This document shows positions 1 through 64,000 of a DNA stretch of 64,000 bases, piece after piece. Under the pieces are notes generated by a model. It ran no database searches. It saw only the letters and a list, made by a program, of their open reading frames with translations, and was not told the origin of the DNA. Source of the stretch: Candidatus Bathyarchaeota archaeon (GTDB lineage: Archaea > Thermoproteota > Bathyarchaeia > TCS64); the NCBI GenBank assembly GCA_018652685.1, contig JABIBQ010000028.1, positions 1 to 64,000 on the forward strand, written 5' to 3'. Both the position numbers and the translations under genes were made by a program. Position 1 is the stretch's first letter; the number at the start of each line of letters is the position of its first letter.

Positions 1-5
1 AGATT

Positions 6-19
6 GACTAAATTTAGTC
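6..19. repeat. Perfect 14-bp palindrome GACTAAATTTAGTC
   Basis: Read directly; self-reverse-complementary. Confidence 0.6.
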
Positions 20-227
20 TCAAACCTTGCGCGCGTTTTGTACTAATAACAGAGGCTTTAGAGGATATAATTGGTATAAAAAGATCATTCAGATAACAAC
101 TGAGTATATTTTATGTATCAATTAAGCCCATTTTCAGCCACTTTTCATTATGCGGGATTTGTTTGGAGAAACCACGCGATATGATTAGACTCTCCGAATA
201 TTGTATTTTCTCTTTGATCATTTTGAT

Positions 228-293
228 CAGATATTTTAATCAAATAGTGTTATGATACAATAAAATCATTAACACTATTCAGATATTTTTAAT
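228..293. promoter_or_regulatory. Operator-like region upstream of hdr/mvh operon: near-perfect inverted repeat flanked by direct repeats
   Basis: AATAGTGTTATGAT (243-256) / ATCATTAACACTATT (265-279) inverted repeat; direct repeats CAGATATTTTAAT (228-240) and CAGATATTTTTAAT (280-293). Confidence 0.55.
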
Positions 294-352
294 AAATACA
301 ATAATTACCACATTTTAACCACTTACTGCTAAATATTATATATATCATTTCA

Positions 353-2119
353 ATGCTTTTTTTGCGAGATACATTGTCTAGAACCAATAGTGATGGTTTC
401 GAGACTTCAGTTAAATCGCCTTTTACCACGAGCACGGAGGATGGAACATATTACCCACCCTGTGTCTCTGCATGTCCAGCGCACGTCAACGTCCAAGGAT
501 ACGTTTCACTCATCTCTCAAGGCAGATTCAAGGAGTCCATTGACCTAATCAGAAAAACCATTCCATTCCCCGCAGTCTGTGGGCGAGTCTGCTTCAGCGC
601 GTGCGAAGATAATTGTTATAGGGGGCTCAGGGACGAGCAGGTGAGTATCAGGCTTCTAAAACGCCTCGTCGCTGATACCGACTATCATATCGAATATCTA
701 AAATCAGCTGAGCCAATTCCCAAGACTCATAAAGAAAGCGTGGCCGTCATAGGTTCAGGCCCAGCTGGAATGACAGCTGCCTATAACCTGGTGAAGATGG
801 GATACCCCGTCACTGTCTATGAGAAGGAAAAGAAGTTGGGCGGCATGCTTCGCACCCATATACCCAGATATCGCCTGCCGGAATCAACCTTAGATGCCGA
901 GCTAAAATATATTCAAGACCTCGGGGTTGAGATCAAGACTGGGGTTGAGATCACTGCGTCAGACTGGGAGCACCTCAGGACTGTACACGAGGCGGTCTTC
1001 GTATCGGTAGGTGCTCAGGCATCGAATTCACTGAATATTCCAGGAGAAAGCCTCGATGGTGTTTACAAGGCCATGGACATGCTCTGGGACGTGTACCACC
1101 GTAATATCTCCGCGATGAGTGGACATGTCGTCGTAATAGGCGGCGGAAATGTCGCTCTTGACGCGGCAAGAACCGCAATTAGGCTTGGGGCCGAAAAGGT
1201 AACCATCCTCTACCGTCGGACGAGGCACGAGATGCCGGCGACCATGGATGAGGCAAACCAGACGCTGGAGGAAGGTATAGACATAGTCGAGCTCTCCAGC
1301 CCTGTAAAGATACTGGGCGAGGACGGGAGCGTTTCTGGCATTGAGTGCGTCAAGATGGTTCTCGGAGATGTCGACACAAGCGGTAGGAAGAGGCCGACTC
1401 CATTGACAGGTTCAGAACATGTCATAGATTGCAAAGCGGTGATAATGGCCATCGGTCAATCCATCTCACTTGATTTCATATCTGAAAACGCTACGTTGAC
1501 CAATAGAGGTGCCCTGGCTGTCTCCGATTCGATGAAGACCAACATGCCAGGTGTATTCGGTGGTGGCGATTGTGTAATTGGCCCCAGCTCGGTTATAGAC
1601 GCTATCGCCTCGGGAGCGATTGCCGCCCGTTCCATTGACGCTTACTTGAGTGGTACCTGGGGGACTCCGATGGAACCGGAGTACACCGAAAAGGTCTGGT
1701 TGACAGATGAGACCAAGATAGACCCCAAGATCAGACAGAGGCCGAGGTATCTGTCACCCAATAGGCGGGTCACAAACTTCGAGGAGATCGAGTCAAACTT
1801 CACGTTTGAACAAGGGATAACCGAGGCTCTAAGGTGCCTCCACTGTGGCCCCTGTGATACATGTCTGGAAAAGGACGAGACATGTTTGACTGACAAGGCA
1901 AACGTGAATGAGGCGCTCTGCAGTGGCTGCGGTACATGTAGTACCGTCTGCCCTTACAACTCAGTGCTGAGGACCGAACTAGGACTGGCCCTCATCGATG
2001 AGAGCACCTGTAAAGGGTGCGGGACATGCGCAGCGAGCTGCCCCGACAGAGCAATCTCCATGCGGAGGTTAAGCGATGACTGTCTATACGGCGAGATACG
2101 TCCAGGAGGGAACCAGTGA
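353..2119 (+). CDS. GltD-like FAD/NAD(P)H oxidoreductase with N-terminal Fe-S motif and two C-terminal 4Fe-4S clusters
   Basis: CVSACPAHVNVQGY...CGRVCFSACEDNC, two Rossmann GxGxxG/A motifs (GSGPAGM, GGGNVAL), CSGCGTCSTVCP and CKGCGTCAASCP. Confidence 0.85.
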   Translation: MLFLRDTLSRTNSDGFETSVKSPFTTSTEDGTYYPPCVSACPAHVNVQGYVSLISQGRFKESIDLIRKTIPFPAVCGRVCFSACEDNCYRGLRDEQVSIRLLKRLVADTDYHIEYLKSAEPIPKTHKESVAVIGSGPAGMTAAYNLVKMGYPVTVYEKEKKLGGMLRTHIPRYRLPESTLDAELKYIQDLGVEIKTGVEITASDWEHLRTVHEAVFVSVGAQASNSLNIPGESLDGVYKAMDMLWDVYHRNISAMSGHVVVIGGGNVALDAARTAIRLGAEKVTILYRRTRHEMPATMDEANQTLEEGIDIVELSSPVKILGEDGSVSGIECVKMVLGDVDTSGRKRPTPLTGSEHVIDCKAVIMAIGQSISLDFISENATLTNRGALAVSDSMKTNMPGVFGGGDCVIGPSSVIDAIASGAIAARSIDAYLSGTWGTPMEPEYTEKVWLTDETKIDPKIRQRPRYLSPNRRVTNFEEIESNFTFEQGITEALRCLHCGPCDTCLEKDETCLTDKANVNEALCSGCGTCSTVCPYNSVLRTELGLALIDESTCKGCGTCAASCPDRAISMRRLSDDCLYGEIRPGGNQ

Positions 2120-2850
2120 TGGGCAACGAAAAACTACTGCTCATTCACTGTGATTGGTCGACCGAAGGCGAGTTCAAACCTGAGAAACCAGACATTGATA
2201 TCAACAGTGTAACAATCAAGTGCGTGGGCCGGGTTGACCCCGTCCTGGTGCTTGAGTCATTCACAGATCACGACGGAGTCCTATTAATTGGATGCCCCAT
2301 AGGAGATTGCCACTTCATTGACGGAAACGTCCACGCAGATCTCAGGATCAAGATGATCCATAAACTGATGGATATGGCCGGCGTCGAGCCAGGGCGTCTT
2401 GCGATAAAATGGGCAAGTCCGTCAGACGAGGGCTCCGCGATGAAGGCCCTTGACGAATACCTTGATGGCTTTGCGGAACTGGGTAAGCTGAGGCTTGAGA
2501 TCCCAGAGAAATTGAACGCCGCGAGGTTCACCATGGAGAACTACAGGATGCGTGCCTTCGTCGGCAACGAGCTGTTATTGATAGAGGAAGGCAACAAATA
2601 TGGCGAAAAACTTTCTCAAGAAGAGTATGATGAAATCGCTGACAAGGCTCTAGGGTTAGAGTTCTACCGGAACTGGATCCACCTGATCCTGAAGACGGAG
2701 TCGCTGTCAGTAAAGCAGTTGGCTAAACGTGTCGATCTTGACACGAAGGACGTTCTAGGTCACATCGTGAAGTTGAACGACCGAGGATTGATTCAGCGGG
2801 ATGGAGTGGACGGGATGTCCCCGCTCTATATCGCTATGGAGGTTCAGTAA
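2116..2850 (+). CDS. MvhD-like (hydrogenase iron-sulfur delta subunit) domain fused to C-terminal winged-helix domain
   Basis: N-terminal CDW...KCVGRVDP..LESF..GVLLIGCPIGDCHF resembles MvhD; C-terminal SVKQLAKRVDLDTKDVLGHIVKLNDRGLIQRD is wHTH-like. Overlaps upstream stop. Confidence 0.65.
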   Translation: MMGNEKLLLIHCDWSTEGEFKPEKPDIDINSVTIKCVGRVDPVLVLESFTDHDGVLLIGCPIGDCHFIDGNVHADLRIKMIHKLMDMAGVEPGRLAIKWASPSDEGSAMKALDEYLDGFAELGKLRLEIPEKLNAARFTMENYRMRAFVGNELLLIEEGNKYGEKLSQEEYDEIADKALGLEFYRNWIHLILKTESLSVKQLAKRVDLDTKDVLGHIVKLNDRGLIQRDGVDGMSPLYIAMEVQ

Positions 2851-5800
2851 TGTCGGATAAAATTGGAAGCGTACTGGTAGTAGGCGGCGGAATAGCGGGA
2901 ATACAGGCAAGTCTAGACCTTGCCGATTCAGGATTCAAGGTATACCTCATGGACAAGGAGCCAAGCATTGGCGGAGTCATGACCCAGCTGGACAAGACTT
3001 TCCCGACAAACGACTGTGCTATGTGTATCCTGTCCCCCAAGCTGGTCGGAGCGGGACGGCACGCCAATATCGAGTTGATGACCTACTCGGAGCTTGTCGA
3101 CCTCAAAGGAGAGGAAGGCAACTTCACAGCAGTCATAAAGAGAAAAGCAAAGCGGGTTGACGCCGAAGCGTGTACCGGTTGTGGCGACTGCACAAAAAAG
3201 TGCCCTGTCGCAGCCATCGATGAGTACAACACGGGGCTGTCCGAAAGGCACAGCGTTTATATCAAGTTCCCGCAGGCGGTACCCCTCATCGCGACCATTG
3301 ACAAGGACAAGTGCCTTGGATGTGGAATCTGTGAGGAGGTCTGCAAGCCAAACGCCATCAGGTACTCGGAAGAGGACGTGCATGTCGAGTTGGAAGTCGG
3401 ATCGGTGATTCTTTCCCCCGGCTTCGAGGCGTTTGACCCCACTGTGCTCAGCGAGTACGGGTACGGGAGGTACCCCAACGTTGTAACCAGCATGGAATTC
3501 GAGAGAATCCTGAGCGCGACAGGTCCCTACAGGGGTACCGTGTTGAAGCCAAGCGACGGCGATATGCCGAAGAAGGTGGCTTTCCTACAGTGCATCGGCT
3601 CACGAGACGAGCGTGTGGGTAACCCGTACTGTAGCGGTGTATGCTGCATGTACGCCATGAAGGAGGCGGTCATAGCACAGGAGCACAACCCCGGGCTAGA
3701 GTCAACCATCTTCTATATGGACATGAGGGCCTTCGGCAAGGAGTTCGACGACTACTACATTAGAGCCGAGGAGGAGCACAAGGTAAAGTTCATCAGAAGC
3801 AGGGTCGCCAGCACAAGGCAGGACCCAGAGACGAGGAACGTCTTAGTAAGCTACACTGATGAGGACGGCGAGATCAAAGAGGACAGCTTCGATATGGTGG
3901 TCTTGAGCGTTGGACTTAGCGCGCCTGCTGACGCCGGAGTCATAGCAGACGCAACTGGAATCGGCCTCAACCAGTACGGGTTTGCTGATACCAAGCTATT
4001 CAACCCAATCGCAACAACCAGGCCAGGAGTTTATGTCTGCGGTGCGTTCCAGGGACCAAAGGATATCCCTGACAGCGTCGCCCAGGCGAGCGGGGCAGCC
4101 GCGAAGGCAGCGAGGGAGATAGCTCCCGCTCGTGGAACCATGGTCACAAAGGTGGTACACCCAGAAGAGCGGGATGTTAGCGGTGAGGAGCCGCGCATTG
4201 GCGTCTTCGTGTGTCACTGCGGGGTAAACATTGGAGGTGTTGTCGGCGTACCGAGCGTCGTAGATTATGCGACGTCGTTACCAAACGTCGTGTTCGCGGA
4301 CGAGAACCTTTACACGTGCAGCCAGGACACACAGGAAATTATTAAAGAGATAATCCTAGAGCACAACCTGAACAGGATAGTAGTGGCTTCATGTACACCA
4401 AGAACACATGAACCGTTGTTCAGATCGACACTGAAGGAAGCAGGACTAAACGAATACCTCTTCGAGATGGCAAACATCAGGGACCAGTGCAGCTGGGTCC
4501 ACATGCACGAGCATGACAAGGCAACAGACAAGTCCATGGACCTAGTTAGAATGGCGGTAGCCAAGGCAAGGCTCCTTGAACCACTGGTCAACCCCATCAT
4601 CAAAACCACGCCGGTTGCACTTGTTATCGGCGGTGGATTGAGTGGGATGACGAGTGCCCTTGAGATATCCGAGCAGGGGTATGACGTTCACCTGGTTGAG
4701 AAGGAAGGCGAACTTGGTGGGAACCTGAAGCACATCAAGTATGTGCCCACAAATGAAGACCCACAGGAAGAGCTGGCCAAATTGGTCAAAAAGATCGAGG
4801 ACGATCCACATGTAACGGTTTATCTGAACACTCAAGTGGCCGAGGTGGAGGGTTACATCGGTAACTTCGAGTCCACATTGGTGAGTGTCGACAGGGAGGA
4901 CAAGATCAACCACGGGGTCGCTATTCTAGCGGTCGGTGGGAAGGAGTACAAGCCCACCGAGTACATGTACGGTTCCAAGGGCGTTATGACACAGTTCGAG
5001 TTGGAGGATAAGCTAGTCAACGGCTACAAGCCTGAGAGCGTTGTGATGATCCAGTGTGTCGGGAGCAGATGCGATGAACGGACCTATTGTTCAAGGGTCT
5101 GCTGTACAGGCGCGGTCAACAACGCCTTGAAGGTCAAAGAGGTCAACCCGAAGGCGGATGTCTACGTCATCTACAAGGACATGAGGACATATGGCTTCAA
5201 GGAGGACTATTACCGAGAGGCTGCGGAGAAGGGGGTCATCTTCATCAGGTATGATGACGAGGACAAGCCCGTTGTATCAACAAATGGCGGTCTGAGCGTA
5301 ACTGTAACCGACCCGGTCCTCAAGGAGAAGGTAAAGCTACCTGCTGACTCTGTCGTGCTGGCGGCGGCTATTCTACCGCATGATGACAACGTGAAACTTG
5401 CGGGGATGTTCAAAATCCCGCTGAGCAAGGACGGATTCTTCTTGGAGAAGCACATGAAGCTGAGTCCGCTTGACTTCGCGACTGCCGGGGTATTCCTGGC
5501 AGGTCTGGCACATGGCCCCAAGACTCTAGACGAGTGTATCAGTCAAGCAAGTGGGGCAGCAGCTAGGGCACTGACGATCCTATCGCAACCCACTATCGAG
5601 GCTGAAGGAGCCATCGCAGTGGTGAATGAGGACAAGTGCAGCGGATGCAGGATGTGTTCAAGCGTCTGCGAGTTTAACGCCATCGAGATGCTTGAAAAGG
5701 AAGATGGTAAGGAGGTCAGTCACGTGATCCCCGAGGTATGCAAGGGATGCGGCGTATGCGTCGCAACGTGCCCCTCGGCTGCTATTAATGCTAGCCATTT

Positions 5801-5855
5801 CGGAGACGACGTGATATTTAGTCAAGTGAGGGCTGCCCTGGAGGTGAAAGCATGA
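2850..5855 (+). CDS. hdrA: HdrA, fused two-FAD form (heterodisulfide reductase subunit A)
   Basis: 1001 aa; two FAD motifs (VVGGGIAGIQ, VIGGGLSGMT); several 4Fe-4S motifs (CTGCGDCTKKCP, CLGCGICEEVC, CSGCRMCSSVC, CKGCGVCVATCP). Confidence 0.93.
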   Translation: MSDKIGSVLVVGGGIAGIQASLDLADSGFKVYLMDKEPSIGGVMTQLDKTFPTNDCAMCILSPKLVGAGRHANIELMTYSELVDLKGEEGNFTAVIKRKAKRVDAEACTGCGDCTKKCPVAAIDEYNTGLSERHSVYIKFPQAVPLIATIDKDKCLGCGICEEVCKPNAIRYSEEDVHVELEVGSVILSPGFEAFDPTVLSEYGYGRYPNVVTSMEFERILSATGPYRGTVLKPSDGDMPKKVAFLQCIGSRDERVGNPYCSGVCCMYAMKEAVIAQEHNPGLESTIFYMDMRAFGKEFDDYYIRAEEEHKVKFIRSRVASTRQDPETRNVLVSYTDEDGEIKEDSFDMVVLSVGLSAPADAGVIADATGIGLNQYGFADTKLFNPIATTRPGVYVCGAFQGPKDIPDSVAQASGAAAKAAREIAPARGTMVTKVVHPEERDVSGEEPRIGVFVCHCGVNIGGVVGVPSVVDYATSLPNVVFADENLYTCSQDTQEIIKEIILEHNLNRIVVASCTPRTHEPLFRSTLKEAGLNEYLFEMANIRDQCSWVHMHEHDKATDKSMDLVRMAVAKARLLEPLVNPIIKTTPVALVIGGGLSGMTSALEISEQGYDVHLVEKEGELGGNLKHIKYVPTNEDPQEELAKLVKKIEDDPHVTVYLNTQVAEVEGYIGNFESTLVSVDREDKINHGVAILAVGGKEYKPTEYMYGSKGVMTQFELEDKLVNGYKPESVVMIQCVGSRCDERTYCSRVCCTGAVNNALKVKEVNPKADVYVIYKDMRTYGFKEDYYREAAEKGVIFIRYDDEDKPVVSTNGGLSVTVTDPVLKEKVKLPADSVVLAAAILPHDDNVKLAGMFKIPLSKDGFFLEKHMKLSPLDFATAGVFLAGLAHGPKTLDECISQASGAAARALTILSQPTIEAEGAIAVVNEDKCSGCRMCSSVCEFNAIEMLEKEDGKEVSHVIPEVCKGCGVCVATCPSAAINASHFGDDVIFSQVRAALEVKA

Positions 5856-6289
5856 GCGACTATGAGCCGAAGATAGTTGGATTCCTGTGCAACTGGTGTA
5901 GCTACGCCGGAGCCGACCTAGCTGGAGTCAGCAGGTTCCAGTATCCATCAAACCTCAGAGTCATAAGAGTCATGTGTAGTGGAAGAGTCCACCCGGCTCA
6001 CATCCTGGAAGCCTTCAAGAACGGGGCAGACGGCGTCCTGATAGCTGGATGCCACCCCCCGAATGACTGCCACTATATCTCAGGAAACCTTAAGACACAA
6101 CGCAGGGTTGCGTTGCTGAAAAAAGTACTCAAACAACTAGGACTAAACGACAGCAGGCTACACCTGGAATGGGTTAGTGCTGCGGAGGGAGACAAGTTCG
6201 CCAAACTTGTTCAAGACTTTACGAATAAGTTGAAGGACATGGGACAAAGCCCACTTGGACTGGACGAGATCCCAGTGGAGGCCGACTAA
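5852..6289 (+). CDS. mvhD: MvhD, hydrogenase delta (2Fe-2S) subunit
   Basis: CNWCSYAGADLAGVSRFQYPSNLRVIRVMCSGRVHP...GCHPPNDCHY signature. Confidence 0.93.
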   Translation: MSDYEPKIVGFLCNWCSYAGADLAGVSRFQYPSNLRVIRVMCSGRVHPAHILEAFKNGADGVLIAGCHPPNDCHYISGNLKTQRRVALLKKVLKQLGLNDSRLHLEWVSAAEGDKFAKLVQDFTNKLKDMGQSPLGLDEIPVEAD

Positions 6290-6290
6290 T

Positions 6291-6797
6291 ATGAGCATAA
6301 CAATAACCACAGAAGGAAAGGAGTTCAGAGACAAAATCCTGAGCACCCCCGGGGCTGAGCGAATCATGAACTGCTATCAGTGTGGGACATGCACAAGCGA
6401 CTGCCCTGTAGCCAAGAGGGTCGAGGAGTTCCGACCACGTAAACTGGCGCGACTAGTGATGTACGGGCAGGAGGAGAGACTCATGGAAGGAGACCTCCTC
6501 TATCTCTGCGCGGGCTGCTACACGTGTTACGAGCACTGTCCACAGGAGGTTCATGTATCCGAGATCGTCTCAGCTCTCAGGAAGTACTCACTGAACAACG
6601 GCCACCTGTTACCAACTTTCAAGGCGTTGATGAATGGGATGGCAGAGATGGGCTACATCTACGAGATAGACGAGTTTGAGAACGAGATGAGGGAGGACGA
6701 TGACCTACCCTCAGCTCCTGTACCGGACACAGAGGGGGTCGAGGCGATAATGAGATCGACTGGATTCCTAGACAAAGTGGAGGCGAGTAAACGATGA
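6291..6797 (+). CDS. hdrC: HdrC, heterodisulfide reductase subunit C
   Basis: CYQCGTCTSDCP and CAGCYTCYEHCP; ORF track start 6255, but MSITITT at 6291 is the likely start. Confidence 0.9.
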   Translation: MSITITTEGKEFRDKILSTPGAERIMNCYQCGTCTSDCPVAKRVEEFRPRKLARLVMYGQEERLMEGDLLYLCAGCYTCYEHCPQEVHVSEIVSALRKYSLNNGHLLPTFKALMNGMAEMGYIYEIDEFENEMREDDDLPSAPVPDTEGVEAIMRSTGFLDKVEASKR

Positions 6798-7651
6798 AAT
6801 ACGCACTATTCGTGGGATGCACGACGCTAGCGAGACTACCAGGGTACGAGAAGTCAGCCAGAAACGTGGCGACCAAACTAGGTGTTGAGCTAGTTGATAT
6901 GCCAGGGTCAAGTTGCTGCGGTACCACCTACCTGGAGACACTGGACCACAAGACGGGTCTAGCCATCGCGGCACGAAACATTGCCATCGCTGAGGAGATG
7001 GGGATGGACATAGTAACCGTTTGCAACGGGTGCACCGAGGTCCTCACCAAGGCAAACAAGGAACTCAAGGAGGACTCAGAGCTCAAGAAAAAGGTCAACA
7101 AGGTCCTCGCAGAAGCAGGAAAAGAGTTCAAGGGAACGGTGAGCGTCAAGCACTACGCTCGAATGCTCCGGGACGACGTGGGTCTGGAATCCATCAAGGA
7201 AAACATGGAGAAAGACCTGGGGGACATCAAGGTGGGTAGCCACTATGGTTGCCACATGCTAAAACCCAGCGAAATAATGGATTTTGATGATCCCGAGAAC
7301 CCAACGGTACTCGATGACCTGGTCTCAACAACGGGAGCAAAGCCAATCGATTACCTCAATAAACTAGAGTGCTGTGCCGGTCCGATCATGGGTGTTCGTG
7401 AGAACGTCACATGGAGCGTCGGCCAGGACAAAGTGAACGAGGTCAAGAAGACTGGTGACATGATGGTCACGGCGTGTCCGTTTTGCTACCTGACTTACGA
7501 AAGGGCTCAGCTGATGAACGAGGAAGGCGATAACCTCCCTGTCTTACACCTGCCCCAGGTACTTGGCCTGGGTCTGGGCTTGGACGAGGACGATCTGGGT
7601 ATTGGTCACAATAATATTGATGCATCGAGCATCGTGGAGAAGGTGATTTAG
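6794..7651 (+). CDS. hdrB: HdrB, heterodisulfide reductase subunit B
   Basis: Two CCG domains: SSCCG...CNGC and LECCAG...CPFC. Confidence 0.93.
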   Translation: MKYALFVGCTTLARLPGYEKSARNVATKLGVELVDMPGSSCCGTTYLETLDHKTGLAIAARNIAIAEEMGMDIVTVCNGCTEVLTKANKELKEDSELKKKVNKVLAEAGKEFKGTVSVKHYARMLRDDVGLESIKENMEKDLGDIKVGSHYGCHMLKPSEIMDFDDPENPTVLDDLVSTTGAKPIDYLNKLECCAGPIMGVRENVTWSVGQDKVNEVKKTGDMMVTACPFCYLTYERAQLMNEEGDNLPVLHLPQVLGLGLGLDEDDLGIGHNNIDASSIVEKVI

Positions 7652-8620
7652 ATGAGTAAACTAAAGTTCGGTTTTTACTGGGCTGCCAGCTGCGGGGGCT
7701 GCGAGGTCGCCGTAATAGACATCCATGAAGCCGTCCTAGAAGTAATTGAAGTAGCGGACATAGTATTCTGGCCGGTCGCCATGGACATCAAATACAAGGA
7801 CGTGGAAGCAATGGAGGACGGATATATCGATGTCTGCCTCTTCAACGGTGCCATAAGGAACGATGAGCAAGAGCACCTTGCAAAGCTCCTGAGAAAGAAA
7901 TCAAAATACCTCGTAGCATTTGGGTCTTGTGCCCACACAGGTGGAATACCCGGGTTGGGTAACTTGGCCAACAAGAAGGAGATCTTTGATAGGGCATATC
8001 TATCATCTCCCTCAACGCCAAACGAGAGTAAAGTAGTACCTGTACCTGAGTTGGAGGTACCGGAAGGCAAACTTACCATACCACACTTCTACAACACTGT
8101 AGCAACATTAGACGACATAGTTGACGTGGATTACTACATCCCAGGATGTCCACCTCCACCAAGCCTCGTAGTTGGGGCGGTAAGGGCCATAGCCTCAGGA
8201 AACCTTCCTCCAAAGGGGGCAATCTTGGCGCCGGAACTGGCGGTTTGTGACGAGTGTGATAGGGAGAAAACCGACAAGCGCGTCAACGAGATCAAGCGAG
8301 TCATCTACGACACGCCTGACACCGAGAAATGCTTACTTGAGCAGGGATTTCTGTGCATGGGGCCCGCAACACGGGGAGCGTGTGAGGCCAAGTGTATCGA
8401 CGCCAACATGCCTTGTACAGGATGTGGAGGTGTATTACCTGGAGCACTTGAGCAGGGATCCGCCATGGTCTCTGCGTTATCAACGGTGATGGGGCTGGAT
8501 AACGAGAAGGACCCGGACTTTGACTTCGAAGCGATGCTGGCCAAGTTGAAGGACCCAGTTGGGACCTTCTACAAGTACTCGCTTCCAAGTAGTATCATTC
8601 ACAGGAGGATAATGAAATGA
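7652..8620 (+). CDS. mvhG: F420-non-reducing [NiFe]-hydrogenase small subunit MvhG
   Basis: SCGGCEVAV, PGCPPPP, C-terminal Fe-S cysteine motifs. Confidence 0.9.
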   Translation: MSKLKFGFYWAASCGGCEVAVIDIHEAVLEVIEVADIVFWPVAMDIKYKDVEAMEDGYIDVCLFNGAIRNDEQEHLAKLLRKKSKYLVAFGSCAHTGGIPGLGNLANKKEIFDRAYLSSPSTPNESKVVPVPELEVPEGKLTIPHFYNTVATLDDIVDVDYYIPGCPPPPSLVVGAVRAIASGNLPPKGAILAPELAVCDECDREKTDKRVNEIKRVIYDTPDTEKCLLEQGFLCMGPATRGACEAKCIDANMPCTGCGGVLPGALEQGSAMVSALSTVMGLDNEKDPDFDFEAMLAKLKDPVGTFYKYSLPSSIIHRRIMK

Positions 8621-10074
8621 AGAAAATAACAATCGACCCCATAACCAGGCTTGAGGGCCACGGCAAGATCGAGATATTCATGAACGACGCTGGAAACGTG
8701 GAGAACGCGTACCTCCAGATCCCCGAACTGAGGGGGTTCGAGCGTTTCTGTGAGGGCAGGAGGGCCGAGGACATGCCCATAATTACTCCAAGGATCTGTG
8801 GGGTCTGTCCCACCGCCCACCACTTCGCAGCGACAAAGGCCCTTGACTCGGCGTTCAACGTCGAGCCAACAAAGACAGCCAAGAAACTCAGGGAACTCAT
8901 GTACGCTGGTAACTACATCTACGACCACACCCTCCACTTCTACTTCCTGGGAGGACCAGACTTTGTAGTAGGACCGGACGCGCCGCCGGGCGAGAGAAAC
9001 ATCTTCGGTGTCCTCAAGAAAGTCGGCTTGGATATCGGAAAAGAAGTCATCAAGCACAGGGCCTACGGCCAGAAAATCACCGAGATGATCGGCGGTAAGG
9101 CAACCCACCCCACCTGCGGTATCCCAGGAGGGATCAGCAAGGGGCTCAACGAGGAGGAGCGACAGAGCATCGAGAACATGGCGAGAAGCAGCATAGATTT
9201 CGCCAAATTCACGCTAAAGGTGTTCGATGACATCGTCCTGGCCAACGAGGATTACGTGAACCTCATCCTGAACGACGCGTACCAGCTTGACACATACAAC
9301 ATGGGACTCGTGGACAAGAACAATAACGTCAACTTCTATGATGGGGACCTCAGAGTCACCGACCAGAAGGGGAATGAGTACGACAAATTCCAGTCAGGCG
9401 ATTACCTCAACAAGATCACTGAACACGTGGAACCTTGGACGTACAGCAAGTTCACATACCTAAAAGAGATCGGGTGGAACGGGTTCACGGGAGGACCTGA
9501 CAGCGGCATCTTCCGTGTGGGGCCACTTGGGAGACTCAACGCCGCCGATGGGATGGCTACGCCCCTTGCCAACGAGGAGTACAAGCGGATGTACAAGACC
9601 TTGGGCGGGAGGCCGGTTAACTCGACACTTGCGTTCCACTGGGCGCGTCTAACTGAGCTGCTATACGCGGCGGAGAGGACTCTTGAGCTCTCGCTGGATC
9701 CCGGAATCACCGGGACGGACCTGAGGAACCCTGTTGGAGAGCCAGGAGAAGGCGTGGGAGTAATCGAGGCAGCCCGCGGTGTGCTCGTCCATCACTACAA
9801 GGTGAACAAGGAGGGTATGATCGACAAGGCAAACCTCATCGTAGCCACTACCAACAACTATGCAAGTATCTGCATGAGCATCAGGGACGCCGCCAAGGGC
9901 CTGATCAAAAACCATGTGGTTAATGATGGACTCCTCAACATGGTGGAGATGGCCTTCAGGGCCTACGACCCATGCTTCGGGTGCAGCACCCACAGCCTAC
10001 CAGGACAGATGCCCATGACCGTGAACATCTACGACGCCAACAATAACCTAGCACAGACAGTCCGGAGAGAGTAA
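8617..10074 (+). CDS. mvhA: F420-non-reducing [NiFe]-hydrogenase large subunit MvhA
   Basis: DPITRLEGHG, RICGVCPTAHHFA, C-terminal DPCFGCSTH with 26-aa tail. Confidence 0.93.
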   Translation: MKKITIDPITRLEGHGKIEIFMNDAGNVENAYLQIPELRGFERFCEGRRAEDMPIITPRICGVCPTAHHFAATKALDSAFNVEPTKTAKKLRELMYAGNYIYDHTLHFYFLGGPDFVVGPDAPPGERNIFGVLKKVGLDIGKEVIKHRAYGQKITEMIGGKATHPTCGIPGGISKGLNEEERQSIENMARSSIDFAKFTLKVFDDIVLANEDYVNLILNDAYQLDTYNMGLVDKNNNVNFYDGDLRVTDQKGNEYDKFQSGDYLNKITEHVEPWTYSKFTYLKEIGWNGFTGGPDSGIFRVGPLGRLNAADGMATPLANEEYKRMYKTLGGRPVNSTLAFHWARLTELLYAAERTLELSLDPGITGTDLRNPVGEPGEGVGVIEAARGVLVHHYKVNKEGMIDKANLIVATTNNYASICMSIRDAAKGLIKNHVVNDGLLNMVEMAFRAYDPCFGCSTHSLPGQMPMTVNIYDANNNLAQTVRRE

Positions 10075-10078
10075 CCGA

Positions 10079-10528
10079 ATGAGGACCCTGGTCATCGGCG
10101 TGGGCAACCTCTATCGGCGTGACGACGGGGCAGGAATCCACGTCGTCAATCACCTCAAGAAAAAAGTACCGACCATAGATGCCATAGATGTTGCACTTGG
10201 CAGCGTCGAGATACTTGAGTACATGATGGGCTATGAAAAGGTCATTATTGTTGATGCCATAGTGACGGGGGCCGAACCTGGGTCCTATTTTCATGTCAAC
10301 ATAGCTGCGATGGATGACCCTCCCCTTATCTTTCATAGCCATGGGATAGACCTGATCACCACGCTCAAGCTGGGGAACCTCCTATACTCGGATCAGATGC
10401 CTAAAGAGTTGATGGTCATTGGGATCGAGGTTGAGGACACGCTGACCATGAGCGAGGAATGCACTCCTCGTGTACGTGAAGCCGTGAAAAACGTCGTGGA
10501 TGAAATCATTGTTATGGTGGCATCTTGA
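10079..10528 (+). CDS. Hydrogenase maturation protease (HycI/FrhD family)
   Basis: VIGVGNLYRRDDGAGIHV...VIIVDA...HSHG; follows mvhA. Confidence 0.87.
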   Translation: MRTLVIGVGNLYRRDDGAGIHVVNHLKKKVPTIDAIDVALGSVEILEYMMGYEKVIIVDAIVTGAEPGSYFHVNIAAMDDPPLIFHSHGIDLITTLKLGNLLYSDQMPKELMVIGIEVEDTLTMSEECTPRVREAVKNVVDEIIVMVAS

Positions 10529-10595
10529 CCCATACGTTGTGACTTGAAATCCGAGACGTTTAAAATATCTAAAGTTGAGGGTAATACGAAGGAAA

Positions 10596-10826
10596 ATGAC
10601 TCAAGCACTAGTGCTTTTGTTGGTTGACCCCAAAATCGAGTCTTCTGTGTTAACCGAGATACGTGCAACCCCAGGAGTCTTAGAGGCGAACTACATCTAC
10701 GGACCATATGATATTTACGTCAAGATCGAGGGAGACACGAAGGAGAGCATCCGTAACCTCATCTTTGACAAGATTAGGGGATTATACGGGATCCAATCAA
10801 CAACCACATGTCTCATCTATGACTAA
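10596..10826 (+). CDS. Stand-alone Lrp/AsnC ligand-binding (RAM) domain protein
   Basis: ALVLLLVDPKIESSVLTEIRATPGVLEANYIYGPYDIYVKIEGDT; no HTH. Start at internal Met of ORF 10575..10826. Confidence 0.78.
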   Translation: MTQALVLLLVDPKIESSVLTEIRATPGVLEANYIYGPYDIYVKIEGDTKESIRNLIFDKIRGLYGIQSTTTCLIYD

Positions 10827-11001
10827 ACCTCAGGCGTCTTCAGTATGGACGGTGTCAATGCCTGAGTAGGCTGTAATGCAATCACTCGTTCGTCTGTAGA
10901 ACGTTCAATTGACTAAGGAACACGCATTTTTCAATTTTCTTATCATTAATGCGATGCTGATGTAATGAATGCATTTATTCTAAACTGTCAAGTTGATTAA
11001 A

Positions 11002-11029
11002 TGTAAACTAGTATATAGTATCGTTTACA
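11002..11029. promoter_or_regulatory. Operator-like inverted repeat TGTAAAC-N14-GTTTACA around a TATA-like core
   Basis: TGTAAACTAGTATATAGTATCGTTTACA upstream of Lrp-like gene; 7-bp perfect arms. Confidence 0.5.
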
Positions 11030-11064
11030 AAATGTTAAATACGTGTTACTTTCTCCTTTCGCTC

Positions 11065-11610
11065 ATGGCGCCTGACTTAACTGCAACTGAGGTGAAGATT
11101 TTAGCAGCTTTACAGGAAAATCCAAGAGTCTCAGTTTCTGAATTAGCTAATATTGTGAAGGTATCACGCCCAACAATCAACAAGATTCTGGCTTCATTGG
11201 TAGGAAACGAGAAAATTTTACTTGCCTCGGGTTTGAATGCCAAAGCACATAATTGTAAACTCGCGAACGTGGGAATTAACGTACCAACAGCGGAGTCAAG
11301 GTCAGAGGTAATCGATATCCTAAATCATTGCCCCAAGGTACTCAACTTTTATAGGACAACCGATCAGGCGAACCTACTGGTCACTCTTTGTGGAGAAGAT
11401 GAGCAATCCATTACCTCCCACGTGAACTGTCTAGGGGACCTTGAGCACGTTGAGGTTAAGTACAGTCACTCCCTTGGATCTCCTCTGAAAAATATGGCGA
11501 TCCCGATCCGTATTGGTGATAACTCAAAAACTCCCTGCGGGCGGAACTGCTTCGAGTGTATGAGCTACCAAAACGAGTGGTGTGCCGGATGCTTTACCTA
11601 CCATGAATAA
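11065..11610 (+). CDS. Lrp/AsnC-like regulator with C-terminal Cys-rich tail
   Basis: HTH LTATEVKILAALQENPRVSVSELANIVKVSRPTINKILASL; RAM-like middle; tail CGRNCFECMSYQNEWCAGC. Start set at MAPDL because the ORF-track start lies in the palindromic promoter. Confidence 0.7.
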   Translation: MAPDLTATEVKILAALQENPRVSVSELANIVKVSRPTINKILASLVGNEKILLASGLNAKAHNCKLANVGINVPTAESRSEVIDILNHCPKVLNFYRTTDQANLLVTLCGEDEQSITSHVNCLGDLEHVEVKYSHSLGSPLKNMAIPIRIGDNSKTPCGRNCFECMSYQNEWCAGCFTYHE

Positions 11611-11706
11611 TCCTTTCTTATAGTCTCTCAAAGTATCGGAGCCTGTTGGCTCTTGAATCAAAATTCAGTAGAATGATATCACATTCATGTTTTAAGCATT
11701 GAATCC

Positions 11707-12774
11707 ATGGGTTACCTGATTTTAATGACGATCAAGGTTGGCATGATTGGCTGTGGTACCATCTCCAGGTACCATCTCAAGAAAACTCAAGAGCTGGACT
11801 CCATAGAAGTGATTGCGGCGTTCAATCGGGGCTCATATAACAGAGAGGAGTTTGGGAGGGAGGCTGGGTTATCAGGTGACTCTCTATACTCTGATGTGTC
11901 CAAGATGATTAGGCATCCTGGACTGGACGCGGTCATCAACTGCTTGCCAAACCGAATGCACTCCAATATCTCGGTCGAGGCACTGGAGGCCGGTCTCCAT
12001 GTCCTATGTGAGAAACCCATGTCAAGTAGTCATCAGGAATCCAAGGCTATGGTTGACGCAGCCAGGAAAAACGACAAGAAGCTGTTCATTGGGCTCACTC
12101 TACGGTTCAAAGGCGATACGTTGGCCGCAAAGAGCGTCGTGGACAGCGCGGCCCTGGGCGACATCTACTACGCCAACTCCGCCTGGATGAGGAGGAACGG
12201 TATTCCTGGCTGGGGAAGCCAGTTCACTCGGAAAGACCTTGCAGGGGCTGGTCCCATATATGACATCGGTGTCCATGCACTGGACACGACCTGTTGGCTC
12301 ATGGATGATTTCGAGGCGGATCAGGTCTTAGCATCCAGCTACACGAAGCACGGCCCCCACAAGAGAGGCCTTGAGGACTGGGGGACACCTGACTTTGACG
12401 GGTACTTTGATGTCGAGGATCTATCCTCTGCGATAATCAAGATGAAGAGCGGTGCTACTATCAGTTTCGAGGTTAGCTGGGCAGCCCATGTCCCGCAGGA
12501 GCGGTTCACCGTGAGGCTTGTGGGGGAGGAAGCGGGATTGGATCTGGAGACTATGATGCTCCACACCACCAAGGACGCGGAGGAGATCAATACTTCCATT
12601 GAGTTCAAGGAGATTGATCCCTACCTCGGGGAGATGAAGCACTTTGTGGACTGTATCCAGAACGATAAGGAGCCGATAACCACTCCAAGTCAGATGCTTG
12701 AGCTGCAGGCAACTCTTGATATGATCTTGCTCTCTGGTGAAGAAAATAGAGTTGTAAAAAGGAGAGAGGTTTAG
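11707..12774 (+). CDS. Gfo/Idh/MocA family oxidoreductase
   Basis: VGMIGCGTISRYHLKK, CEKPMSSSHQESKAM, DIGVHALDTTCWLM. Confidence 0.88.
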   Translation: MGYLILMTIKVGMIGCGTISRYHLKKTQELDSIEVIAAFNRGSYNREEFGREAGLSGDSLYSDVSKMIRHPGLDAVINCLPNRMHSNISVEALEAGLHVLCEKPMSSSHQESKAMVDAARKNDKKLFIGLTLRFKGDTLAAKSVVDSAALGDIYYANSAWMRRNGIPGWGSQFTRKDLAGAGPIYDIGVHALDTTCWLMDDFEADQVLASSYTKHGPHKRGLEDWGTPDFDGYFDVEDLSSAIIKMKSGATISFEVSWAAHVPQERFTVRLVGEEAGLDLETMMLHTTKDAEEINTSIEFKEIDPYLGEMKHFVDCIQNDKEPITTPSQMLELQATLDMILLSGEENRVVKRREV

Positions 12775-13976
12775 TTCTTTGGGAGGAGTTTGTCGACTAC
12801 GTCGACCTCGCACATTGAGTCCTCGGCCCAGATGTCGCCATGCTGGTTGAGTCCTCTGATCCTGCAGCCGCCCCCGCAGACGCCCATGTTTGAGCAGTCG
12901 CTGCAGATGCCTTTGAGGTTCTCCTTCTTTGCCCTGAACCTGTTTAGGACATCGTTGTCGGAGTCGTTCCACATCTTGCTGAACTTTGTCTCCCTGACGT
13001 TCCCGATTAGGTAATCCGGTCTCTGGCTGAACTGGCACGGGTACACGTTGCCCTCTGGGTCGACATTTGCGACCCTGTCGCCTGCGCTGCAGCTGTCTCC
13101 TGTCATGCTGAGAAGCTTGTACGCGTTCTCGTACTCAGGGTGTTTCTCCTCCTTCATCCTGTTGAGGAGGTAGACGCCGTCCTGTGGTGCATCAACCGTG
13201 AGTATCTCGATTTTCTCCGGGTCGATGGTGTTCGCCTTGTTATAGAGCACGTTCTGTGTCCACTCGATCTCTTCTGGGCTAAGCTGGTTGTCAAGGTATC
13301 CCTCAAGACCCCTGCCGCTTGGCACTAACCAGTATAGGCAGAACCTTGGCACGCCCATCTCCAATGCCATGTCGATGATGTCTGGCACTTCTTTGTAGTT
13401 GGACTTGTGTGCCGTGATCCTGATGCCGCTCTTTAGGCCGATCTCGACGCAGTTCTTGAGTCCATCAATGGCTCCCTGCCATGCTCCCTTCATACCCCTG
13501 ATGTGGTCGTGAGTAGCGGGGTCAAAGCCGTCCAGTGAGACGCCGACGTACTGGATTCCAACGTCCTGGAGCCTCTTGGCTACATCTTTGGTGATTAGTA
13601 CACCGTTGGTGCTGATGACTGTCCTTAGTCCCTTGCCCTTCGCGTACTCCGCTAGTTTCCAGAAGTCCTTGCTGATCAATGGTTCTCCGCCAGTGAACAG
13701 CAGTAGTGGTACTCCCACCTCTGCGACGTCGTCGATGAACGCTTTGCCTTCCTCAAGGTTCTGCTCGTTTGGTCGCTCCGCGTCTGGGCTTGCGTTGATG
13801 TAGCAATGGCCGCATGTTAGGTTGCACTTGTTTGTTATGTTCCAGAAGATTACGGGTCTCCTAGTGTCCGTGAAGGCCAGCACCTCTGTGGGTGCGTCAA
13901 TTGGCGCTGATAGCCTGTGCTTTATGGCCTGGCTTACTGTTCCTTTCCCGTGTAGTAGTCGGGTAAATCGTATCAT
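12771..13976 (-). CDS. ahbC: AhbC-like radical SAM protein (12,18-didecarboxysiroheme deacetylase)
   Basis: PVIFWNITNKCNLTCGHCY, GGEPL, SPASM-like C-terminal cysteines; in heme operon. Confidence 0.83.
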   Translation of the reverse strand: MIRFTRLLHGKGTVSQAIKHRLSAPIDAPTEVLAFTDTRRPVIFWNITNKCNLTCGHCYINASPDAERPNEQNLEEGKAFIDDVAEVGVPLLLFTGGEPLISKDFWKLAEYAKGKGLRTVISTNGVLITKDVAKRLQDVGIQYVGVSLDGFDPATHDHIRGMKGAWQGAIDGLKNCVEIGLKSGIRITAHKSNYKEVPDIIDMALEMGVPRFCLYWLVPSGRGLEGYLDNQLSPEEIEWTQNVLYNKANTIDPEKIEILTVDAPQDGVYLLNRMKEEKHPEYENAYKLLSMTGDSCSAGDRVANVDPEGNVYPCQFSQRPDYLIGNVRETKFSKMWNDSDNDVLNRFRAKKENLKGICSDCSNMGVCGGGCRIRGLNQHGDIWAEDSMCEVDVVDKLLPKN

Positions 13977-13982
13977 TCTTTT

Positions 13983-14456
13983 TTATCTCCTTGTTGCCAG
14001 CCTTGAGCTGGTTCCTTTGAATCGTCTTTTACTGAACAAAACTTGGTAATCGTCTACGTCGACCTCGTCAGCGAGTTTCCTCGTGAACCCGTACACCGAT
14101 TCTCTGTCGTAGTCATGGACTACTGTGTAGAGGTTGTACTCCCATTTCCCAGGGTAAGTTATCCTCTCGTAGATATGGGATATCTCTCCCCTACCTAGGA
14201 AAATCGGGATTGCAACCTCCATCTTCTCGTCCGGGATATTCCAGACGACGACGGCGTTGGCCACTATCCCCAGCTTGCGCTGGTTGATGTTTGCCGAGAA
14301 CCTCCTGATGAGGCCGTTCTCGTCCATGGTCTTTACCCTCTTCACTAGCTCCTCCTGGGTCATTCCGAGCTTCTCGGCTGCCTCCTTGAAGGGTTCTCTG
14401 GTGACTGGTACGCCGTCCTGGATTACTTGCAGTATCTCGTGGTCAGTCTTCATCAT
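13983..14456 (-). CDS. ahbB: Siroheme decarboxylase subunit AhbB
   Basis: AsnC-like fold, IRRFSANINQRKLGIVANAV, C-terminal LFSKRRFKGTSSR. Confidence 0.85.
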   Translation of the reverse strand: MMKTDHEILQVIQDGVPVTREPFKEAAEKLGMTQEELVKRVKTMDENGLIRRFSANINQRKLGIVANAVVVWNIPDEKMEVAIPIFLGRGEISHIYERITYPGKWEYNLYTVVHDYDRESVYGFTRKLADEVDVDDYQVLFSKRRFKGTSSRLATRR

Positions 14457-14457
14457 A

Positions 14458-14931
14458 TCACCTAAAACTGTACCTGACCTTGATCTTGTGCTTCCGGGTC
14501 ACCGGGAGGTCCAAGACATCGGTCTCTGGGATCTGAGCTGCCTCAAGTATCTCGCTGAGGCTAGTTTTTAACTGGTCCTGGCTTGACGTGATGAGGGTGA
14601 ACCACATGTTGTACTTGTGGCTCCTCTCGTAGTTGTGGGTCACCGAGTCGAATCCACTGATTATCTCAGCGACCTCGTCCATGCGCTCCTGAGGTACCGT
14701 CATGAGTACAAGTGTGCGGGCTGATAGACCGACCCTGTCCGTCTCTAGCACGGGGCCGAAGCGCCTAATGACGCCCTCACCGTGGAGTCTATGGACCCGC
14801 TTAATGGTCTCCTCGTATGTGATGCCAAGCCTCTCTGCCAGGTCATCGAAGGGGCGCACGGATATTGGTAGCTCCTCCTGCACTATTGTGAGGAGCGCCT
14901 TGTCCATATCATCTAGCTGGACCGTTGCCAA
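14458..14931 (-). CDS. ahbA: Siroheme decarboxylase subunit AhbA
   Basis: IRRFGPVLETDRVGLSARTLV, C-terminal LPVTRKHKIKVRYSFR. Confidence 0.85.
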   Translation of the reverse strand: MATVQLDDMDKALLTIVQEELPISVRPFDDLAERLGITYEETIKRVHRLHGEGVIRRFGPVLETDRVGLSARTLVLMTVPQERMDEVAEIISGFDSVTHNYERSHKYNMWFTLITSSQDQLKTSLSEILEAAQIPETDVLDLPVTRKHKIKVRYSFR

Positions 14932-14938
14932 TGGAGTG

Positions 14939-16084
14939 CTAAGCCTCCCATCCCTTGGGCTGGTATGGACACCAGGGCTCCTCGCCCAGGTAGTCGCCCT
15001 CTAGCTCGTGGGGCTCGTGGAGCCCACCGCATGCCTCGATAAAGTCGCTGCTTAGACCGTAGGACCTTGCCCTGCAGCCTCCGCACTTTGCCTTGTACTC
15101 GCATGCGCCGCACCTTCCTGTGAGGTTGTCAAAGTCCCTCATCTTGTTGAGGACCTCGCTGTTCTCCCAGATATCCTTGAACGAGGTTTCTAGGACGTTT
15201 CCCAGCTTGATTGGCAGGTATGGGCATGGAGTTACTTCGCCCTCGGGGTAAATCCTGACGTAGCTAAGCCCTGCGATGCAGCCTCTGCTCCACCTGCTCA
15301 TGTCTATTCCCATCTGCTCTGCGATCCTCATGTACTGGGGGGCGCACGTTGGCTTGACGTCCAGGTTGGTCTTCTGTGATTTTGCCAGCACTTGTCTGAT
15401 CATCGTCTCGTACATCTCCGGGGTGATGTCCTCTACCTCCGTTCCCCTCCCAGTTGGTACCAGGAAGAACAGGTGGAGGTCCTTGACCCCAAGGCTTTCA
15501 GCCATGTTGAGGATGTTGTCGATGTCGTCAAAGTTCTGGACCGTAACCGTGGTGTTAAACTGTACGCCCAGGCCGTTCCTGATGCTCGCCTTAATGCCGT
15601 CGATGGCTTTCTGCCATGAGCCGGGGACTCCCCTGAACTCGTCGTGTATCTCGGGTGAGCTTGAGTCCATGCTTATGGCCACCTTCTTGATACCTGATGC
15701 CAGTATCTTCTTGGCCACCTCATCAGTTATGCCGACGCCGTTGGTGCCCATGGCCATCTTCAGCCCCTTATCGGTGCCGTACCTGGCGAGCTCGAAGATG
15801 TCCTCCCTCATCAGTGGCTCCCCGCCGCTGAGCACAAGCACAGGCTTGCTGACCTCAGCGATCTGGTCGATGAGCATCTTTCCCTCTTCAGTGGATAGCT
15901 CCTTTGCGCTCTCCCTCTCCTGTGCGTCCATGTAGCAGTGGGCGCACTTGAGGTCACACTTGAAAGTGGAGTTCCAGGAGATTATCCTGGGTATGTGCTT
16001 CTTTGGTCCGACTGCGGCAGCACCGGGATGTCCACCTGGGTGTCCTCCGGGGTGACCGCCTTGTCCGTGTTTATTGTTGTCCAT
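14939..16084 (-). CDS. ahbD: AhbD heme synthase, radical SAM/SPASM
   Basis: PRIISWNSTFKCDLKCAHCYMDA, LSGGEPL, CGACEYKAKCGGCRAR, C-terminal GDYLGEEPWCPYQP. Confidence 0.87.
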   Translation of the reverse strand: MDNNKHGQGGHPGGHPGGHPGAAAVGPKKHIPRIISWNSTFKCDLKCAHCYMDAQERESAKELSTEEGKMLIDQIAEVSKPVLVLSGGEPLMREDIFELARYGTDKGLKMAMGTNGVGITDEVAKKILASGIKKVAISMDSSSPEIHDEFRGVPGSWQKAIDGIKASIRNGLGVQFNTTVTVQNFDDIDNILNMAESLGVKDLHLFFLVPTGRGTEVEDITPEMYETMIRQVLAKSQKTNLDVKPTCAPQYMRIAEQMGIDMSRWSRGCIAGLSYVRIYPEGEVTPCPYLPIKLGNVLETSFKDIWENSEVLNKMRDFDNLTGRCGACEYKAKCGGCRARSYGLSSDFIEACGGLHEPHELEGDYLGEEPWCPYQPKGWEA

Positions 16085-16093
16085 TTCTTGTAC

Positions 16094-16906
16094 CTACTCT
16101 AGGTTCGATACCAGCGCCTCCACCAGGTCCCTGATGGAGTGTTTCTCGGGGACTATGTTCACCTTGAATCCCAGAGCCTCTATCGCCCCCTTGGCCCTGG
16201 GTCCTATCGCGGCCACTATTGTCCTGCCTAAGCCCTCCTTGAGCTGCCCGAGCAGATTCTCCTGTTCCGCAATCTCTGCTAGGTTTGTTGCCGTTGACGC
16301 GCTGGTGAACGTCACTGCATCAACCTTGCCCGCCTCCAGGTCCCTGATGAGCTCGATAGCCCTGGACCTGTCAGCCGGTGGTCTGGATATGTAGGCTGTG
16401 ACCTCTGTGACCTGGGCTCCCCTCACCTTGAGGGCGTCGCCCAACTCGCTGTTGGCCATGCTTGACCTTGGGATTCCAATGTGGAGGCCCTTTAACTCGC
16501 CTCCGATGGCCTCCAGTACGCCATCGGTGCTCTGGATTCTCGCGACCACATTGTCAGTAACGCCGTAGCCGACTAGTTCTCTCTGGGTCCTCGTGCCGAT
16601 GACGAGCACCCCTGATGCGTTGATGCCCTTGAGGAGCAAGTCCAGCTTTCCTTCCTGCTGGGCCTCCTCGAAGATGCACCTGATGCTGTTTACGCTTAGA
16701 AAAACGAGTTTATCGAAGCAACCCGAGGCCGTTTTGCGGATGAACTCTGCAAGTTCTTCCCCCTTGGGTGCCGTGATCTCTATCATGGGGGCCACGTATG
16801 CCGTGCCGCCCATCGTTTCCACTATCTCCACCATCTCCTTGCACTGATGCATCGGCCTTGTAATGGCCACTGTCTTCCCTGCAAGGGGACCGGCGGAGCT
16901 ACTCAA
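16094..16906 (-). CDS. hemD: Uroporphyrinogen-III synthase
   Basis: AGKTVAITRP...FLSVNSIRCIFE...VTFTSASTATNL...AAIGPRAKGAIEALG. Confidence 0.87.
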   Translation of the reverse strand: MSSSAGPLAGKTVAITRPMHQCKEMVEIVETMGGTAYVAPMIEITAPKGEELAEFIRKTASGCFDKLVFLSVNSIRCIFEEAQQEGKLDLLLKGINASGVLVIGTRTQRELVGYGVTDNVVARIQSTDGVLEAIGGELKGLHIGIPRSSMANSELGDALKVRGAQVTEVTAYISRPPADRSRAIELIRDLEAGKVDAVTFTSASTATNLAEIAEQENLLGQLKEGLGRTIVAAIGPRAKGAIEALGFKVNIVPEKHSIRDLVEALVSNLE

Positions 16907-17648
16907 ACCAGCTGAGCTCCTCTCTGAGGTTCACGACCTCACCGATGATGGTGATGGCCGGCGGCTTGATGCCCGCATTGTAAGTCTTCTCGTGGATGTC
17001 AACGATGGTGCCCACAACTGTCTTTTGATCTGGAGTGGTTCCCTTCTCAATCACCGCCACGGGTGTTGACGGGTCCTTGCCTCCTTTCATGAGCTTGTCC
17101 ATGATGATGGGCATGTTTGTGATTCCCATGAGCACGACCAGCGTATCCACGTTCTTTGCAAGGCTCTCCCAGTCCACTGTGCCCTCCCTTTTAGAGGAAG
17201 CCTCGTGGCCCGTGATGAATGCAACTGATGATGCCATATGTCGCTGGGTCACCGGGATTCCCGCGTACGCGGGGACTGATATGGCCGAGGTGATGCCCGG
17301 GACTATCTCGAAATCGATTCCTGCTGCGTTGAGCACCTGGCCCTCCTCGCCACCCCTGCCGAACAGGAAGGGGTCACCGCCCTTGAGCCTTACAATGGTA
17401 CCCCCGTGCTGTGCCTTCTCCACCAGAAGCTTGTTTATCCTCTCCTGTGTGGCACTGGCCTCACCAGGGTGCTTTCCCACGTAGACCTTCTCGCATGTCT
17501 CGGGCACCAAGTTCAGTATTCCTTCAGTGACAAGCCTGTCATAGAGTAGCACATCGGCCTCGCATAGGAGCCGGTGGGCTTTTATCGTTATCAGTTCCGG
17601 GTCCCCGGGCCCTGATCCAACTAAGTATACTTTTCCTTTTGTCGTCAT
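16899..17648 (-). CDS. cobA: Uroporphyrinogen-III C-methyltransferase (SUMT)
   Basis: VYLVGSGPGDPELIT, LKGGDPFLFGRGGEE, VVPGITSAISVPAYAGIPVTQR. Confidence 0.94.
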   Translation of the reverse strand: MTTKGKVYLVGSGPGDPELITIKAHRLLCEADVLLYDRLVTEGILNLVPETCEKVYVGKHPGEASATQERINKLLVEKAQHGGTIVRLKGGDPFLFGRGGEEGQVLNAAGIDFEIVPGITSAISVPAYAGIPVTQRHMASSVAFITGHEASSKREGTVDWESLAKNVDTLVVLMGITNMPIIMDKLMKGGKDPSTPVAVIEKGTTPDQKTVVGTIVDIHEKTYNAGIKPPAITIIGEVVNLREELSWFE

Positions 17649-18568
17649 TCCTGCCACCTCTCGATGAGTTTGGCTCCTCCCAGGTCCAACATGTCCAGGG
17701 CCGCCTTGTGTCCGAATCCCTCGGGGTCATCGATTCCCCCTTTCTTCGTGTACTGGAAACGGACGCTTCCGTCTGGGGAAAGGACGCTCGCTAGGAGCTT
17801 CAGTCCCTCGTTGACCGTAACTATGACACCTACCGGTGTCTTGCATCCACCGCCCACGGTGGTCATGAACGCCCTCTCCGCAAGGGTGGCCGTCCACGCG
17901 TCGCTGTCTGTGATCTTTCCAAGTGTCTCGACGGCTTCCTTGTTGTCTGCCCTCGCTACGATGGCTAACGCCCCCTGGCACGCCGATGGGGTAAAGTCCT
18001 CCAACGTCAGCAGCTCGGTGATTACGTCTTCCTTTCCCATCCTGATGATGCCTGACTCGGCGAGTATGACGGCGTCGTACTCCCCGTCCCTCATCTTCTG
18101 GATCCTGGTGTCCACGTTGCCCCTGATGAGCTGGATGTCCAGATCTCCCCTCTTGAACAGGACCTGCGCTTTCCTCCTTGGGCTTGCGCTGCCGATTACC
18201 GCGCCCAGTGGCAGGTCAGCCAGGCTCTTGTACTTTATCGAGACAAGTGCGTCCCTCGGTGGCGCTCTTTCGGGTACCGCCGCGACCACCAGTCCCTCAG
18301 GTATCTCCATGGGCAGGTCCTTCATGCTGTGGACCGCAAAGGTCGCCTCTCCGCTGAGTACCACCTCGTCCACCGCTTTCGTGAATACGCCTTTCTCGTT
18401 GATTGCTGAGATTGCCCTGTCCCTGAATTTGTCACCTGAAGTGGTGATGACCAGGGTCTCGACCTGGACCTCCGGTGCCTTCTCGGCCAGGAGTTCCTTG
18501 ATTATGTCTACCTGTATTAGTGCTAGGGGGCTTCCCCTTGTCGCTGCGATTAGTTTCAATTCTGACAT
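17645..18568 (-). CDS. hemC: Hydroxymethylbilane synthase (porphobilinogen deaminase)
   Basis: ATRGSPLALIQ, VHSMKDLP, SPRRKAQ, RGNVDTRIQK, AFMTTVGGGCKTPVG. Start set at MSELKL. Confidence 0.95.
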   Translation of the reverse strand: MSELKLIAATRGSPLALIQVDIIKELLAEKAPEVQVETLVITTSGDKFRDRAISAINEKGVFTKAVDEVVLSGEATFAVHSMKDLPMEIPEGLVVAAVPERAPPRDALVSIKYKSLADLPLGAVIGSASPRRKAQVLFKRGDLDIQLIRGNVDTRIQKMRDGEYDAVILAESGIIRMGKEDVITELLTLEDFTPSACQGALAIVARADNKEAVETLGKITDSDAWTATLAERAFMTTVGGGCKTPVGVIVTVNEGLKLLASVLSPDGSVRFQYTKKGGIDDPEGFGHKAALDMLDLGGAKLIERWQE

Positions 18569-18569
18569 T

Positions 18570-19556
18570 CTACTCCTTGAGCCATTTGGCAGCGTCCTTT
18601 GCATGGTATGTGATGATCATCTCTGCACCCGCGCGCTTTATGGCGGTGAGAATCTCCAGTGCCCCCTTTTTCTCGTCGATCCAGCCGTTTGCGGCCGCTG
18701 CCTTCACCATGCTGAACTCACCGCTGACGTTGTAGGCCGCGGTTGGCATCCTGAACTCGCTGCGAACACTCTGAATCATGTCCAGGTACGCGAGTGCTGG
18801 TTTTACCATGATGATATCGGCACCCTCCTGGATGTCTAAAAGTGTCTCCCTGATGGCTTCCTCCTTGTTGGCAAAGTCCATCTGATACCCCCTCCTGTCA
18901 CCGAAGCTTGGTGCTGACTCCGCGGCGTCCCTGAAGGGTCCGTAAAAGTTTGATGACTGCTTGGCCGAGTACGCCATGATTGGGATGTTGCCGTAACCCG
19001 CCTCGTCAAGGGCTTGCCTGATTGCCCCGACCTGTCCGTCCATCATCCCTGATGGCGCGACCATGTCTACACCTGCCTTTGCGTATGATACCGCCACCCT
19101 TCCGTATAGCTCAAGGGTTATGTCGTTGAGTATCTCGCCGTTCTCGACGATGCCGCAGTGGCCGTGGCTCATGTACTCGCACAGGCACACGTCGCCTATA
19201 ACCATCAGGCTGTTCCCTAGGGCTTCCTTGATTGCCTTGATGGCGTTCTGGGTGATCCCGTTATCGTCAAGTGCTGAGGTTGCTACCTCGTCCTTGAGTT
19301 CCGGGATTCCGAACATCATGACTGCGGGGATTCCAAGCTCCTGGGCCTCCCTTGCCGCCTCTACGATGTCCTTGGGTGGGTACTGGTACTGGTCCGGCAT
19401 TGATCTGATCTCCTCTGGGGTGTCTATTCCCTCCTTGACGAAGAGTGGGTAGATGAAATCGTTGACACTCAGGGAGGTCTCCCTGACCATGTCCCTGAGT
19501 TTCTGGGTGGCTCTTAGCCGCCGCATCCTAAGTTCTGGGTACTGCATACAGGTCAC
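18570..19556 (-). CDS. hemB: Delta-aminolevulinate dehydratase
   Basis: VNDFIYPLFV, DVCLCEYMSHGHCGI, VAPSGMMDGQVGAIR, MAYSAKQSSNFYGPFRDAA, MVKPALAYLD. Confidence 0.96.
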   Translation of the reverse strand: MTCMQYPELRMRRLRATQKLRDMVRETSLSVNDFIYPLFVKEGIDTPEEIRSMPDQYQYPPKDIVEAAREAQELGIPAVMMFGIPELKDEVATSALDDNGITQNAIKAIKEALGNSLMVIGDVCLCEYMSHGHCGIVENGEILNDITLELYGRVAVSYAKAGVDMVAPSGMMDGQVGAIRQALDEAGYGNIPIMAYSAKQSSNFYGPFRDAAESAPSFGDRRGYQMDFANKEEAIRETLLDIQEGADIIMVKPALAYLDMIQSVRSEFRMPTAAYNVSGEFSMVKAAAANGWIDEKKGALEILTAIKRAGAEMIITYHAKDAAKWLKE

Positions 19557-19565
19557 TTTTTTCCT

Positions 19566-20234
19566 TTAATCATCACTGGATTGAACTTGACTGGCTTTCT
19601 CGATAATCGCCTCGGCGGCCGTCTTTGCTTCCCCGATTTTTCCCGATTCGAGTTTCATGTGGATACCCGGGTCGTTGAATATCTTGTACAACGTGTCCCT
19701 TCTGTCCGAGCTGTTGTTGATCTTTTTCTTGGCCAGCTCCCTCGCGTGGTGCTGGACCTCAAGGTTCAGGCTGTCCATCTCCGTTACCTGTGAGGAGAGC
19801 CTCTTCTTGAGAACCTTCGAGACAATGGGGCTCTTGCCGTCTGTACATATCCCCACCCTGATGCTTCCCCTATGGAAGACGGCAGGTGAGTAGAAATCGC
19901 AAATCTCGGGCATGTCAACCGCGCAGACCAGGACCCTTGACTCCCTCGCCAGCTTTGATACTAGCTGGTTCAGGGTGCGATCGTTTGTGGCTGCGAACAC
20001 CAGCTTTGAGTTCTTGATGTGAGTCCTCAGCGAAGTTGTTGCGTTTTCTAGCTTCTGCTCTACAAGAATTACCTTGCCCTGTTTTCCAAGATCGACCAGG
20101 GTAGGGGTGAAGGTCTCGCTTATGATGGTTACGTCGGCTTGGTGTTTGATGAGCGATTTTGCCTTTCGCTCACCCAACTTGCCGCCTCCTATCACAAGTG
20201 TCTTGCTTCCATCCATTCTTAGATCAATTAGCAC
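19566..20234 (-). CDS. Precorrin-2 dehydrogenase / siroheme synthase-like (SirC)
   Basis: LVIGGGKLGERKAKSLI, AATNDRTLNQ, SPAVFHRGSIRVGICTDGKSP. Confidence 0.9.
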   Translation of the reverse strand: MLIDLRMDGSKTLVIGGGKLGERKAKSLIKHQADVTIISETFTPTLVDLGKQGKVILVEQKLENATTSLRTHIKNSKLVFAATNDRTLNQLVSKLARESRVLVCAVDMPEICDFYSPAVFHRGSIRVGICTDGKSPIVSKVLKKRLSSQVTEMDSLNLEVQHHARELAKKKINNSSDRRDTLYKIFNDPGIHMKLESGKIGEAKTAAEAIIEKASQVQSSDD

Positions 20235-20470
20235 TTTTTTACCGCCAGTTTGTTTCCAATCTGTATTGTTTGATTAATCCAGCGGAAATCAGATATATAT
20301 CTTACGCTCAAAGCAAATTCTCCTCTCTTTTTCGCTGAAAATAGCAATTACAGTACTTATTTGTAATCATTTTCCCGTTTTGATCAATTTGGTTTATATT
20401 CTATCGACATCATGTACGTTTTGTCTTTTTTTTACCCTCTATCTTACCAACAAGGACATATTGAATCATT

Positions 20471-20540
20471 ATATATTGGAAATCAATATATAGGAGTGCG
20501 CCCATATATGGAATGGCGATATATTGGACTCCAACATATA
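20471..20540. promoter_or_regulatory. Three tandem palindromes upstream of ArsP-like gene
   Basis: ATATATTG-GAAAT-CAATATAT (20471-20491), CCATATATGG (20502-20511), TATATTGG-ACT-CCAACATA-type repeat (20520-20540). Confidence 0.6.
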
Positions 20541-20568
20541 CGAAACTGGAAGATATTTCCTCTTCATA

Positions 20569-21456
20569 ATGGCTGAGATCATACCCCTGTTCCTCGGCTC
20601 AACGTTCCTCATAGGGCTCTCAATGGAGTACCTCTCCGAGGAGTCCCTGCAAAACTCTCTTGGTGGAAAGAAAGGCATCCTCGGAATGATTTCCGCCGCC
20701 GTCTTCGGGTTCATAACCCCCTTCTGTAGCTGCAGCTCAATCCCGGTCCTGGCCGGGATGGTGGCTGCCGGTCTACCAATAGGTATTCTGACCACGTTCC
20801 TGATAGCGTCCCCATACCCCATCGAGGTCGCGCTGCTCATACTTGCCCCCATGTTCGGCTACAAGTTTGGGCTAGCGTTTGCCCTGGCCGGTACTATCAT
20901 AGCCCTGATGGCTGGATACTTCGTCCATACCCAGAAATGGGACGACCAGGTCAGGGAGGAGGCGACGCTGTTCGCCATCCCGACCGGGCCAGTTGAGGCA
21001 TCCTGCGGATGTGACGACGCTGAGGAGGTACTGGCTGATAGTTTCATCGTGAAGACGAAACGGGCGGCGATCTACTCGTTTGACTTCCTGAAGAAGCTGT
21101 TTCTGTTCGTGGTCCTTGGGGCCGGGGTAGGTGCGGTTATCCACGGGTCCCTGCCCGAGACCCTGCTGGCCACCTACTTGGGTGGTTCAAGCATCTACGC
21201 GGTGCCATTGGCTGCCCTGATAGGTGTGCCCCTTTACGTGGGCATCGTGCCGATGATCCCCATCGTGCTATCTCTCTCCACCAAGGGGGTTAGCATGGGT
21301 GCACTCATCGCGTTCCTCATCACGGCGGCCGCACTGAGCCCGCCCGAGATCATCATGCTCTCGGGGATGTTCAAGCACAAGTACATCGGCTTCTTCGTGG
21401 GGATGGTGATAGTCGGGGCGATAGTGACTGGCTATCTCTTCAACATACTGATCTAG
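20569..21456 (+). CDS. ArsP/UPF0718-like permease
   Basis: Multi-TM with TPFCSCSSIPVLAGM motif and cytosolic CGCDD. ORF track TTG start 20524 lies in operator; ATG at 20569 preferred. Confidence 0.78.
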   Translation: MAEIIPLFLGSTFLIGLSMEYLSEESLQNSLGGKKGILGMISAAVFGFITPFCSCSSIPVLAGMVAAGLPIGILTTFLIASPYPIEVALLILAPMFGYKFGLAFALAGTIIALMAGYFVHTQKWDDQVREEATLFAIPTGPVEASCGCDDAEEVLADSFIVKTKRAAIYSFDFLKKLFLFVVLGAGVGAVIHGSLPETLLATYLGGSSIYAVPLAALIGVPLYVGIVPMIPIVLSLSTKGVSMGALIAFLITAAALSPPEIIMLSGMFKHKYIGFFVGMVIVGAIVTGYLFNILI

Positions 21457-21461
21457 GAGAA

Positions 21462-21785
21462 ATGAAAATGAAAGTTGAACTAATATTGGAAAACCCCATG
21501 GCGGGGGGCTGCGGGTGTAGTGTATCAATGTCAGATAGGATGGCCCTGATGAAGCAGGTTAGGGAGCAGGCCCAGGTCTGGGAGAAGGTGAAGAAGGGCA
21601 ACAAGGGTCACGAGTACACAAGGAGCGTTTTGACTGATCAGGGTCCTGAACATGCCAAGGCTGCCCTTGAGGCCGGCTCTTTACTGCCCCTTGTCTTCCT
21701 GGACTCGGAGCTTGTCCACTCTGGAAGCTATCCGTCAGTGGGAGTATTCGTGGATTTGCTCAACGGGAGAGAGCAGAACACATAA
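21462..21785 (+). CDS. ArsD-like putative metallochaperone
   Basis: N-terminal GGCGCSVS; C-terminal LLPLVFLDSELVHSGSYPS typical of ArsD-like proteins. Confidence 0.55.
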   Translation: MKMKVELILENPMAGGCGCSVSMSDRMALMKQVREQAQVWEKVKKGNKGHEYTRSVLTDQGPEHAKAALEAGSLLPLVFLDSELVHSGSYPSVGVFVDLLNGREQNT

Positions 21786-21818
21786 GTCCCCTCCAATCCT
21801 CTTCCTATCGTTCTGGAG

Positions 21819-22187
21819 ATGCCCGTTTTGTCTAAAACCACGTACTGGGAGAAGAGCTTCATGCTGGGCCTGAGCAAGCTCATGGTGCTCAGCGTCCTGA
21901 GGAACGGCCCCGTTCACGGGTACGGTATAATCAAGGAGATCGAGACCAAGAGCAACCAGTGCTGCAGCATCACGCCTGGCAGCATCTACCCGCTCCTGCG
22001 CGACCTTGAGAAGGAGGAGCTCATCGTGAGCCACAAGTCAAAGGTGGGCGGCCGTGACAGGGTCAATTACGAGCTGACTGATGCCGGACGTGAGACCCTG
22101 AAAGAAGCATTGAGAATGTGGGAAATATTCCTCGATGGGACCCGGAACATCTTCTACGACGATGATGCCCCCGAGGTCGAAGCCTAA
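21819..22187 (+). CDS. PadR family transcriptional regulator with vicinal Cys pair
   Basis: VLSVLRNGPVHGYGIIKEIETKSNQCCSITPGSIYPLLRDLEKEELI. Confidence 0.88.
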   Translation: MPVLSKTTYWEKSFMLGLSKLMVLSVLRNGPVHGYGIIKEIETKSNQCCSITPGSIYPLLRDLEKEELIVSHKSKVGGRDRVNYELTDAGRETLKEALRMWEIFLDGTRNIFYDDDAPEVEA

Positions 22188-23057
22188 CTAGCTCTTTATC
22201 CTCTTCATATCGACCTCGGCTGACAGGTAGCCGAAGCCACTCCATGCGTTTGTCTCAAGCACTTTTTCCAGCAACCCAACGTAGTTGTCATACTCCCCCC
22301 TGAACCTGTACTCGTTGGCCACGCCGAACCCTGAGGTTACCAGGCTGAGCTGATCCTCGTCGCCCTTGCCACTGATTATGTCCTCTGGCTCAATCTCGCC
22401 CTTGTACATCTTCATGCACTCGTAGTACCCGCCGCTGACGGGGCAGTTCATGTCCGACTTGACGTGGCTGAGGACCTCTTTCACTTCCTCCTCGAAGCCT
22501 AGCCTCTTGAGAATGATATAGTTCCAGTAGACAGACATGATAACGTGGTCGTCGTTGACGGCTATTGCGAGGAGATCATGGAATGCCTTGCTAGCGTTGA
22601 TTGGGTCGCCCTTCATCATGTACGCGAGGCCCAGGTGGTAGTACACATTGGTGTAGAAGGTGTACTCAATGGTCTCCTCCGCGCCTGCCAGGCCACTGGG
22701 CTCCATGAAGTCAGGCTTCTTTAGCATGATGTCAGCCGCCCTCTCCGAGTCTGCGATGGAGTACTCGAACATCCTGAGGCTCAGGAACCTGTGTGCCCTG
22801 TGCCTGAGGAATTCTGGGTCGTCTGGGAACAGTTTCAGTCCCTCGGTGAAGATGTGTATGGCGTCCCTATACCTGCCGACATAGGCGTGCTGCCTGCCTA
22901 GCCAGAGTATCTTCTCCCTGTCGTCGGGGTCTTTCTCCCACTCGGCGAACGCCTTGTTGAACTTGACTAGCTGCTTGTGCTCGGGATCAGGGTAGCTCAC
23001 CGGGTTGTACAGTGGCTCGCCGAATAGGCTGAACCCTTCTGGGGTCTCGATCTTCAT
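22188..23057 (-). CDS. Tetratricopeptide-repeat-like protein
   Basis: Helical repeats (HAYVGRYRDAIHIFTEGLKLFPDDPEFLRHRAHRFLSLRMFEYSIADSERA). Confidence 0.75.
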   Translation of the reverse strand: MKIETPEGFSLFGEPLYNPVSYPDPEHKQLVKFNKAFAEWEKDPDDREKILWLGRQHAYVGRYRDAIHIFTEGLKLFPDDPEFLRHRAHRFLSLRMFEYSIADSERAADIMLKKPDFMEPSGLAGAEETIEYTFYTNVYYHLGLAYMMKGDPINASKAFHDLLAIAVNDDHVIMSVYWNYIILKRLGFEEEVKEVLSHVKSDMNCPVSGGYYECMKMYKGEIEPEDIISGKGDEDQLSLVTSGFGVANEYRFRGEYDNYVGLLEKVLETNAWSGFGYLSAEVDMKRIKS

Positions 23058-23122
23058 GACTCAAGCTGAGCCGGTATCGTATATGAAATCTGTCCTACGG
23101 TCACATTATGTGAGTATGAGAC

Positions 23123-24403
23123 GTGATTCAGCCTTTTATTGAAGAACATGAAACTCAGTTCATCAACGGGTGTGTGAAAATGATCGACTTGTCAACGTAT
23201 ATCCCCCAGCGCATCTCGACACCCGCCAGACGCTTCCTTTCAGCAACCGCCCTAAGCGGCCTCGGGAACGGGGTCTTCAGCGTCATCCTCCAACTTTACC
23301 TCATATCCCTTGGTTTTTCCGGTTCCCAGCTGGGAAGTATATTCATGTGGAGCAGTATCGGCCAACTTTTCCTTACAATCCCAGCCGGCGTGCTGGCTGA
23401 TAGATACGGCGTGAAGCCTGTCATTCTGTTCGGTTTCATCGTCACCGGTATATCCATGGGGATTATGCTCACGGGCAGGACACTGTTCATGTTCAGCGTC
23501 GCCTGGCTACTCCTGGGCGTGGGCAACTCTACCGGCTCCGTATTCGGTCCATTATTTTCCTCATTGTTCGATCCTGATGATCTTGCCAGGGCATTCGGGC
23601 TCCAGGGGGGCATAAATATCGCGTCAACCGCGATTGGAAGCCTGTTCGGGTTGATCCCGCCCCTCCTCGTATCGCGGGCTGGGTTCACGTTGACCAGGTC
23701 CTACTGGTCGATGCTCCTGATTGGTGTTGTTTTCTTCGTAGTGCAGCTTCCGATGTACTACAGTGTCCTGACTTTAGCTGATATCAAAAAGCCTGAAGAG
23801 AAAAAGAGCCGTATCCTTCGTTCACGTGGTGTTGTGGTAAAGTTCTCGATTCTCTACACGATACAGAACCTGGCGTACGGCGCGTTTATCGGGTTATTCC
23901 CGTTCTACGTGAACAAAAAGTACGGGGTAGAGTCCGGTGCCCTCGGAGTTCTCTTTTTCGCCGTGCAGCTAATCAGGGCAGTTGTGAACTTTGGCTCCCC
24001 CAAGATCGCGGACAGGTACGGTTCGGTACGTACCATCACGGCGTCCATTGCTGGAACAGTTCCCTTCTGGCTCCTGTTCACCTGGGCTCCCTCATTTGCC
24101 TGGGTCTCATTGATCTACATTGCACGGATGGCCGTAGCGTCCATCAGCAACCCCTTGATGCCCTCACTCTTCTACCGCATACTATACGAGGACGAGAAGG
24201 CCACCGCCAACTCAATCACCCAGACATCGTCCATGGTCAGTAACATCATTGCCCCGAGACTAGGCGGGCACATGATGGAGAATATCCACTTGGAATCCAC
24301 CGCCGTCATGGGGGCGGGGCTGTATGCACTTTACTCAGCGTCCGTCTACCTGCTGTTGAGGAACGAGAAACCGAAAAATGGCACTGAGGTGCCGTTGGAT
24401 TAG
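23123..24403 (+). CDS. MFS transporter
   Basis: 12-TM-like pattern; GVLADRYGVKPV motif A-like; start may be the Met near 23180. Confidence 0.82.
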   Translation: MIQPFIEEHETQFINGCVKMIDLSTYIPQRISTPARRFLSATALSGLGNGVFSVILQLYLISLGFSGSQLGSIFMWSSIGQLFLTIPAGVLADRYGVKPVILFGFIVTGISMGIMLTGRTLFMFSVAWLLLGVGNSTGSVFGPLFSSLFDPDDLARAFGLQGGINIASTAIGSLFGLIPPLLVSRAGFTLTRSYWSMLLIGVVFFVVQLPMYYSVLTLADIKKPEEKKSRILRSRGVVVKFSILYTIQNLAYGAFIGLFPFYVNKKYGVESGALGVLFFAVQLIRAVVNFGSPKIADRYGSVRTITASIAGTVPFWLLFTWAPSFAWVSLIYIARMAVASISNPLMPSLFYRILYEDEKATANSITQTSSMVSNIIAPRLGGHMMENIHLESTAVMGAGLYALYSASVYLLLRNEKPKNGTEVPLD

Positions 24404-24421
24404 AAACTTTATACAGATTAC

Positions 24422-25597
24422 GTGCTTCCATTATCCATGTCATCAGACGATTACTTCAACTTGGCCTCCGTCGAGGGAATGGCCAACTCACTGAACCGAA
24501 AATGGCAGGTCTATCCCAATGACGTTATCCCCCTCTGGCTGGCGAGTCCCGACTTTAGGATAGCTCCGGAGATCAAGGAGGCACTACACCATGCGGTGGA
24601 TGCCGAGGACCTCTACTACAACTCGGATGACCCGACCCGCGAGGCCATGGCCGAGAAGATCGTGCGCGTCAACGGCCAGGAGGTAACATCTGACGATGTC
24701 ATGATCTCCCAGGGCGTCGAGCCACTTCTCTGGCTTGCCGTCATGCACGCGTGCAAGGAGGGTGACGAGGTGGTGATGCCCAACCCCATGTACAACGGCT
24801 TCGTCCACGTCATGGAGGGTCTGAATACCAAGCCAGTCTACTGGGACCTTGACTACGAAGACGGCTACAGGTTCGACGAGGAGCGGCTCAAGGAGATAGT
24901 CAACAAGGACACCAAGCTACTGTGCCTCTGCAACCCCCACAACCCGGCGGGGAGGGTTATGACAAGGGAGGAGTTGAAGGCAGTGGCTGATATCGCTGTT
25001 GACAATCAGATCAAGGTCTTCATGGACGAGCTCTGGGAGGACATCAGGTTCGATGGGAGGGAGCAGGTGACGCTTGCCACGTTGAACCCCGAGATAGAGG
25101 ACTTGACGGCCACATCCTGGGGCGTGTCTAAGACATTCGGTGTCGCGGGGCTCTACCTCGGCTACATGGCCACCACAAACAAGGAGATGCTGGCCGATTT
25201 CAAGCATGAGGCACACAGCCTCCAGCGTGGCTCCAGCACCCTGGCGAGGGCGGCCGCCCCCGTCATGCTGGATGAGACCCTTGACTGGTACAGGAGGGAC
25301 CTGATCACGCAACTGACCAAGGTTCGTGACATCTGCTACAAGCGCCTGAACGAGATATCGGGAGCGTCTTTCCCTGTCGTTGAGGGCACATACGTGCCGT
25401 TCCCCAAGTTTGATTACGGGATGACCAGCGAGGAGCTCCACGAGTACCTTATAAAGGAGGCCAAGGTCGCCCTGAACCCCGGATCGAACTTCGGGCCAGG
25501 CGGCGAAGGCCACATGAGGATCTGCTTCGCCACAAGCGAGGAGATAATGAACGAAACAATGGACAGGATGGAGCGGGCTCTCTCAAAGCTAGCCTAG
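24422..25597 (+). CDS. PLP-dependent aminotransferase class I/II (PatB/MalY- or AspAT-like)
   Basis: NPHNPAGRVMTREEL, SWGVSKTFGVAGLYLGY (PLP Lys). Confidence 0.88.
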   Translation: MLPLSMSSDDYFNLASVEGMANSLNRKWQVYPNDVIPLWLASPDFRIAPEIKEALHHAVDAEDLYYNSDDPTREAMAEKIVRVNGQEVTSDDVMISQGVEPLLWLAVMHACKEGDEVVMPNPMYNGFVHVMEGLNTKPVYWDLDYEDGYRFDEERLKEIVNKDTKLLCLCNPHNPAGRVMTREELKAVADIAVDNQIKVFMDELWEDIRFDGREQVTLATLNPEIEDLTATSWGVSKTFGVAGLYLGYMATTNKEMLADFKHEAHSLQRGSSTLARAAAPVMLDETLDWYRRDLITQLTKVRDICYKRLNEISGASFPVVEGTYVPFPKFDYGMTSEELHEYLIKEAKVALNPGSNFGPGGEGHMRICFATSEEIMNETMDRMERALSKLA

Positions 25598-26215
25598 GGT
25601 CTTCAAGGTCTTTCTCGCCTTCCTTGCGACTACCTTCATCTCGCTCTCAGTGAAGGGCTCTACGAATGCCCTGACTTTTGGGTGCAGTTCTTCGAATTTA
25701 TTGAACCTAGCAATGGCTTCGATGATAAATCCAACTGTTGTCTTCTTGAACAGAGGTGATTTCTCTATCAGCTTGTCTAGGACCTCCTCCGCCTTCTCGG
25801 GGTTGTGTTCAGCGATCTTTGCGAGTGCCTGGACCGTATGGTTCGCCAGCACGATGCTCTTGTGCTCCAGCTGTGGATACATCCTGTCCAGTAACGCTGG
25901 GATCTTCTTCTCGGAGTCCACAACTGCAAGGTTTCCCAGGGTACAAGTTGCCTCCCATCTGAGGACCGGGGGCTTTGCGTCGAGGTTACCGATGAACTTG
26001 TCCATGTATGGGGCAATTAACTCCGGGCGGTCCAATGATAACAACGATACCAGCTCAGATGAGCCCGTCTGGACACGCCTCTCCTCGCTGTCAAGCCCCG
26101 TGATCAATTGATCCAGGTACTGCTCTGGTTCAGGTGATAAGTACAGCTTGTATAGGTCCTTTGGGCGTGTCCCGTCCTCCCATTTCCCCCTCAGTATCTC
26201 ATGGATGTCCTTCAA
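25589..26215 (-). CDS. HEAT-repeat-like protein
   Basis: Repeated helical pattern (RWEATCTLGNLAVVDSEKKIPALLDRM...VQALAKIAEHNPEKAEEVLDKL); TTG start. Confidence 0.65.
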   Translation of the reverse strand: MKDIHEILRGKWEDGTRPKDLYKLYLSPEPEQYLDQLITGLDSEERRVQTGSSELVSLLSLDRPELIAPYMDKFIGNLDAKPPVLRWEATCTLGNLAVVDSEKKIPALLDRMYPQLEHKSIVLANHTVQALAKIAEHNPEKAEEVLDKLIEKSPLFKKTTVGFIIEAIARFNKFEELHPKVRAFVEPFTESEMKVVARKARKTLKTLG

Positions 26216-26690
26216 ACTGATTAACCTCCATTCTGAGCCTCTCTCCTAGATGTTTAACCCTATCCACGACCTCCGGGAACTGCTCACAGTCCCCGTTGAG
26301 GTCCTTACCGTACCTGAGACACTCCAGTCCCTGCTCCCCGTACACGTTGTACAGGCTAGTCCTTCCCCGCATGTGTGGCAAGGCGCGTTCTTGCTCAGGT
26401 ACTCGACACTGCCCACGAACGATAATCTGTTTGCGTTCATCCTAAAATTCACTAGGGTGGAGTATTTCCAGTGATTCGACGAGACCACAAGCATCTTTGC
26501 AAGCCACTCATACAGGTTGGATTCTGATGTCTGTATTCCCCTCGGCGATGAGCCCAGCTTGGGAGTAACTATTGACGATGAGGCTATGCAATAAATCCCT
26601 TTCAGAGCAGGGGATCTCAGAAAGTGACCCGATAATATTATGGATTAGGTCTTCAAAGACGCTCCCTTGGATTGGGGTATCTAAGAGATA
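26199..26690 (-). pseudogene. Multiply frameshifted Cys-containing protein gene relic
   Basis: Three consecutive minus-strand reading frames join into coherent protein-like sequence: ...DTPIQGSVFEDLIHNIIGSLSEIPCSERDLLHSLIV... / ...NLYEWLAKMLVVSSNHWKYSTLVNFRMNANRLSFVGSVEYLSKNAPCHTCGEG / LYNVYGEQGLECLRYGKDLNGDCEQFPEVVDRVKHLGERLRMEV. Confidence 0.5.
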
Positions 26691-27439
26691 TTTTTCTGAG
26701 CCGCTTCCAAAGCAACCCTTGCCCCGTAATCAAGGAAACCGTCCGCTTCCCCGACCGTGTTGTACGTGTAGCCCTTCTCCTGCGCCCACGCGATGGTGTT
26801 CATGTTGCAGTAAAAGCCCGCTGGTTTACCCACCTTGTTGGCGACCTCGATGACCCTGTCTATCGCCCCGCTGTACACCGGGTTATCAAACTCAGGGGGT
26901 ACCCGGCCAAGGATGTTACTGGACAGGTCCCATGGGCCAATAAAGCAGGCGTCTATCCCGTCAACGCTGAGAATCTCCTCGATGTTGTCCACTGCCTCCT
27001 GTGTCTCCACCTGGACGGTTACCATCACCTCGTCGTTGGCAGTCGCCTTGTAGTCAGGGTCGTTCCTGGAGGCTCTGCGGGGCCCGAAACCCCTCGTCCC
27101 CACCGGGGGGTACTTGCACGCCCTCACGGCTGCCTCTGCTTCCTCTTTTGTGTTCACCCACGGAACAAGTATCCCATGAGCGCCGATATCCAGGATGCGC
27201 TTGATGAGCACCGGATCGTTCCATGCTGGCCTCACGATTGGCGTGCAGTCCGAGCCGTTCATGGCCTGAAGCATCATCTGCATGGTCTCAAGGCTCAGCG
27301 GAGCGTGCTCACCGTCAATCAGTACCCAGTCAAAGCCCATCCTGCTTATGACCTCGGTCACGTCCGGGTGCCCCAACCCCACGAAGCACCCCACCACCTG
27401 TTCACCCTTCATGAGTTTCTCTTTGAGCAAGTTCTTCAA
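26681..27439 (-). CDS. HpcH/HpaI aldolase family protein
   Basis: GCFVGLGHPDVTEVISRMGFDWVLIDGEHAPLS, GILVPWVNTKEEAEAAVRACKYPPVGTRGFGP. Confidence 0.92.
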   Translation of the reverse strand: MKNLLKEKLMKGEQVVGCFVGLGHPDVTEVISRMGFDWVLIDGEHAPLSLETMQMMLQAMNGSDCTPIVRPAWNDPVLIKRILDIGAHGILVPWVNTKEEAEAAVRACKYPPVGTRGFGPRRASRNDPDYKATANDEVMVTVQVETQEAVDNIEEILSVDGIDACFIGPWDLSSNILGRVPPEFDNPVYSGAIDRVIEVANKVGKPAGFYCNMNTIAWAQEKGYTYNTVGEADGFLDYGARVALEAAQKNIS

Positions 27440-27549
27440 ATTTAATCACTATGTAACTCCACCGTAGGCATAACAAACTTTGGTCTGGTTCCGCGCACCG
27501 TGTGCTAAAGTATCCTCCCCTGTCCCACCCGGTACCAAGATTGCACACC

Positions 27550-27636
27550 TTTTTTCCCCCTTAATCCCGGTTACTTGACACAAGAACTGGCTCCCAGAAT
27601 TTTTTTTGCGATATATGTGGTAACCACTCACAGAAA
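27550..27636 (-). repeat. Dispersed repeat copy A1 (GTGAGTGGTTA ... TGTGTCAAGTAACC ... TAAGGGGGAAAAAA)
   Basis: Matches copy B at 44741-44829 in order and spacing (49 vs 50 nt between boxes). Confidence 0.6.
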
Positions 27637-27694
27637 GCCGGTTTGGGCTCTCTAATATTATTTTTTTACGTTTGAAAGAGGCAGGAATCAATAA

Positions 27695-27726
27695 TTCCCT
27701 TATGTCATGATACTTGACACAAGAAA
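27695..27726 (-). repeat. Partial dispersed repeat copy A2: TTTCTTGTGTCAAGTATCATGACATAAGGGAA
   Basis: Shares TGTGTCAAGTA...ACATAAGGGAA with copy B. Confidence 0.6.
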
Positions 27727-28881
27727 TTAGATGGTGGTGAGTTCCTTGTGGAAGTTGCTGAACGTTTCACCGCCCGTCTTGGTCACGAGCACCACGTCCT
27801 CCACCCTTGCGCTCCACTCACCGAACAGCAGAATACTGGGCTCGACCGTGAAAGTCATTCCCTCCTGAAGCATCGTCTTGTCCGGGATGTACAGGTACGG
27901 CGGCTCGTGGACCGTCAATCCGATCCCGTGCCCAAGCCTGTGGACAAAGTTCTCGCCGTATCCGCCACGCTCGATTATGCCCCTTGCGACGCTATCAAGT
28001 TGCTCGCATGTAAGCTCCCCCTCCTTCATCTGTTCAATCGCTGTGCCCTGCGCCGTCATGACAAGGTCATGGATCTCCTGCACCTTTGCCGGAGGCTCCC
28101 CAACGTACACGGTCCTGCCGAAATCGCTGCAGTAGCCGTCATAGACGCACCCGAAATCAAAGCTGATGGTATCTCCATCCTCCAATAGCCTAGGCTTGTC
28201 AGGAGACTCGCCCAGAATCCATGGATGGTTGGGACTCCTGAACCTGACGCCCGTCACGAAGCTGTTGTAATCCGCGCCCTGCTTCCTGAACTCGTAGTCG
28301 ATGGCGTTTGCTACATCTATCTCGCTCTGCCCCCTTTCGAGGCCGTCCACAACCTTTCCGTAGACTCGATCCGTGATCTCCCCGGCCTTCTTCATGACCT
28401 CGATCTCGTCGCTGTCCTTGATCATTCGCATGGGCTCGATTATCTCGCTTGCGTTGCTGAGCTTGCTGTAAGGCATAACCTGACGGAACAGGAGGACAGT
28501 GTGGGCCCATGCCCTCTCCTCGATGGCAACTCCCTTTCCCCTCATGTTAAGCTGGCCGATGACCTCCCTGAGGATCTCCTTCGGCCGCTCGCTCTCGTCC
28601 AGTATCTTTACCCTGGTTATCCAGGGCTTTCCCTCGGCCTGCTTCTTCCAGCCACTCGCTCCCATCCGGGGCGCGAGAATTGTTATGCCGCCGGTTAACG
28701 TGATGTATGCGCCGTGAATGTAATCCCCAAAGCTGTTGTTGTCAGTTAGCTCGGGGCCCTTCCGCTTGATACCTGTCAAGTAGAACAAGTTGGCGCCCCT
28801 TCTAAGATACATGAGGGCTATGCCCCTCTCCCGCATGGCCTCGCGTACTCTGCTGAGCCTTCCCTCGTAGTCCATAACCAA
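27727..28881 (-). CDS. M24 family Xaa-Pro aminopeptidase-like metallopeptidase
   Basis: ISFDFGCVYDGYCSDFGRTVYVGEP, HRLGHGIGLTVHEPPYL, FTVEPSI. Confidence 0.9.
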   Translation of the reverse strand: MVMDYEGRLSRVREAMRERGIALMYLRRGANLFYLTGIKRKGPELTDNNSFGDYIHGAYITLTGGITILAPRMGASGWKKQAEGKPWITRVKILDESERPKEILREVIGQLNMRGKGVAIEERAWAHTVLLFRQVMPYSKLSNASEIIEPMRMIKDSDEIEVMKKAGEITDRVYGKVVDGLERGQSEIDVANAIDYEFRKQGADYNSFVTGVRFRSPNHPWILGESPDKPRLLEDGDTISFDFGCVYDGYCSDFGRTVYVGEPPAKVQEIHDLVMTAQGTAIEQMKEGELTCEQLDSVARGIIERGGYGENFVHRLGHGIGLTVHEPPYLYIPDKTMLQEGMTFTVEPSILLFGEWSARVEDVVLVTKTGGETFSNFHKELTTI

Positions 28882-28911
28882 TGGATATGTCCCGCAAGTA
28901 TAAGAAAGATA

Positions 28912-30075
28912 TTAGAGGGTCTTGACGACCTCGTCAAGCTTATCCATGAACCTGTCTGCCTGGTCCACGGTGTTGTAAAAGTGTGGGGAAACCCTGATCC
29001 CGCCGACCCTCTGGGCGCACCAATAGTTCTCTGCGTTCAGCTTTTCCACAACCTCCTTTAACTCCGGTACCACGACGTTGAGGTAACAGTGGCAGTTCAC
29101 GTCCTCGTGGTTCTGGAGACTGTATCCCCTCTCGGTCAAACCATCAACCAACTTGGATACCAGTTTCTTGTTCTGGGTCTCGATCTCTTTCATCCCATGA
29201 TCCAACAACACCTTCATGCTGTTGGCGACCGCCACAATGGTGGACTCCGGGCTTCTGGCGACTGCGTATTTGTTAATTCCCTCTTTCAGCTCGAAACTGT
29301 GCTCCTTGTACAGGCCATTGATCTCTCCCTGCTCGTAGCTGTACGCCCCACCGCTCACGTAAACAGGATCATATCTGTCAACATGTTCCTCGTTCATGTA
29401 GAGGTAACCTGTGCAGTTCGAGGGCATCCCGCCGAGTAGCCACTTGTACGTGCTGGTGGCGGCAAAATCCACGCCAGTCTTGTCGATCTGCCAGTCAATG
29501 GATCCCATGCTCTGGGTCGCGTCGACCACCAAGTATGCCCCATGGTCATGGGCCAGATCAGCTAGGGCCTTGATATCGAATAGGTACCCATTGAACCAGC
29601 TTGGCTGGTCAACGTAAATCACTACCGTGTCATCGTCTACCACCTTCTCGAACGCGTCTGTATCGACAACTCCTCCCTCGCTTGCCAGCCATCTAGCCTC
29701 TGCTCCTCTCTCCTCAGCCTTCCGCACGAGGGCTGCCCCCATCGGGAAAGCAAGGTCTGTTGATACCACGTTATCCCCCTTCTTGATGGGGATCATGCTC
29801 ATGGCGATGTTCATGCCAGTGGACGCGTTTGGCACGTTCAAAACCTCACTTGTCTTTGCCCCGATGACCTTGGAGAAGTACTCCAGCGCGTTCGCTTTCG
29901 CGTTCTCTCCTTCCTTGACGTTAAACGCCCATTTCGCATTTCCACTAATGTGGTTTACATAGGCATCGTTGTAGAATTTCATTATATCAAGTGTACTCTG
30001 AGGTACACATCCCATTACCGCGTTGTCAAAGTAGACGAGCTTCTCTGCCAGTGGGAAACTATCCTTGAGTTGCAA
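28912..30075 (-). CDS. Class V aminotransferase / cysteine desulfurase-like PLP enzyme
   Basis: YFDNAVMGCVPQSTLD, YLVVDATQSMGSIDW, AATSTYKWLLGGMPSNC, GGIRVSPHFYNT. Confidence 0.87.
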   Translation of the reverse strand: MQLKDSFPLAEKLVYFDNAVMGCVPQSTLDIMKFYNDAYVNHISGNAKWAFNVKEGENAKANALEYFSKVIGAKTSEVLNVPNASTGMNIAMSMIPIKKGDNVVSTDLAFPMGAALVRKAEERGAEARWLASEGGVVDTDAFEKVVDDDTVVIYVDQPSWFNGYLFDIKALADLAHDHGAYLVVDATQSMGSIDWQIDKTGVDFAATSTYKWLLGGMPSNCTGYLYMNEEHVDRYDPVYVSGGAYSYEQGEINGLYKEHSFELKEGINKYAVARSPESTIVAVANSMKVLLDHGMKEIETQNKKLVSKLVDGLTERGYSLQNHEDVNCHCYLNVVVPELKEVVEKLNAENYWCAQRVGGIRVSPHFYNTVDQADRFMDKLDEVVKTL

Positions 30076-30117
30076 ATTATATCACCAATAATCCACTCTT
30101 GAGGGATTTAACATCCC

Positions 30118-30990
30118 CTACACGAGCTCTCCCTTTGCGACGTAGGCAACCTTGCCGCCTACCTCGACACTGATCTCGTCGCCTCTCTCCTCTCCTTTCA
30201 GGTAAAGGATCGATGGTCTATTCATCTCTGCTCCCTGCTCGACATTGACGTCCACTTTAGAGCCGCCGAAATATCTGTGCTTCACACTGTAGCCCAGAAA
30301 ACACCCGTTGGCACTGCCAGTTGCCGGGTCTTCCCCTTTTCCCATCATTCTAGCCTTTGCGTGGTTTGCCGAGTCCTCTGGCTCCTTGCAGAACATGAAG
30401 GGTGTACTGGCCTTTCTTCCGTTGCTGTACTCCGCCAGCTTATCGACATCCACCTTTACTCTTTTCAGTGCTGCCCTTGTTTTCAACGGAACCATGTAAA
30501 AGTAAACTCCGGTCGATACCTCTTGGATGGGGTAATCTGTATCGAAGTCTTCGACTGATAGACCAAGTATCTCTGCGAATGGCTCGATTGGGTGCTTGTC
30601 ACCGAACTTCGGGTTTAACTGAGTCATCCAGAGCACCCCCGGCTCATCTCCCTCGTAGTTGAACTTCACCGGAATGAGCCCTGCCTTCATGTCAAGGGTT
30701 AGCTCCTCAACATTATCCTTCAACAGCTCTTTCTGTGCAATATAGGCTGTCCCGAGGGTAGGGTGACCTGCGAAAGGAAGCTCGCTTTCAGTTGTAAATA
30801 TCCTGACCTTGAACGTTTTTTTCTCCAAGTCGTACCCTGTTATGAAAGTAGTCTCACTGAAGTGCATCTCACGAGCGATCTTCTGCATCATCTCGGTCTC
30901 TAAACCGCCCTCGTCAAACACTACCGCTAACTGATTTCCCGCGTACTTCGCCTCGGCGAAAACATCTACTATGAATAATGGAAGTTTCAT
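30118..30990 (-). CDS. PhzF family isomerase/epimerase-like protein
   Basis: FIVDVFAEAKYAGNQLAVVFD, FSETTFI, LPFAGHPTLGTAYI, GKGEDPATGSANGCFLGYSV. Confidence 0.93.
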   Translation of the reverse strand: MKLPLFIVDVFAEAKYAGNQLAVVFDEGGLETEMMQKIAREMHFSETTFITGYDLEKKTFKVRIFTTESELPFAGHPTLGTAYIAQKELLKDNVEELTLDMKAGLIPVKFNYEGDEPGVLWMTQLNPKFGDKHPIEPFAEILGLSVEDFDTDYPIQEVSTGVYFYMVPLKTRAALKRVKVDVDKLAEYSNGRKASTPFMFCKEPEDSANHAKARMMGKGEDPATGSANGCFLGYSVKHRYFGGSKVDVNVEQGAEMNRPSILYLKGEERGDEISVEVGGKVAYVAKGELV

Positions 30991-31063
30991 ACCATGAAGT
31001 ACGGTCTCTGGTTTTCAATTTTCCCTCACAAAAGTAAAACGCTTGAATCGTTAATTGAATGTC

Positions 31064-32824
31064 ATGACTGAGTATGATGTTTTAATCAGGAATGGTTTAA
31101 TCGTAGACGGCTCTGGTGGCGAGCCGTTCAAGGGAGAGCTAGCCGTCAAAGACGGGAAAATCACCGAGGTTAAGAACACAATCGAGGGAGAAGCCATTCG
31201 CGTCATCGATGCGGGTGGACAAGCTGTAACACCCGGGTTCATCGATGTTCACAACCACGGCGACCTGAGTATACTATACTACCCCAAGGCCGACGGCTTT
31301 GTCAGGCAAGGTATCACCACTTTCGTTGGAGGTCAGTGCGGCGACAGCATGGGCCCATTCGGGGACTATATCGGTCTCCCTTGGATCCACTCTGACCTTT
31401 TCACCGATATCGCACCAATGATGTACGTCAAGGACTGGCTGCAGCCTCGGGACCAGTTCAACGAGCGCCACTTGGATCTATTTGGCTGGGAGATCGACTG
31501 GCGGGACCTGAGCGAGTTCCATAAAAAAGTCGAGTCCACCGGGATGAGTCCCAACATGGTTCCAATGGTCGGTCACGGCGATATTCGGAGCCTCGTCATG
31601 GGTCCACAGTTCGACCGTGCAGCTACCCCAGATGAAATCTCCCTGATGGTTGAGGAAACGGAGAAAGCAATGATTGAGGGGTGCAGAGGCGTCACCGTTG
31701 GCAGGGACTATGACCCTGGAATCTGGGCAGAATGGGACGAGTTAATCGCCTGTGCCAAAGCATCCGCTAAATATGATGGAATATACGCAAGTCACAGTCT
31801 GCGCACCGGTCACAGGAAGCCTAGAAGACCCGGTGAACACCCTCCCGTAAAGCTTAACGGAGTGTTAGAGGCGCTGAACATTGGTAGGGAGACTGGGATG
31901 CCTATCCAAGTAAGCCATCTAGGAGTTCTCTACGACATTGTTCCCGGTGACAACCGTGTTCTAATGAAGGCTGCTATCGACGCAACGCTAAACCTCATCG
32001 ATGAAGCAATCGTCGATGGGGTCGAGGCTGACTTTGACACAATACCTCATCATCTTACGGGTGGAATCGGTACAAGCCCATGGCTGGTACATAGTCTGAG
32101 ACCCTGGCTGGCAATCGCTGGTAGCCCCGAGCAGTTGGCTAATGCACTACGAATGCCTGATTTCAGGAAAGAAATTACTGAGAGTATCTGCGCTGGAAAG
32201 CACTACAGTCTGAACCCTAACATTAACCCCAAGTGGGCAGCTAGCAGGGTCATCGTTGAATGCACCGAATCTAGTTTTATCGAGAAAACTGTGTCTAAGA
32301 TTGCCATTGAGTCTAAAGTCGATGAGCTTGTTGCGCTCTATAACATCCTTCAAACCGATCCGTACACCAAGGTCGTGCGTCGTGGTGATGATGACTGGGC
32401 CAAAATGGAATTCTACAAGCACCCTAACGCGATGATTGGTGTTGACACTTTCGCCGTTGACGACTCGCGACAAAGCCGATCAAACCCCCCTACCTATCCG
32501 AACCAGAACAGTTTTGGTGGTTTCCCGTGTTATCTCAGGCGAGCTGTTCGCGAGACTGGTACAATGACAATTCAGGAAGCGGTTCACAAGATCACCGGTA
32601 GCCCTGCAAAGAAATTCAAGCTAATTGACCGAGGGCTATTGAAACCTGGTTTCTACGCTGATATCGCCGTCTGGGACCCCGAGACCATCACCGATACGGG
32701 AGACCAGATTGAACCACGCAAGTATCCTAAGGGTGTCAATTATGTCCTAGTAAACGGGGCTTTGGTCGTCGACAGGAATGCTCATACTGGCAGCTTGTCG
32801 GGCAAGGTTCTGTACAGGGAGTAA
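31064..32824 (+). CDS. N-acyl-D-amino-acid deacylase / D-aminoacylase-like amidohydrolase
   Basis: YDVLIRNGLIVDGSGGEPFKGELAVKDGKI, GFIDVHNHGD, GITTFVGGQCGDSMGP. Confidence 0.88.
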   Translation: MTEYDVLIRNGLIVDGSGGEPFKGELAVKDGKITEVKNTIEGEAIRVIDAGGQAVTPGFIDVHNHGDLSILYYPKADGFVRQGITTFVGGQCGDSMGPFGDYIGLPWIHSDLFTDIAPMMYVKDWLQPRDQFNERHLDLFGWEIDWRDLSEFHKKVESTGMSPNMVPMVGHGDIRSLVMGPQFDRAATPDEISLMVEETEKAMIEGCRGVTVGRDYDPGIWAEWDELIACAKASAKYDGIYASHSLRTGHRKPRRPGEHPPVKLNGVLEALNIGRETGMPIQVSHLGVLYDIVPGDNRVLMKAAIDATLNLIDEAIVDGVEADFDTIPHHLTGGIGTSPWLVHSLRPWLAIAGSPEQLANALRMPDFRKEITESICAGKHYSLNPNINPKWAASRVIVECTESSFIEKTVSKIAIESKVDELVALYNILQTDPYTKVVRRGDDDWAKMEFYKHPNAMIGVDTFAVDDSRQSRSNPPTYPNQNSFGGFPCYLRRAVRETGTMTIQEAVHKITGSPAKKFKLIDRGLLKPGFYADIAVWDPETITDTGDQIEPRKYPKGVNYVLVNGALVVDRNAHTGSLSGKVLYRE

Positions 32825-32825
32825 A

Positions 32826-33947
32826 TTACTCCCATTCTTTCATCTCCGTATTCGTCATCTGCTTGATGTCGAAGAGGTACTCCTCCTCCCTCTCGCTCAC
32901 CAGCGTGATCGAGATACCGCTCTCTCCCTTCCTCGCGGTCCTGCCTATCCTGTGGAAATATACCTCGGGGTCCTCGGGTATCTCGTAGTTGATGATGTGG
33001 GTCAAACCTTTGATGTCAAGCCCCCTAGACGCCACATCTGTTGAGACGAGGTATTTCGCCTGTCTCTTCAGGAGCTTCGTGACAGCGATTTCCCTCTGTT
33101 GCTGGGTAAATCTCCCGTGAAGAGGCTCCACGAGGTATCTTTCCTTTTTCAGCTTCTCCGCAAGCCTGTCAACCGTGTTCCTCCTGTTACAGAATATCAG
33201 TCCCCTGTCCACATCCAGCTCGTCCAGAAGCTGGAATAACCTGGCGTCCCGGGTTTCTTCATCTACCTCGATATAGAACTGGTTAACGTTTGTCTGCGCT
33301 ATCTCCTCGCTGGAAACGAGGACTTTTCGGGGGTGTCTCATATGTCTGAACGAGACATCGATAATCTTCTGGCTAATTGTTGCGGACCAGAGACTTGTCT
33401 GCCTCACAAATGGGAGCGCACTCAATATCCCAGTGACCTCTTTCATGAACCCCATCTCCAGCATCTTATCAGCCTCGTCGATGACAGCTACCTTTGCGTG
33501 GCTGAGGTTCAACACGCCCCTTTTCCTGACAAGATCCAGTAGTCTTCCAGGCGTGGCAATTATCACGTGTGTCGGTCTAGAAAGCAACGCCATCTGTCTT
33601 TGCATATTTCTCCCTCCGTGGATGCAGAGTATCTTGATGTTCATGAATTTAGAGTAGCTCCTGATCATGGCCGCGATCTGTGTGGCAAGCTCCCTTGTGG
33701 GGGCCAATACCACTCCCTGTATGAACGGTTTAGAGGGGTCTACCTTTACCAGCAGAGGTATCCCGAAAGCGGCGGTCTTCCCTGTGCCAGTCTGCGCCTG
33801 TCCGATCACGTCCCTCCCACTGAGAAGCACAGGAATGGCTTTCTTTTGGATAGGAGTCATCTTCTTAAAACCTGCCTTTCTTATACCTTTCTGGAGCTCC
33901 TCGCTCAACTGTAACTTGTCGAAATCGGATGACTCCATGGTGTTCAC
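32826..33947 (-). CDS. DEAD-box RNA helicase
   Basis: AQTGTGKTAAF, PTRELATQIA, DEADKML, SAT, HRIGRTAR. Confidence 0.96.
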   Translation of the reverse strand: MNTMESSDFDKLQLSEELQKGIRKAGFKKMTPIQKKAIPVLLSGRDVIGQAQTGTGKTAAFGIPLLVKVDPSKPFIQGVVLAPTRELATQIAAMIRSYSKFMNIKILCIHGGRNMQRQMALLSRPTHVIIATPGRLLDLVRKRGVLNLSHAKVAVIDEADKMLEMGFMKEVTGILSALPFVRQTSLWSATISQKIIDVSFRHMRHPRKVLVSSEEIAQTNVNQFYIEVDEETRDARLFQLLDELDVDRGLIFCNRRNTVDRLAEKLKKERYLVEPLHGRFTQQQREIAVTKLLKRQAKYLVSTDVASRGLDIKGLTHIINYEIPEDPEVYFHRIGRTARKGESGISITLVSEREEEYLFDIKQMTNTEMKEWE

Positions 33948-33985
33948 TCGCCTAGATGTATTGCGGTCTTCGTTAAAAGGATGGG

Positions 33986-35206
33986 TTAATAGCAGTAGTG
34001 GATGTATCCAGGTTGTTTCGGGAACATGACGTCAATCAAGCCTCCAACATCACCTCTAACCCTGAAATCGGGGTACATCTCCTCCAACTCTTTCCTGTCC
34101 TTATAGCCAAGTGCTAGCTGGATGAACGCATAAGGGTTCCATCCAATGGTCCTGTCCTCCTCCCCATACACTTTTTCAATATCAGTCATCTTCCCATCTT
34201 GGAACTCCATTTTAATCGCGAATTTCCAGAAATTCATGACGAGTTCTTTGCTTACTCCCTTGAATTCGGAATTCTTGATACGTAGCTCAAGAACTGGGCT
34301 TATTTGTGCAAGGAACTTGGTGAGATCTAGAATCTTAACTTGCCATGCATATGGCCTGTTTGTTTTCGCCCCAAGAGATATTAGGAATTTACTGAACTCG
34401 TCTTGATGGGATAACCCCGTATTCACTGTTGTCAACCCCAACAATGATGCATGCTTAACAATTACACCGGCCAGGTCCTCTGGTGATATCTTTTCATCTA
34501 AAGCAAGTTCTTTTATTTTGATAGATTTCTTTTCCTGGTCAACCGAATACCTGTAATAGCCGACAAACCCATTTTCATGAAATAGTCCAGCCGTTTGAAA
34601 TGGATCCGCTCCATATGTACCGGTTTTCTGCTGCATTTCCCATATTTCCTGACTTCGTACGCTGTGTACGAGATATCTTTCCTGTGACTTCCTCAGAATA
34701 ATATCTGCTTTGTCGATATGATCGTCTGTGAAATCCCCTATTCGAAACTCTGTTTCCTTCTCGGGTATTTTATCCAACGGAATCTCGGTCGAGTAATTTA
34801 GTTGGACGGCGTATTGATACCCGAACTGCCTGTAGAAGAACGGTATCCCTGCGAGGGCGCACAGATCGAAGCCATGTTGTTTTGCGTATTCATCGAACTC
34901 GTTGTTCAGAACCCGTTGTAGATTTATTCTTCTGTGCTCCGGATCTGTTCCGACACACCCCATCTCAGCTACTTTCAGCTCCACATCGCCGAGTTTCCAT
35001 ACCTGTGGAATTAGCAGTAACCCTGCTACTACCTTTTCTCCTTTCTTGACCATGAAAAAGTGTTCTTTATTCATCACTGGGTGATGTTCTACGAACCTTC
35101 TTGTTATGCTACGGACATCCTCCTCACCAAAAACTGCATCCATCATTTTGAATAACGCCTCAAATTCTCCATCGCTCTCAGGTTTTGCGAAAGTATAATC
35201 CTTCAT
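33986..35206 (-). CDS. Eis-like GNAT acetyltransferase with SCP2-like C-terminal domain
   Basis: Two GNAT-like halves (VAEMGCVGTDPEHRRINLQRVLNNEF...FYRQFGYQYAV) and C-terminal extension. Confidence 0.72.
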   Translation of the reverse strand: MKDYTFAKPESDGEFEALFKMMDAVFGEEDVRSITRRFVEHHPVMNKEHFFMVKKGEKVVAGLLLIPQVWKLGDVELKVAEMGCVGTDPEHRRINLQRVLNNEFDEYAKQHGFDLCALAGIPFFYRQFGYQYAVQLNYSTEIPLDKIPEKETEFRIGDFTDDHIDKADIILRKSQERYLVHSVRSQEIWEMQQKTGTYGADPFQTAGLFHENGFVGYYRYSVDQEKKSIKIKELALDEKISPEDLAGVIVKHASLLGLTTVNTGLSHQDEFSKFLISLGAKTNRPYAWQVKILDLTKFLAQISPVLELRIKNSEFKGVSKELVMNFWKFAIKMEFQDGKMTDIEKVYGEEDRTIGWNPYAFIQLALGYKDRKELEEMYPDFRVRGDVGGLIDVMFPKQPGYIHYCY

Positions 35207-35308
35207 AGTCCTGTTTCAAAACGTGCATTCCCTTTTATTCCTAATGACCGGGCTATGCAACTGATTAAATGCGACTGATATCAATTAACAGCCGCTGCGT
35301 ATTACTGG

Positions 35309-36022
35309 GTGACGGAAATGTCTGAACTACGCGATGAAAAAAAGTATATCTCCGAAGAAATGCAGGAGATAGAGCGACTGGTCATTGATAAGATGGGGCA
35401 TATCTCCAGTGAGCTTGCTCATGACCTACGAAGCCCTCTTCAGACCATCCAGAACGCCGTATATCTGATCCAGAAGAACCCAGACAACGAGATGCTATAT
35501 GATATGGTCCGTCAATCCCTTAAACAAACAACGGGGATACTCGATAGCTTCAGGGATTATTACAAGGGGCATATCATTAACCCCATGGAAACTGAGGCGG
35601 GAAAGATAGCTGATCTCGCTCTTTCTAACTCCGAGATACCAGACAATATCACCGTTATTAGGGATTATGACGATTCTCTATTAATCCATATTGATCCTTC
35701 GAAAACAGCTCTTGCCATTCAAAAGTTAGTGATAAATGCCGTTGAGGCCATGGAAAAAGGGGGAGACTTACGTATAATCCTCTCCAGTACCCCTGATTCT
35801 GTCGATATTCGCGTTGAAGATTCCGGGGCAGGCATACCTCCCGAGGCTGAGAAAGTTCTGTTCGATCCATTTGTGGCCAGCAATAAGCAGGGAAATGGGT
35901 TGGGGATTCCTACGGCAAAGAGAATAGTCGAGAGTCACGGAGGATCCCTTTCTTACACCACCAAGCAAGGTGAGGGGACGACGTTTACACTGTCTTTCCC
36001 GAAGCCCTCGGTGGATACTTAA
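35309..36022 (+). CDS. Soluble orphan histidine kinase
   Basis: H box SSELAHDLRSPLQTIQNAVYLI, N box LVINAVEAM, G1 VEDSGAGIP, G2 GNGLGI; no TM or sensor domain. Confidence 0.85.
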   Translation: MTEMSELRDEKKYISEEMQEIERLVIDKMGHISSELAHDLRSPLQTIQNAVYLIQKNPDNEMLYDMVRQSLKQTTGILDSFRDYYKGHIINPMETEAGKIADLALSNSEIPDNITVIRDYDDSLLIHIDPSKTALAIQKLVINAVEAMEKGGDLRIILSSTPDSVDIRVEDSGAGIPPEAEKVLFDPFVASNKQGNGLGIPTAKRIVESHGGSLSYTTKQGEGTTFTLSFPKPSVDT

Positions 36023-36045
36023 ACGTCTCGGCAATATCTTGGCTT

Positions 36046-36819
36046 ATGGTTGCTGTTTCTAATCGAGTTATTCATCGACACCTTGGCTCGCGTTTGTTAT
36101 CTGAAGCCTATAGTTTCCTTGAGAATGACATCGAGACCCAGAGTTATCTTAAAATGGCCAACATTATGGCGGTGAAGCGCCTTGGTTACAATGACCACGG
36201 TCCTGTTCACGCCAAGATTATTGCTGGTAGCGCGCTTGAGATATTCTCTCTCTTGACCAACACTGTTGAGCCATCCTCGGTAATGAACGGAGTATGCGAT
36301 TATGATGATGCCAAGCTAATTGTCTTGCTTGGGGCTTATCTTCATGATGTTGGAAACTCCATCCACAGGATAGATCACGAGAAAACCGGCGCGTTACTTT
36401 CCAGCAACCTTCTGGACAGGCTTCTTCTCGAACTATATGACAACGATCCTGGGCTTTCATATCGCATTAAATCTGAGGTTCTTCATACCCTTTACTCTTC
36501 CAACGACTCCATTCCCTGTCTTAGCGTTGAGGCAGGAGTGGTGACTGTCGCGGATGGAACTGATATGGCGGAGGGACGCTCAAGGGTCCCGTACCTCTCG
36601 GGTAAAAACGATATTCACGCGATATCCGCCCAGGCGATCAACAAAGTTAACATCGTCAGAGGAGATGTGAAACCCGTATCGATCCGAGTTTTCATGGACA
36701 ACCCCGCCGGGATATTCCAGATCGAGGAGGTAATTGGGAAAAAGATTCGAAGCAGCGGAATAGGAGAGCTCGTGGAGGTAATTGCCTCCATGAACGGGAA
36801 GGAGATCAAGACCCTCTAG
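36046..36819 (+). CDS. HD-domain phosphohydrolase
   Basis: YNDHGPVHAKII, YLHDVGNSIHRIDHEKTG. Confidence 0.82.
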   Translation: MVAVSNRVIHRHLGSRLLSEAYSFLENDIETQSYLKMANIMAVKRLGYNDHGPVHAKIIAGSALEIFSLLTNTVEPSSVMNGVCDYDDAKLIVLLGAYLHDVGNSIHRIDHEKTGALLSSNLLDRLLLELYDNDPGLSYRIKSEVLHTLYSSNDSIPCLSVEAGVVTVADGTDMAEGRSRVPYLSGKNDIHAISAQAINKVNIVRGDVKPVSIRVFMDNPAGIFQIEEVIGKKIRSSGIGELVEVIASMNGKEIKTL

Positions 36820-38119
36820 GGTCTATCGGGCGGGTCCCGAAACCCAGCTTGTCCTCACACCATGCCGCTATTTCTAGGAGCTCCCACTCAGAGTAAGGGA
36901 TTCCTATTATCTGCAGTCCAAGCGGTAGGCCGTTCTCGGTCAGGCTTGATGGAACTGTTATACTGGGAAACCCAGTCAGACTCCATGGTGAGTTGAACGC
37001 AGGGCTTCCAGTCCACTCCAGTCCCTCTGGAGCCGAATCTGTTGCTGAAGGACAAATCACACAGTCGAATTGTCCTATCAGGTTCCTCATATCCTGTATT
37101 ATTTGACCCCTCAGGCGCTGGGCCCTCAGGTAGGCTGTTGCGGGGACCAAAAGACCCGATGAGATAAAACCCCTTAAGTAACTCCTATACTCGTCCCCTC
37201 TTGTCTTGAATATGTCCTCGTGGACCGCAGCTGTCTCAACTGACATTATTACTTTGTGGACATCTGGAACTAGCTTGAAGCTCTCTGGTAACATTGCCAT
37301 TTCTACGTCCGCCCCCTCCCCCCATATCTTTGCTACGCTCCTCTCGAAACCCTGCCACACCTCCTCTACCGCGTTTTCTTTAAAATAGCCTGCTAGCAGC
37401 CCAACCTTGGGGGCGTGTATCCTGGGATGCCATTCCTTCTCCTTCCCCGTTAATGCTTCCAGCATTATGTGGGCATCCTGTGTTGTCCTGGTCATGTAGC
37501 CAACATGGTCCAGGCTCCAGCTGAGGGGGAATATGCTTCCCCTGCTGAACAGGTCATACGTGGGTTTCACGCCCACGATTCCGCAGTAGCTGGCTGGTCT
37601 TATGACTGAACCCCCTGTCTGGCTTCCAAAGGCTACTTGACACATGCCAGATGCCACTGCTGCTGATGACCCGCTGCTTGAGCCTCCTGGAGTGTGCCCC
37701 GTATTCCAGGGGTTTCTCGTAGGCGCCGGGTCATGGACGGCGAACTCGGTGGTCTCAGTTTTCCCGAGAACTATTCCCCCTGCCTGTTTCATAGTTACCA
37801 GGATATCGGCGTCCACCCCTGGCACATAATTCCTGAATATAGGTGAGCCCATCGTTGTCTTCATCCCCTTTGTGAAATAGATGTCTTTAACCCCCACCGG
37901 TATCCCGTGAATCCCGCTCCTCACGCCCTCTCCAAGCATTCTAGTAATTTTCTCGGCCTCCTTCCTCACCTGATCCCCGTTGACCGTGACCCATGCCTCT
38001 AACGTTGGCTCGATCTCGTCTATCCTTTCAAGCAACGATTCCGCGAGGTCTATAGGAGAGAGTGAACCGTTCTTAATCCTTGATGATGCCTCTGCGAGGC
38101 TCAGCTCGTATGGCTTCAA
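36806..38119 (-). CDS. Amidase signature family protein (GatA/AtzE-like)
   Basis: GIPVGVKDIYFTKGM, NPWNTGHTPGGSSSGSSAAVASGM, GSQTGGSVIRPASYCG. Confidence 0.94.
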   Translation of the reverse strand: MKPYELSLAEASSRIKNGSLSPIDLAESLLERIDEIEPTLEAWVTVNGDQVRKEAEKITRMLGEGVRSGIHGIPVGVKDIYFTKGMKTTMGSPIFRNYVPGVDADILVTMKQAGGIVLGKTETTEFAVHDPAPTRNPWNTGHTPGGSSSGSSAAVASGMCQVAFGSQTGGSVIRPASYCGIVGVKPTYDLFSRGSIFPLSWSLDHVGYMTRTTQDAHIMLEALTGKEKEWHPRIHAPKVGLLAGYFKENAVEEVWQGFERSVAKIWGEGADVEMAMLPESFKLVPDVHKVIMSVETAAVHEDIFKTRGDEYRSYLRGFISSGLLVPATAYLRAQRLRGQIIQDMRNLIGQFDCVICPSATDSAPEGLEWTGSPAFNSPWSLTGFPSITVPSSLTENGLPLGLQIIGIPYSEWELLEIAAWCEDKLGFGTRPIDPRGS

Positions 38120-38308
38120 CTACTCGTCTCTCCTATGTATGAGTCTAGTCACTGGTTCGGTCCCTGGATCGAGCTGAGTATTCCCAACTATCCAAACTGC
38201 CTTAGAGACACTCTCAACATGGGCCCTCATCTCCTCTGCCCTCTCCTCTCCCCACATTTCAACTGCGGCCTCAAGCATCATGCGGGTGTACTCCTTCACG
38301 TCTGACAA
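38120..38308 (-). CDS. Small AtzG/GatC-like putative amidase partner
   Basis: 62 aa directly abutting amidase start (stop 38120-38122, amidase ATG 38117-38119). Confidence 0.5.
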   Translation of the reverse strand: MSDVKEYTRMMLEAAVEMWGEERAEEMRAHVESVSKAVWIVGNTQLDPGTEPVTRLIHRRDE

Positions 38309-38477
38309 TGAAATATCCCTGCGTTCTCTTCTGTCCGCGGCTATAAAAAATCTGCAATCCTGTTTGTCTTTTTATCTCAACTGTTCCTAAGCCCACCTTG
38401 TTCAGGATGACTTGTCCAATGATGGATCCAACTAGTTCTTATTATGTGGCTAAAAATTTGAAAAATGGATATGAGGG

Positions 38478-38825
38478 TTATGCCTCTTCCAGAATATCGA
38501 TTATATGGAGTAATGCATTAGCAATTACTGCGTTTTCCCAGTTCTCTGTCTCTGCAACCATCTGTAACCCTAGTTTGATAGCCTCTTCCCCTCGTGTGGG
38601 AGGTGAAACTGGATCAACGATTATGTAATTCTGTGCAATAAAACTCACTTTTGCTTGAACGGTCATCCCAGGCTCTAGCTCATTAAAAAGGACATTTTCC
38701 CGGTTGAATAGAATCACTCGCCCATCTTTCATCCGACTGATGATGCTGTCTCCTTTTCCCTTTAATACTAATACCGTAAGTTCGTCTCCAAGGCTAATAT
38801 CCGGAGTAGATTCAATGTTATACAA
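38478..38825 (-). CDS. TRAM-like OB-fold protein with C-terminal extension
   Basis: DISLGDELTVLVLKGKGDSIISRMKDGRVILFNRENVLFNELEPGMTVQAKVSFIAQNYIIVDPV resembles TRAM pattern. Confidence 0.5.
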   Translation of the reverse strand: MYNIESTPDISLGDELTVLVLKGKGDSIISRMKDGRVILFNRENVLFNELEPGMTVQAKVSFIAQNYIIVDPVSPPTRGEEAIKLGLQMVAETENWENAVIANALLHIIDILEEA

Positions 38826-38942
38826 TTCAAATCAATACTAAATTATGTATGGATTATTTATTAAATATGGTAATTTATTCCAATTGTATGCTTGGATTCA
38901 CTCTTTATTTGGTTAATCTCTACCCAATGACAACCACTCCAA

Positions 38943-38995
38943 TATCGCTAGTGATATACTTATATTTCCCTGTCTATTTAGTATCGCCAGAGATA
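38943..38995. promoter_or_regulatory. Two copies of operator-like site TATCGCYAGWGATA
   Basis: TATCGCTAGTGATA (38943-38956) and TATCGCCAGAGATA (38982-38995) flank a TATA-like ACTTATATTT upstream of PadR gene. Confidence 0.6.
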
Positions 38996-39007
38996 CAGGT
39001 GATTTGA

Positions 39008-39520
39008 ATGACGCATTCTTCAGGAAAAGTCCCACGCGGATTTACACGATACTATGTGCTATACCTGTTATCTGAGAAAGAGCTCACGGGAAAAGGAATT
39101 ATTGAGGAATCCATCAATAGAAGCGATGGTGACTGGGCCCCCTCTCCTGGTCTGATCTATCCCTTGTTGGGAAGGTTAGTTCGAGATGGATTGATTTCTG
39201 AGCTTGATGGAGGCAAATTCACAACCACAGATAACGGGTTGGAAGAGTTGTCTACCCATGGAGCCTTCCAGGATCAGATCGAAAATCAGTTTAACTTGGT
39301 TAACAAGCTGGGGCTCTCGATGTTTGCTGCGGGGAAATTCTTGACAGAAGAAGCTTTGGACCGAATCAGTACGGTAACGACAACAGTGCGTAGTAAAGTG
39401 GGAAAAAGGTCCAATGAAGCACAACAGCAATTTGATGAAAAATACGAGGCTTTTCTTTTACAGGAGCTTGATAAGCTAAAATTAAGAAAAACCACAAATT
39501 TGACCAATTCAGACCCATAA
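39008..39520 (+). CDS. PadR family transcriptional regulator
   Basis: RYYVLYLLSEKELTGKGIIEESINRSDGDWAPSPGLIYPLLGRLVRDGLISELDGGKFTTTDNG. Confidence 0.85.
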   Translation: MTHSSGKVPRGFTRYYVLYLLSEKELTGKGIIEESINRSDGDWAPSPGLIYPLLGRLVRDGLISELDGGKFTTTDNGLEELSTHGAFQDQIENQFNLVNKLGLSMFAAGKFLTEEALDRISTVTTTVRSKVGKRSNEAQQQFDEKYEAFLLQELDKLKLRKTTNLTNSDP

Positions 39521-39836
39521 CTATCTGAGTAAATGTTATGCCAGATCATTGATTTTCGTCCTTATTCCTTGTAGATTATCTCAATCTTATCTGACAATAA
39601 ATCATGTTTTTCGATGTTGCACGGACTGATTTTACTTAATTAACCTTTCGTAATTAAAAGAGGAACGTTTTTATTCAAATGGCGTGGTATGGGGTAATGC
39701 GAGCAATCGCATCCGCTCATAGTCGGCGGCTCCGGTCTGACAAAGGCGTTTTGCCTCAGGATGACTGATCGGGCTCCAGTGGCGGGTATATGTATGAAGA
39801 CTCGAATAAAGACAGTGATGTCTTCGGGTCTGATAA

Positions 39837-39869
39837 GGGTCGAGCAGGAAATGTTTCCTCGCTATATTC
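39837..39869 (+). other. 5' half of 16S rRNA processing stem
   Basis: GGGTCGAG...TTCCTCGC...TATTC complementary to 41419-41449. Confidence 0.8.
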
Positions 39870-39908
39870 TAAAAAACAACACAATACAAGATGATTGCGA
39901 TCATCCTC

Positions 39909-41407
<1,499 letters not shown>

Positions 41408-41418
41408 AGACAAAAAAC

Positions 41419-41449
41419 GGAATAGTGCGAGGAATTTTCCACTCGACCC
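41419..41449 (+). other. 3' half of 16S rRNA processing stem
   Basis: GGAATA-GT-GCGAGGAA-TTT-TCCA-CTCGACCC pairs with 39837-39869. Confidence 0.8.
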
Positions 41450-41554
41450 AAAACTCAAAATCAAAATGTGCAACTCCCGATAGAAATGTTGGGGGTGAAG
41501 GGCTAAGTCTACCCGAAGATTGGACATCTGGGAACGACGATGAGGCCATGTATA

Positions 41555-41597
41555 GGCTCCGACTCCAGCTGTGGGAACAGTAATTATATTTGCTGGT
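41555..41597 (+). other. 5' half of 23S rRNA processing stem
   Basis: GGCTCCGACTCCAGCTGTGGGAACAGTAATTATATTTGCTGGT complementary to 44568-44606. Confidence 0.8.
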
Positions 41598-41598
41598 T

Positions 41599-44564
41599 AC
41601 TACGCTGTGTGATGGATGACTTGGCTTGAGTGCCGAAGAAGGGCGTGGCAAGCTGCGATAAGCTCCGGGTAGACGCACGCGGTCTATGATCCGGAGATGC
41701 CCGAATAGGACTTCCTCTTAGTGCTCCTACGGGAGCGGGAACCCCCCGAACTGAAACATCTTAGTAGGGGGAGGAAGAGAAAACAATAGTGATTTCCTTA
41801 GTAGCGGCGAGCGAACAGGAATAAGTTCAAACTGAATCCTCATGGAAACATGATGGAGATGTGGTGTATGGGCCAAGATAGATCCTCCTCGATGAAGTCA
41901 AAGTGTTCTGAAAAGCTCCACCAAAGAAGGTGATAGTCCTGTAGACATAAATCGAGAGGAACGTTTTTGGTTCCTGAGTAGCACTGGTTGGGAATCCAGT
42001 GTGAATGCAGGAGGCATTAACTCCTAAAACTAAATACAACTCAAGACCGATAGCGTATTAGTACGGTGACGGAAAGTTGAAAAGACCCCCGGGAGGGGCG
42101 TCAAAAGAGCCTGAAATCACACAGTTACAGACGGTTAGGGCGTGAAAGGGTCGAAGCTGCAGAACGAAGATATGGTAACATATTGTTAGGATGCAGTGGA
42201 CCAGCGTTCTATGTTCCGTTTCGAATCACGGACCGGGGAGTTCACTTATGTGGCGAGACTAAGATTTTATCGTAATCTCAGGGAAACCAAAGAGCGGGCA
42301 GCCTTCGGGCGAGCCGCTGGGTCTGAATAGGGCCCGGAGTCACGTGAGTGAGACTAGAAACCAGGTGATCTTTTCCTGAACAGGGTGAAGTCAGGCGAAA
42401 GCCTGATGGAGGCCCGCAATAGTATTGATATGCAATTCATTTATCTGATTTGGGAAAAGGGGCAATAGACCAATCTAACCTGGTGATAGCTAGTTCCTTC
42501 CGAAGTATGTCGCAGCATAGCCTCGAGTGAGACTGCTTGCGGGGTAGAGCACTAATCGGGTGGCACGGAGGAGAAATCCTTCACCAACCTTTTAAACTCC
42601 GAATACGCATGCGTCGAAGAGCTCGGGAGACGGGATGCAGTGGTTAAGCTACTGCTCCGGGAGGGGGACAACCCAGACTAAGGTTAAGGCCCCTCAATCC
42701 TGGCTAAGTGATAAATCAAAGGGCGTCGTAATGCTAAGACAGCGGGGAGGTAAGCTTAGAAGCAGCTATCCTTTAAAGAAATCGTTACAGATCACCCGCC
42801 GAGGATTGGGGCCCCGAAGATGGACGGGTCTCAAGCCAGGTGCCGATACCTTAGGCAATTTTAAATTTGTGTTAGGAAGGCGTCCCGCATGGGCGGAAGC
42901 AAGGGGGTGACCTCTTGTGGACCGTGCAGGGATTGCAGATCCCGGTGGTAGTAACAGCATAGTCGGGTGAGAATCCCGATCGCCGAAAGAGCAAGGGTTT
43001 CTAGGCAATGCGTCGTCAGCCTAGAGTTAGCCGATCCTAAGTTGAGCGTTAACATGACTCATCGAAAGGGGAACTGGTTAATATTCCAGTGCTATGGAAG
43101 TACACGAGGTAACTCAAAGCCTCACAATCGACAGTTCGGGGAAGGTTGAGCAGAGTTGTCGCTCTGTTTAAATGCATAATTCCAGGGAGTACCGTAATGG
43201 TGAGAACTGGAAGAAATCATGAATAGTCCTCCGTAAGGAGGATTCAGCTGAACCCTGGACTCCGTGAAAATTTTGTGAGGATGGATCTTCCATATTCGTA
43301 CCCAGAACCAACACAGGTGCTCAGGGTGAGAAGCCCAAGGCGTGTCGGGGAAAATCTAAGCGAGGGAATTCGGCAAATTAGCTCCGTATCTTAGGTATAA
43401 GGAGTGCCTGCTGTGCTTTCGAAAGATGGCGTGGCAGGTCGCAGTGACAAGGGGGTTCCGGCTGTTTAATAAAAACATAGGTAACCGCAAGCCCGTAAGG
43501 GTGTGTACGGTTATTGAATCCTGTCCAGTGGTGGTATCTGAAACCTGATTTCAACCGGGCTAAGGACCGCTAAACGACGGGAGTAACTCTGACTCTCTCA
43601 AGGTAGCCAAATGCCTTGTCGTGTAAGTTACGACGTGCATGAATGGATCCACGAGGACCCCACTGTCCCCGCTTAGACCCCGGTGAACCCACCTGCTGGA
43701 CGAACAGTCCAGCGACTTCCAGTGGAACAAGAAGACCCCGTGGAGCTTTACTGCAGTCAGTTGCTGGGAAGCGGTTGCTTTTGCAGAGCGTATGTAGGAG
43801 CCAATGAGTGCGTATCTCTGGGTACGCAGGAGGCGTCAATGGAACACTACACATTTGTGACTACTTCCCTTACCAAGATTTTACTATCTGGGACACCGGC
43901 TGATGGGCAGTTCGGCTGGGGCGGCACCCCCTTGAAAAGGAATCGAGGGGGCCCAAAGTCTAGCTCAGGAGGGACAGAAACCCTTCGTAGAGTGTAACGG
44001 CAAAAGCTAGATTGATCGGATATCTAACAATAGGATTTCCGAAGGTGAAAGCCAGGCGTAACGAGCTATCAGGTCCTTATTAATGAGGGTTGGTAGTGTC
44101 AGAAAAGTTACCCCGGGGATAACAGGCTTGTCGCGGGCGAGAGTTCGCATCGACCTCGCGGTTCGGTACCTCGATGTCGACTCTTCCTATCCTGGCCTTG
44201 CATAAGGGGCCAAGGGTGAGGCTGCTCGCCTATTAAAAGGGATCGTGAGTTGGGTTTAGACCGTCGCGAGACAGGTCGGATTTTATTTACTGGGAGTGTT
44301 GGAAGTCTGAGGGGAAAGGGCATTCAGTACGAGAGGAACAATGCGCTGTGGCCTCTGGTGAACCGGTTGTCTGATAAGGCACCGCCGGGTAGCTACGCCG
44401 CGTAGGATAAGAGCTGAAAGCATCTAAGCTCGAAGCCTCTCCTAAAAATAGACTTCCGAACCTTCGGGTTGGAGAGCGCCCATAGAAGATGGGTTTGATG
44501 GAAATGGGGTGTACGTGCCAAGGCTTCGGCCGAGGTATTCAGCCCACATTCCCCAATAGCTCAA
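41599..44564 (+). rRNA. 23S ribosomal RNA
   Basis: TGATGGATGACTTGGCTTGAGTGCCGAAGAAGGGCGTGGCAAGCTGCGATAAG; CGACGGGAGTAACTCTGACTC; AGTACGAGAGGAACAATGCGC. Ends approximate, set by flanking stem. Confidence 0.96.
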
Positions 44565-44567
44565 AAG

Positions 44568-44606
44568 ACCAGCTATTAATCTGTTCCCGCAGGAGATATC
44601 GGAGCC
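44568..44606 (+). other. 3' half of 23S rRNA processing stem
   Basis: ACCAGCTATTAATCTGTTCCCGCAGGAGATATCGGAGCC pairs with 41555-41597. Confidence 0.8.
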
Positions 44607-44644
44607 GTACATGGTTTGCCAAACATTTTTCATACGCAAACTTT

Positions 44645-44707
44645 ACCTAGCGGAAGCTAGGTTTTTTGCGTTTTGGCCTAACTTTTTTTACAGGGACCTT
44701 GGTCCCT
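44645..44707 (+). terminator. rRNA operon terminator region: GNRA-looped hairpin with T-tracts plus second hairpin
   Basis: ACCTAGC-GGAA-GCTAGGT-TTTTT (44645-44667) and AGGGACC-TT-GGTCCCT (44692-44707), T-rich tracts between. Confidence 0.6.
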
Positions 44708-44740
44708 CTTGCTCGGAACCTCGAAAATGGGGGTTTACCG

Positions 44741-44829
44741 TTTCTTGTGAGTGGTTATCGTATATATTGTGGATATAATTATACATTCGAATATTATGTG
44801 TCAAGTAACCTAACATAAGGGAAAAAACC
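44741..44829 (+). repeat. Dispersed repeat copy B
   Basis: TTTCTTGTGAGTGGTTATCGTATATATTG...TATTATGTGTCAAGTAACCTAACATAAGGGAAAAAACC; see 27550-27726. Confidence 0.6.
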
Positions 44830-44930
44830 AGAGTCACGAAAAGTTAGTTACCTACTATAAACAAAAAAAATTATTACGGGCCTGACCCGTTATTTTATTC
44901 TATTTCCTGCGTACTGTACACACGAGGGTG

Positions 44931-45995
44931 CTAGTAGTGGCCGTACTTGATGGCGGCCCTGCCGACGGCGTTGTAGCTCTTTCTGGGCATGTCCTGGTAG
45001 ACGGTGCAGCCTGGGCCTAGCATGAAGCCACCTCCCTCGCCTGCAGCATCTACTGCCGTCTTGACGTCGACATCGATGGCGTCAATGTCTCCCTTTCTCA
45101 TGGAGTGGACCCTGTCCAGTCCCCCGCAGATGGCAAACTTGTCTCCGTAGATCTCCTTTGCCTTGTCGAGCCATATGTACTCGTGGGCGTCCCAGTTGAT
45201 GATGTCCACGGGGTATTTTCTGAACCAGCCGCTCTCCATGAGGCCCTGGTTCTCGGGGTTTCCCTCTGGGGTGCTGCAGATGTGCATCATCTTGATGTCA
45301 CAGTCCACGGCGTCCAAGACCTTCTTGTCGTAGCCATAAGCGTACTCGTCCAGCTGGGGGACCGTAAAGTCCTTCCAGATCCGTCCCCCTCCTCCGATAC
45401 CGTAGAATATTCCATCGGCCCCTGCGTCGATGCATGCCTTAGTGAACTCTATGGTGGTATCCGTGATTATTTCTAGGCCGTGTCTCAGGCTGTCGGGGTC
45501 TTTCTTTATGTCCTCAAGGACCCTCTCGGGGGTTCCTACCCCGTTCAATGCCTGGATTATGGGGCTCGGGATGGTGTATATGACGGGGGTGTTCCTCATG
45601 TCCCTTGATAGTATCTCGTTGGTCCTGACGAACTCCCTGAGCTCCTTCTTTGGGTCGAGGACCCAGAGCTTTTCCCAGTCCTTTGCCTCCTTGACGATGG
45701 TGTCCAGGGTTGGCGCGTTTTCATCGTTGTTCCTGAAATCGAATTTGCTGCCCCACTGCATGGGCATGAACCTGTAGAACGGGGTTACCTTGAGGAGGTC
45801 CATCTTATAGTCCAGTGCCCTGAGCATGGCGATATGTGCTCGAGCTGCCTCCTCGCCGTTTCGCTGGGAGAGCTCCCAGCTGTAATAATCAAGCCAGTCC
45901 ACTGCTGGATAGTGGCCCCAGATGCTCCACGGCACCCTGTCTGGTTGTTCCCTGCGGACGACCGCCATCATTCTTTCAAATCGATCTGATTCCAT
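44931..45995 (-). CDS. Uroporphyrinogen decarboxylase (URO-D)/MtaA-like family protein, probable corrinoid methyltransferase relative
   Basis: DRVPWSIWGHYPAVDW, GADGIFYGIGGGG, MMHICSTPEGNPE, GGFMLGPGCTVYQDMP. Confidence 0.78.
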   Translation of the reverse strand: MESDRFERMMAVVRREQPDRVPWSIWGHYPAVDWLDYYSWELSQRNGEEAARAHIAMLRALDYKMDLLKVTPFYRFMPMQWGSKFDFRNNDENAPTLDTIVKEAKDWEKLWVLDPKKELREFVRTNEILSRDMRNTPVIYTIPSPIIQALNGVGTPERVLEDIKKDPDSLRHGLEIITDTTIEFTKACIDAGADGIFYGIGGGGRIWKDFTVPQLDEYAYGYDKKVLDAVDCDIKMMHICSTPEGNPENQGLMESGWFRKYPVDIINWDAHEYIWLDKAKEIYGDKFAICGGLDRVHSMRKGDIDAIDVDVKTAVDAAGEGGGFMLGPGCTVYQDMPRKSYNAVGRAAIKYGHY

Positions 45996-46179
45996 ATGTA
46001 TCGTATCTAGTTTGGAGGTCTGGGTTAAAATCAGTTGCTAGTGAGCATATTTGAAGATTCATCTACCTTCGGTTGAGCGATAGATTTTCCCCTCAATGAG
46101 CCAAATGTGAGGATCATGGGTACAGCAAGCACGCCCCCCACCGTCATCAGCGAGCCTAAATGTGCTTTCTTCTTATCTG

Positions 46180-46252
46180 TTCACATATAGTGAAAGTTTT
46201 GGTAACTTTGATAAATGATGAACGGACTGATTCACCCATCATTTTAGGTGAA
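46180..46252. promoter_or_regulatory. Two TTCAC-N-GTGAA inverted repeats upstream of aldo/keto reductase
   Basis: TTCACATATAGTGAA (46180-46194) and TTCACC-N10-GGTGAA (46231-46252). Confidence 0.35.
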
Positions 46253-46257
46253 CATTA

Positions 46258-47403
46258 ATGCAATATCGTAAATTTGGGAAACTAGACTGGAAGGTCTCTG
46301 CACTGGGATTCGGGGCCATGAGGCTTCCAATCATTGACGGAGATTCCAAGAACATTGACCAGCCTGAGGCCATCAAGATGATCAGGCACAGTATTGACAA
46401 CGGCGTCAACTACGTTGACACCGCGTACCCTTACCACGGGGGAGAATCGGAGAAGGTCGTGGGCAAAGCCATGAAAGACGGTTACAGGGAGAAGGTGAGG
46501 CTGGCAACCAAGATGCCCAGCTGGCTCATAGAGAAATATGAGGACTTCGACCAGTACCTCAACGAGCAATTGGAGAAGCTGGATACCACTCATATTGATT
46601 ACTACCTGCTGCATGGTCTCAATCCAAGTAGGTGGCCCCTGCTCAAAGAGTTGGGTGTATTCGAATGGGCAGAGAAGGCAAAGAAGGACGGCAGGATCAA
46701 GCACCTTGGATTCAGTTTCCACGCCGAGTACCCTGTTTTCGAGCTGATAATGGAGGACTCCGAGCATTTCACGTTCTGTCAGATCCAGCTCAACTACATG
46801 GACACCGAATACCAGGCTGGAATCAAGGGATTGAAGCTGGCAGCAGAGAAAGGATTGGCAGTGGTAGTCATGGAGCCCATCAAGGGAGGCAAACTGAGTA
46901 TCACCCCGCCACAGGATGTTATCGATGTTTGGGCAAAGAGCGAGGTCAAGAGGACTCCCGCTGACTGGGCTCTCCAGTGGGTTTGGAACCTGCCAGAGGT
47001 TAGCATCGTATTGAGTGGGATGTCCGAGATGAAACATGTCGAGGAGAACCTAGTCTCAGCGTCAAACAGCGGGCCTGGGACTCTCAAGGCATACGAGTTA
47101 GCCTTGGTGCAGAACGCGAAGAAGGCTTACCTAGATCTTGGTTTCATCGGATGTACGGCATGCAGATACTGTATGCCATGCCCGTCAGGGGTCGCTATCC
47201 CTGAGATACTGGGATTATACAACGAGTACTACCAGAGCGGACGTAGCGAGGAGTTCAAGAAAAAATACTGGGAGAAGATAACTCCAGAGACCCACGGCAG
47301 CAACTGTATCAGGTGTGCGGCTTGTGAGGAGCAGTGCCCACAAACACTACCAATTATGAGTTTGATGAGCGAGACTGCGAGGGTTTTCAAGCAGCCAGAG
47401 TAG
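46258..47403 (+). CDS. Aldo/keto reductase with C-terminal 4Fe-4S domain
   Basis: FGKLDWKVSALGFGAMRLP, YVDTAYPYHGGESEKVVGKAM, CTACRYCMPCPSGVAIPE, CIRCAACEEQCPQ. Confidence 0.93.
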   Translation: MQYRKFGKLDWKVSALGFGAMRLPIIDGDSKNIDQPEAIKMIRHSIDNGVNYVDTAYPYHGGESEKVVGKAMKDGYREKVRLATKMPSWLIEKYEDFDQYLNEQLEKLDTTHIDYYLLHGLNPSRWPLLKELGVFEWAEKAKKDGRIKHLGFSFHAEYPVFELIMEDSEHFTFCQIQLNYMDTEYQAGIKGLKLAAEKGLAVVVMEPIKGGKLSITPPQDVIDVWAKSEVKRTPADWALQWVWNLPEVSIVLSGMSEMKHVEENLVSASNSGPGTLKAYELALVQNAKKAYLDLGFIGCTACRYCMPCPSGVAIPEILGLYNEYYQSGRSEEFKKKYWEKITPETHGSNCIRCAACEEQCPQTLPIMSLMSETARVFKQPE

Positions 47404-47724
47404 GGTGGGGCTTTTTGCCCATTTCTTTTTTCAATAATTCCCTAATCTCACACATTGTCGTGTACGTCTTTTGACTAAGAGCATTACTAACTGATACCAG
47501 TCAGCATCAAACACATATCCAAGAAAATGGGAGGAATGGCCATCATGGATAATAATATTGATTCCAATCGAGAATTATTTGGATTGTAAATCCCGGGAGA
47601 GCGAACATCTCCTTCCCCTTTTTAAGACGCTACTCGTGCCCCCGAGAACAGGATGATAAAGTACTTTGATATAAAAGGCTTTGAGGAAGGGGAATAGGGG
47701 TCCCTATCATGGACTTCAAATCAA

Positions 47725-48213
47725 TTAGGCTATCTTCTTCGGGCGTCTCGTGAAAACACTTGTATCGTACTCGATGGGCTCCCCGACGCTCCACAGGAAG
47801 ATGTGGGCGGTGCTGGAACCGACGCGCTTGAACCTAGATTTCAGACGACCTATAACAACCTTGTAGTTGTTGCTCTTGTCCAGTCCATCCAGCCACTTTT
47901 GGAAGCTACCGTGATCCCTGATTATCCTATTGAACTCCTCTGCGTTCTCGATGGTGGCCATGATCTTCTGCCTGTTCCTGATGATTCCCGCGTCGTTCTT
48001 GAGGCGCGCCTGGTCCTCAAGCCCGTAGTATGCTACCTTGTCGATATCAAAATTATCGAAAGCCGTCTCAAAGTTGGGCCACTTGTTGGCTATCATAACC
48101 CAGTTAAGCCCTCCCTGAAAGATGCACCTGGTCATGTTTGAAAAGTACTCAACATCCGTTGACGGCCTCGTGTCCTTGTAAACCCACTTCGGCATGGGCA
48201 TTCCCTGTGGCAT
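47725..48213 (-). CDS. 3-methyladenine DNA glycosylase I (TagI)-like protein
   Basis: YFSNMTRCIFQGGLNWVMIANKWPNFETAFDNFDIDKVAYY; DAGIIRNRQKI. Confidence 0.8.
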   Translation of the reverse strand: MPQGMPMPKWVYKDTRPSTDVEYFSNMTRCIFQGGLNWVMIANKWPNFETAFDNFDIDKVAYYGLEDQARLKNDAGIIRNRQKIMATIENAEEFNRIIRDHGSFQKWLDGLDKSNNYKVVIGRLKSRFKRVGSSTAHIFLWSVGEPIEYDTSVFTRRPKKIA

Positions 48214-48253
48214 GATAAAGCCATAATGTCGGGTGTTTTTGAAGGTTTCAGTG

Positions 48254-49273
48254 TCAGCGGTAGATGGCGATGAGGTCGCTGATGATGCCGTGGGCCGTCT
48301 CTACGCCCCCTGCGCCCCTTCCGATGACCGTTACCTCATGAAGCCCATCGGTCGTGAATGTGAGGGCGTTCATTGTGTTGTTGACGTTGGCAAGAGGGTC
48401 CGTCAGAAGCATACTCTCAGGCGAGACCTTGGCCTTAACCGCGCCATCCTCTAGATAAGCCCGTGCGATGAGCTTGATCTTCATTCCTTCCTTTTTCGCT
48501 TCCTCTACCATGACCGGGGTTATTCCGGTGATTCCCTCGCGCTCCACATCAGTGGGTTTCAGGTTTGCACCCATGAGGGTGTTCGCAAGTATGACCACCT
48601 TTCCCACTGCGTCCCATCCCTCAACATCCCCCGCTGGGTCAGCCTCGGCATATCCCAGCTCCTGGGCTTCCTTCAGTGTCGCGTCGTAATCGCCCCCTTC
48701 TCCCATCTTTGTCAAGATGAAGTTGGTGGTCCCGTTGATGATGCCCTTGAAGCCGAGGATCTTGTTACCTGCCAAAGCCTCCTTGCCCAGGTTCACAGCG
48801 GGAGTTCCTGCCATCACGGTGGACTCGATCCTGAACTTTGCTCCGTTCGCGTCCGCTAACTCCTTTAACTCGCTGTACGCGAGGGCGGCCGGTCCCTTGT
48901 TGCATGTGATAACATGCTTGCCGAGGCCCAGTGCCTCCCTGATGTGTGGTAGGCCGGCTCCCCCTGTCTCCAGGTTTGTCCCCGTGACCTCGATGACCAC
49001 ATCCGCTCCTGATTCCTTGATTGTCTGTATGCTATCAAGACCCTTGGTTCCTGTAGGATAAGACTCGACTGTCCCGTACTTATCAAATGATGTGAGAAGG
49101 CTCCCAAGGTCGATTCCTTCCTCCACCATGAGGCTGCCCTTGCTCCTTCCGCTAATAGCAACTAATTGGGCATCGAGCCCGTATTTTTCCTTGAGTTCCT
49201 GCTGTTTCTGGCTTAGGACCCGCGCAAAGCCCTGGCCAACGACACCGAATCCGATTAACGCGATTTTGGTCAT
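48254..49273 (-). CDS. hom: Homoserine dehydrogenase
   Basis: ALIGFGVVGQGFARVL, VITCNKGPAALAYSEL, GIINGTTNFILTKMGEGGDYDATLKEAQELGYAEADPAGDVEGWDA. Confidence 0.95.
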   Translation of the reverse strand: MTKIALIGFGVVGQGFARVLSQKQQELKEKYGLDAQLVAISGRSKGSLMVEEGIDLGSLLTSFDKYGTVESYPTGTKGLDSIQTIKESGADVVIEVTGTNLETGGAGLPHIREALGLGKHVITCNKGPAALAYSELKELADANGAKFRIESTVMAGTPAVNLGKEALAGNKILGFKGIINGTTNFILTKMGEGGDYDATLKEAQELGYAEADPAGDVEGWDAVGKVVILANTLMGANLKPTDVEREGITGITPVMVEEAKKEGMKIKLIARAYLEDGAVKAKVSPESMLLTDPLANVNNTMNALTFTTDGLHEVTVIGRGAGGVETAHGIISDLIAIYR

Positions 49274-49378
49274 GGGGTAGGGTACGTACTACGTGTTAAT
49301 AATGTGTTATCATCCATTTTTCGGGTTGACGGGTTTATAAGAAATAGAAGTGGGGGGGGGTGAGCCGCTCCGATTAGG

Positions 49379-49403
49379 GACGTCTCGCATGCGATGACGT
49401 CAT
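49379..49403. promoter_or_regulatory. 23-bp near-palindrome GACGTC-TCGCATGCGA-T-GACGTC in divergent promoter
   Basis: GACGTCTCGCATGCGATGACGTCAT; inner TCGCATGCGA and right ATGACGTCAT are perfect 10-bp palindromes. Confidence 0.45.
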
Positions 49404-49524
49404 ACCTCTTAGGAACAGCTTTGGTCCTCTAATCTGATGTTCAGAAACCACGATATAAAGTTCACAGACCAGTGATACTTATTTCCCGAAGGGTTTATGG
49501 GGGTCATCAATCCCAGCCTCATGT

Positions 49525-50199
49525 ATGCGGGGTTCCCTTGTCCAATACATCCGTGAGCATAGGGACCTGCTGACCTATGTCCTCCTCGCCGAGCTCAGCC
49601 TAATCGTCATGTCCCTTGTGGTATTGACAGCCCAACCAACTTACCCTACCATGAATTTCATCATGAGGGCATGTTTCGCTTTGATATGCGCCTTTGGTAT
49701 CATCACGGGACTTTTTCCTGCGGTCCTTTCCTTCTCCAAGGCGGAGAGGAGGGATGGGGAAGGCGTTTCGGGGCACCACCCAGATTGCGGGAGGTTCAAC
49801 GGTCACACAGTCAACCTACTGGGGCAACGGAGATGCGCCGGTTGTACAGGCCTGGTGATTGGTGCTGTTGCCTCGATGATGGGTCTTGGGCTAGGACTTC
49901 TTGGCCTGAACATCGATACCGCGTTCTGGTGTGGCGTCCTCCTGGTTGGGGCGGGTCTTGCCCAGCACTTTATTGACTTGGGAAATGAATGGGTCCACCT
50001 GTCACTGAACACTCTGTTCGTTGTTGGAGCATGGATCATGTTTGAGTCAATACAGGCACTCGGGCTGGGTGTTAAAGTTCAGGTATACTTCCTATCAATG
50101 ACTGTTTTCTGGATATGGGCAAGGATCAGGGCCAGTCAGTGGGTCCATGTAGGGGTATGCTCAAGGTGCCCCCAGGCATGCGTCCACTTTTTTGAGTAA
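49525..50199 (+). CDS. DUF2085-like membrane protein with Cys/His motifs
   Basis: HHPDCGRFNGHTVNLLGQRRCAGCTGLVIGA, multi-TM, C-terminal CSRCPQACVHFFE. Confidence 0.7.
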   Translation: MRGSLVQYIREHRDLLTYVLLAELSLIVMSLVVLTAQPTYPTMNFIMRACFALICAFGIITGLFPAVLSFSKAERRDGEGVSGHHPDCGRFNGHTVNLLGQRRCAGCTGLVIGAVASMMGLGLGLLGLNIDTAFWCGVLLVGAGLAQHFIDLGNEWVHLSLNTLFVVGAWIMFESIQALGLGVKVQVYFLSMTVFWIWARIRASQWVHVGVCSRCPQACVHFFE

Positions 50200-50233
50200 A
50201 CTTTGAATAACTCTTCCCGGTCTCCTATACTGA

Positions 50234-50548
50234 TTGATTTTGGTGTATTGCACAAAGTGTGGAACCGAGAACGAGGAAGAGACATCAGAGTGCTCCAGCT
50301 GCGGGGCCCCAATGAACGTCTCCCACTCAAGGTACAGGAGGAGGGATTGGGACATGGATGACAACTGCTTCGGAGGGCAAGACAGAACAACTTGGCCTAT
50401 AATCTTCGGCGGCTTCCTGATACTCCTGGGGCTCTCGACCTTGCTGGATGATGTGTTCGGTTGGTTCAGATTCGATACCCTGTGGCCCGTGTTCATTATA
50501 GGAATCGGGCTTCTCATTGTATCAAACGCCATGAAAAAGCGGCGTTAA
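50234..50548 (+). CDS. Zinc-ribbon plus two-TM membrane protein
   Basis: CTKCGTENEEETSECSSCGAPM followed by WPIIFGGFLILLGLSTLLDDVFGWFRFDTLWPVFIIGIGLLIVSNA. Confidence 0.78.
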   Translation: MILVYCTKCGTENEEETSECSSCGAPMNVSHSRYRRRDWDMDDNCFGGQDRTTWPIIFGGFLILLGLSTLLDDVFGWFRFDTLWPVFIIGIGLLIVSNAMKKRR

Positions 50549-50550
50549 CC

Positions 50551-51276
50551 CTATTTTCTTTGAGCCATCTGCCTGACGCGCTCGTAGAGCACTACGGCAG
50601 CCGCTACGCTCACGTTAAGTGACTCCAGTTTACCCATCATGGGGATGTGAACTGTCTTGTCGCACTTGCTCATTAACGTGGGGTTGACCCCCTTGCTCTC
50701 GCCGCCAAGCACGAATGCCACGGCTCCTGTCAAGTCCTCGTCATAGTAGGGTTTCTGGCCCGATGCATCGATGGCTATGAGCCTAACTCCGTCGTCCTTC
50801 AGCATCTTGATTGCGGGGTAGAGGTTTGTCTGCCACACAGGCACGTGTAGACTCCCGCCCATGGATACCCTGTGGACCGTCTCGCTGAGCTTGGCTGACC
50901 CCCTCTTTGGGATGGCTATGCCGTCGATTCCCGCGCCCTCGCTTGTCCTGATGATGGCTCCCAGGTTATGGGGGTCCTGCACCTCGTCAAGTATCATCAC
51001 GCACAGGTCCCTGCCCGTCTCCTGGAGTACTTTGCCGAGACTCCACTGGGCGTCCGTCTGGGCGTACCCTATGATGCCCTGATACCTGCCCGTAACGCTG
51101 AGTCTTTCCATCTGCCTCTTCTTTACCATCTGGACGGGGATGCCGGTCTTCCGCGCAATATCCAGTATGACTTTGATCTTTACTTCCGTTTCGCTACCCC
51201 TCTCTACCTTGAGCAGGGTTACCGTGCCCTGTTTCATAGCCTCGTGAACGGGGTTTCTTCCTTCTAACTGGATCAT
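50551..51276 (-). CDS. SpoU/TrmH family rRNA 2'-O-methyltransferase (RlmB-like)
   Basis: EGRNPVHEAMK, VMILDEVQDPHNLGAIIRTSEGAGIDGIAIPKRGSA, VLGGESKGVNP, VHIPMMGKLESLNVSVAAAVVLYE. Confidence 0.95.
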   Translation of the reverse strand: MIQLEGRNPVHEAMKQGTVTLLKVERGSETEVKIKVILDIARKTGIPVQMVKKRQMERLSVTGRYQGIIGYAQTDAQWSLGKVLQETGRDLCVMILDEVQDPHNLGAIIRTSEGAGIDGIAIPKRGSAKLSETVHRVSMGGSLHVPVWQTNLYPAIKMLKDDGVRLIAIDASGQKPYYDEDLTGAVAFVLGGESKGVNPTLMSKCDKTVHIPMMGKLESLNVSVAAAVVLYERVRQMAQRK

Positions 51277-51337
51277 TGCGTATTACCTGCGTTGAATATC
51301 AGGTGCTCTTTCTAAAACCTTCTCTATTTTCCCTGAT

Positions 51338-51505
51338 TCAGGCTTCCCGGTTGTTCCTGCTCCACTGGCCCAGCAGGAGACCCACCACCGCCCCCAATGC
51401 CAAGGACAGACCGAAATACCTCTGGACGTAGGTCCCAATTATCCCTCCTAAAATAACCCCGAAGATCATCCCTGATATGGGGTTGAAGCGTGTCAGGATG
51501 CCCAT
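51338..51505 (-). CDS. Small (55 aa) membrane protein
   Basis: Own translation: MGILTRFNPISGMIFGVILGGIIGTYVQRYFGLSLALGAVVGGLLLGQWSRNNREA; below ORF-track length cutoff. Confidence 0.55.
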   Translation of the reverse strand: MGILTRFNPISGMIFGVILGGIIGTYVQRYFGLSLALGAVVGLLLGQWSRNNREA

Positions 51506-51581
51506 CAGGTACTACTCCCATCCTCGGTTGATATGCTTTCCACTTGAGTTAACCATTTAAGCCGCACCACCGAATCGTCTA

Positions 51582-51926
51582 GTGGTCACATTGTCAGAGG
51601 GATCATTGAAGAACATGGGCGATCTTCTCAGGAAGGGAGCCACGATGCTCAGCGAGAGCTGCCCCGATTGCAACACCCCACTATTCAAACTCAAGGACGG
51701 TAGCCTACTCTGCCCAATGTGCAACAAGCCCGTGGTCAAAGTTTCAGCCGATGCCGATGTTGGTGGCATGGCCCAGCAGGGAAGCATCGACCAGACCCTT
51801 CTCATCAAGGTAAAGGAGATACAGGGCAAGCTAGAGGCCGAGACCGATCCCGAGAAGATCAACGCGCTACTGGAGACATTGATGAAGCTCCTGGACGCCC
51901 GTGAGCGAGTTCGCAAGCTCGCCTAG
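51582..51926 (+). CDS. Sjogren/scleroderma autoantigen 1 (UPF0148)-like zinc-ribbon protein
   Basis: MGDLLRKGATMLSESCPDCNTPLFKLKDGSLLCPMCNKPV. Confidence 0.82.
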   Translation: MVTLSEGSLKNMGDLLRKGATMLSESCPDCNTPLFKLKDGSLLCPMCNKPVVKVSADADVGGMAQQGSIDQTLLIKVKEIQGKLEAETDPEKINALLETLMKLLDARERVRKLA

Positions 51927-52774
51927 AACAGTGTTATAATTAACACGGCGGCCACGATAGTCACACAGCCGATTATCATCTGAGGAGTGATCTTCTCAGA
52001 GTCTTTCAGCAGGATAACGCTCAGGATAAGCCCGAACAACGGGTTGGCTCCGATTATCGCAGAGACCACGCCCACGGGTCCCTGCTGGGTGGCCATGAAC
52101 ATGCTGATCCATGCCACGCTGGTTGTTATTCCCCCACTTATTAGGAATGGGACCGCTTCCCTTGTAAACTTGAACTCGTTTGCCCTGCCCATGAGCCTCA
52201 TCAGTATCGGGTAGGCGATCAAACCAGTCATTGCACCTACCACTGCCCCTAAGACTGACTCCGGTAGGATATTCAGTCCAACCTTCCTGACCGCGCTACT
52301 GGCCGCGTAGAAAAACGCGGAGACGAGGGGTATCAACATGTCCCTGATGTTCAGGTTGCTGCTCTTTCCCCCTCCGCTTATCAGTGCTACCCCCGCCACC
52401 ACTAGGATAGACCCAGAGATAGTCGAGAGGGTCACGGCTTCTCCGAGGAATACCACACCCAATATCATAGCCCAAAGTGGGTTTGTGCCCACGAGGCTTG
52501 TGCTGACCGGTACGCCGAGCTTCTCAATACTCATGTAGTTGAATGTCCTGCCTATGATCGCCGCGAAGAAGCCCGCGGCAATGAAGTACATCACAGCTTC
52601 CAAATTGAAGGCGGGTCGATCAAAAACCAGAAGGGTGCTGAGGATCAGGGTTTGTACCGCTGCGACTGATACAGTAGCGGTGGCAGGCGTCGTGTGTTTC
52701 AAAGCCTTCTTAACGAGAACGGCGTTGAGCCCAAAACTGAGTGCCGCAATCAACCCATAGACCTCGTATCCCAT
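51923..52774 (-). CDS. EamA/DMT family transporter (copy 1)
   Basis: Ten-TM-like 283 aa with two EamA repeats; paralog of next gene. Confidence 0.85.
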   Translation of the reverse strand: MGYEVYGLIAALSFGLNAVLVKKALKHTTPATATVSVAAVQTLILSTLLVFDRPAFNLEAVMYFIAAGFFAAIIGRTFNYMSIEKLGVPVSTSLVGTNPLWAMILGVVFLGEAVTLSTISGSILVVAGVALISGGGKSSNLNIRDMLIPLVSAFFYAASSAVRKVGLNILPESVLGAVVGAMTGLIAYPILMRLMGRANEFKFTREAVPFLISGGITTSVAWISMFMATQQGPVGVVSAIIGANPLFGLILSVILLKDSEKITPQMIIGCVTIVAAVLIITLF

Positions 52775-52824
52775 AGTTATCGTCGTAGGGAATGGTTCCC
52801 CCGATTTAAATCAATGTAAAATAG

Positions 52825-53676
52825 CTAAAATACGGTGATCAGGAGCACGCCGAGGAATATAGTGATGCAACCCGCCACAACCCTGCGCGTGATCCTCTCC
52901 GTGTCCTTGAGAAGTAACGCGGTTAAGACCAGACCAAAGAGGGGCGCTGCTCCGATTAAACCGGTAACCACGGCGATCGACCCTGACTGGAACGCAGTGT
53001 ACATAGAAAGCATGGCTACGCTGACCACCACGCCCCCTCCGACAAAGAACTTTAACCCGTTTGTTCTCGGGTTGAATTCCCTTAGCCTTCCCCTAGATGC
53101 AAGGTAAAGGGGGAACACTATGATACTTGTTATGGAGCCTATCACCGCGCCAAATCCCGCGTTTGGTGTGATTGACATCCCAATTTTCCGCACCATGTTA
53201 GCCGATGCGTAGCCGAACGCCGCCAGTATGGGGAGGATTATATCGGTCTTTTTGACTCCCTCCTCAAGCTCAAGCCCGCTCATGACGAGAACACCTAGGA
53301 CGATCAGCACGACCCCTGCCAGCGTTGAGGGCACCATTGGCTCCCCCAGAATCACGATGGCCAGTACGTTGCTGAACAGCGGGTCGGTGCCGCTCAGGCT
53401 CGTGGCCACATTGACGCCCACTCTGTCGATGGCGATGTAGTTGAGTGCCCTGGCGATGGTAGAGGCGAAGATACCCGCGAGCACAAAATACCATACAGCC
53501 TGCCAGTCCCAGATAATGGGTAACCTCAATGCGAGGACCGCGAGTATGGGGGTCTGGACGAGGGATACGATGATGGCCGCGGTGACTGGGGTTGAATCCT
53601 TGAGCCCCTTGCGGATCAGGATGGCGTTCAGCCCGAAACAAAACGATGTGAGAAGGGCGTAGAACTCCACCTGCAA
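52825..53676 (-). CDS. EamA/DMT family transporter (copy 2)
   Basis: 283 aa, colinear with copy 1 (FGLNAILIRKGLKDSTPVTA vs FGLNAVLVKKALKHTTPATA). Confidence 0.85.
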   Translation of the reverse strand: MQVEFYALLTSFCFGLNAILIRKGLKDSTPVTAAIIVSLVQTPILAVLALRLPIIWDWQAVWYFVLAGIFASTIARALNYIAIDRVGVNVATSLSGTDPLFSNVLAIVILGEPMVPSTLAGVVLIVLGVLVMSGLELEEGVKKTDIILPILAAFGYASANMVRKIGMSITPNAGFGAVIGSITSIIVFPLYLASRGRLREFNPRTNGLKFFVGGGVVVSVAMLSMYTAFQSGSIAVVTGLIGAAPLFGLVLTALLLKDTERITRRVVAGCITIFLGVLLITVF

Positions 53677-53729
53677 CGTAATCCCGGAATTGTCCCTCCT
53701 CGGGGATTTAAATCAATGTTAAAACGGGG

Positions 53730-54734
53730 TTACCAGCCGGTTGGGCCGTCCACCTTGAGCAGCGTATACAGGTTGTCCCCAGGGAACACAAGTCGCGCGG
53801 GGTACATCGTGTGGACAACACCGTCGATGGGCGATTTGACTTCCGAGATGAGACTGCCGTCGATGTCAGTTATCCTGCCGATAACCTGCTCCTCCTTGAG
53901 TATATCGCCGTAGTCAGCCAGGGCGGTGAACACTCCTGCCTCGGGGGCTGGTACGCCGCACCACTCCATGTCAAGGTAGTTCTGCTTCGCCGGCATGACC
54001 GGATCTCCGTGCATCATGCCGAAGTGCTTCAGCAGGTTTATGGTCCCTCTGATGTGGTCCTCCACGAACTCTTCAAGGGGCTGGGTCCTGTAGCCCAGGC
54101 CGGACTCGCTTATGATGCTTGCAACGCCGCTGGTGCAAAGGGTGTGAATCATCGTCCCCGGACTGGTGTGGCCTATCTCGGGCGTCCCCGGTAGGACGTA
54201 CTCCAGCCCAAACGCCTTCGCCATTGTAGCGGTTGTCTTGTCAACCTTTTCACCAACTCTGAGCTGGATGGTGTGGACCAGGTGGCTCTCGGGGAAGTCT
54301 CCTCCCCTGAAATCGACGTGGTAGTCGGCCTTGCTGAGTATCTTGTAGTTGGCGTGGGCTATCCGCTCTGTAAGCTTTCCCTCGGGGTTCCCGGGGAAAA
54401 CGTTGTTGATGCCGACGCCGTCGAATGGGCTGCTGCCCGTGCTCCTGAGGTTCAGCCACTTAAGCTTGAACTGGAACGCTGGCATGTTCATGACGGGTAT
54501 GGTTATGAATCGCCCCCTGAGCTTTTCTGGGTCGATGAGCTGGTACAGCCGGGAGGCCGATTCCACGCCGCAGTACTCGGTGGGGTATAAACCGCCTGTC
54601 ACCGCAAGTGTGGGGCCCTCCTCAACACCATTTACTACTCCCACCGGAACCTTTGCGTCCACGAGTAGGTTGTTAACGACGGGAACGTATCCGAACTCTT
54701 TCGTACCCTTTGGTACCTTGTATGGATCAAACAT
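53730..54734 (-). CDS. M14/AspA-AstE-like protein lacking zinc-binding histidines
   Basis: GGLYPTEYCG replaces GGxHGxE; DFRGGD replaces xLHGGD; C-terminal biotinyl/lipoyl-like region. Confidence 0.75.
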   Translation of the reverse strand: MFDPYKVPKGTKEFGYVPVVNNLLVDAKVPVGVVNGVEEGPTLAVTGGLYPTEYCGVESASRLYQLIDPEKLRGRFITIPVMNMPAFQFKLKWLNLRSTGSSPFDGVGINNVFPGNPEGKLTERIAHANYKILSKADYHVDFRGGDFPESHLVHTIQLRVGEKVDKTTATMAKAFGLEYVLPGTPEIGHTSPGTMIHTLCTSGVASIISESGLGYRTQPLEEFVEDHIRGTINLLKHFGMMHGDPVMPAKQNYLDMEWCGVPAPEAGVFTALADYGDILKEEQVIGRITDIDGSLISEVKSPIDGVVHTMYPARLVFPGDNLYTLLKVDGPTGW

Positions 54735-55712
54735 CTAGACGATCTCCTTGATGTCCTTACCTATCTCGTAGACGACGTCCCCCTCCCAGATCGAGGGGCT
54801 TGTCACCATGTGAATGACCCCGTCCGTCGGTACCTTGATCTCCTCAAGGGTCTCGCCGAACAGGTCCTTGATGATGCCCAGGACTTGGCCCTCCTTGACC
54901 AGATCGCCCGCCCTGACGTTACTGATAAAGAAGCCTCCATGCTCCGCGTATAGGTGGTATGGCTGGTAGGTATAGGCTTTCGGCGGGATAACCGGCTCGC
55001 CCTCCACCATGCCCAGCTTTTTCATGACGTTTACACAGCCCCTGATGACCTCTTCAACGATATCGCTCTGGCATCTGCCCATGCCGCCGGCCTCAGTGCC
55101 CACAGAGAGGGGAAACTTCATTGGGTTACTTGATGGCCTTGGCCTGCTCTCCCTGATCCACTCCCAGCCGAAGGCCCGACAAAGGGAGAGGTTGAACCTG
55201 TCCTTTTCTGCATCCCCTGACTGCCTGTACATGGTGCCTGTCATGAGGTCTTCCTCGATGTCGCCGCCGTGGAGGTTGATCCTGTAGTCTGCCTGTTTGA
55301 GTACCTCCCTGTAGAACGTGGATGTCAGGTAGTAAGTGACCTTAGGGTGACCTGATCCTCCTCTGGGCACCTCCTCGACGTAGTGGCCTGTGAGGTCCCT
55401 GTAGTCGATAGGGTTCCCGTGCATCCACTTGCTCTCGAACGCAAGGGTGTTGACCATGGGGACGATGATGACCTTTCCGCTGATATCCTCGGGCCGCAGC
55501 TTCTTCATCAGCGCGATCGCGCCTGCGGGGCCGTTGTACTCTGAGCCGTGCTCCCCTCCGTTGATGACTAGGGTCGGGCCGTCCCTCTTTCCGTTGATGA
55601 GGGTGATGGGGATCTCATGTTTTCCCGACGGTCTGTCCATGATATGGAGGTAGCCGTGGACCTTTGTGCCCCTGGGAGCCTCTAATTTCTGAACCTTGAG
55701 TGTGTCTGGCAT
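54735..55712 (-). CDS. M14/succinylglutamate desuccinylase-aspartoacylase-like deacylase
   Basis: INGGEHGSEYNGPAGAI and NLHGGD zinc-ligand motifs; start set at MPDTLKV. Confidence 0.85.
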   Translation of the reverse strand: MPDTLKVQKLEAPRGTKVHGYLHIMDRPSGKHEIPITLINGKRDGPTLVINGGEHGSEYNGPAGAIALMKKLRPEDISGKVIIVPMVNTLAFESKWMHGNPIDYRDLTGHYVEEVPRGGSGHPKVTYYLTSTFYREVLKQADYRINLHGGDIEEDLMTGTMYRQSGDAEKDRFNLSLCRAFGWEWIRESRPRPSSNPMKFPLSVGTEAGGMGRCQSDIVEEVIRGCVNVMKKLGMVEGEPVIPPKAYTYQPYHLYAEHGGFFISNVRAGDLVKEGQVLGIIKDLFGETLEEIKVPTDGVIHMVTSPSIWEGDVVYEIGKDIKEIV

Positions 55713-55782
55713 TATGGTAACCTGAATTTTGATGGGCGTACCCTTGATATCTCTTTTATGTCTGACTGCGTTCTTGGGGAGC

Positions 55783-56679
55783 ATGGGAGACAGACTCAAG
55801 GACATGAACGTCCTGATCACAGGCTCGGGCAGAGGCTTCGGCCAGTCCATGGCGGTCTCTTACGCGTCCGAGGGCGCCCACGTCATCTCGACCTCCAGGA
55901 CCTGGAGCGAGCTCAGGAACACAGAGGCATACATCAGGGCCGTCGAGGGACGGGTCTCCACCATCCCATGCGATTTATCAGACGACGAGTCCGTCAAGGC
56001 CCTCACGCAGGCCATCATTGATCTTGGAGGCGTCGATATCATCGTCAACAACGCGGCCACAAGCCCATGGAAGACCATCGACGAGATGACGGTGGAGGAC
56101 TGGGACCTCGTACAGACCGTCAACCTCAGGGCCCCGTTCCTCCTTACAAAGCTCCTCTACAAGTCAATTGCCGAGAGGGGAGGGGGAAGCATAATCAACA
56201 TCAGCTCAGGCTCGTCAAGGTTCGGTTTCATGGCGGAGCTGGCGTACTGCCCCAGCAAGTTCGGGCTTGAGGGACTCACCCAGTGCCTCGCGTTGGAGCT
56301 TAGGCAGCACGGCATCGCTGTGAACTCCCTCAACGTTAGCGCGCCACCGGGGCTCCGGTTGAAGCCCACCGAGCTAACAGAGGAGGAGGCCGATGGCATG
56401 CCGGAAGAGGTTAAGGTCAAATATGCCACGGTGGAGTCCATGGTCGAAAAGTTCACCGATGCATGGGTCTTCCTGGCGCTCCAGAAGGGAGACGGGATCA
56501 CGGGCCAAAGGTTCAGGACCCGCACGCTTGCCGAGGACCTGACTGGGCTCGGCGAGGAGGCCGTGGCGAAGAGATACCGCGGCAAGCTCCTTGAGGCCGT
56601 CTACACCCAGATCGATTTCCCCGAGAAGGTCAAGTACCAGACGCCCGAGGGCGGCTGGAAGGAGATCAGGTTCACCTGA
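55783..56679 (+). CDS. Short-chain dehydrogenase/reductase
   Basis: NVLITGSGRGFGQSMAVSYASEGAHVI, VNNAA, INISSGSS, YCPSKFGLEGL. Confidence 0.93.
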   Translation: MGDRLKDMNVLITGSGRGFGQSMAVSYASEGAHVISTSRTWSELRNTEAYIRAVEGRVSTIPCDLSDDESVKALTQAIIDLGGVDIIVNNAATSPWKTIDEMTVEDWDLVQTVNLRAPFLLTKLLYKSIAERGGGSIINISSGSSRFGFMAELAYCPSKFGLEGLTQCLALELRQHGIAVNSLNVSAPPGLRLKPTELTEEEADGMPEEVKVKYATVESMVEKFTDAWVFLALQKGDGITGQRFRTRTLAEDLTGLGEEAVAKRYRGKLLEAVYTQIDFPEKVKYQTPEGGWKEIRFT

Positions 56680-57691
56680 GCTCTGATCTAATATAGCTCA
56701 GCAGTGCCTCGAAGCAATCGTCGTTAGCCATATCATTGTGTTCAATGTGGATTCCCGACAAGTTCGGTACTCCCAGACCCAGTTTCTCGGCGAGCTTGAA
56801 CTGTGTCAGTTCCTGTGTTCTGTAATCCACGACCCTCACGGTCCTATGTCTCTGCATCAGTGCGGCTGACACTGCGTCTGATGCGACCATGTTGTTGCTG
56901 GTAGTGATTATGCCCGGCGAGACCTCGTCCTCGGGGGCCGTTCCTTTCCCCGTGTTCATCCTGAGGGCGTCGGCGATGACCATGTCTGCGTGGTAGGCGA
57001 GGTTTATGTCGATCATCTTCTCGTAGAAATCCTTGCCGTCGTGGAGCCAGTTCCGCTCCCCGGCGTCGATTATCCCGACCCCCAGCTTGAGGGAGCAGGT
57101 GAAGGTGGCGGTGGTGTGGCTTCTCAGTATTGGCGTGAGTATAATCCTTTCAGCCTCGTAGACTGTTCTGGGTATCTTGAGCCCCTCGGGCCACCACTTT
57201 GATTTCTCCGGCTCAACGGTGACCCATTCCTCCTCCTCAAAATAGGAGATGTTGATCCCCATCTCCTCCGCCACCCTGGTTATGCCCAGGTTCTCCATCG
57301 TGGCCCTTGTCGGTAGGCCCCGTGCCCTGCCTGACATGTCACCGACCACGATCTGGCCTGGTTTGATGCCCGATTCAATGAGCAGTTCAGCGATTACCCT
57401 GATGGTATCGAAATGGGTGTCCCTGGGGTATGGGTCGTCGGTGTTGCAGTTGGGCTTGATGAGTATCCTGCCCTTCACCCCACGCGTCAGTGGCTCCATG
57501 CCGCCGATGAGCCTCACGGCCTCTCTGATCCCCTTCTCCCTGTCCTCGCACCGTACGACAGAGACGGGGGTCTTTCCGTCTTTCACGTATGGGTCTTCGC
57601 GGGTAGTTTTCATGGGTACGGATGGGGCATCAGGTGGGTTGGAAGCCATCTCCCTGTACAGCTTCATGGAGTCCTCGGAGGTAACTATCAT
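56672..57691 (-). CDS. DUF362-like protein
   Basis: GRILIKPNCNTDDPYPRDTHFDTIRVIAELL, VVGDMSGRARG, ILTPILRSHTTATFTCSLKLGVGIID. Confidence 0.82.
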   Translation of the reverse strand: MIVTSEDSMKLYREMASNPPDAPSVPMKTTREDPYVKDGKTPVSVVRCEDREKGIREAVRLIGGMEPLTRGVKGRILIKPNCNTDDPYPRDTHFDTIRVIAELLIESGIKPGQIVVGDMSGRARGLPTRATMENLGITRVAEEMGINISYFEEEEWVTVEPEKSKWWPEGLKIPRTVYEAERIILTPILRSHTTATFTCSLKLGVGIIDAGERNWLHDGKDFYEKMIDINLAYHADMVIADALRMNTGKGTAPEDEVSPGIITTSNNMVASDAVSAALMQRHRTVRVVDYRTQELTQFKLAEKLGLGVPNLSGIHIEHNDMANDDCFEALLSYIRSELR

Positions 57692-57726
57692 GGTAAGTAG
57701 TGGGCTGTGGGTGGTGATATGATTTT

Positions 57727-58758
57727 CTAGGAGTTGACAAAGAAATCAGAAGATTCGATTTCCTTTCCAAGCCCCATCTCCTTCACCTTCTTGTAGATGA
57801 GATGGACAACTGCCCCGCTCTGGATGTGGGTGCCGTCGCTCTCGAAGATTGTTATGTCCTCTGGGGTGTCCCTGCCCGTGATCTTTCCAGCAACGACGTG
57901 ACCGATCTTTCCCTGAATATCGTTTCTGGTGATGGCTCCTGTCTCAAAGGACCTCGCGATCTCACCAATAGTGTAGCATTTTTCGCTGTCTACAACGATT
58001 CTGGACGACTTCCTGAAGACCTCTGAATCCATCTCGGCTTTCATGTGTCCATCTGCGCCCATACCACTGATATGAGTGCCCTTCCTGAGCCATTTTCCCT
58101 TCACAACCGGTTCTTGGGCGTAGGTCCCAGTTACCAGCACGTTGGACCTGGCCATCACTTCTTTGACGGAATCCACGGCAACGATCTCCGCGTTAACGTG
58201 CTCACCCATTATCTTTGGGAACGAGTCATCCCGCTTCCTGCCTGAGTGGGCGTAGACCTTGTCAAACTTCAACTCCTCGGCAAGGCAGGCGAGGGAGCCT
58301 CTTCCGATTCTACCCGTACCTATGATCCCGACTGCCTCGATGTCCTTGGTTGCCATGTACTTGGCGCCGATGGCGGCTGCTGCACCGGTCCTGTACATGC
58401 CAGAGTCCAAGCCTGTCGGTCTGGTGCCGAAGGCTCCCCTCGTACGCTTGATGATTGCCAGTGTCTCTCCTGTCTCGGGGTCAAGTATCTGGCTGATGTA
58501 CTTGTGGAAATCAAAGTGGAACGTGTAGCTGATGATGAAAACATTGGACTCCTCAAGGTACGCCATCCCCTGGCCCACGCTGGTGGTACCGGGCGCGATG
58601 TGGGGTAGGTGCTTGCCCTTGATCTGTATCTCAAAACGAGGTGTCTCCTCCGCAAGACCCATGCCGTCCTGCCTGTACGCGCTCTCGACTACGTCTATGA
58701 CCTCCCTTGGGGTCAACTCGATCTGGGTAATGTCGCTTTGATCAATGAGCAGTACCAT
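57727..58758 (-). CDS. Ornithine cyclodeaminase/mu-crystallin family protein
   Basis: GTRPTGLDSGMYRTGAAAAIGAKYMATKDIEAVGIIGTGRIGRGSL; start set at MVLLIDQ. Confidence 0.9.
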   Translation of the reverse strand: MVLLIDQSDITQIELTPREVIDVVESAYRQDGMGLAEETPRFEIQIKGKHLPHIAPGTTSVGQGMAYLEESNVFIISYTFHFDFHKYISQILDPETGETLAIIKRTRGAFGTRPTGLDSGMYRTGAAAAIGAKYMATKDIEAVGIIGTGRIGRGSLACLAEELKFDKVYAHSGRKRDDSFPKIMGEHVNAEIVAVDSVKEVMARSNVLVTGTYAQEPVVKGKWLRKGTHISGMGADGHMKAEMDSEVFRKSSRIVVDSEKCYTIGEIARSFETGAITRNDIQGKIGHVVAGKITGRDTPEDITIFESDGTHIQSGAVVHLIYKKVKEMGLGKEIESSDFFVNS

Positions 58759-58759
58759 C

Positions 58760-60247
58760 TTAAACCTCCTCGTACCTTGACCCGTGCCAGAAGACCTTGT
58801 CACTTGGCCTGAACTCGTCCAGGTCAATCAGGTCGATGGCTTTCTGGGCCTCGACCCTGGCCAGTTCCATCACTTCTTGTGCATTCACGCTGAGAACCTG
58901 GGTGTTCTCCATCACAATCCTGCCGTCGATGATCGTGGTGTCAACGTCGTGCCCGTTGACGTAGAAGCAGAGTTGGTGTGGGACATAGGTAGTGGGAGTC
59001 AGGTGGGGCTTGTCAAGGTCCACGAGAATAATGTCCGCCTTCTTTCCTGCCTCAAGTGACCCCGTCTCGTGATCCACCTGCAGTGCCTTGGCGGCGTCAA
59101 TGGTCACCATCCTCAGGGCTTTCCCTCCGGGCAGGACCGCCTGGGTCTCGTGCCTGATCCATTGGTGCCACATTGCGCGTGAGATGTCTTTGAAAAGATC
59201 GAAGCTGAACCTGGGAGCGGACCCATCTGTAGTGATGGTGCAGTTGGCTCCCGCCTCGATGAGTTCAACCAGTGGGGCGTAGTCGTACCAGAGGTTCTCA
59301 CCCGTAGATGGTGCCGATGCGACACTTGCCTTGTTTGTTGCGATGACTTCCACCTCGCTCTGTTTGAGTCCATTCCCGTGGGCGATCACTACATCTGGTC
59401 CTAACACTTTGTCAACGGTTTCCCGCCCGATGTTCTCCACTGCCCAGTCTATTGTGTCTCCGAAGATGTGGGAGTGGATCTGGACATTGTACTTGTCCGC
59501 CAACTCCCTGAACTCCAGTGCCTTCTCCTTCATCACGGGGACGTGCTCTGGCTCGTACTTATGGGTGTACCGTGTCCAAGTGTGGCGGCCGAAGATATAG
59601 GGTGGAGCCAACGCGATCCTGACTCGCCCCTCAGCCCCCAGATGCCATTTTTCAATAATCTCGATTGAATTTCTCAAGGCGTCCTCGTAGGTGAAATCCT
59701 TCCTCACCCATTCCCCGTTCTCGTAGAAGCTGCCCTTCCACTCCTTGATGTGGAGTATGAAGAGGTCCGGGGGACCGACGCCGAGCACTATCTTGGTTCC
59801 TACCTTTGCGTAAGCCTCGGCGTTCCTGATTCCGAAAATCGGGCTGTCTGTCCTAGCTGGTGTTGAGCCGACGATGGATGACCCTGTTGTTACCCCGAAG
59901 CGGAGCCTCTCCAGTGCGGCAAGTTGAGCCTCCGCGTACCACCATTTGTCGGTGGTCGCTTCCCAGTAGATCTTTCCCGCTGGCCATCCATGCCTTGGAT
60001 GGTGGAACCCTCCGATCAATCCATGGCCAGAGTGCCCATATGTATCAATGAGTCCTGGCATTATCGCCTTGCGCTTGGCGTTGATTACCTTCTCCGAGCT
60101 GAATTTCGATTCAAGCACGGTGGATTTCCCTACCTCGACTATCCTACCATCGGAAACCGCTATTGCACCATCATCGTACATGGTTCCGTTCATGTCCATT
60201 GTGAGGAGGGTACCGCCCTTGATCAAAATGTCAACTTTTTCCTTCAT
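58760..60247 (-). CDS. Amidohydrolase (TrzA/chlorohydrolase-like)
   Basis: DILIKGGTLLTMD, AIMPGLIDTYGHSGHGLIGG, VQIHSHIFGDTIDWA, TITTDGSAPRF, ADIILVDLDKPHLTPT. Confidence 0.9.
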   Translation of the reverse strand: MKEKVDILIKGGTLLTMDMNGTMYDDGAIAVSDGRIVEVGKSTVLESKFSSEKVINAKRKAIMPGLIDTYGHSGHGLIGGFHHPRHGWPAGKIYWEATTDKWWYAEAQLAALERLRFGVTTGSSIVGSTPARTDSPIFGIRNAEAYAKVGTKIVLGVGPPDLFILHIKEWKGSFYENGEWVRKDFTYEDALRNSIEIIEKWHLGAEGRVRIALAPPYIFGRHTWTRYTHKYEPEHVPVMKEKALEFRELADKYNVQIHSHIFGDTIDWAVENIGRETVDKVLGPDVVIAHGNGLKQSEVEVIATNKASVASAPSTGENLWYDYAPLVELIEAGANCTITTDGSAPRFSFDLFKDISRAMWHQWIRHETQAVLPGGKALRMVTIDAAKALQVDHETGSLEAGKKADIILVDLDKPHLTPTTYVPHQLCFYVNGHDVDTTIIDGRIVMENTQVLSVNAQEVMELARVEAQKAIDLIDLDEFRPSDKVFWHGSRYEEV

Positions 60248-60313
60248 CAGCTAAAACCTTGGGCTGATTGAGGTAAAACACATATTTATCAACAATCACG
60301 AAAGGCGTGATTA

Positions 60314-60904
60314 CTAGGCAAGTTTATCAACGTGTTTGAGGATGTCCGCGTGAACCTCCTCAATTGATTGAACAGCGTCAACTACGACCAGTTCGCCGAG
60401 TTCAGCGTATCTCAGATACTCTGCCCTTACCTTCTTCAGGTACTCGTTCTCCTCGAAGACGGTTTTCTCCCTATCTGAAACTCGTCCAAGGCTCTTTTCA
60501 GGGTCAATGTCAAGGAGAATGACGAGATCAGGCACCAAAGCATGCTTGTTCAGGCTCTGCATCCAGTCAACATCTGCGCCGGCAGCTCCTTGATACGCTA
60601 GACTGCTGTGCTTGTATCTGTCACTGATGACGATTTTCCTCTCTTCAAGAGCCTTCCTGATGTTTTTCCCGTGTTCGATCCGGTCTGCGGCAAAAAGCAG
60701 CGCTTCGGTTTCGGGCTCAAATGACCTGTTCTTTGAGTTCATGTAATCCCAGAGAACGGTGCCGATGGTCTCATGGGTTGGCTCCATGTGCTGTTCGACC
60801 TCGTAGCCTTTTCTTTTGAAGAAATCGGATAGCATTTTCATCTGAGTGGACTTGCCTCCACCGTCCACTCCCTCAAATACTATGAAAAGACCCTTCATCG
60901 CCAA
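60314..60904 (-). CDS. tmk: Thymidylate kinase
   Basis: GLFIVFEGVDGGGKSTQMKML, LFAADRIEHGKNI, VISDRYKHSSLAYQGA. Confidence 0.94.
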   Translation of the reverse strand: MAMKGLFIVFEGVDGGGKSTQMKMLSDFFKRKGYEVEQHMEPTHETIGTVLWDYMNSKNRSFEPETEALLFAADRIEHGKNIRKALEERKIVISDRYKHSSLAYQGAAGADVDWMQSLNKHALVPDLVILLDIDPEKSLGRVSDREKTVFEENEYLKKVRAEYLRYAELGELVVVDAVQSIEEVHADILKHVDKLA

Positions 60905-60937
60905 GGTAGGAGCGGGTGGGGATAAATGGCTTTTGAC

Positions 60938-62122
60938 CTAGAGCTGGAACAGCTCGCGGTCATATGTGGTCAGGCTTTCGGCTCTACCGTTCTTGATGAG
61001 GATCATGTCCTCAACCCTGAGGTAGTACTCGCCCATATGCCAGAGCTTGGGCTCGACACAGAACACCATGCCGTCAACCAGTTCTTGCCTCTGCTGTGGT
61101 CTGAGCCATGGGTCCTCGTGAACCTCGACCCCGATCTGGTGCCCAACCATTCCACTCCCTATCCTCGCTCTGAGCTTGTCACCATATCCTTCTCGATCAC
61201 AGATCTTCTCGATGCTGCCATATATCTCATCAGTGTACTGGACTTCGCTGCCCATGACATCCGTCGTCTCGACAACCGCCGACATCAATGAGGGGTAAGC
61301 CTTCTCGATGTGCTCAGGTGGCTCGCCAAGGTAGAAGCTCCTTCCCCAATCGCTGCAGTATCCATCATACACGAAACCGATATCAAACGCGATGGCTGTA
61401 CCGGGCCTCAGAGGCTGGTCTGGTTCGTAATTGAATACGCCAATAGGCTCACTGCCTGACTTGCAGAAACCTCCCGTCGGTGGGAAGCTGATGTCTGTTG
61501 CCCCCTCCAGTCTTCCGAGGTGCCTGATCTTGCTGGTCAGCTCGTGCATTGAGATGCCCTCGTCAAGCTCATCGATCACCTTGCCCATCACCTTCTCGGT
61601 GAGATAGGCAACATTCCTGAGCTTTGTTATCTCTGTGCTATCCTTGATCATCCTTTGCTTGTCTAGGATACCCTCGACGCTCTGGTATTTTGCCCCAGGT
61701 ATGTTCGAGGCGATTGCCAATACAAGGCTTCCATAGGTGTACTCGCCGAAACCGATCTTCTTGGGACTGTCAAACTCCGACATGATAGCCTTGACCGTTG
61801 GCTTCATGTTTTCAAGGGTTCCAAGAGCTCTCGCGTCCTCGATCCAGCAGTCCTTCACTTTGCCCCCGTTTCCCAAACCACCGAGCACGATGGGCTCACC
61901 GATCCTTGGCACGAAAACGCTATCAGCTGCATAGTTTAAGTCTCTGCCAGACCGCCAGTCCACCTTTGCCCCCGTGATGTATTGGAAGTCTGGGCTTGCT
62001 CCCAGCACGACAAGGTCAAGATTCCTCTCATCCATGTTCGCCTGAAGATGTCCAAGTCTCTTTCGATAATCAGTCATGGGTATAGTGTCCTGTGAAAGCG
62101 ATAAAGCGTTTATGACTCGCAC
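60938..62122 (-). CDS. M24 family metallopeptidase (second copy)
   Basis: IAFDIGFVYDGYCSDWGRSFYLGEPPEHIEKAY, GMVGHQIGVEVHEDPWL, FCVEPKL; paralog of 27727..28881. Confidence 0.9.
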   Translation of the reverse strand: MRVINALSLSQDTIPMTDYRKRLGHLQANMDERNLDLVVLGASPDFQYITGAKVDWRSGRDLNYAADSVFVPRIGEPIVLGGLGNGGKVKDCWIEDARALGTLENMKPTVKAIMSEFDSPKKIGFGEYTYGSLVLAIASNIPGAKYQSVEGILDKQRMIKDSTEITKLRNVAYLTEKVMGKVIDELDEGISMHELTSKIRHLGRLEGATDISFPPTGGFCKSGSEPIGVFNYEPDQPLRPGTAIAFDIGFVYDGYCSDWGRSFYLGEPPEHIEKAYPSLMSAVVETTDVMGSEVQYTDEIYGSIEKICDREGYGDKLRARIGSGMVGHQIGVEVHEDPWLRPQQRQELVDGMVFCVEPKLWHMGEYYLRVEDMILIKNGRAESLTTYDRELFQL

Positions 62123-62139
62123 CCCGAAACCACTTAAAC

Positions 62140-62745
62140 TTGATGCATAATACAGGTGCCATGAATCCGAAGGACGTCTTGATGCTCAGCAAGATACCTG
62201 ATTCAGTGGACTCCGATAGGGTCATCATCCGCAGGTATGTCCCTGGAGATGGCGATGCGATGTACGCGCTCGCTGAGAGGAACGGCAACCGAGATAACTT
62301 GAAGGGGATTGCAGATGACATCGCTGACCTGGAGTCCGTGAAGCACGCCGAGGTTAAGGCACTCAAACACCGCGCTGAGTGGGCGAAACGTGACCGCTTC
62401 GTCGCGGGAGTCTGGCTCAAGGTGGACTGCTCCTATGTTGGTGAGCTATGGATTGAGCCCGCTAAGTGGGATGTGCCCAGCTTTGAGATCGGATGGTTCA
62501 TCGACAAGGGTCACGAGGGTAGCGGTCTGGTTTTCGAGGCGGCTCGGGCGGGCCTCAACTTCATCTTCGAAGAGCTGAAGGCACACAAAGCTATAGTCCA
62601 AACCGATGACACAAACACGAGGAGCTTCAAACTGGCCGAGAGGCTGGGCTTCAGGAGGGAGGGCCATACTAGGGAGTCCGAGATCAAGGACGGTCAGCGG
62701 TTCGGACGCCTCATCTACGGGATGCTCAGGGACGAGCGGTCTTAA
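62140..62745 (+). CDS. GNAT family N-acetyltransferase (RimJ/RimL-like)
   Basis: FEIGWFIDKGHEGSGLVFEAARAGLNFIFEELKAHKAIVQTDDTNTRSFKLAERLGFRREG. Confidence 0.9.
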   Translation: MMHNTGAMNPKDVLMLSKIPDSVDSDRVIIRRYVPGDGDAMYALAERNGNRDNLKGIADDIADLESVKHAEVKALKHRAEWAKRDRFVAGVWLKVDCSYVGELWIEPAKWDVPSFEIGWFIDKGHEGSGLVFEAARAGLNFIFEELKAHKAIVQTDDTNTRSFKLAERLGFRREGHTRESEIKDGQRFGRLIYGMLRDERS

Positions 62746-62783
62746 CCATCAGTTTTTTTTATAATGAACACCACATCTCAATC

Positions 62784-64000
62784 ATGCAGAGCTGGGAGAT
62801 CAAGGACCCTATACACGGCTACATCGAGGTAACACCCACTGAAAGGGCTGTAATTGATACGCCCCAGTTCCAGAGACTCAGGCGAGTAAAGCAGCTGTCA
62901 GCCGCTCACCTGACCTATCCGGGTGCAGAGCACACCCGGTTCCAGCACAGTCTCGGGGTCATGCACATATCGGGTGAGATAGCCCGCAGGCTGCAGGATG
63001 TTGAGCTAATCAATCAAAAGGATGCGAACAGGATACGTTTAGCCGGGTTGCTCCATGATATCGGGCACGGCCCATTCAGCCACCTGTTCGAGGAGGTTCT
63101 TGAAAAGATGGACATGGACCACGAGCAGATGTCAACGAGAATAGTCAGGGAGACCGAGGTTGGTGATGTCCTGAAAGGCCATGGCTTCGATGCCAAAGAG
63201 GTGGGCGACCTATCAATCGGGCACCTGGACTGCAATAAACCGTACATCAACAATATTATAGCGGGCCAGTTCAGCGCGGATGTACTGGACTACCTGCCAA
63301 GGGACAGTTATTTCTCAGGAGTCGAGTACGGCAAGGTGGACTTTGACAGGCTGGTCAGGAGCATAGGGGTGGTTGATGATACCCTGGCGGTGAAGGACAC
63401 TGCTCTATACGTGCTGGAGTCCATGGTCATCGCTCGGTATATGATGTTCAAGGCCGTCTATTTCCACCGCAGCGTCAGGGCCGCAGAGGTTATGCTTGTA
63501 AGGGCGATGGAGCTGGCAGATGAAGAGTTGGGAATAACGGGATTCAAGACCGCAGACGAGTACCACCAACTTGACGACAACTCAGTAATCAGTATGCTAA
63601 GCTCCCTGAAGGACTCATCAAGCAAGGAGAGCAGGACCGCTTACGAGCTGACCCAGGGTTACCTCGACAGGAAGCTCCTCAAATGCGCCTACGAGACTGT
63701 GGTTCACAGGCGGGACAGGCTTGCAGTCAATGTCATGGCCATGGCTGATATCAGGGAGAACCTGGCAAAGGATATCGCTGATGAGGCTGGTGTTGACCGT
63801 AACACCGTCATCATGGACGTGTCAACGGCACCCAGCGTACCATACGCTGCGTCGCAGCAGCAGCCCCAGGACATACCCCTATACCACGAGACTGGGGACG
63901 GAGGGAAAAAAAAGGTTAGTTTCAGCGAGATGAGTCCACTTGGAGGCACACTCGTGGGCTACCTGGACGTGATGAGAGTCTACGCGAAACCCGATGAACT
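62784..64000 (+). CDS. HD-domain phosphohydrolase (dGTPase/SAMHD1-like), truncated by window end
   Basis: Own translation: MQSWEIKDPIHGYIEVTPTERAVIDTPQFQRLRRVKQLSAAHLTYPGAEHTRFQHSLGVMHISG...GLLHDIGHGPFSHLFE. Confidence 0.92.
   Translation, partial: MQSWEIKDPIHGYIEVTPTERAVIDTPQFQRLRRVKQLSAAHLTYPGAEHTRFQHSLGVMHISGEIARRLQDVELINQKDANRIRLAGLLHDIGHGPFSHLFEEVLEKMDMDHEQMSTRIVRETEVGDVLKGHGFDAKEVGDLSIGHLDCNKPYINNIIAGQFSADVLDYLPRDSYFSGVEYGKVDFDRLVRSIGVVDDTLAVKDTALYVLESMVIARYMMFKAVYFHRSVRAAEVMLVRAMELADEELGITGFKTADEYHQLDDNSVISMLSSLKDSSSKESRTAYELTQGYLDRKLLKCAYETVVHRRDRLAVNVMAMADIRENLAKDIADEAGVDRNTVIMDVSTAPSVPYAASQQQPQDIPLYHETGDGGKKKVSFSEMSPLGGTLVGYLDVMRVYAKPDE

Follow-up and report, generated by a model that had tools for sequence, protein, structure and literature searches.

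A putative dithiol PadR repressor takes the place of ArsR at a candidate arsenic efflux operon of a Bathyarchaeota genome

To our knowledge, the sensing of arsenic in prokaryotes has almost always been attributed to proteins of the ArsR/SmtB family. Regulated arsenic efflux is already known; what is new at the locus described here is the family of the regulator, its candidate sensor site and its candidate operator. In the literature searched we found no report linking a PadR protein to arsP, arsM or arsenite sensing, which is no proof that none exists. Among permeases of family PF03773, ArsP of Campylobacter jejuni is an exporter of methylarsenite, MAs(III), and of trivalent roxarsone that does not act on arsenite (PMC6205960). 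Another member, SO_0444, is required for tolerance of copper and zinc (PMC3219624), and a pump of the SO_0444 family is induced by cadmium and copper (PMC10092412). The chaperone function of ArsD needs Cys12, Cys13 and Cys18 (PMC4562236).

The stretch of DNA that was analysed, hereafter the window, is 64,000 nucleotides long and belongs to a draft genome of 2.38 Mb in 99 contigs (94.9% complete, 8.7% contamination). Three genes of its + strand, between positions 20524 and 22187, encode a PF03773 permease, an ArsD-like protein and a PadR-family regulator; 5 bp separate the first two and 33 bp the last two. Alignment with homologues favours a TTG start at 20524 for the permease, the alternative being an ATG at 20569. 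The features of the locus are the following.

20456 to 20476, unstranded: weaker operator-like copy, overlapping, two mismatches, 15 bp ahead of the primary site
20470 to 20492, unstranded: primary candidate operator, TATATATTG-GAAAT-CAATATATA, a perfect 9-5-9 palindrome upstream of the permease that overlaps a TATA-like element
20504 to 20524, unstranded: weaker operator-like copy, overlapping, two mismatches, 15 bp ahead of the second site
20518 to 20540, unstranded: second candidate operator, GATATATTGGACTCCAACATATA, which lies 48 bp further downstream and overlaps the proposed TTG start; one mismatch to the core
20524 to 21456, + strand: PF03773 (ArsP_1) permease of 310 aa, with PFCSCS at 20719-20736 and a loop CGC at 21004-21012
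21462 to 21785, + strand: ArsD-like small protein of 107 aa with a predicted thioredoxin fold, C-G-C at 21510-21518 (CC in relatives)
21819 to 22187, + strand: PadR-family winged-helix regulator of 122 aa, in which a vicinal pair, Cys48-Cys49 (21960-21965), immediately precedes the predicted recognition helix

The original prediction was that of an arsenic module controlled by a PadR protein. The genes and motifs that it listed all lie where it placed them (the motifs within ITPFCSCSSIP, SCGCDD, GGCGCSVS and SNQCCSITPG), and its core survives: the regulator that accompanies the arsenic-type efflux genes is not ArsR but a PadR whose vicinal cysteine pair is conserved, no ArsR gene being seen within 19566-25597. 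Its idea of a relay through shared C-G-C motifs does not survive, for reasons given below. It did not mention the palindrome at 20470-20492, although its coordinates began there, at 20471. Just upstream of the operon, positions 16899-20234 of the minus strand hold tetrapyrrole (siroheme/heme precursor) genes, of which the first is precorrin-2 dehydrogenase-like (20234) and the last uroporphyrinogen methyltransferase-like (16899).

The reading that we favour, with a probability of roughly two in three, is that of a self-regulating arsenic efflux operon under a dithiol PadR repressor that would be released by a trivalent arsenical, possibly methylarsenite. A PadR dimer seated on the promoter palindrome, or palindromes, would repress the permease, ArsD-like and padR genes together; a thiol-reactive trivalent arsenical would bridge Cys48 and Cys49, which border the predicted recognition helix on its N-terminal side; the arsenical-bound protein would leave the DNA and the operon would be transcribed. 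The ArsD-like protein would then hold the arsenical between two cysteines and might hand it over to the PFCSCS permease, the predicted exporter. Methylarsenite would be a likelier inducer than arsenite because each candidate site gives two thiols, not three. Support for this circuit comes from gene order, protein families, conservation of the cysteine pair, the position and genome-wide specificity of the candidate operator, the arsenic neighbours of relatives, and the presence of arsM in the genome.

A scan of 84,980 species genomes for relatives of the permease gave two close ones, in a Nezhaarchaeota MAG (55% identity) and a Bathyarchaeota MAG (54%). Both have the order permease, ArsD-like protein, PadR, so that the synteny seen in the window recurs in another family and in another class; identity to the window proteins is 50% and 47% for the PadRs, respectively, and about 30% for the ArsD-like proteins. 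In the phylum, a profile search gave six genomes of a further family (f29) in which PadR comes first, followed by a cysteine-rich protein of 72-74 aa (N-terminal CC, two CxxC, C-terminal CC or CGCC) and a PF03773 permease, which makes nine archaeal modules, three of the first kind and six of the second. The trio was not found in any of the seven same-genus genomes searched; its distribution is therefore patchy. This last point speaks for permease, small protein and PadR being chance neighbours that form no functional unit, a view that we find scarcely credible and have discarded: the same trio recurs in another family and another class, with gaps of 5-33 bp in the window, a third archaeal family as well as Cupriavidus also pair PadR with PF03773, and the candidate operator is specific to the module.

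Different modules put extra cysteine-rich parts in different genes. A small zinc-ribbon-like frame ending in GGCCS or GGCCG lies between the ArsD-like and PadR genes of the Nezhaarchaeota and Bathyarchaeota MAGs. More generally, related modules encode small proteins of zinc-ribbon-like type that end in a GGCC/CGCC tail (L063:6291-6458, L064:6283-6449, L070:1239-1457); the window is without them, and the CCAxRIE repeat protein of the Cupriavidus module, described below, is related to them. As for the cytosolic CGC loop of the permease, which had been proposed as part of the relay, it is present in the window and absent from the module permeases of the Nezhaarchaeota and Bathyarchaeota MAGs and of f29; some relatives have a separate cysteine-rich small protein instead. 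Because the loop is not kept in relatives, we have dropped the relay. In another genome, G061, a permease of the same clade adjoins an HxlR-family regulator that contains an FCC pair (L004:1049-1408); this looks like a swap of regulator with thiols retained, the permease gene being partly masked.

The regulator passes the PadR model PF03551 (E 2.8e-21, 75.7 bits against a gathering threshold of 27), shows the order of elements of a winged helix, and matches 49 PDB sequences, most of them named PadR-like. In 9/9 archaeal module PadRs a Cys-Cys pair stands directly before the GxIYP helix, a position mostly held by Phe-Trp in the other PadRs of these archaea, none of which, among those compared, has CC; a chance pair of cysteines is thereby ruled out. 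The pair, on whose conservation the original prediction had staked itself beforehand, is kept without exception in the module PadRs found, whether of archaea or of bacteria. A single-sequence model of low confidence (pLDDT 53), used for helix order only, puts it just before helix 53-65, at the position of the PadR recognition helix. Grouping all CC-PadRs as one clade is not rejected (p-AU 0.45), in a tree with too few columns for proof.

Vicinal Cys-Cys disulfides are strained, and they are uncommon redox switches. This counts against a reading that we hold to be improbable, in which oxidative or electrophile stress would turn the pair into a disulfide, and a thiol-toxic compound would be what the operon exports. 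Vicinal cysteines can be oxidized, and single winged-helix regulators of archaea can be thiol redox sensors, as exemplified by the TrmB family in Haloferax (PMC9426492); the operon partners of the PadR, however, resemble metalloid handling and not redox enzymes, and arsenic neighbourhoods are common to the relatives.

What the PadR would bind is suggested by a palindrome, NATATATWG-N5-CWATATATN, found before the permease operon, which we take as its candidate operator. The pattern ATATATWG-N5-CWATATAT was run on the nine module genomes and on the genome of G061 as a control. Sites with at most one mismatch occur, genome-wide, only at the module in each of the nine (two in the window genome, one in each of the others), a specificity to be read with the caveat that the operator is AT-rich and overlaps a TATA-like sequence; the control genome has none at this level. 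The pattern itself was drawn after several of the same loci had been viewed, and the genome-wide uniqueness was not so derived. Within the window, five matches to the core with up to three mismatches were observed for 0.23 expected, four of them inside the 84-bp candidate operator region, and the primary palindrome has no mismatch to the core (shuffle p 0.0045); the palindrome is imperfect in four of the nine archaeal loci. The site is found before the permease operon both where padR comes last (the window, the Nezhaarchaeota and Bathyarchaeota MAGs) and where padR comes first, with the promoter behind it (f29). It stays ahead of the permease operon whichever side padR takes, and therefore tracks the pump, not the regulator gene. 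In f29 genomes (L133, L137, L138), a palindrome of related type, ATATATCG-N5-AAATATAT or close to it, stands before a different PadR, of FW or YW type; it is shared by several of these genomes and is probably that PadR's own operator.

The permease passes the ArsP_1 model PF03773 with ease (E 2.6e-49, 168.4 bits against a gathering threshold of 32.3). The claim that it bears an ArsP-type motif holds in a restricted form. Nearly every sampled member of PF03773 has CSC, which alone is therefore no mark of ArsP. The longer PFCSCS delineates one clade of 22 sequences (support 100/99), in a tree sampled by similarity to the window from which C. jejuni ArsP itself was left out; this clade holds the module permeases together with permeases of annotated ars regions, apart from paralogues with VCSCT. 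The module permeases together with G061 could form one clade (p-AU 0.10), whereas a clade of them without G061 is rejected (2.5e-9). A single pairing with PadR, followed by a swap to HxlR in G061, fits these tests; the case for it is a weak one because long branches are involved.

Neighbourhoods were inspected for 13 of the best 20 plasmid relatives of the permease (33-35% identity). ArsR is adjacent or one gene off in 11/13, and ACR3, ArsA, ArsC, ArsJ or an arsenite methyltransferase (ArsM) lies within a few kb in 7/13; a few are also near cation diffusion facilitators or P-type ATPases. In Natrinema, a PF03773 permease adjoins arsM. The PadR protein Rv3488 is said to bind cadmium, and many soft metals are bound by vicinal cysteines. 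CC-PadR and permease might act on Cu(I), Zn(II), Cd(II) or Hg(II) and not on arsenic, in the manner of the SO_0444 branch of PF03773, with its role under copper and zinc stress (PMC3219624) and its induction by cadmium and copper (PMC10092412). The permease does score similarly on the SO_0444 (NF033936) and SaoE (NF040736) models, but far under both cut-offs: 98.6 bits against 300 for the first and 84.8 against 325 for the second. With the nearest annotated relatives mostly found in company of ArsR and arsenic genes, an ArsD-like partner in the operon, and ArsK- and ArsO-like genes beside a CC-PadR in Roseomonas, we regard handling of soft metals as unlikely. On the reading that we prefer, arsenic efflux, an organoarsenical is plausible as the substrate, rather than inorganic arsenic.

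The second gene requires a more careful label. Its product falls under every Pfam threshold, and its sole Pfam match is ArsD, PF06953 (E 0.038). Three homologues match the same model (E 0.003-0.021); the scores on it, 14.7-18.1 bits, miss the gathering threshold of 27. Its sequence matches in the PDB are only the three solved ArsDs (E 0.04-0.2), and its model (pLDDT 85) has a thioredoxin fold, for which ArsD 3kgk comes third in the PDB (E 2.7e-3, TM about 0.5). Instead of the three N-terminal cysteines of ArsD (Cys12, 13, 18), the window protein and its three homologues have two. There is no arsA beside the gene, and a full-length ArsA homologue sits on another contig (C47). Fold and weak similarity thus uphold the name ArsD-like; threshold, third cysteine and arsA neighbour all being missed, membership in the ArsD family was rejected. 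In two genomes of the same family as the window, a homologue shares its operon with two genes, one thioredoxin-like and one for a PF03773 permease of the other clade, with ArsR divergent upstream in one of the two.

These observations bear on a variant of the favoured reading, in which the same circuit would sense and pump As(III) or Sb(III), not methylated arsenic. In its favour, the small protein is related to ArsD, a carrier of As(III); ACR3 and ArsC adjoin several of the permease's relatives; and an ArsK-like pump is part of the Roseomonas operon. We nevertheless hold this variant to be rather unlikely, if less so than soft metals: arsenite is not exported by C. jejuni ArsP, unlike MAs(III) and trivalent roxarsone (PMC6205960), the ArsD-like site lacks the third of the cysteines that ArsD needs (PMC4562236), the genome already has ACR3, as well as arsM, whose product is methylated arsenic, and the Natrinema permease is next to arsM. 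A site with two cysteines would be well matched to a ligand of coordination number two, for instance methylarsenite. Counting against arsenic efflux of either kind, there is no dedicated arsenic gene (ACR3, ArsC or ArsM) inside the archaeal module operons; in the Bathyarchaeota MAG an ArsR-ACR3 pair lies about 5 kb from the module.

PadRs of this kind also occur in bacteria. When plasmids were compared with the window PadR, the two best kinds of match, from Cupriavidus and Roseomonas, had the CC pair, which is not present in six other bacterial PadRs drawn from the match lists. On pRK1-4 of Cupriavidus basilensis, a CC-PadR 44% identical to that of the window comes immediately before a PF03773 permease; a small protein is encoded next, and its three CCAxRIE repeats resemble the N-terminus of the cysteine-rich protein of f29. 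On plasmids of Roseomonas mucosa, a CC-PadR 40% identical to it precedes two genes, one for a cysteine-rich flavoprotein with a weak resemblance to ArsO (40.7 bits, cut-off 425), the other for an MFS pump that resembles ArsK (242 bits, cut-off 400). That operon (L215:3959-7129, also L221) has insertion sequences on its flanks, and the flavoprotein is rich in CC pairs. Palindromes are present here as well. Upstream of one bacterial CC-PadR operon, a -10-like box, TATAGT, comes right after a perfect 8-5-8 palindrome, ATACCTTG-ATGGA-CAAGGTAT (shuffle p 0.0035); upstream of the other is a perfect 6-5-6 palindrome, GCATCG-CCCAT-CGATGC (p 0.008). Their arms differ from those of the archaeal candidate operators and the 5-bp gap is the same, the bacterial operons not having been used for the motif. 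The ArsD-like protein has no match in the plasmid collection. PadRs of Escherichia coli and Klebsiella plasmids were not kept as relatives of the system, the single one inspected adjoining chrA and having no CC.

Elsewhere in the window genome, besides ACR3 and a second PF03773 permease, a paralogue associated with ArsR, there is an arsM gene that scores over the NCBIfam cut-off. It had appeared broken, with one TGA and one TAG within the match; the match only ran beyond the natural stop on the reading frame, and the gene is therefore intact. This arsM is divergent from a second PadR (PF03551, 58 bits; contig C57, L204:1058-2292), whose N-terminus, APCCPPSCCDMRG, carries a CCPPSCC cluster, and one f29 genome (L203) has the same arrangement, with DCCPEMPCCCDMRG (CCPEMPCCC) at the N-terminus of its PadR. 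As the arrangement is known from two genomes, we take it as a lead and do not generalize from it. A palindrome, TTGGATATCCAA, lies just before arsM in the window genome. A PadR near arsM in Natrinema, considered as a further case, has no cysteines and was left uncounted. The arsM-linked PadRs are without CC before the recognition helix, and would therefore be a separate invention.

Tentatively, then, and with somewhat less than even confidence, we propose that PadR proteins were recruited at least twice as dithiol or polythiol sensors of arsenic: once as a family crossing domains, with CC at the recognition helix, controlling efflux of the arsP/arsK type through an N5-spaced palindrome, and once as a CCPPSCC-like type divergent from arsM. 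If this were true, the two PadR types would make up, in one archaeal genome, a methylate-and-export circuit independent of ArsR, in which ArsM would make methylarsenite and ArsP expel it. The PadR branch shared by archaea and proteobacterial plasmids would then be a separate evolutionary solution to the sensing of metalloids. With reference to applications, the CC-PadR would be useful for biosensors, and would aid annotation of arsenic systems in uncultured archaea that have no ArsR beside their pumps.

Set against known systems, the locus resembles ars operons controlled by ArsR/SmtB in that its regulator probably represses its own gene along with those for arsenic efflux and a chaperone, and in a putative thiol sensing site; it differs in that the regulator belongs to another winged-helix family, with another candidate operator, and the genome keeps, moreover, its ArsR-controlled PF03773 paralogue. 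With C. jejuni ArsP and the PF03773 permeases of ars operons, it shares the permease family, the PFCSCS motif and the position of the gene beside that of a thiol-bearing regulator, and the nearest annotated relatives of its permease are in ars clusters; here, by contrast, the regulator is a PadR and not an ArsR, the substrate is a predicted one, and identity to the plasmid relatives is 33-35%. Like ArsD (PF06953), the small protein has a thioredoxin fold, an N-terminal cysteine site after DP/NP and weak but consistent sequence matches; unlike it, it has two cysteines and not three, stays below the Pfam threshold and belongs to an operon without ArsA. As to the PadR repressors themselves (PF03551; LmrR, PadR, Rv3488), the window protein is alike in its winged helix and long C-terminal helix, with a candidate palindromic operator beside an efflux gene, but has Cys-Cys where Phe-Trp is usual, and its candidate ligand is a metalloid.
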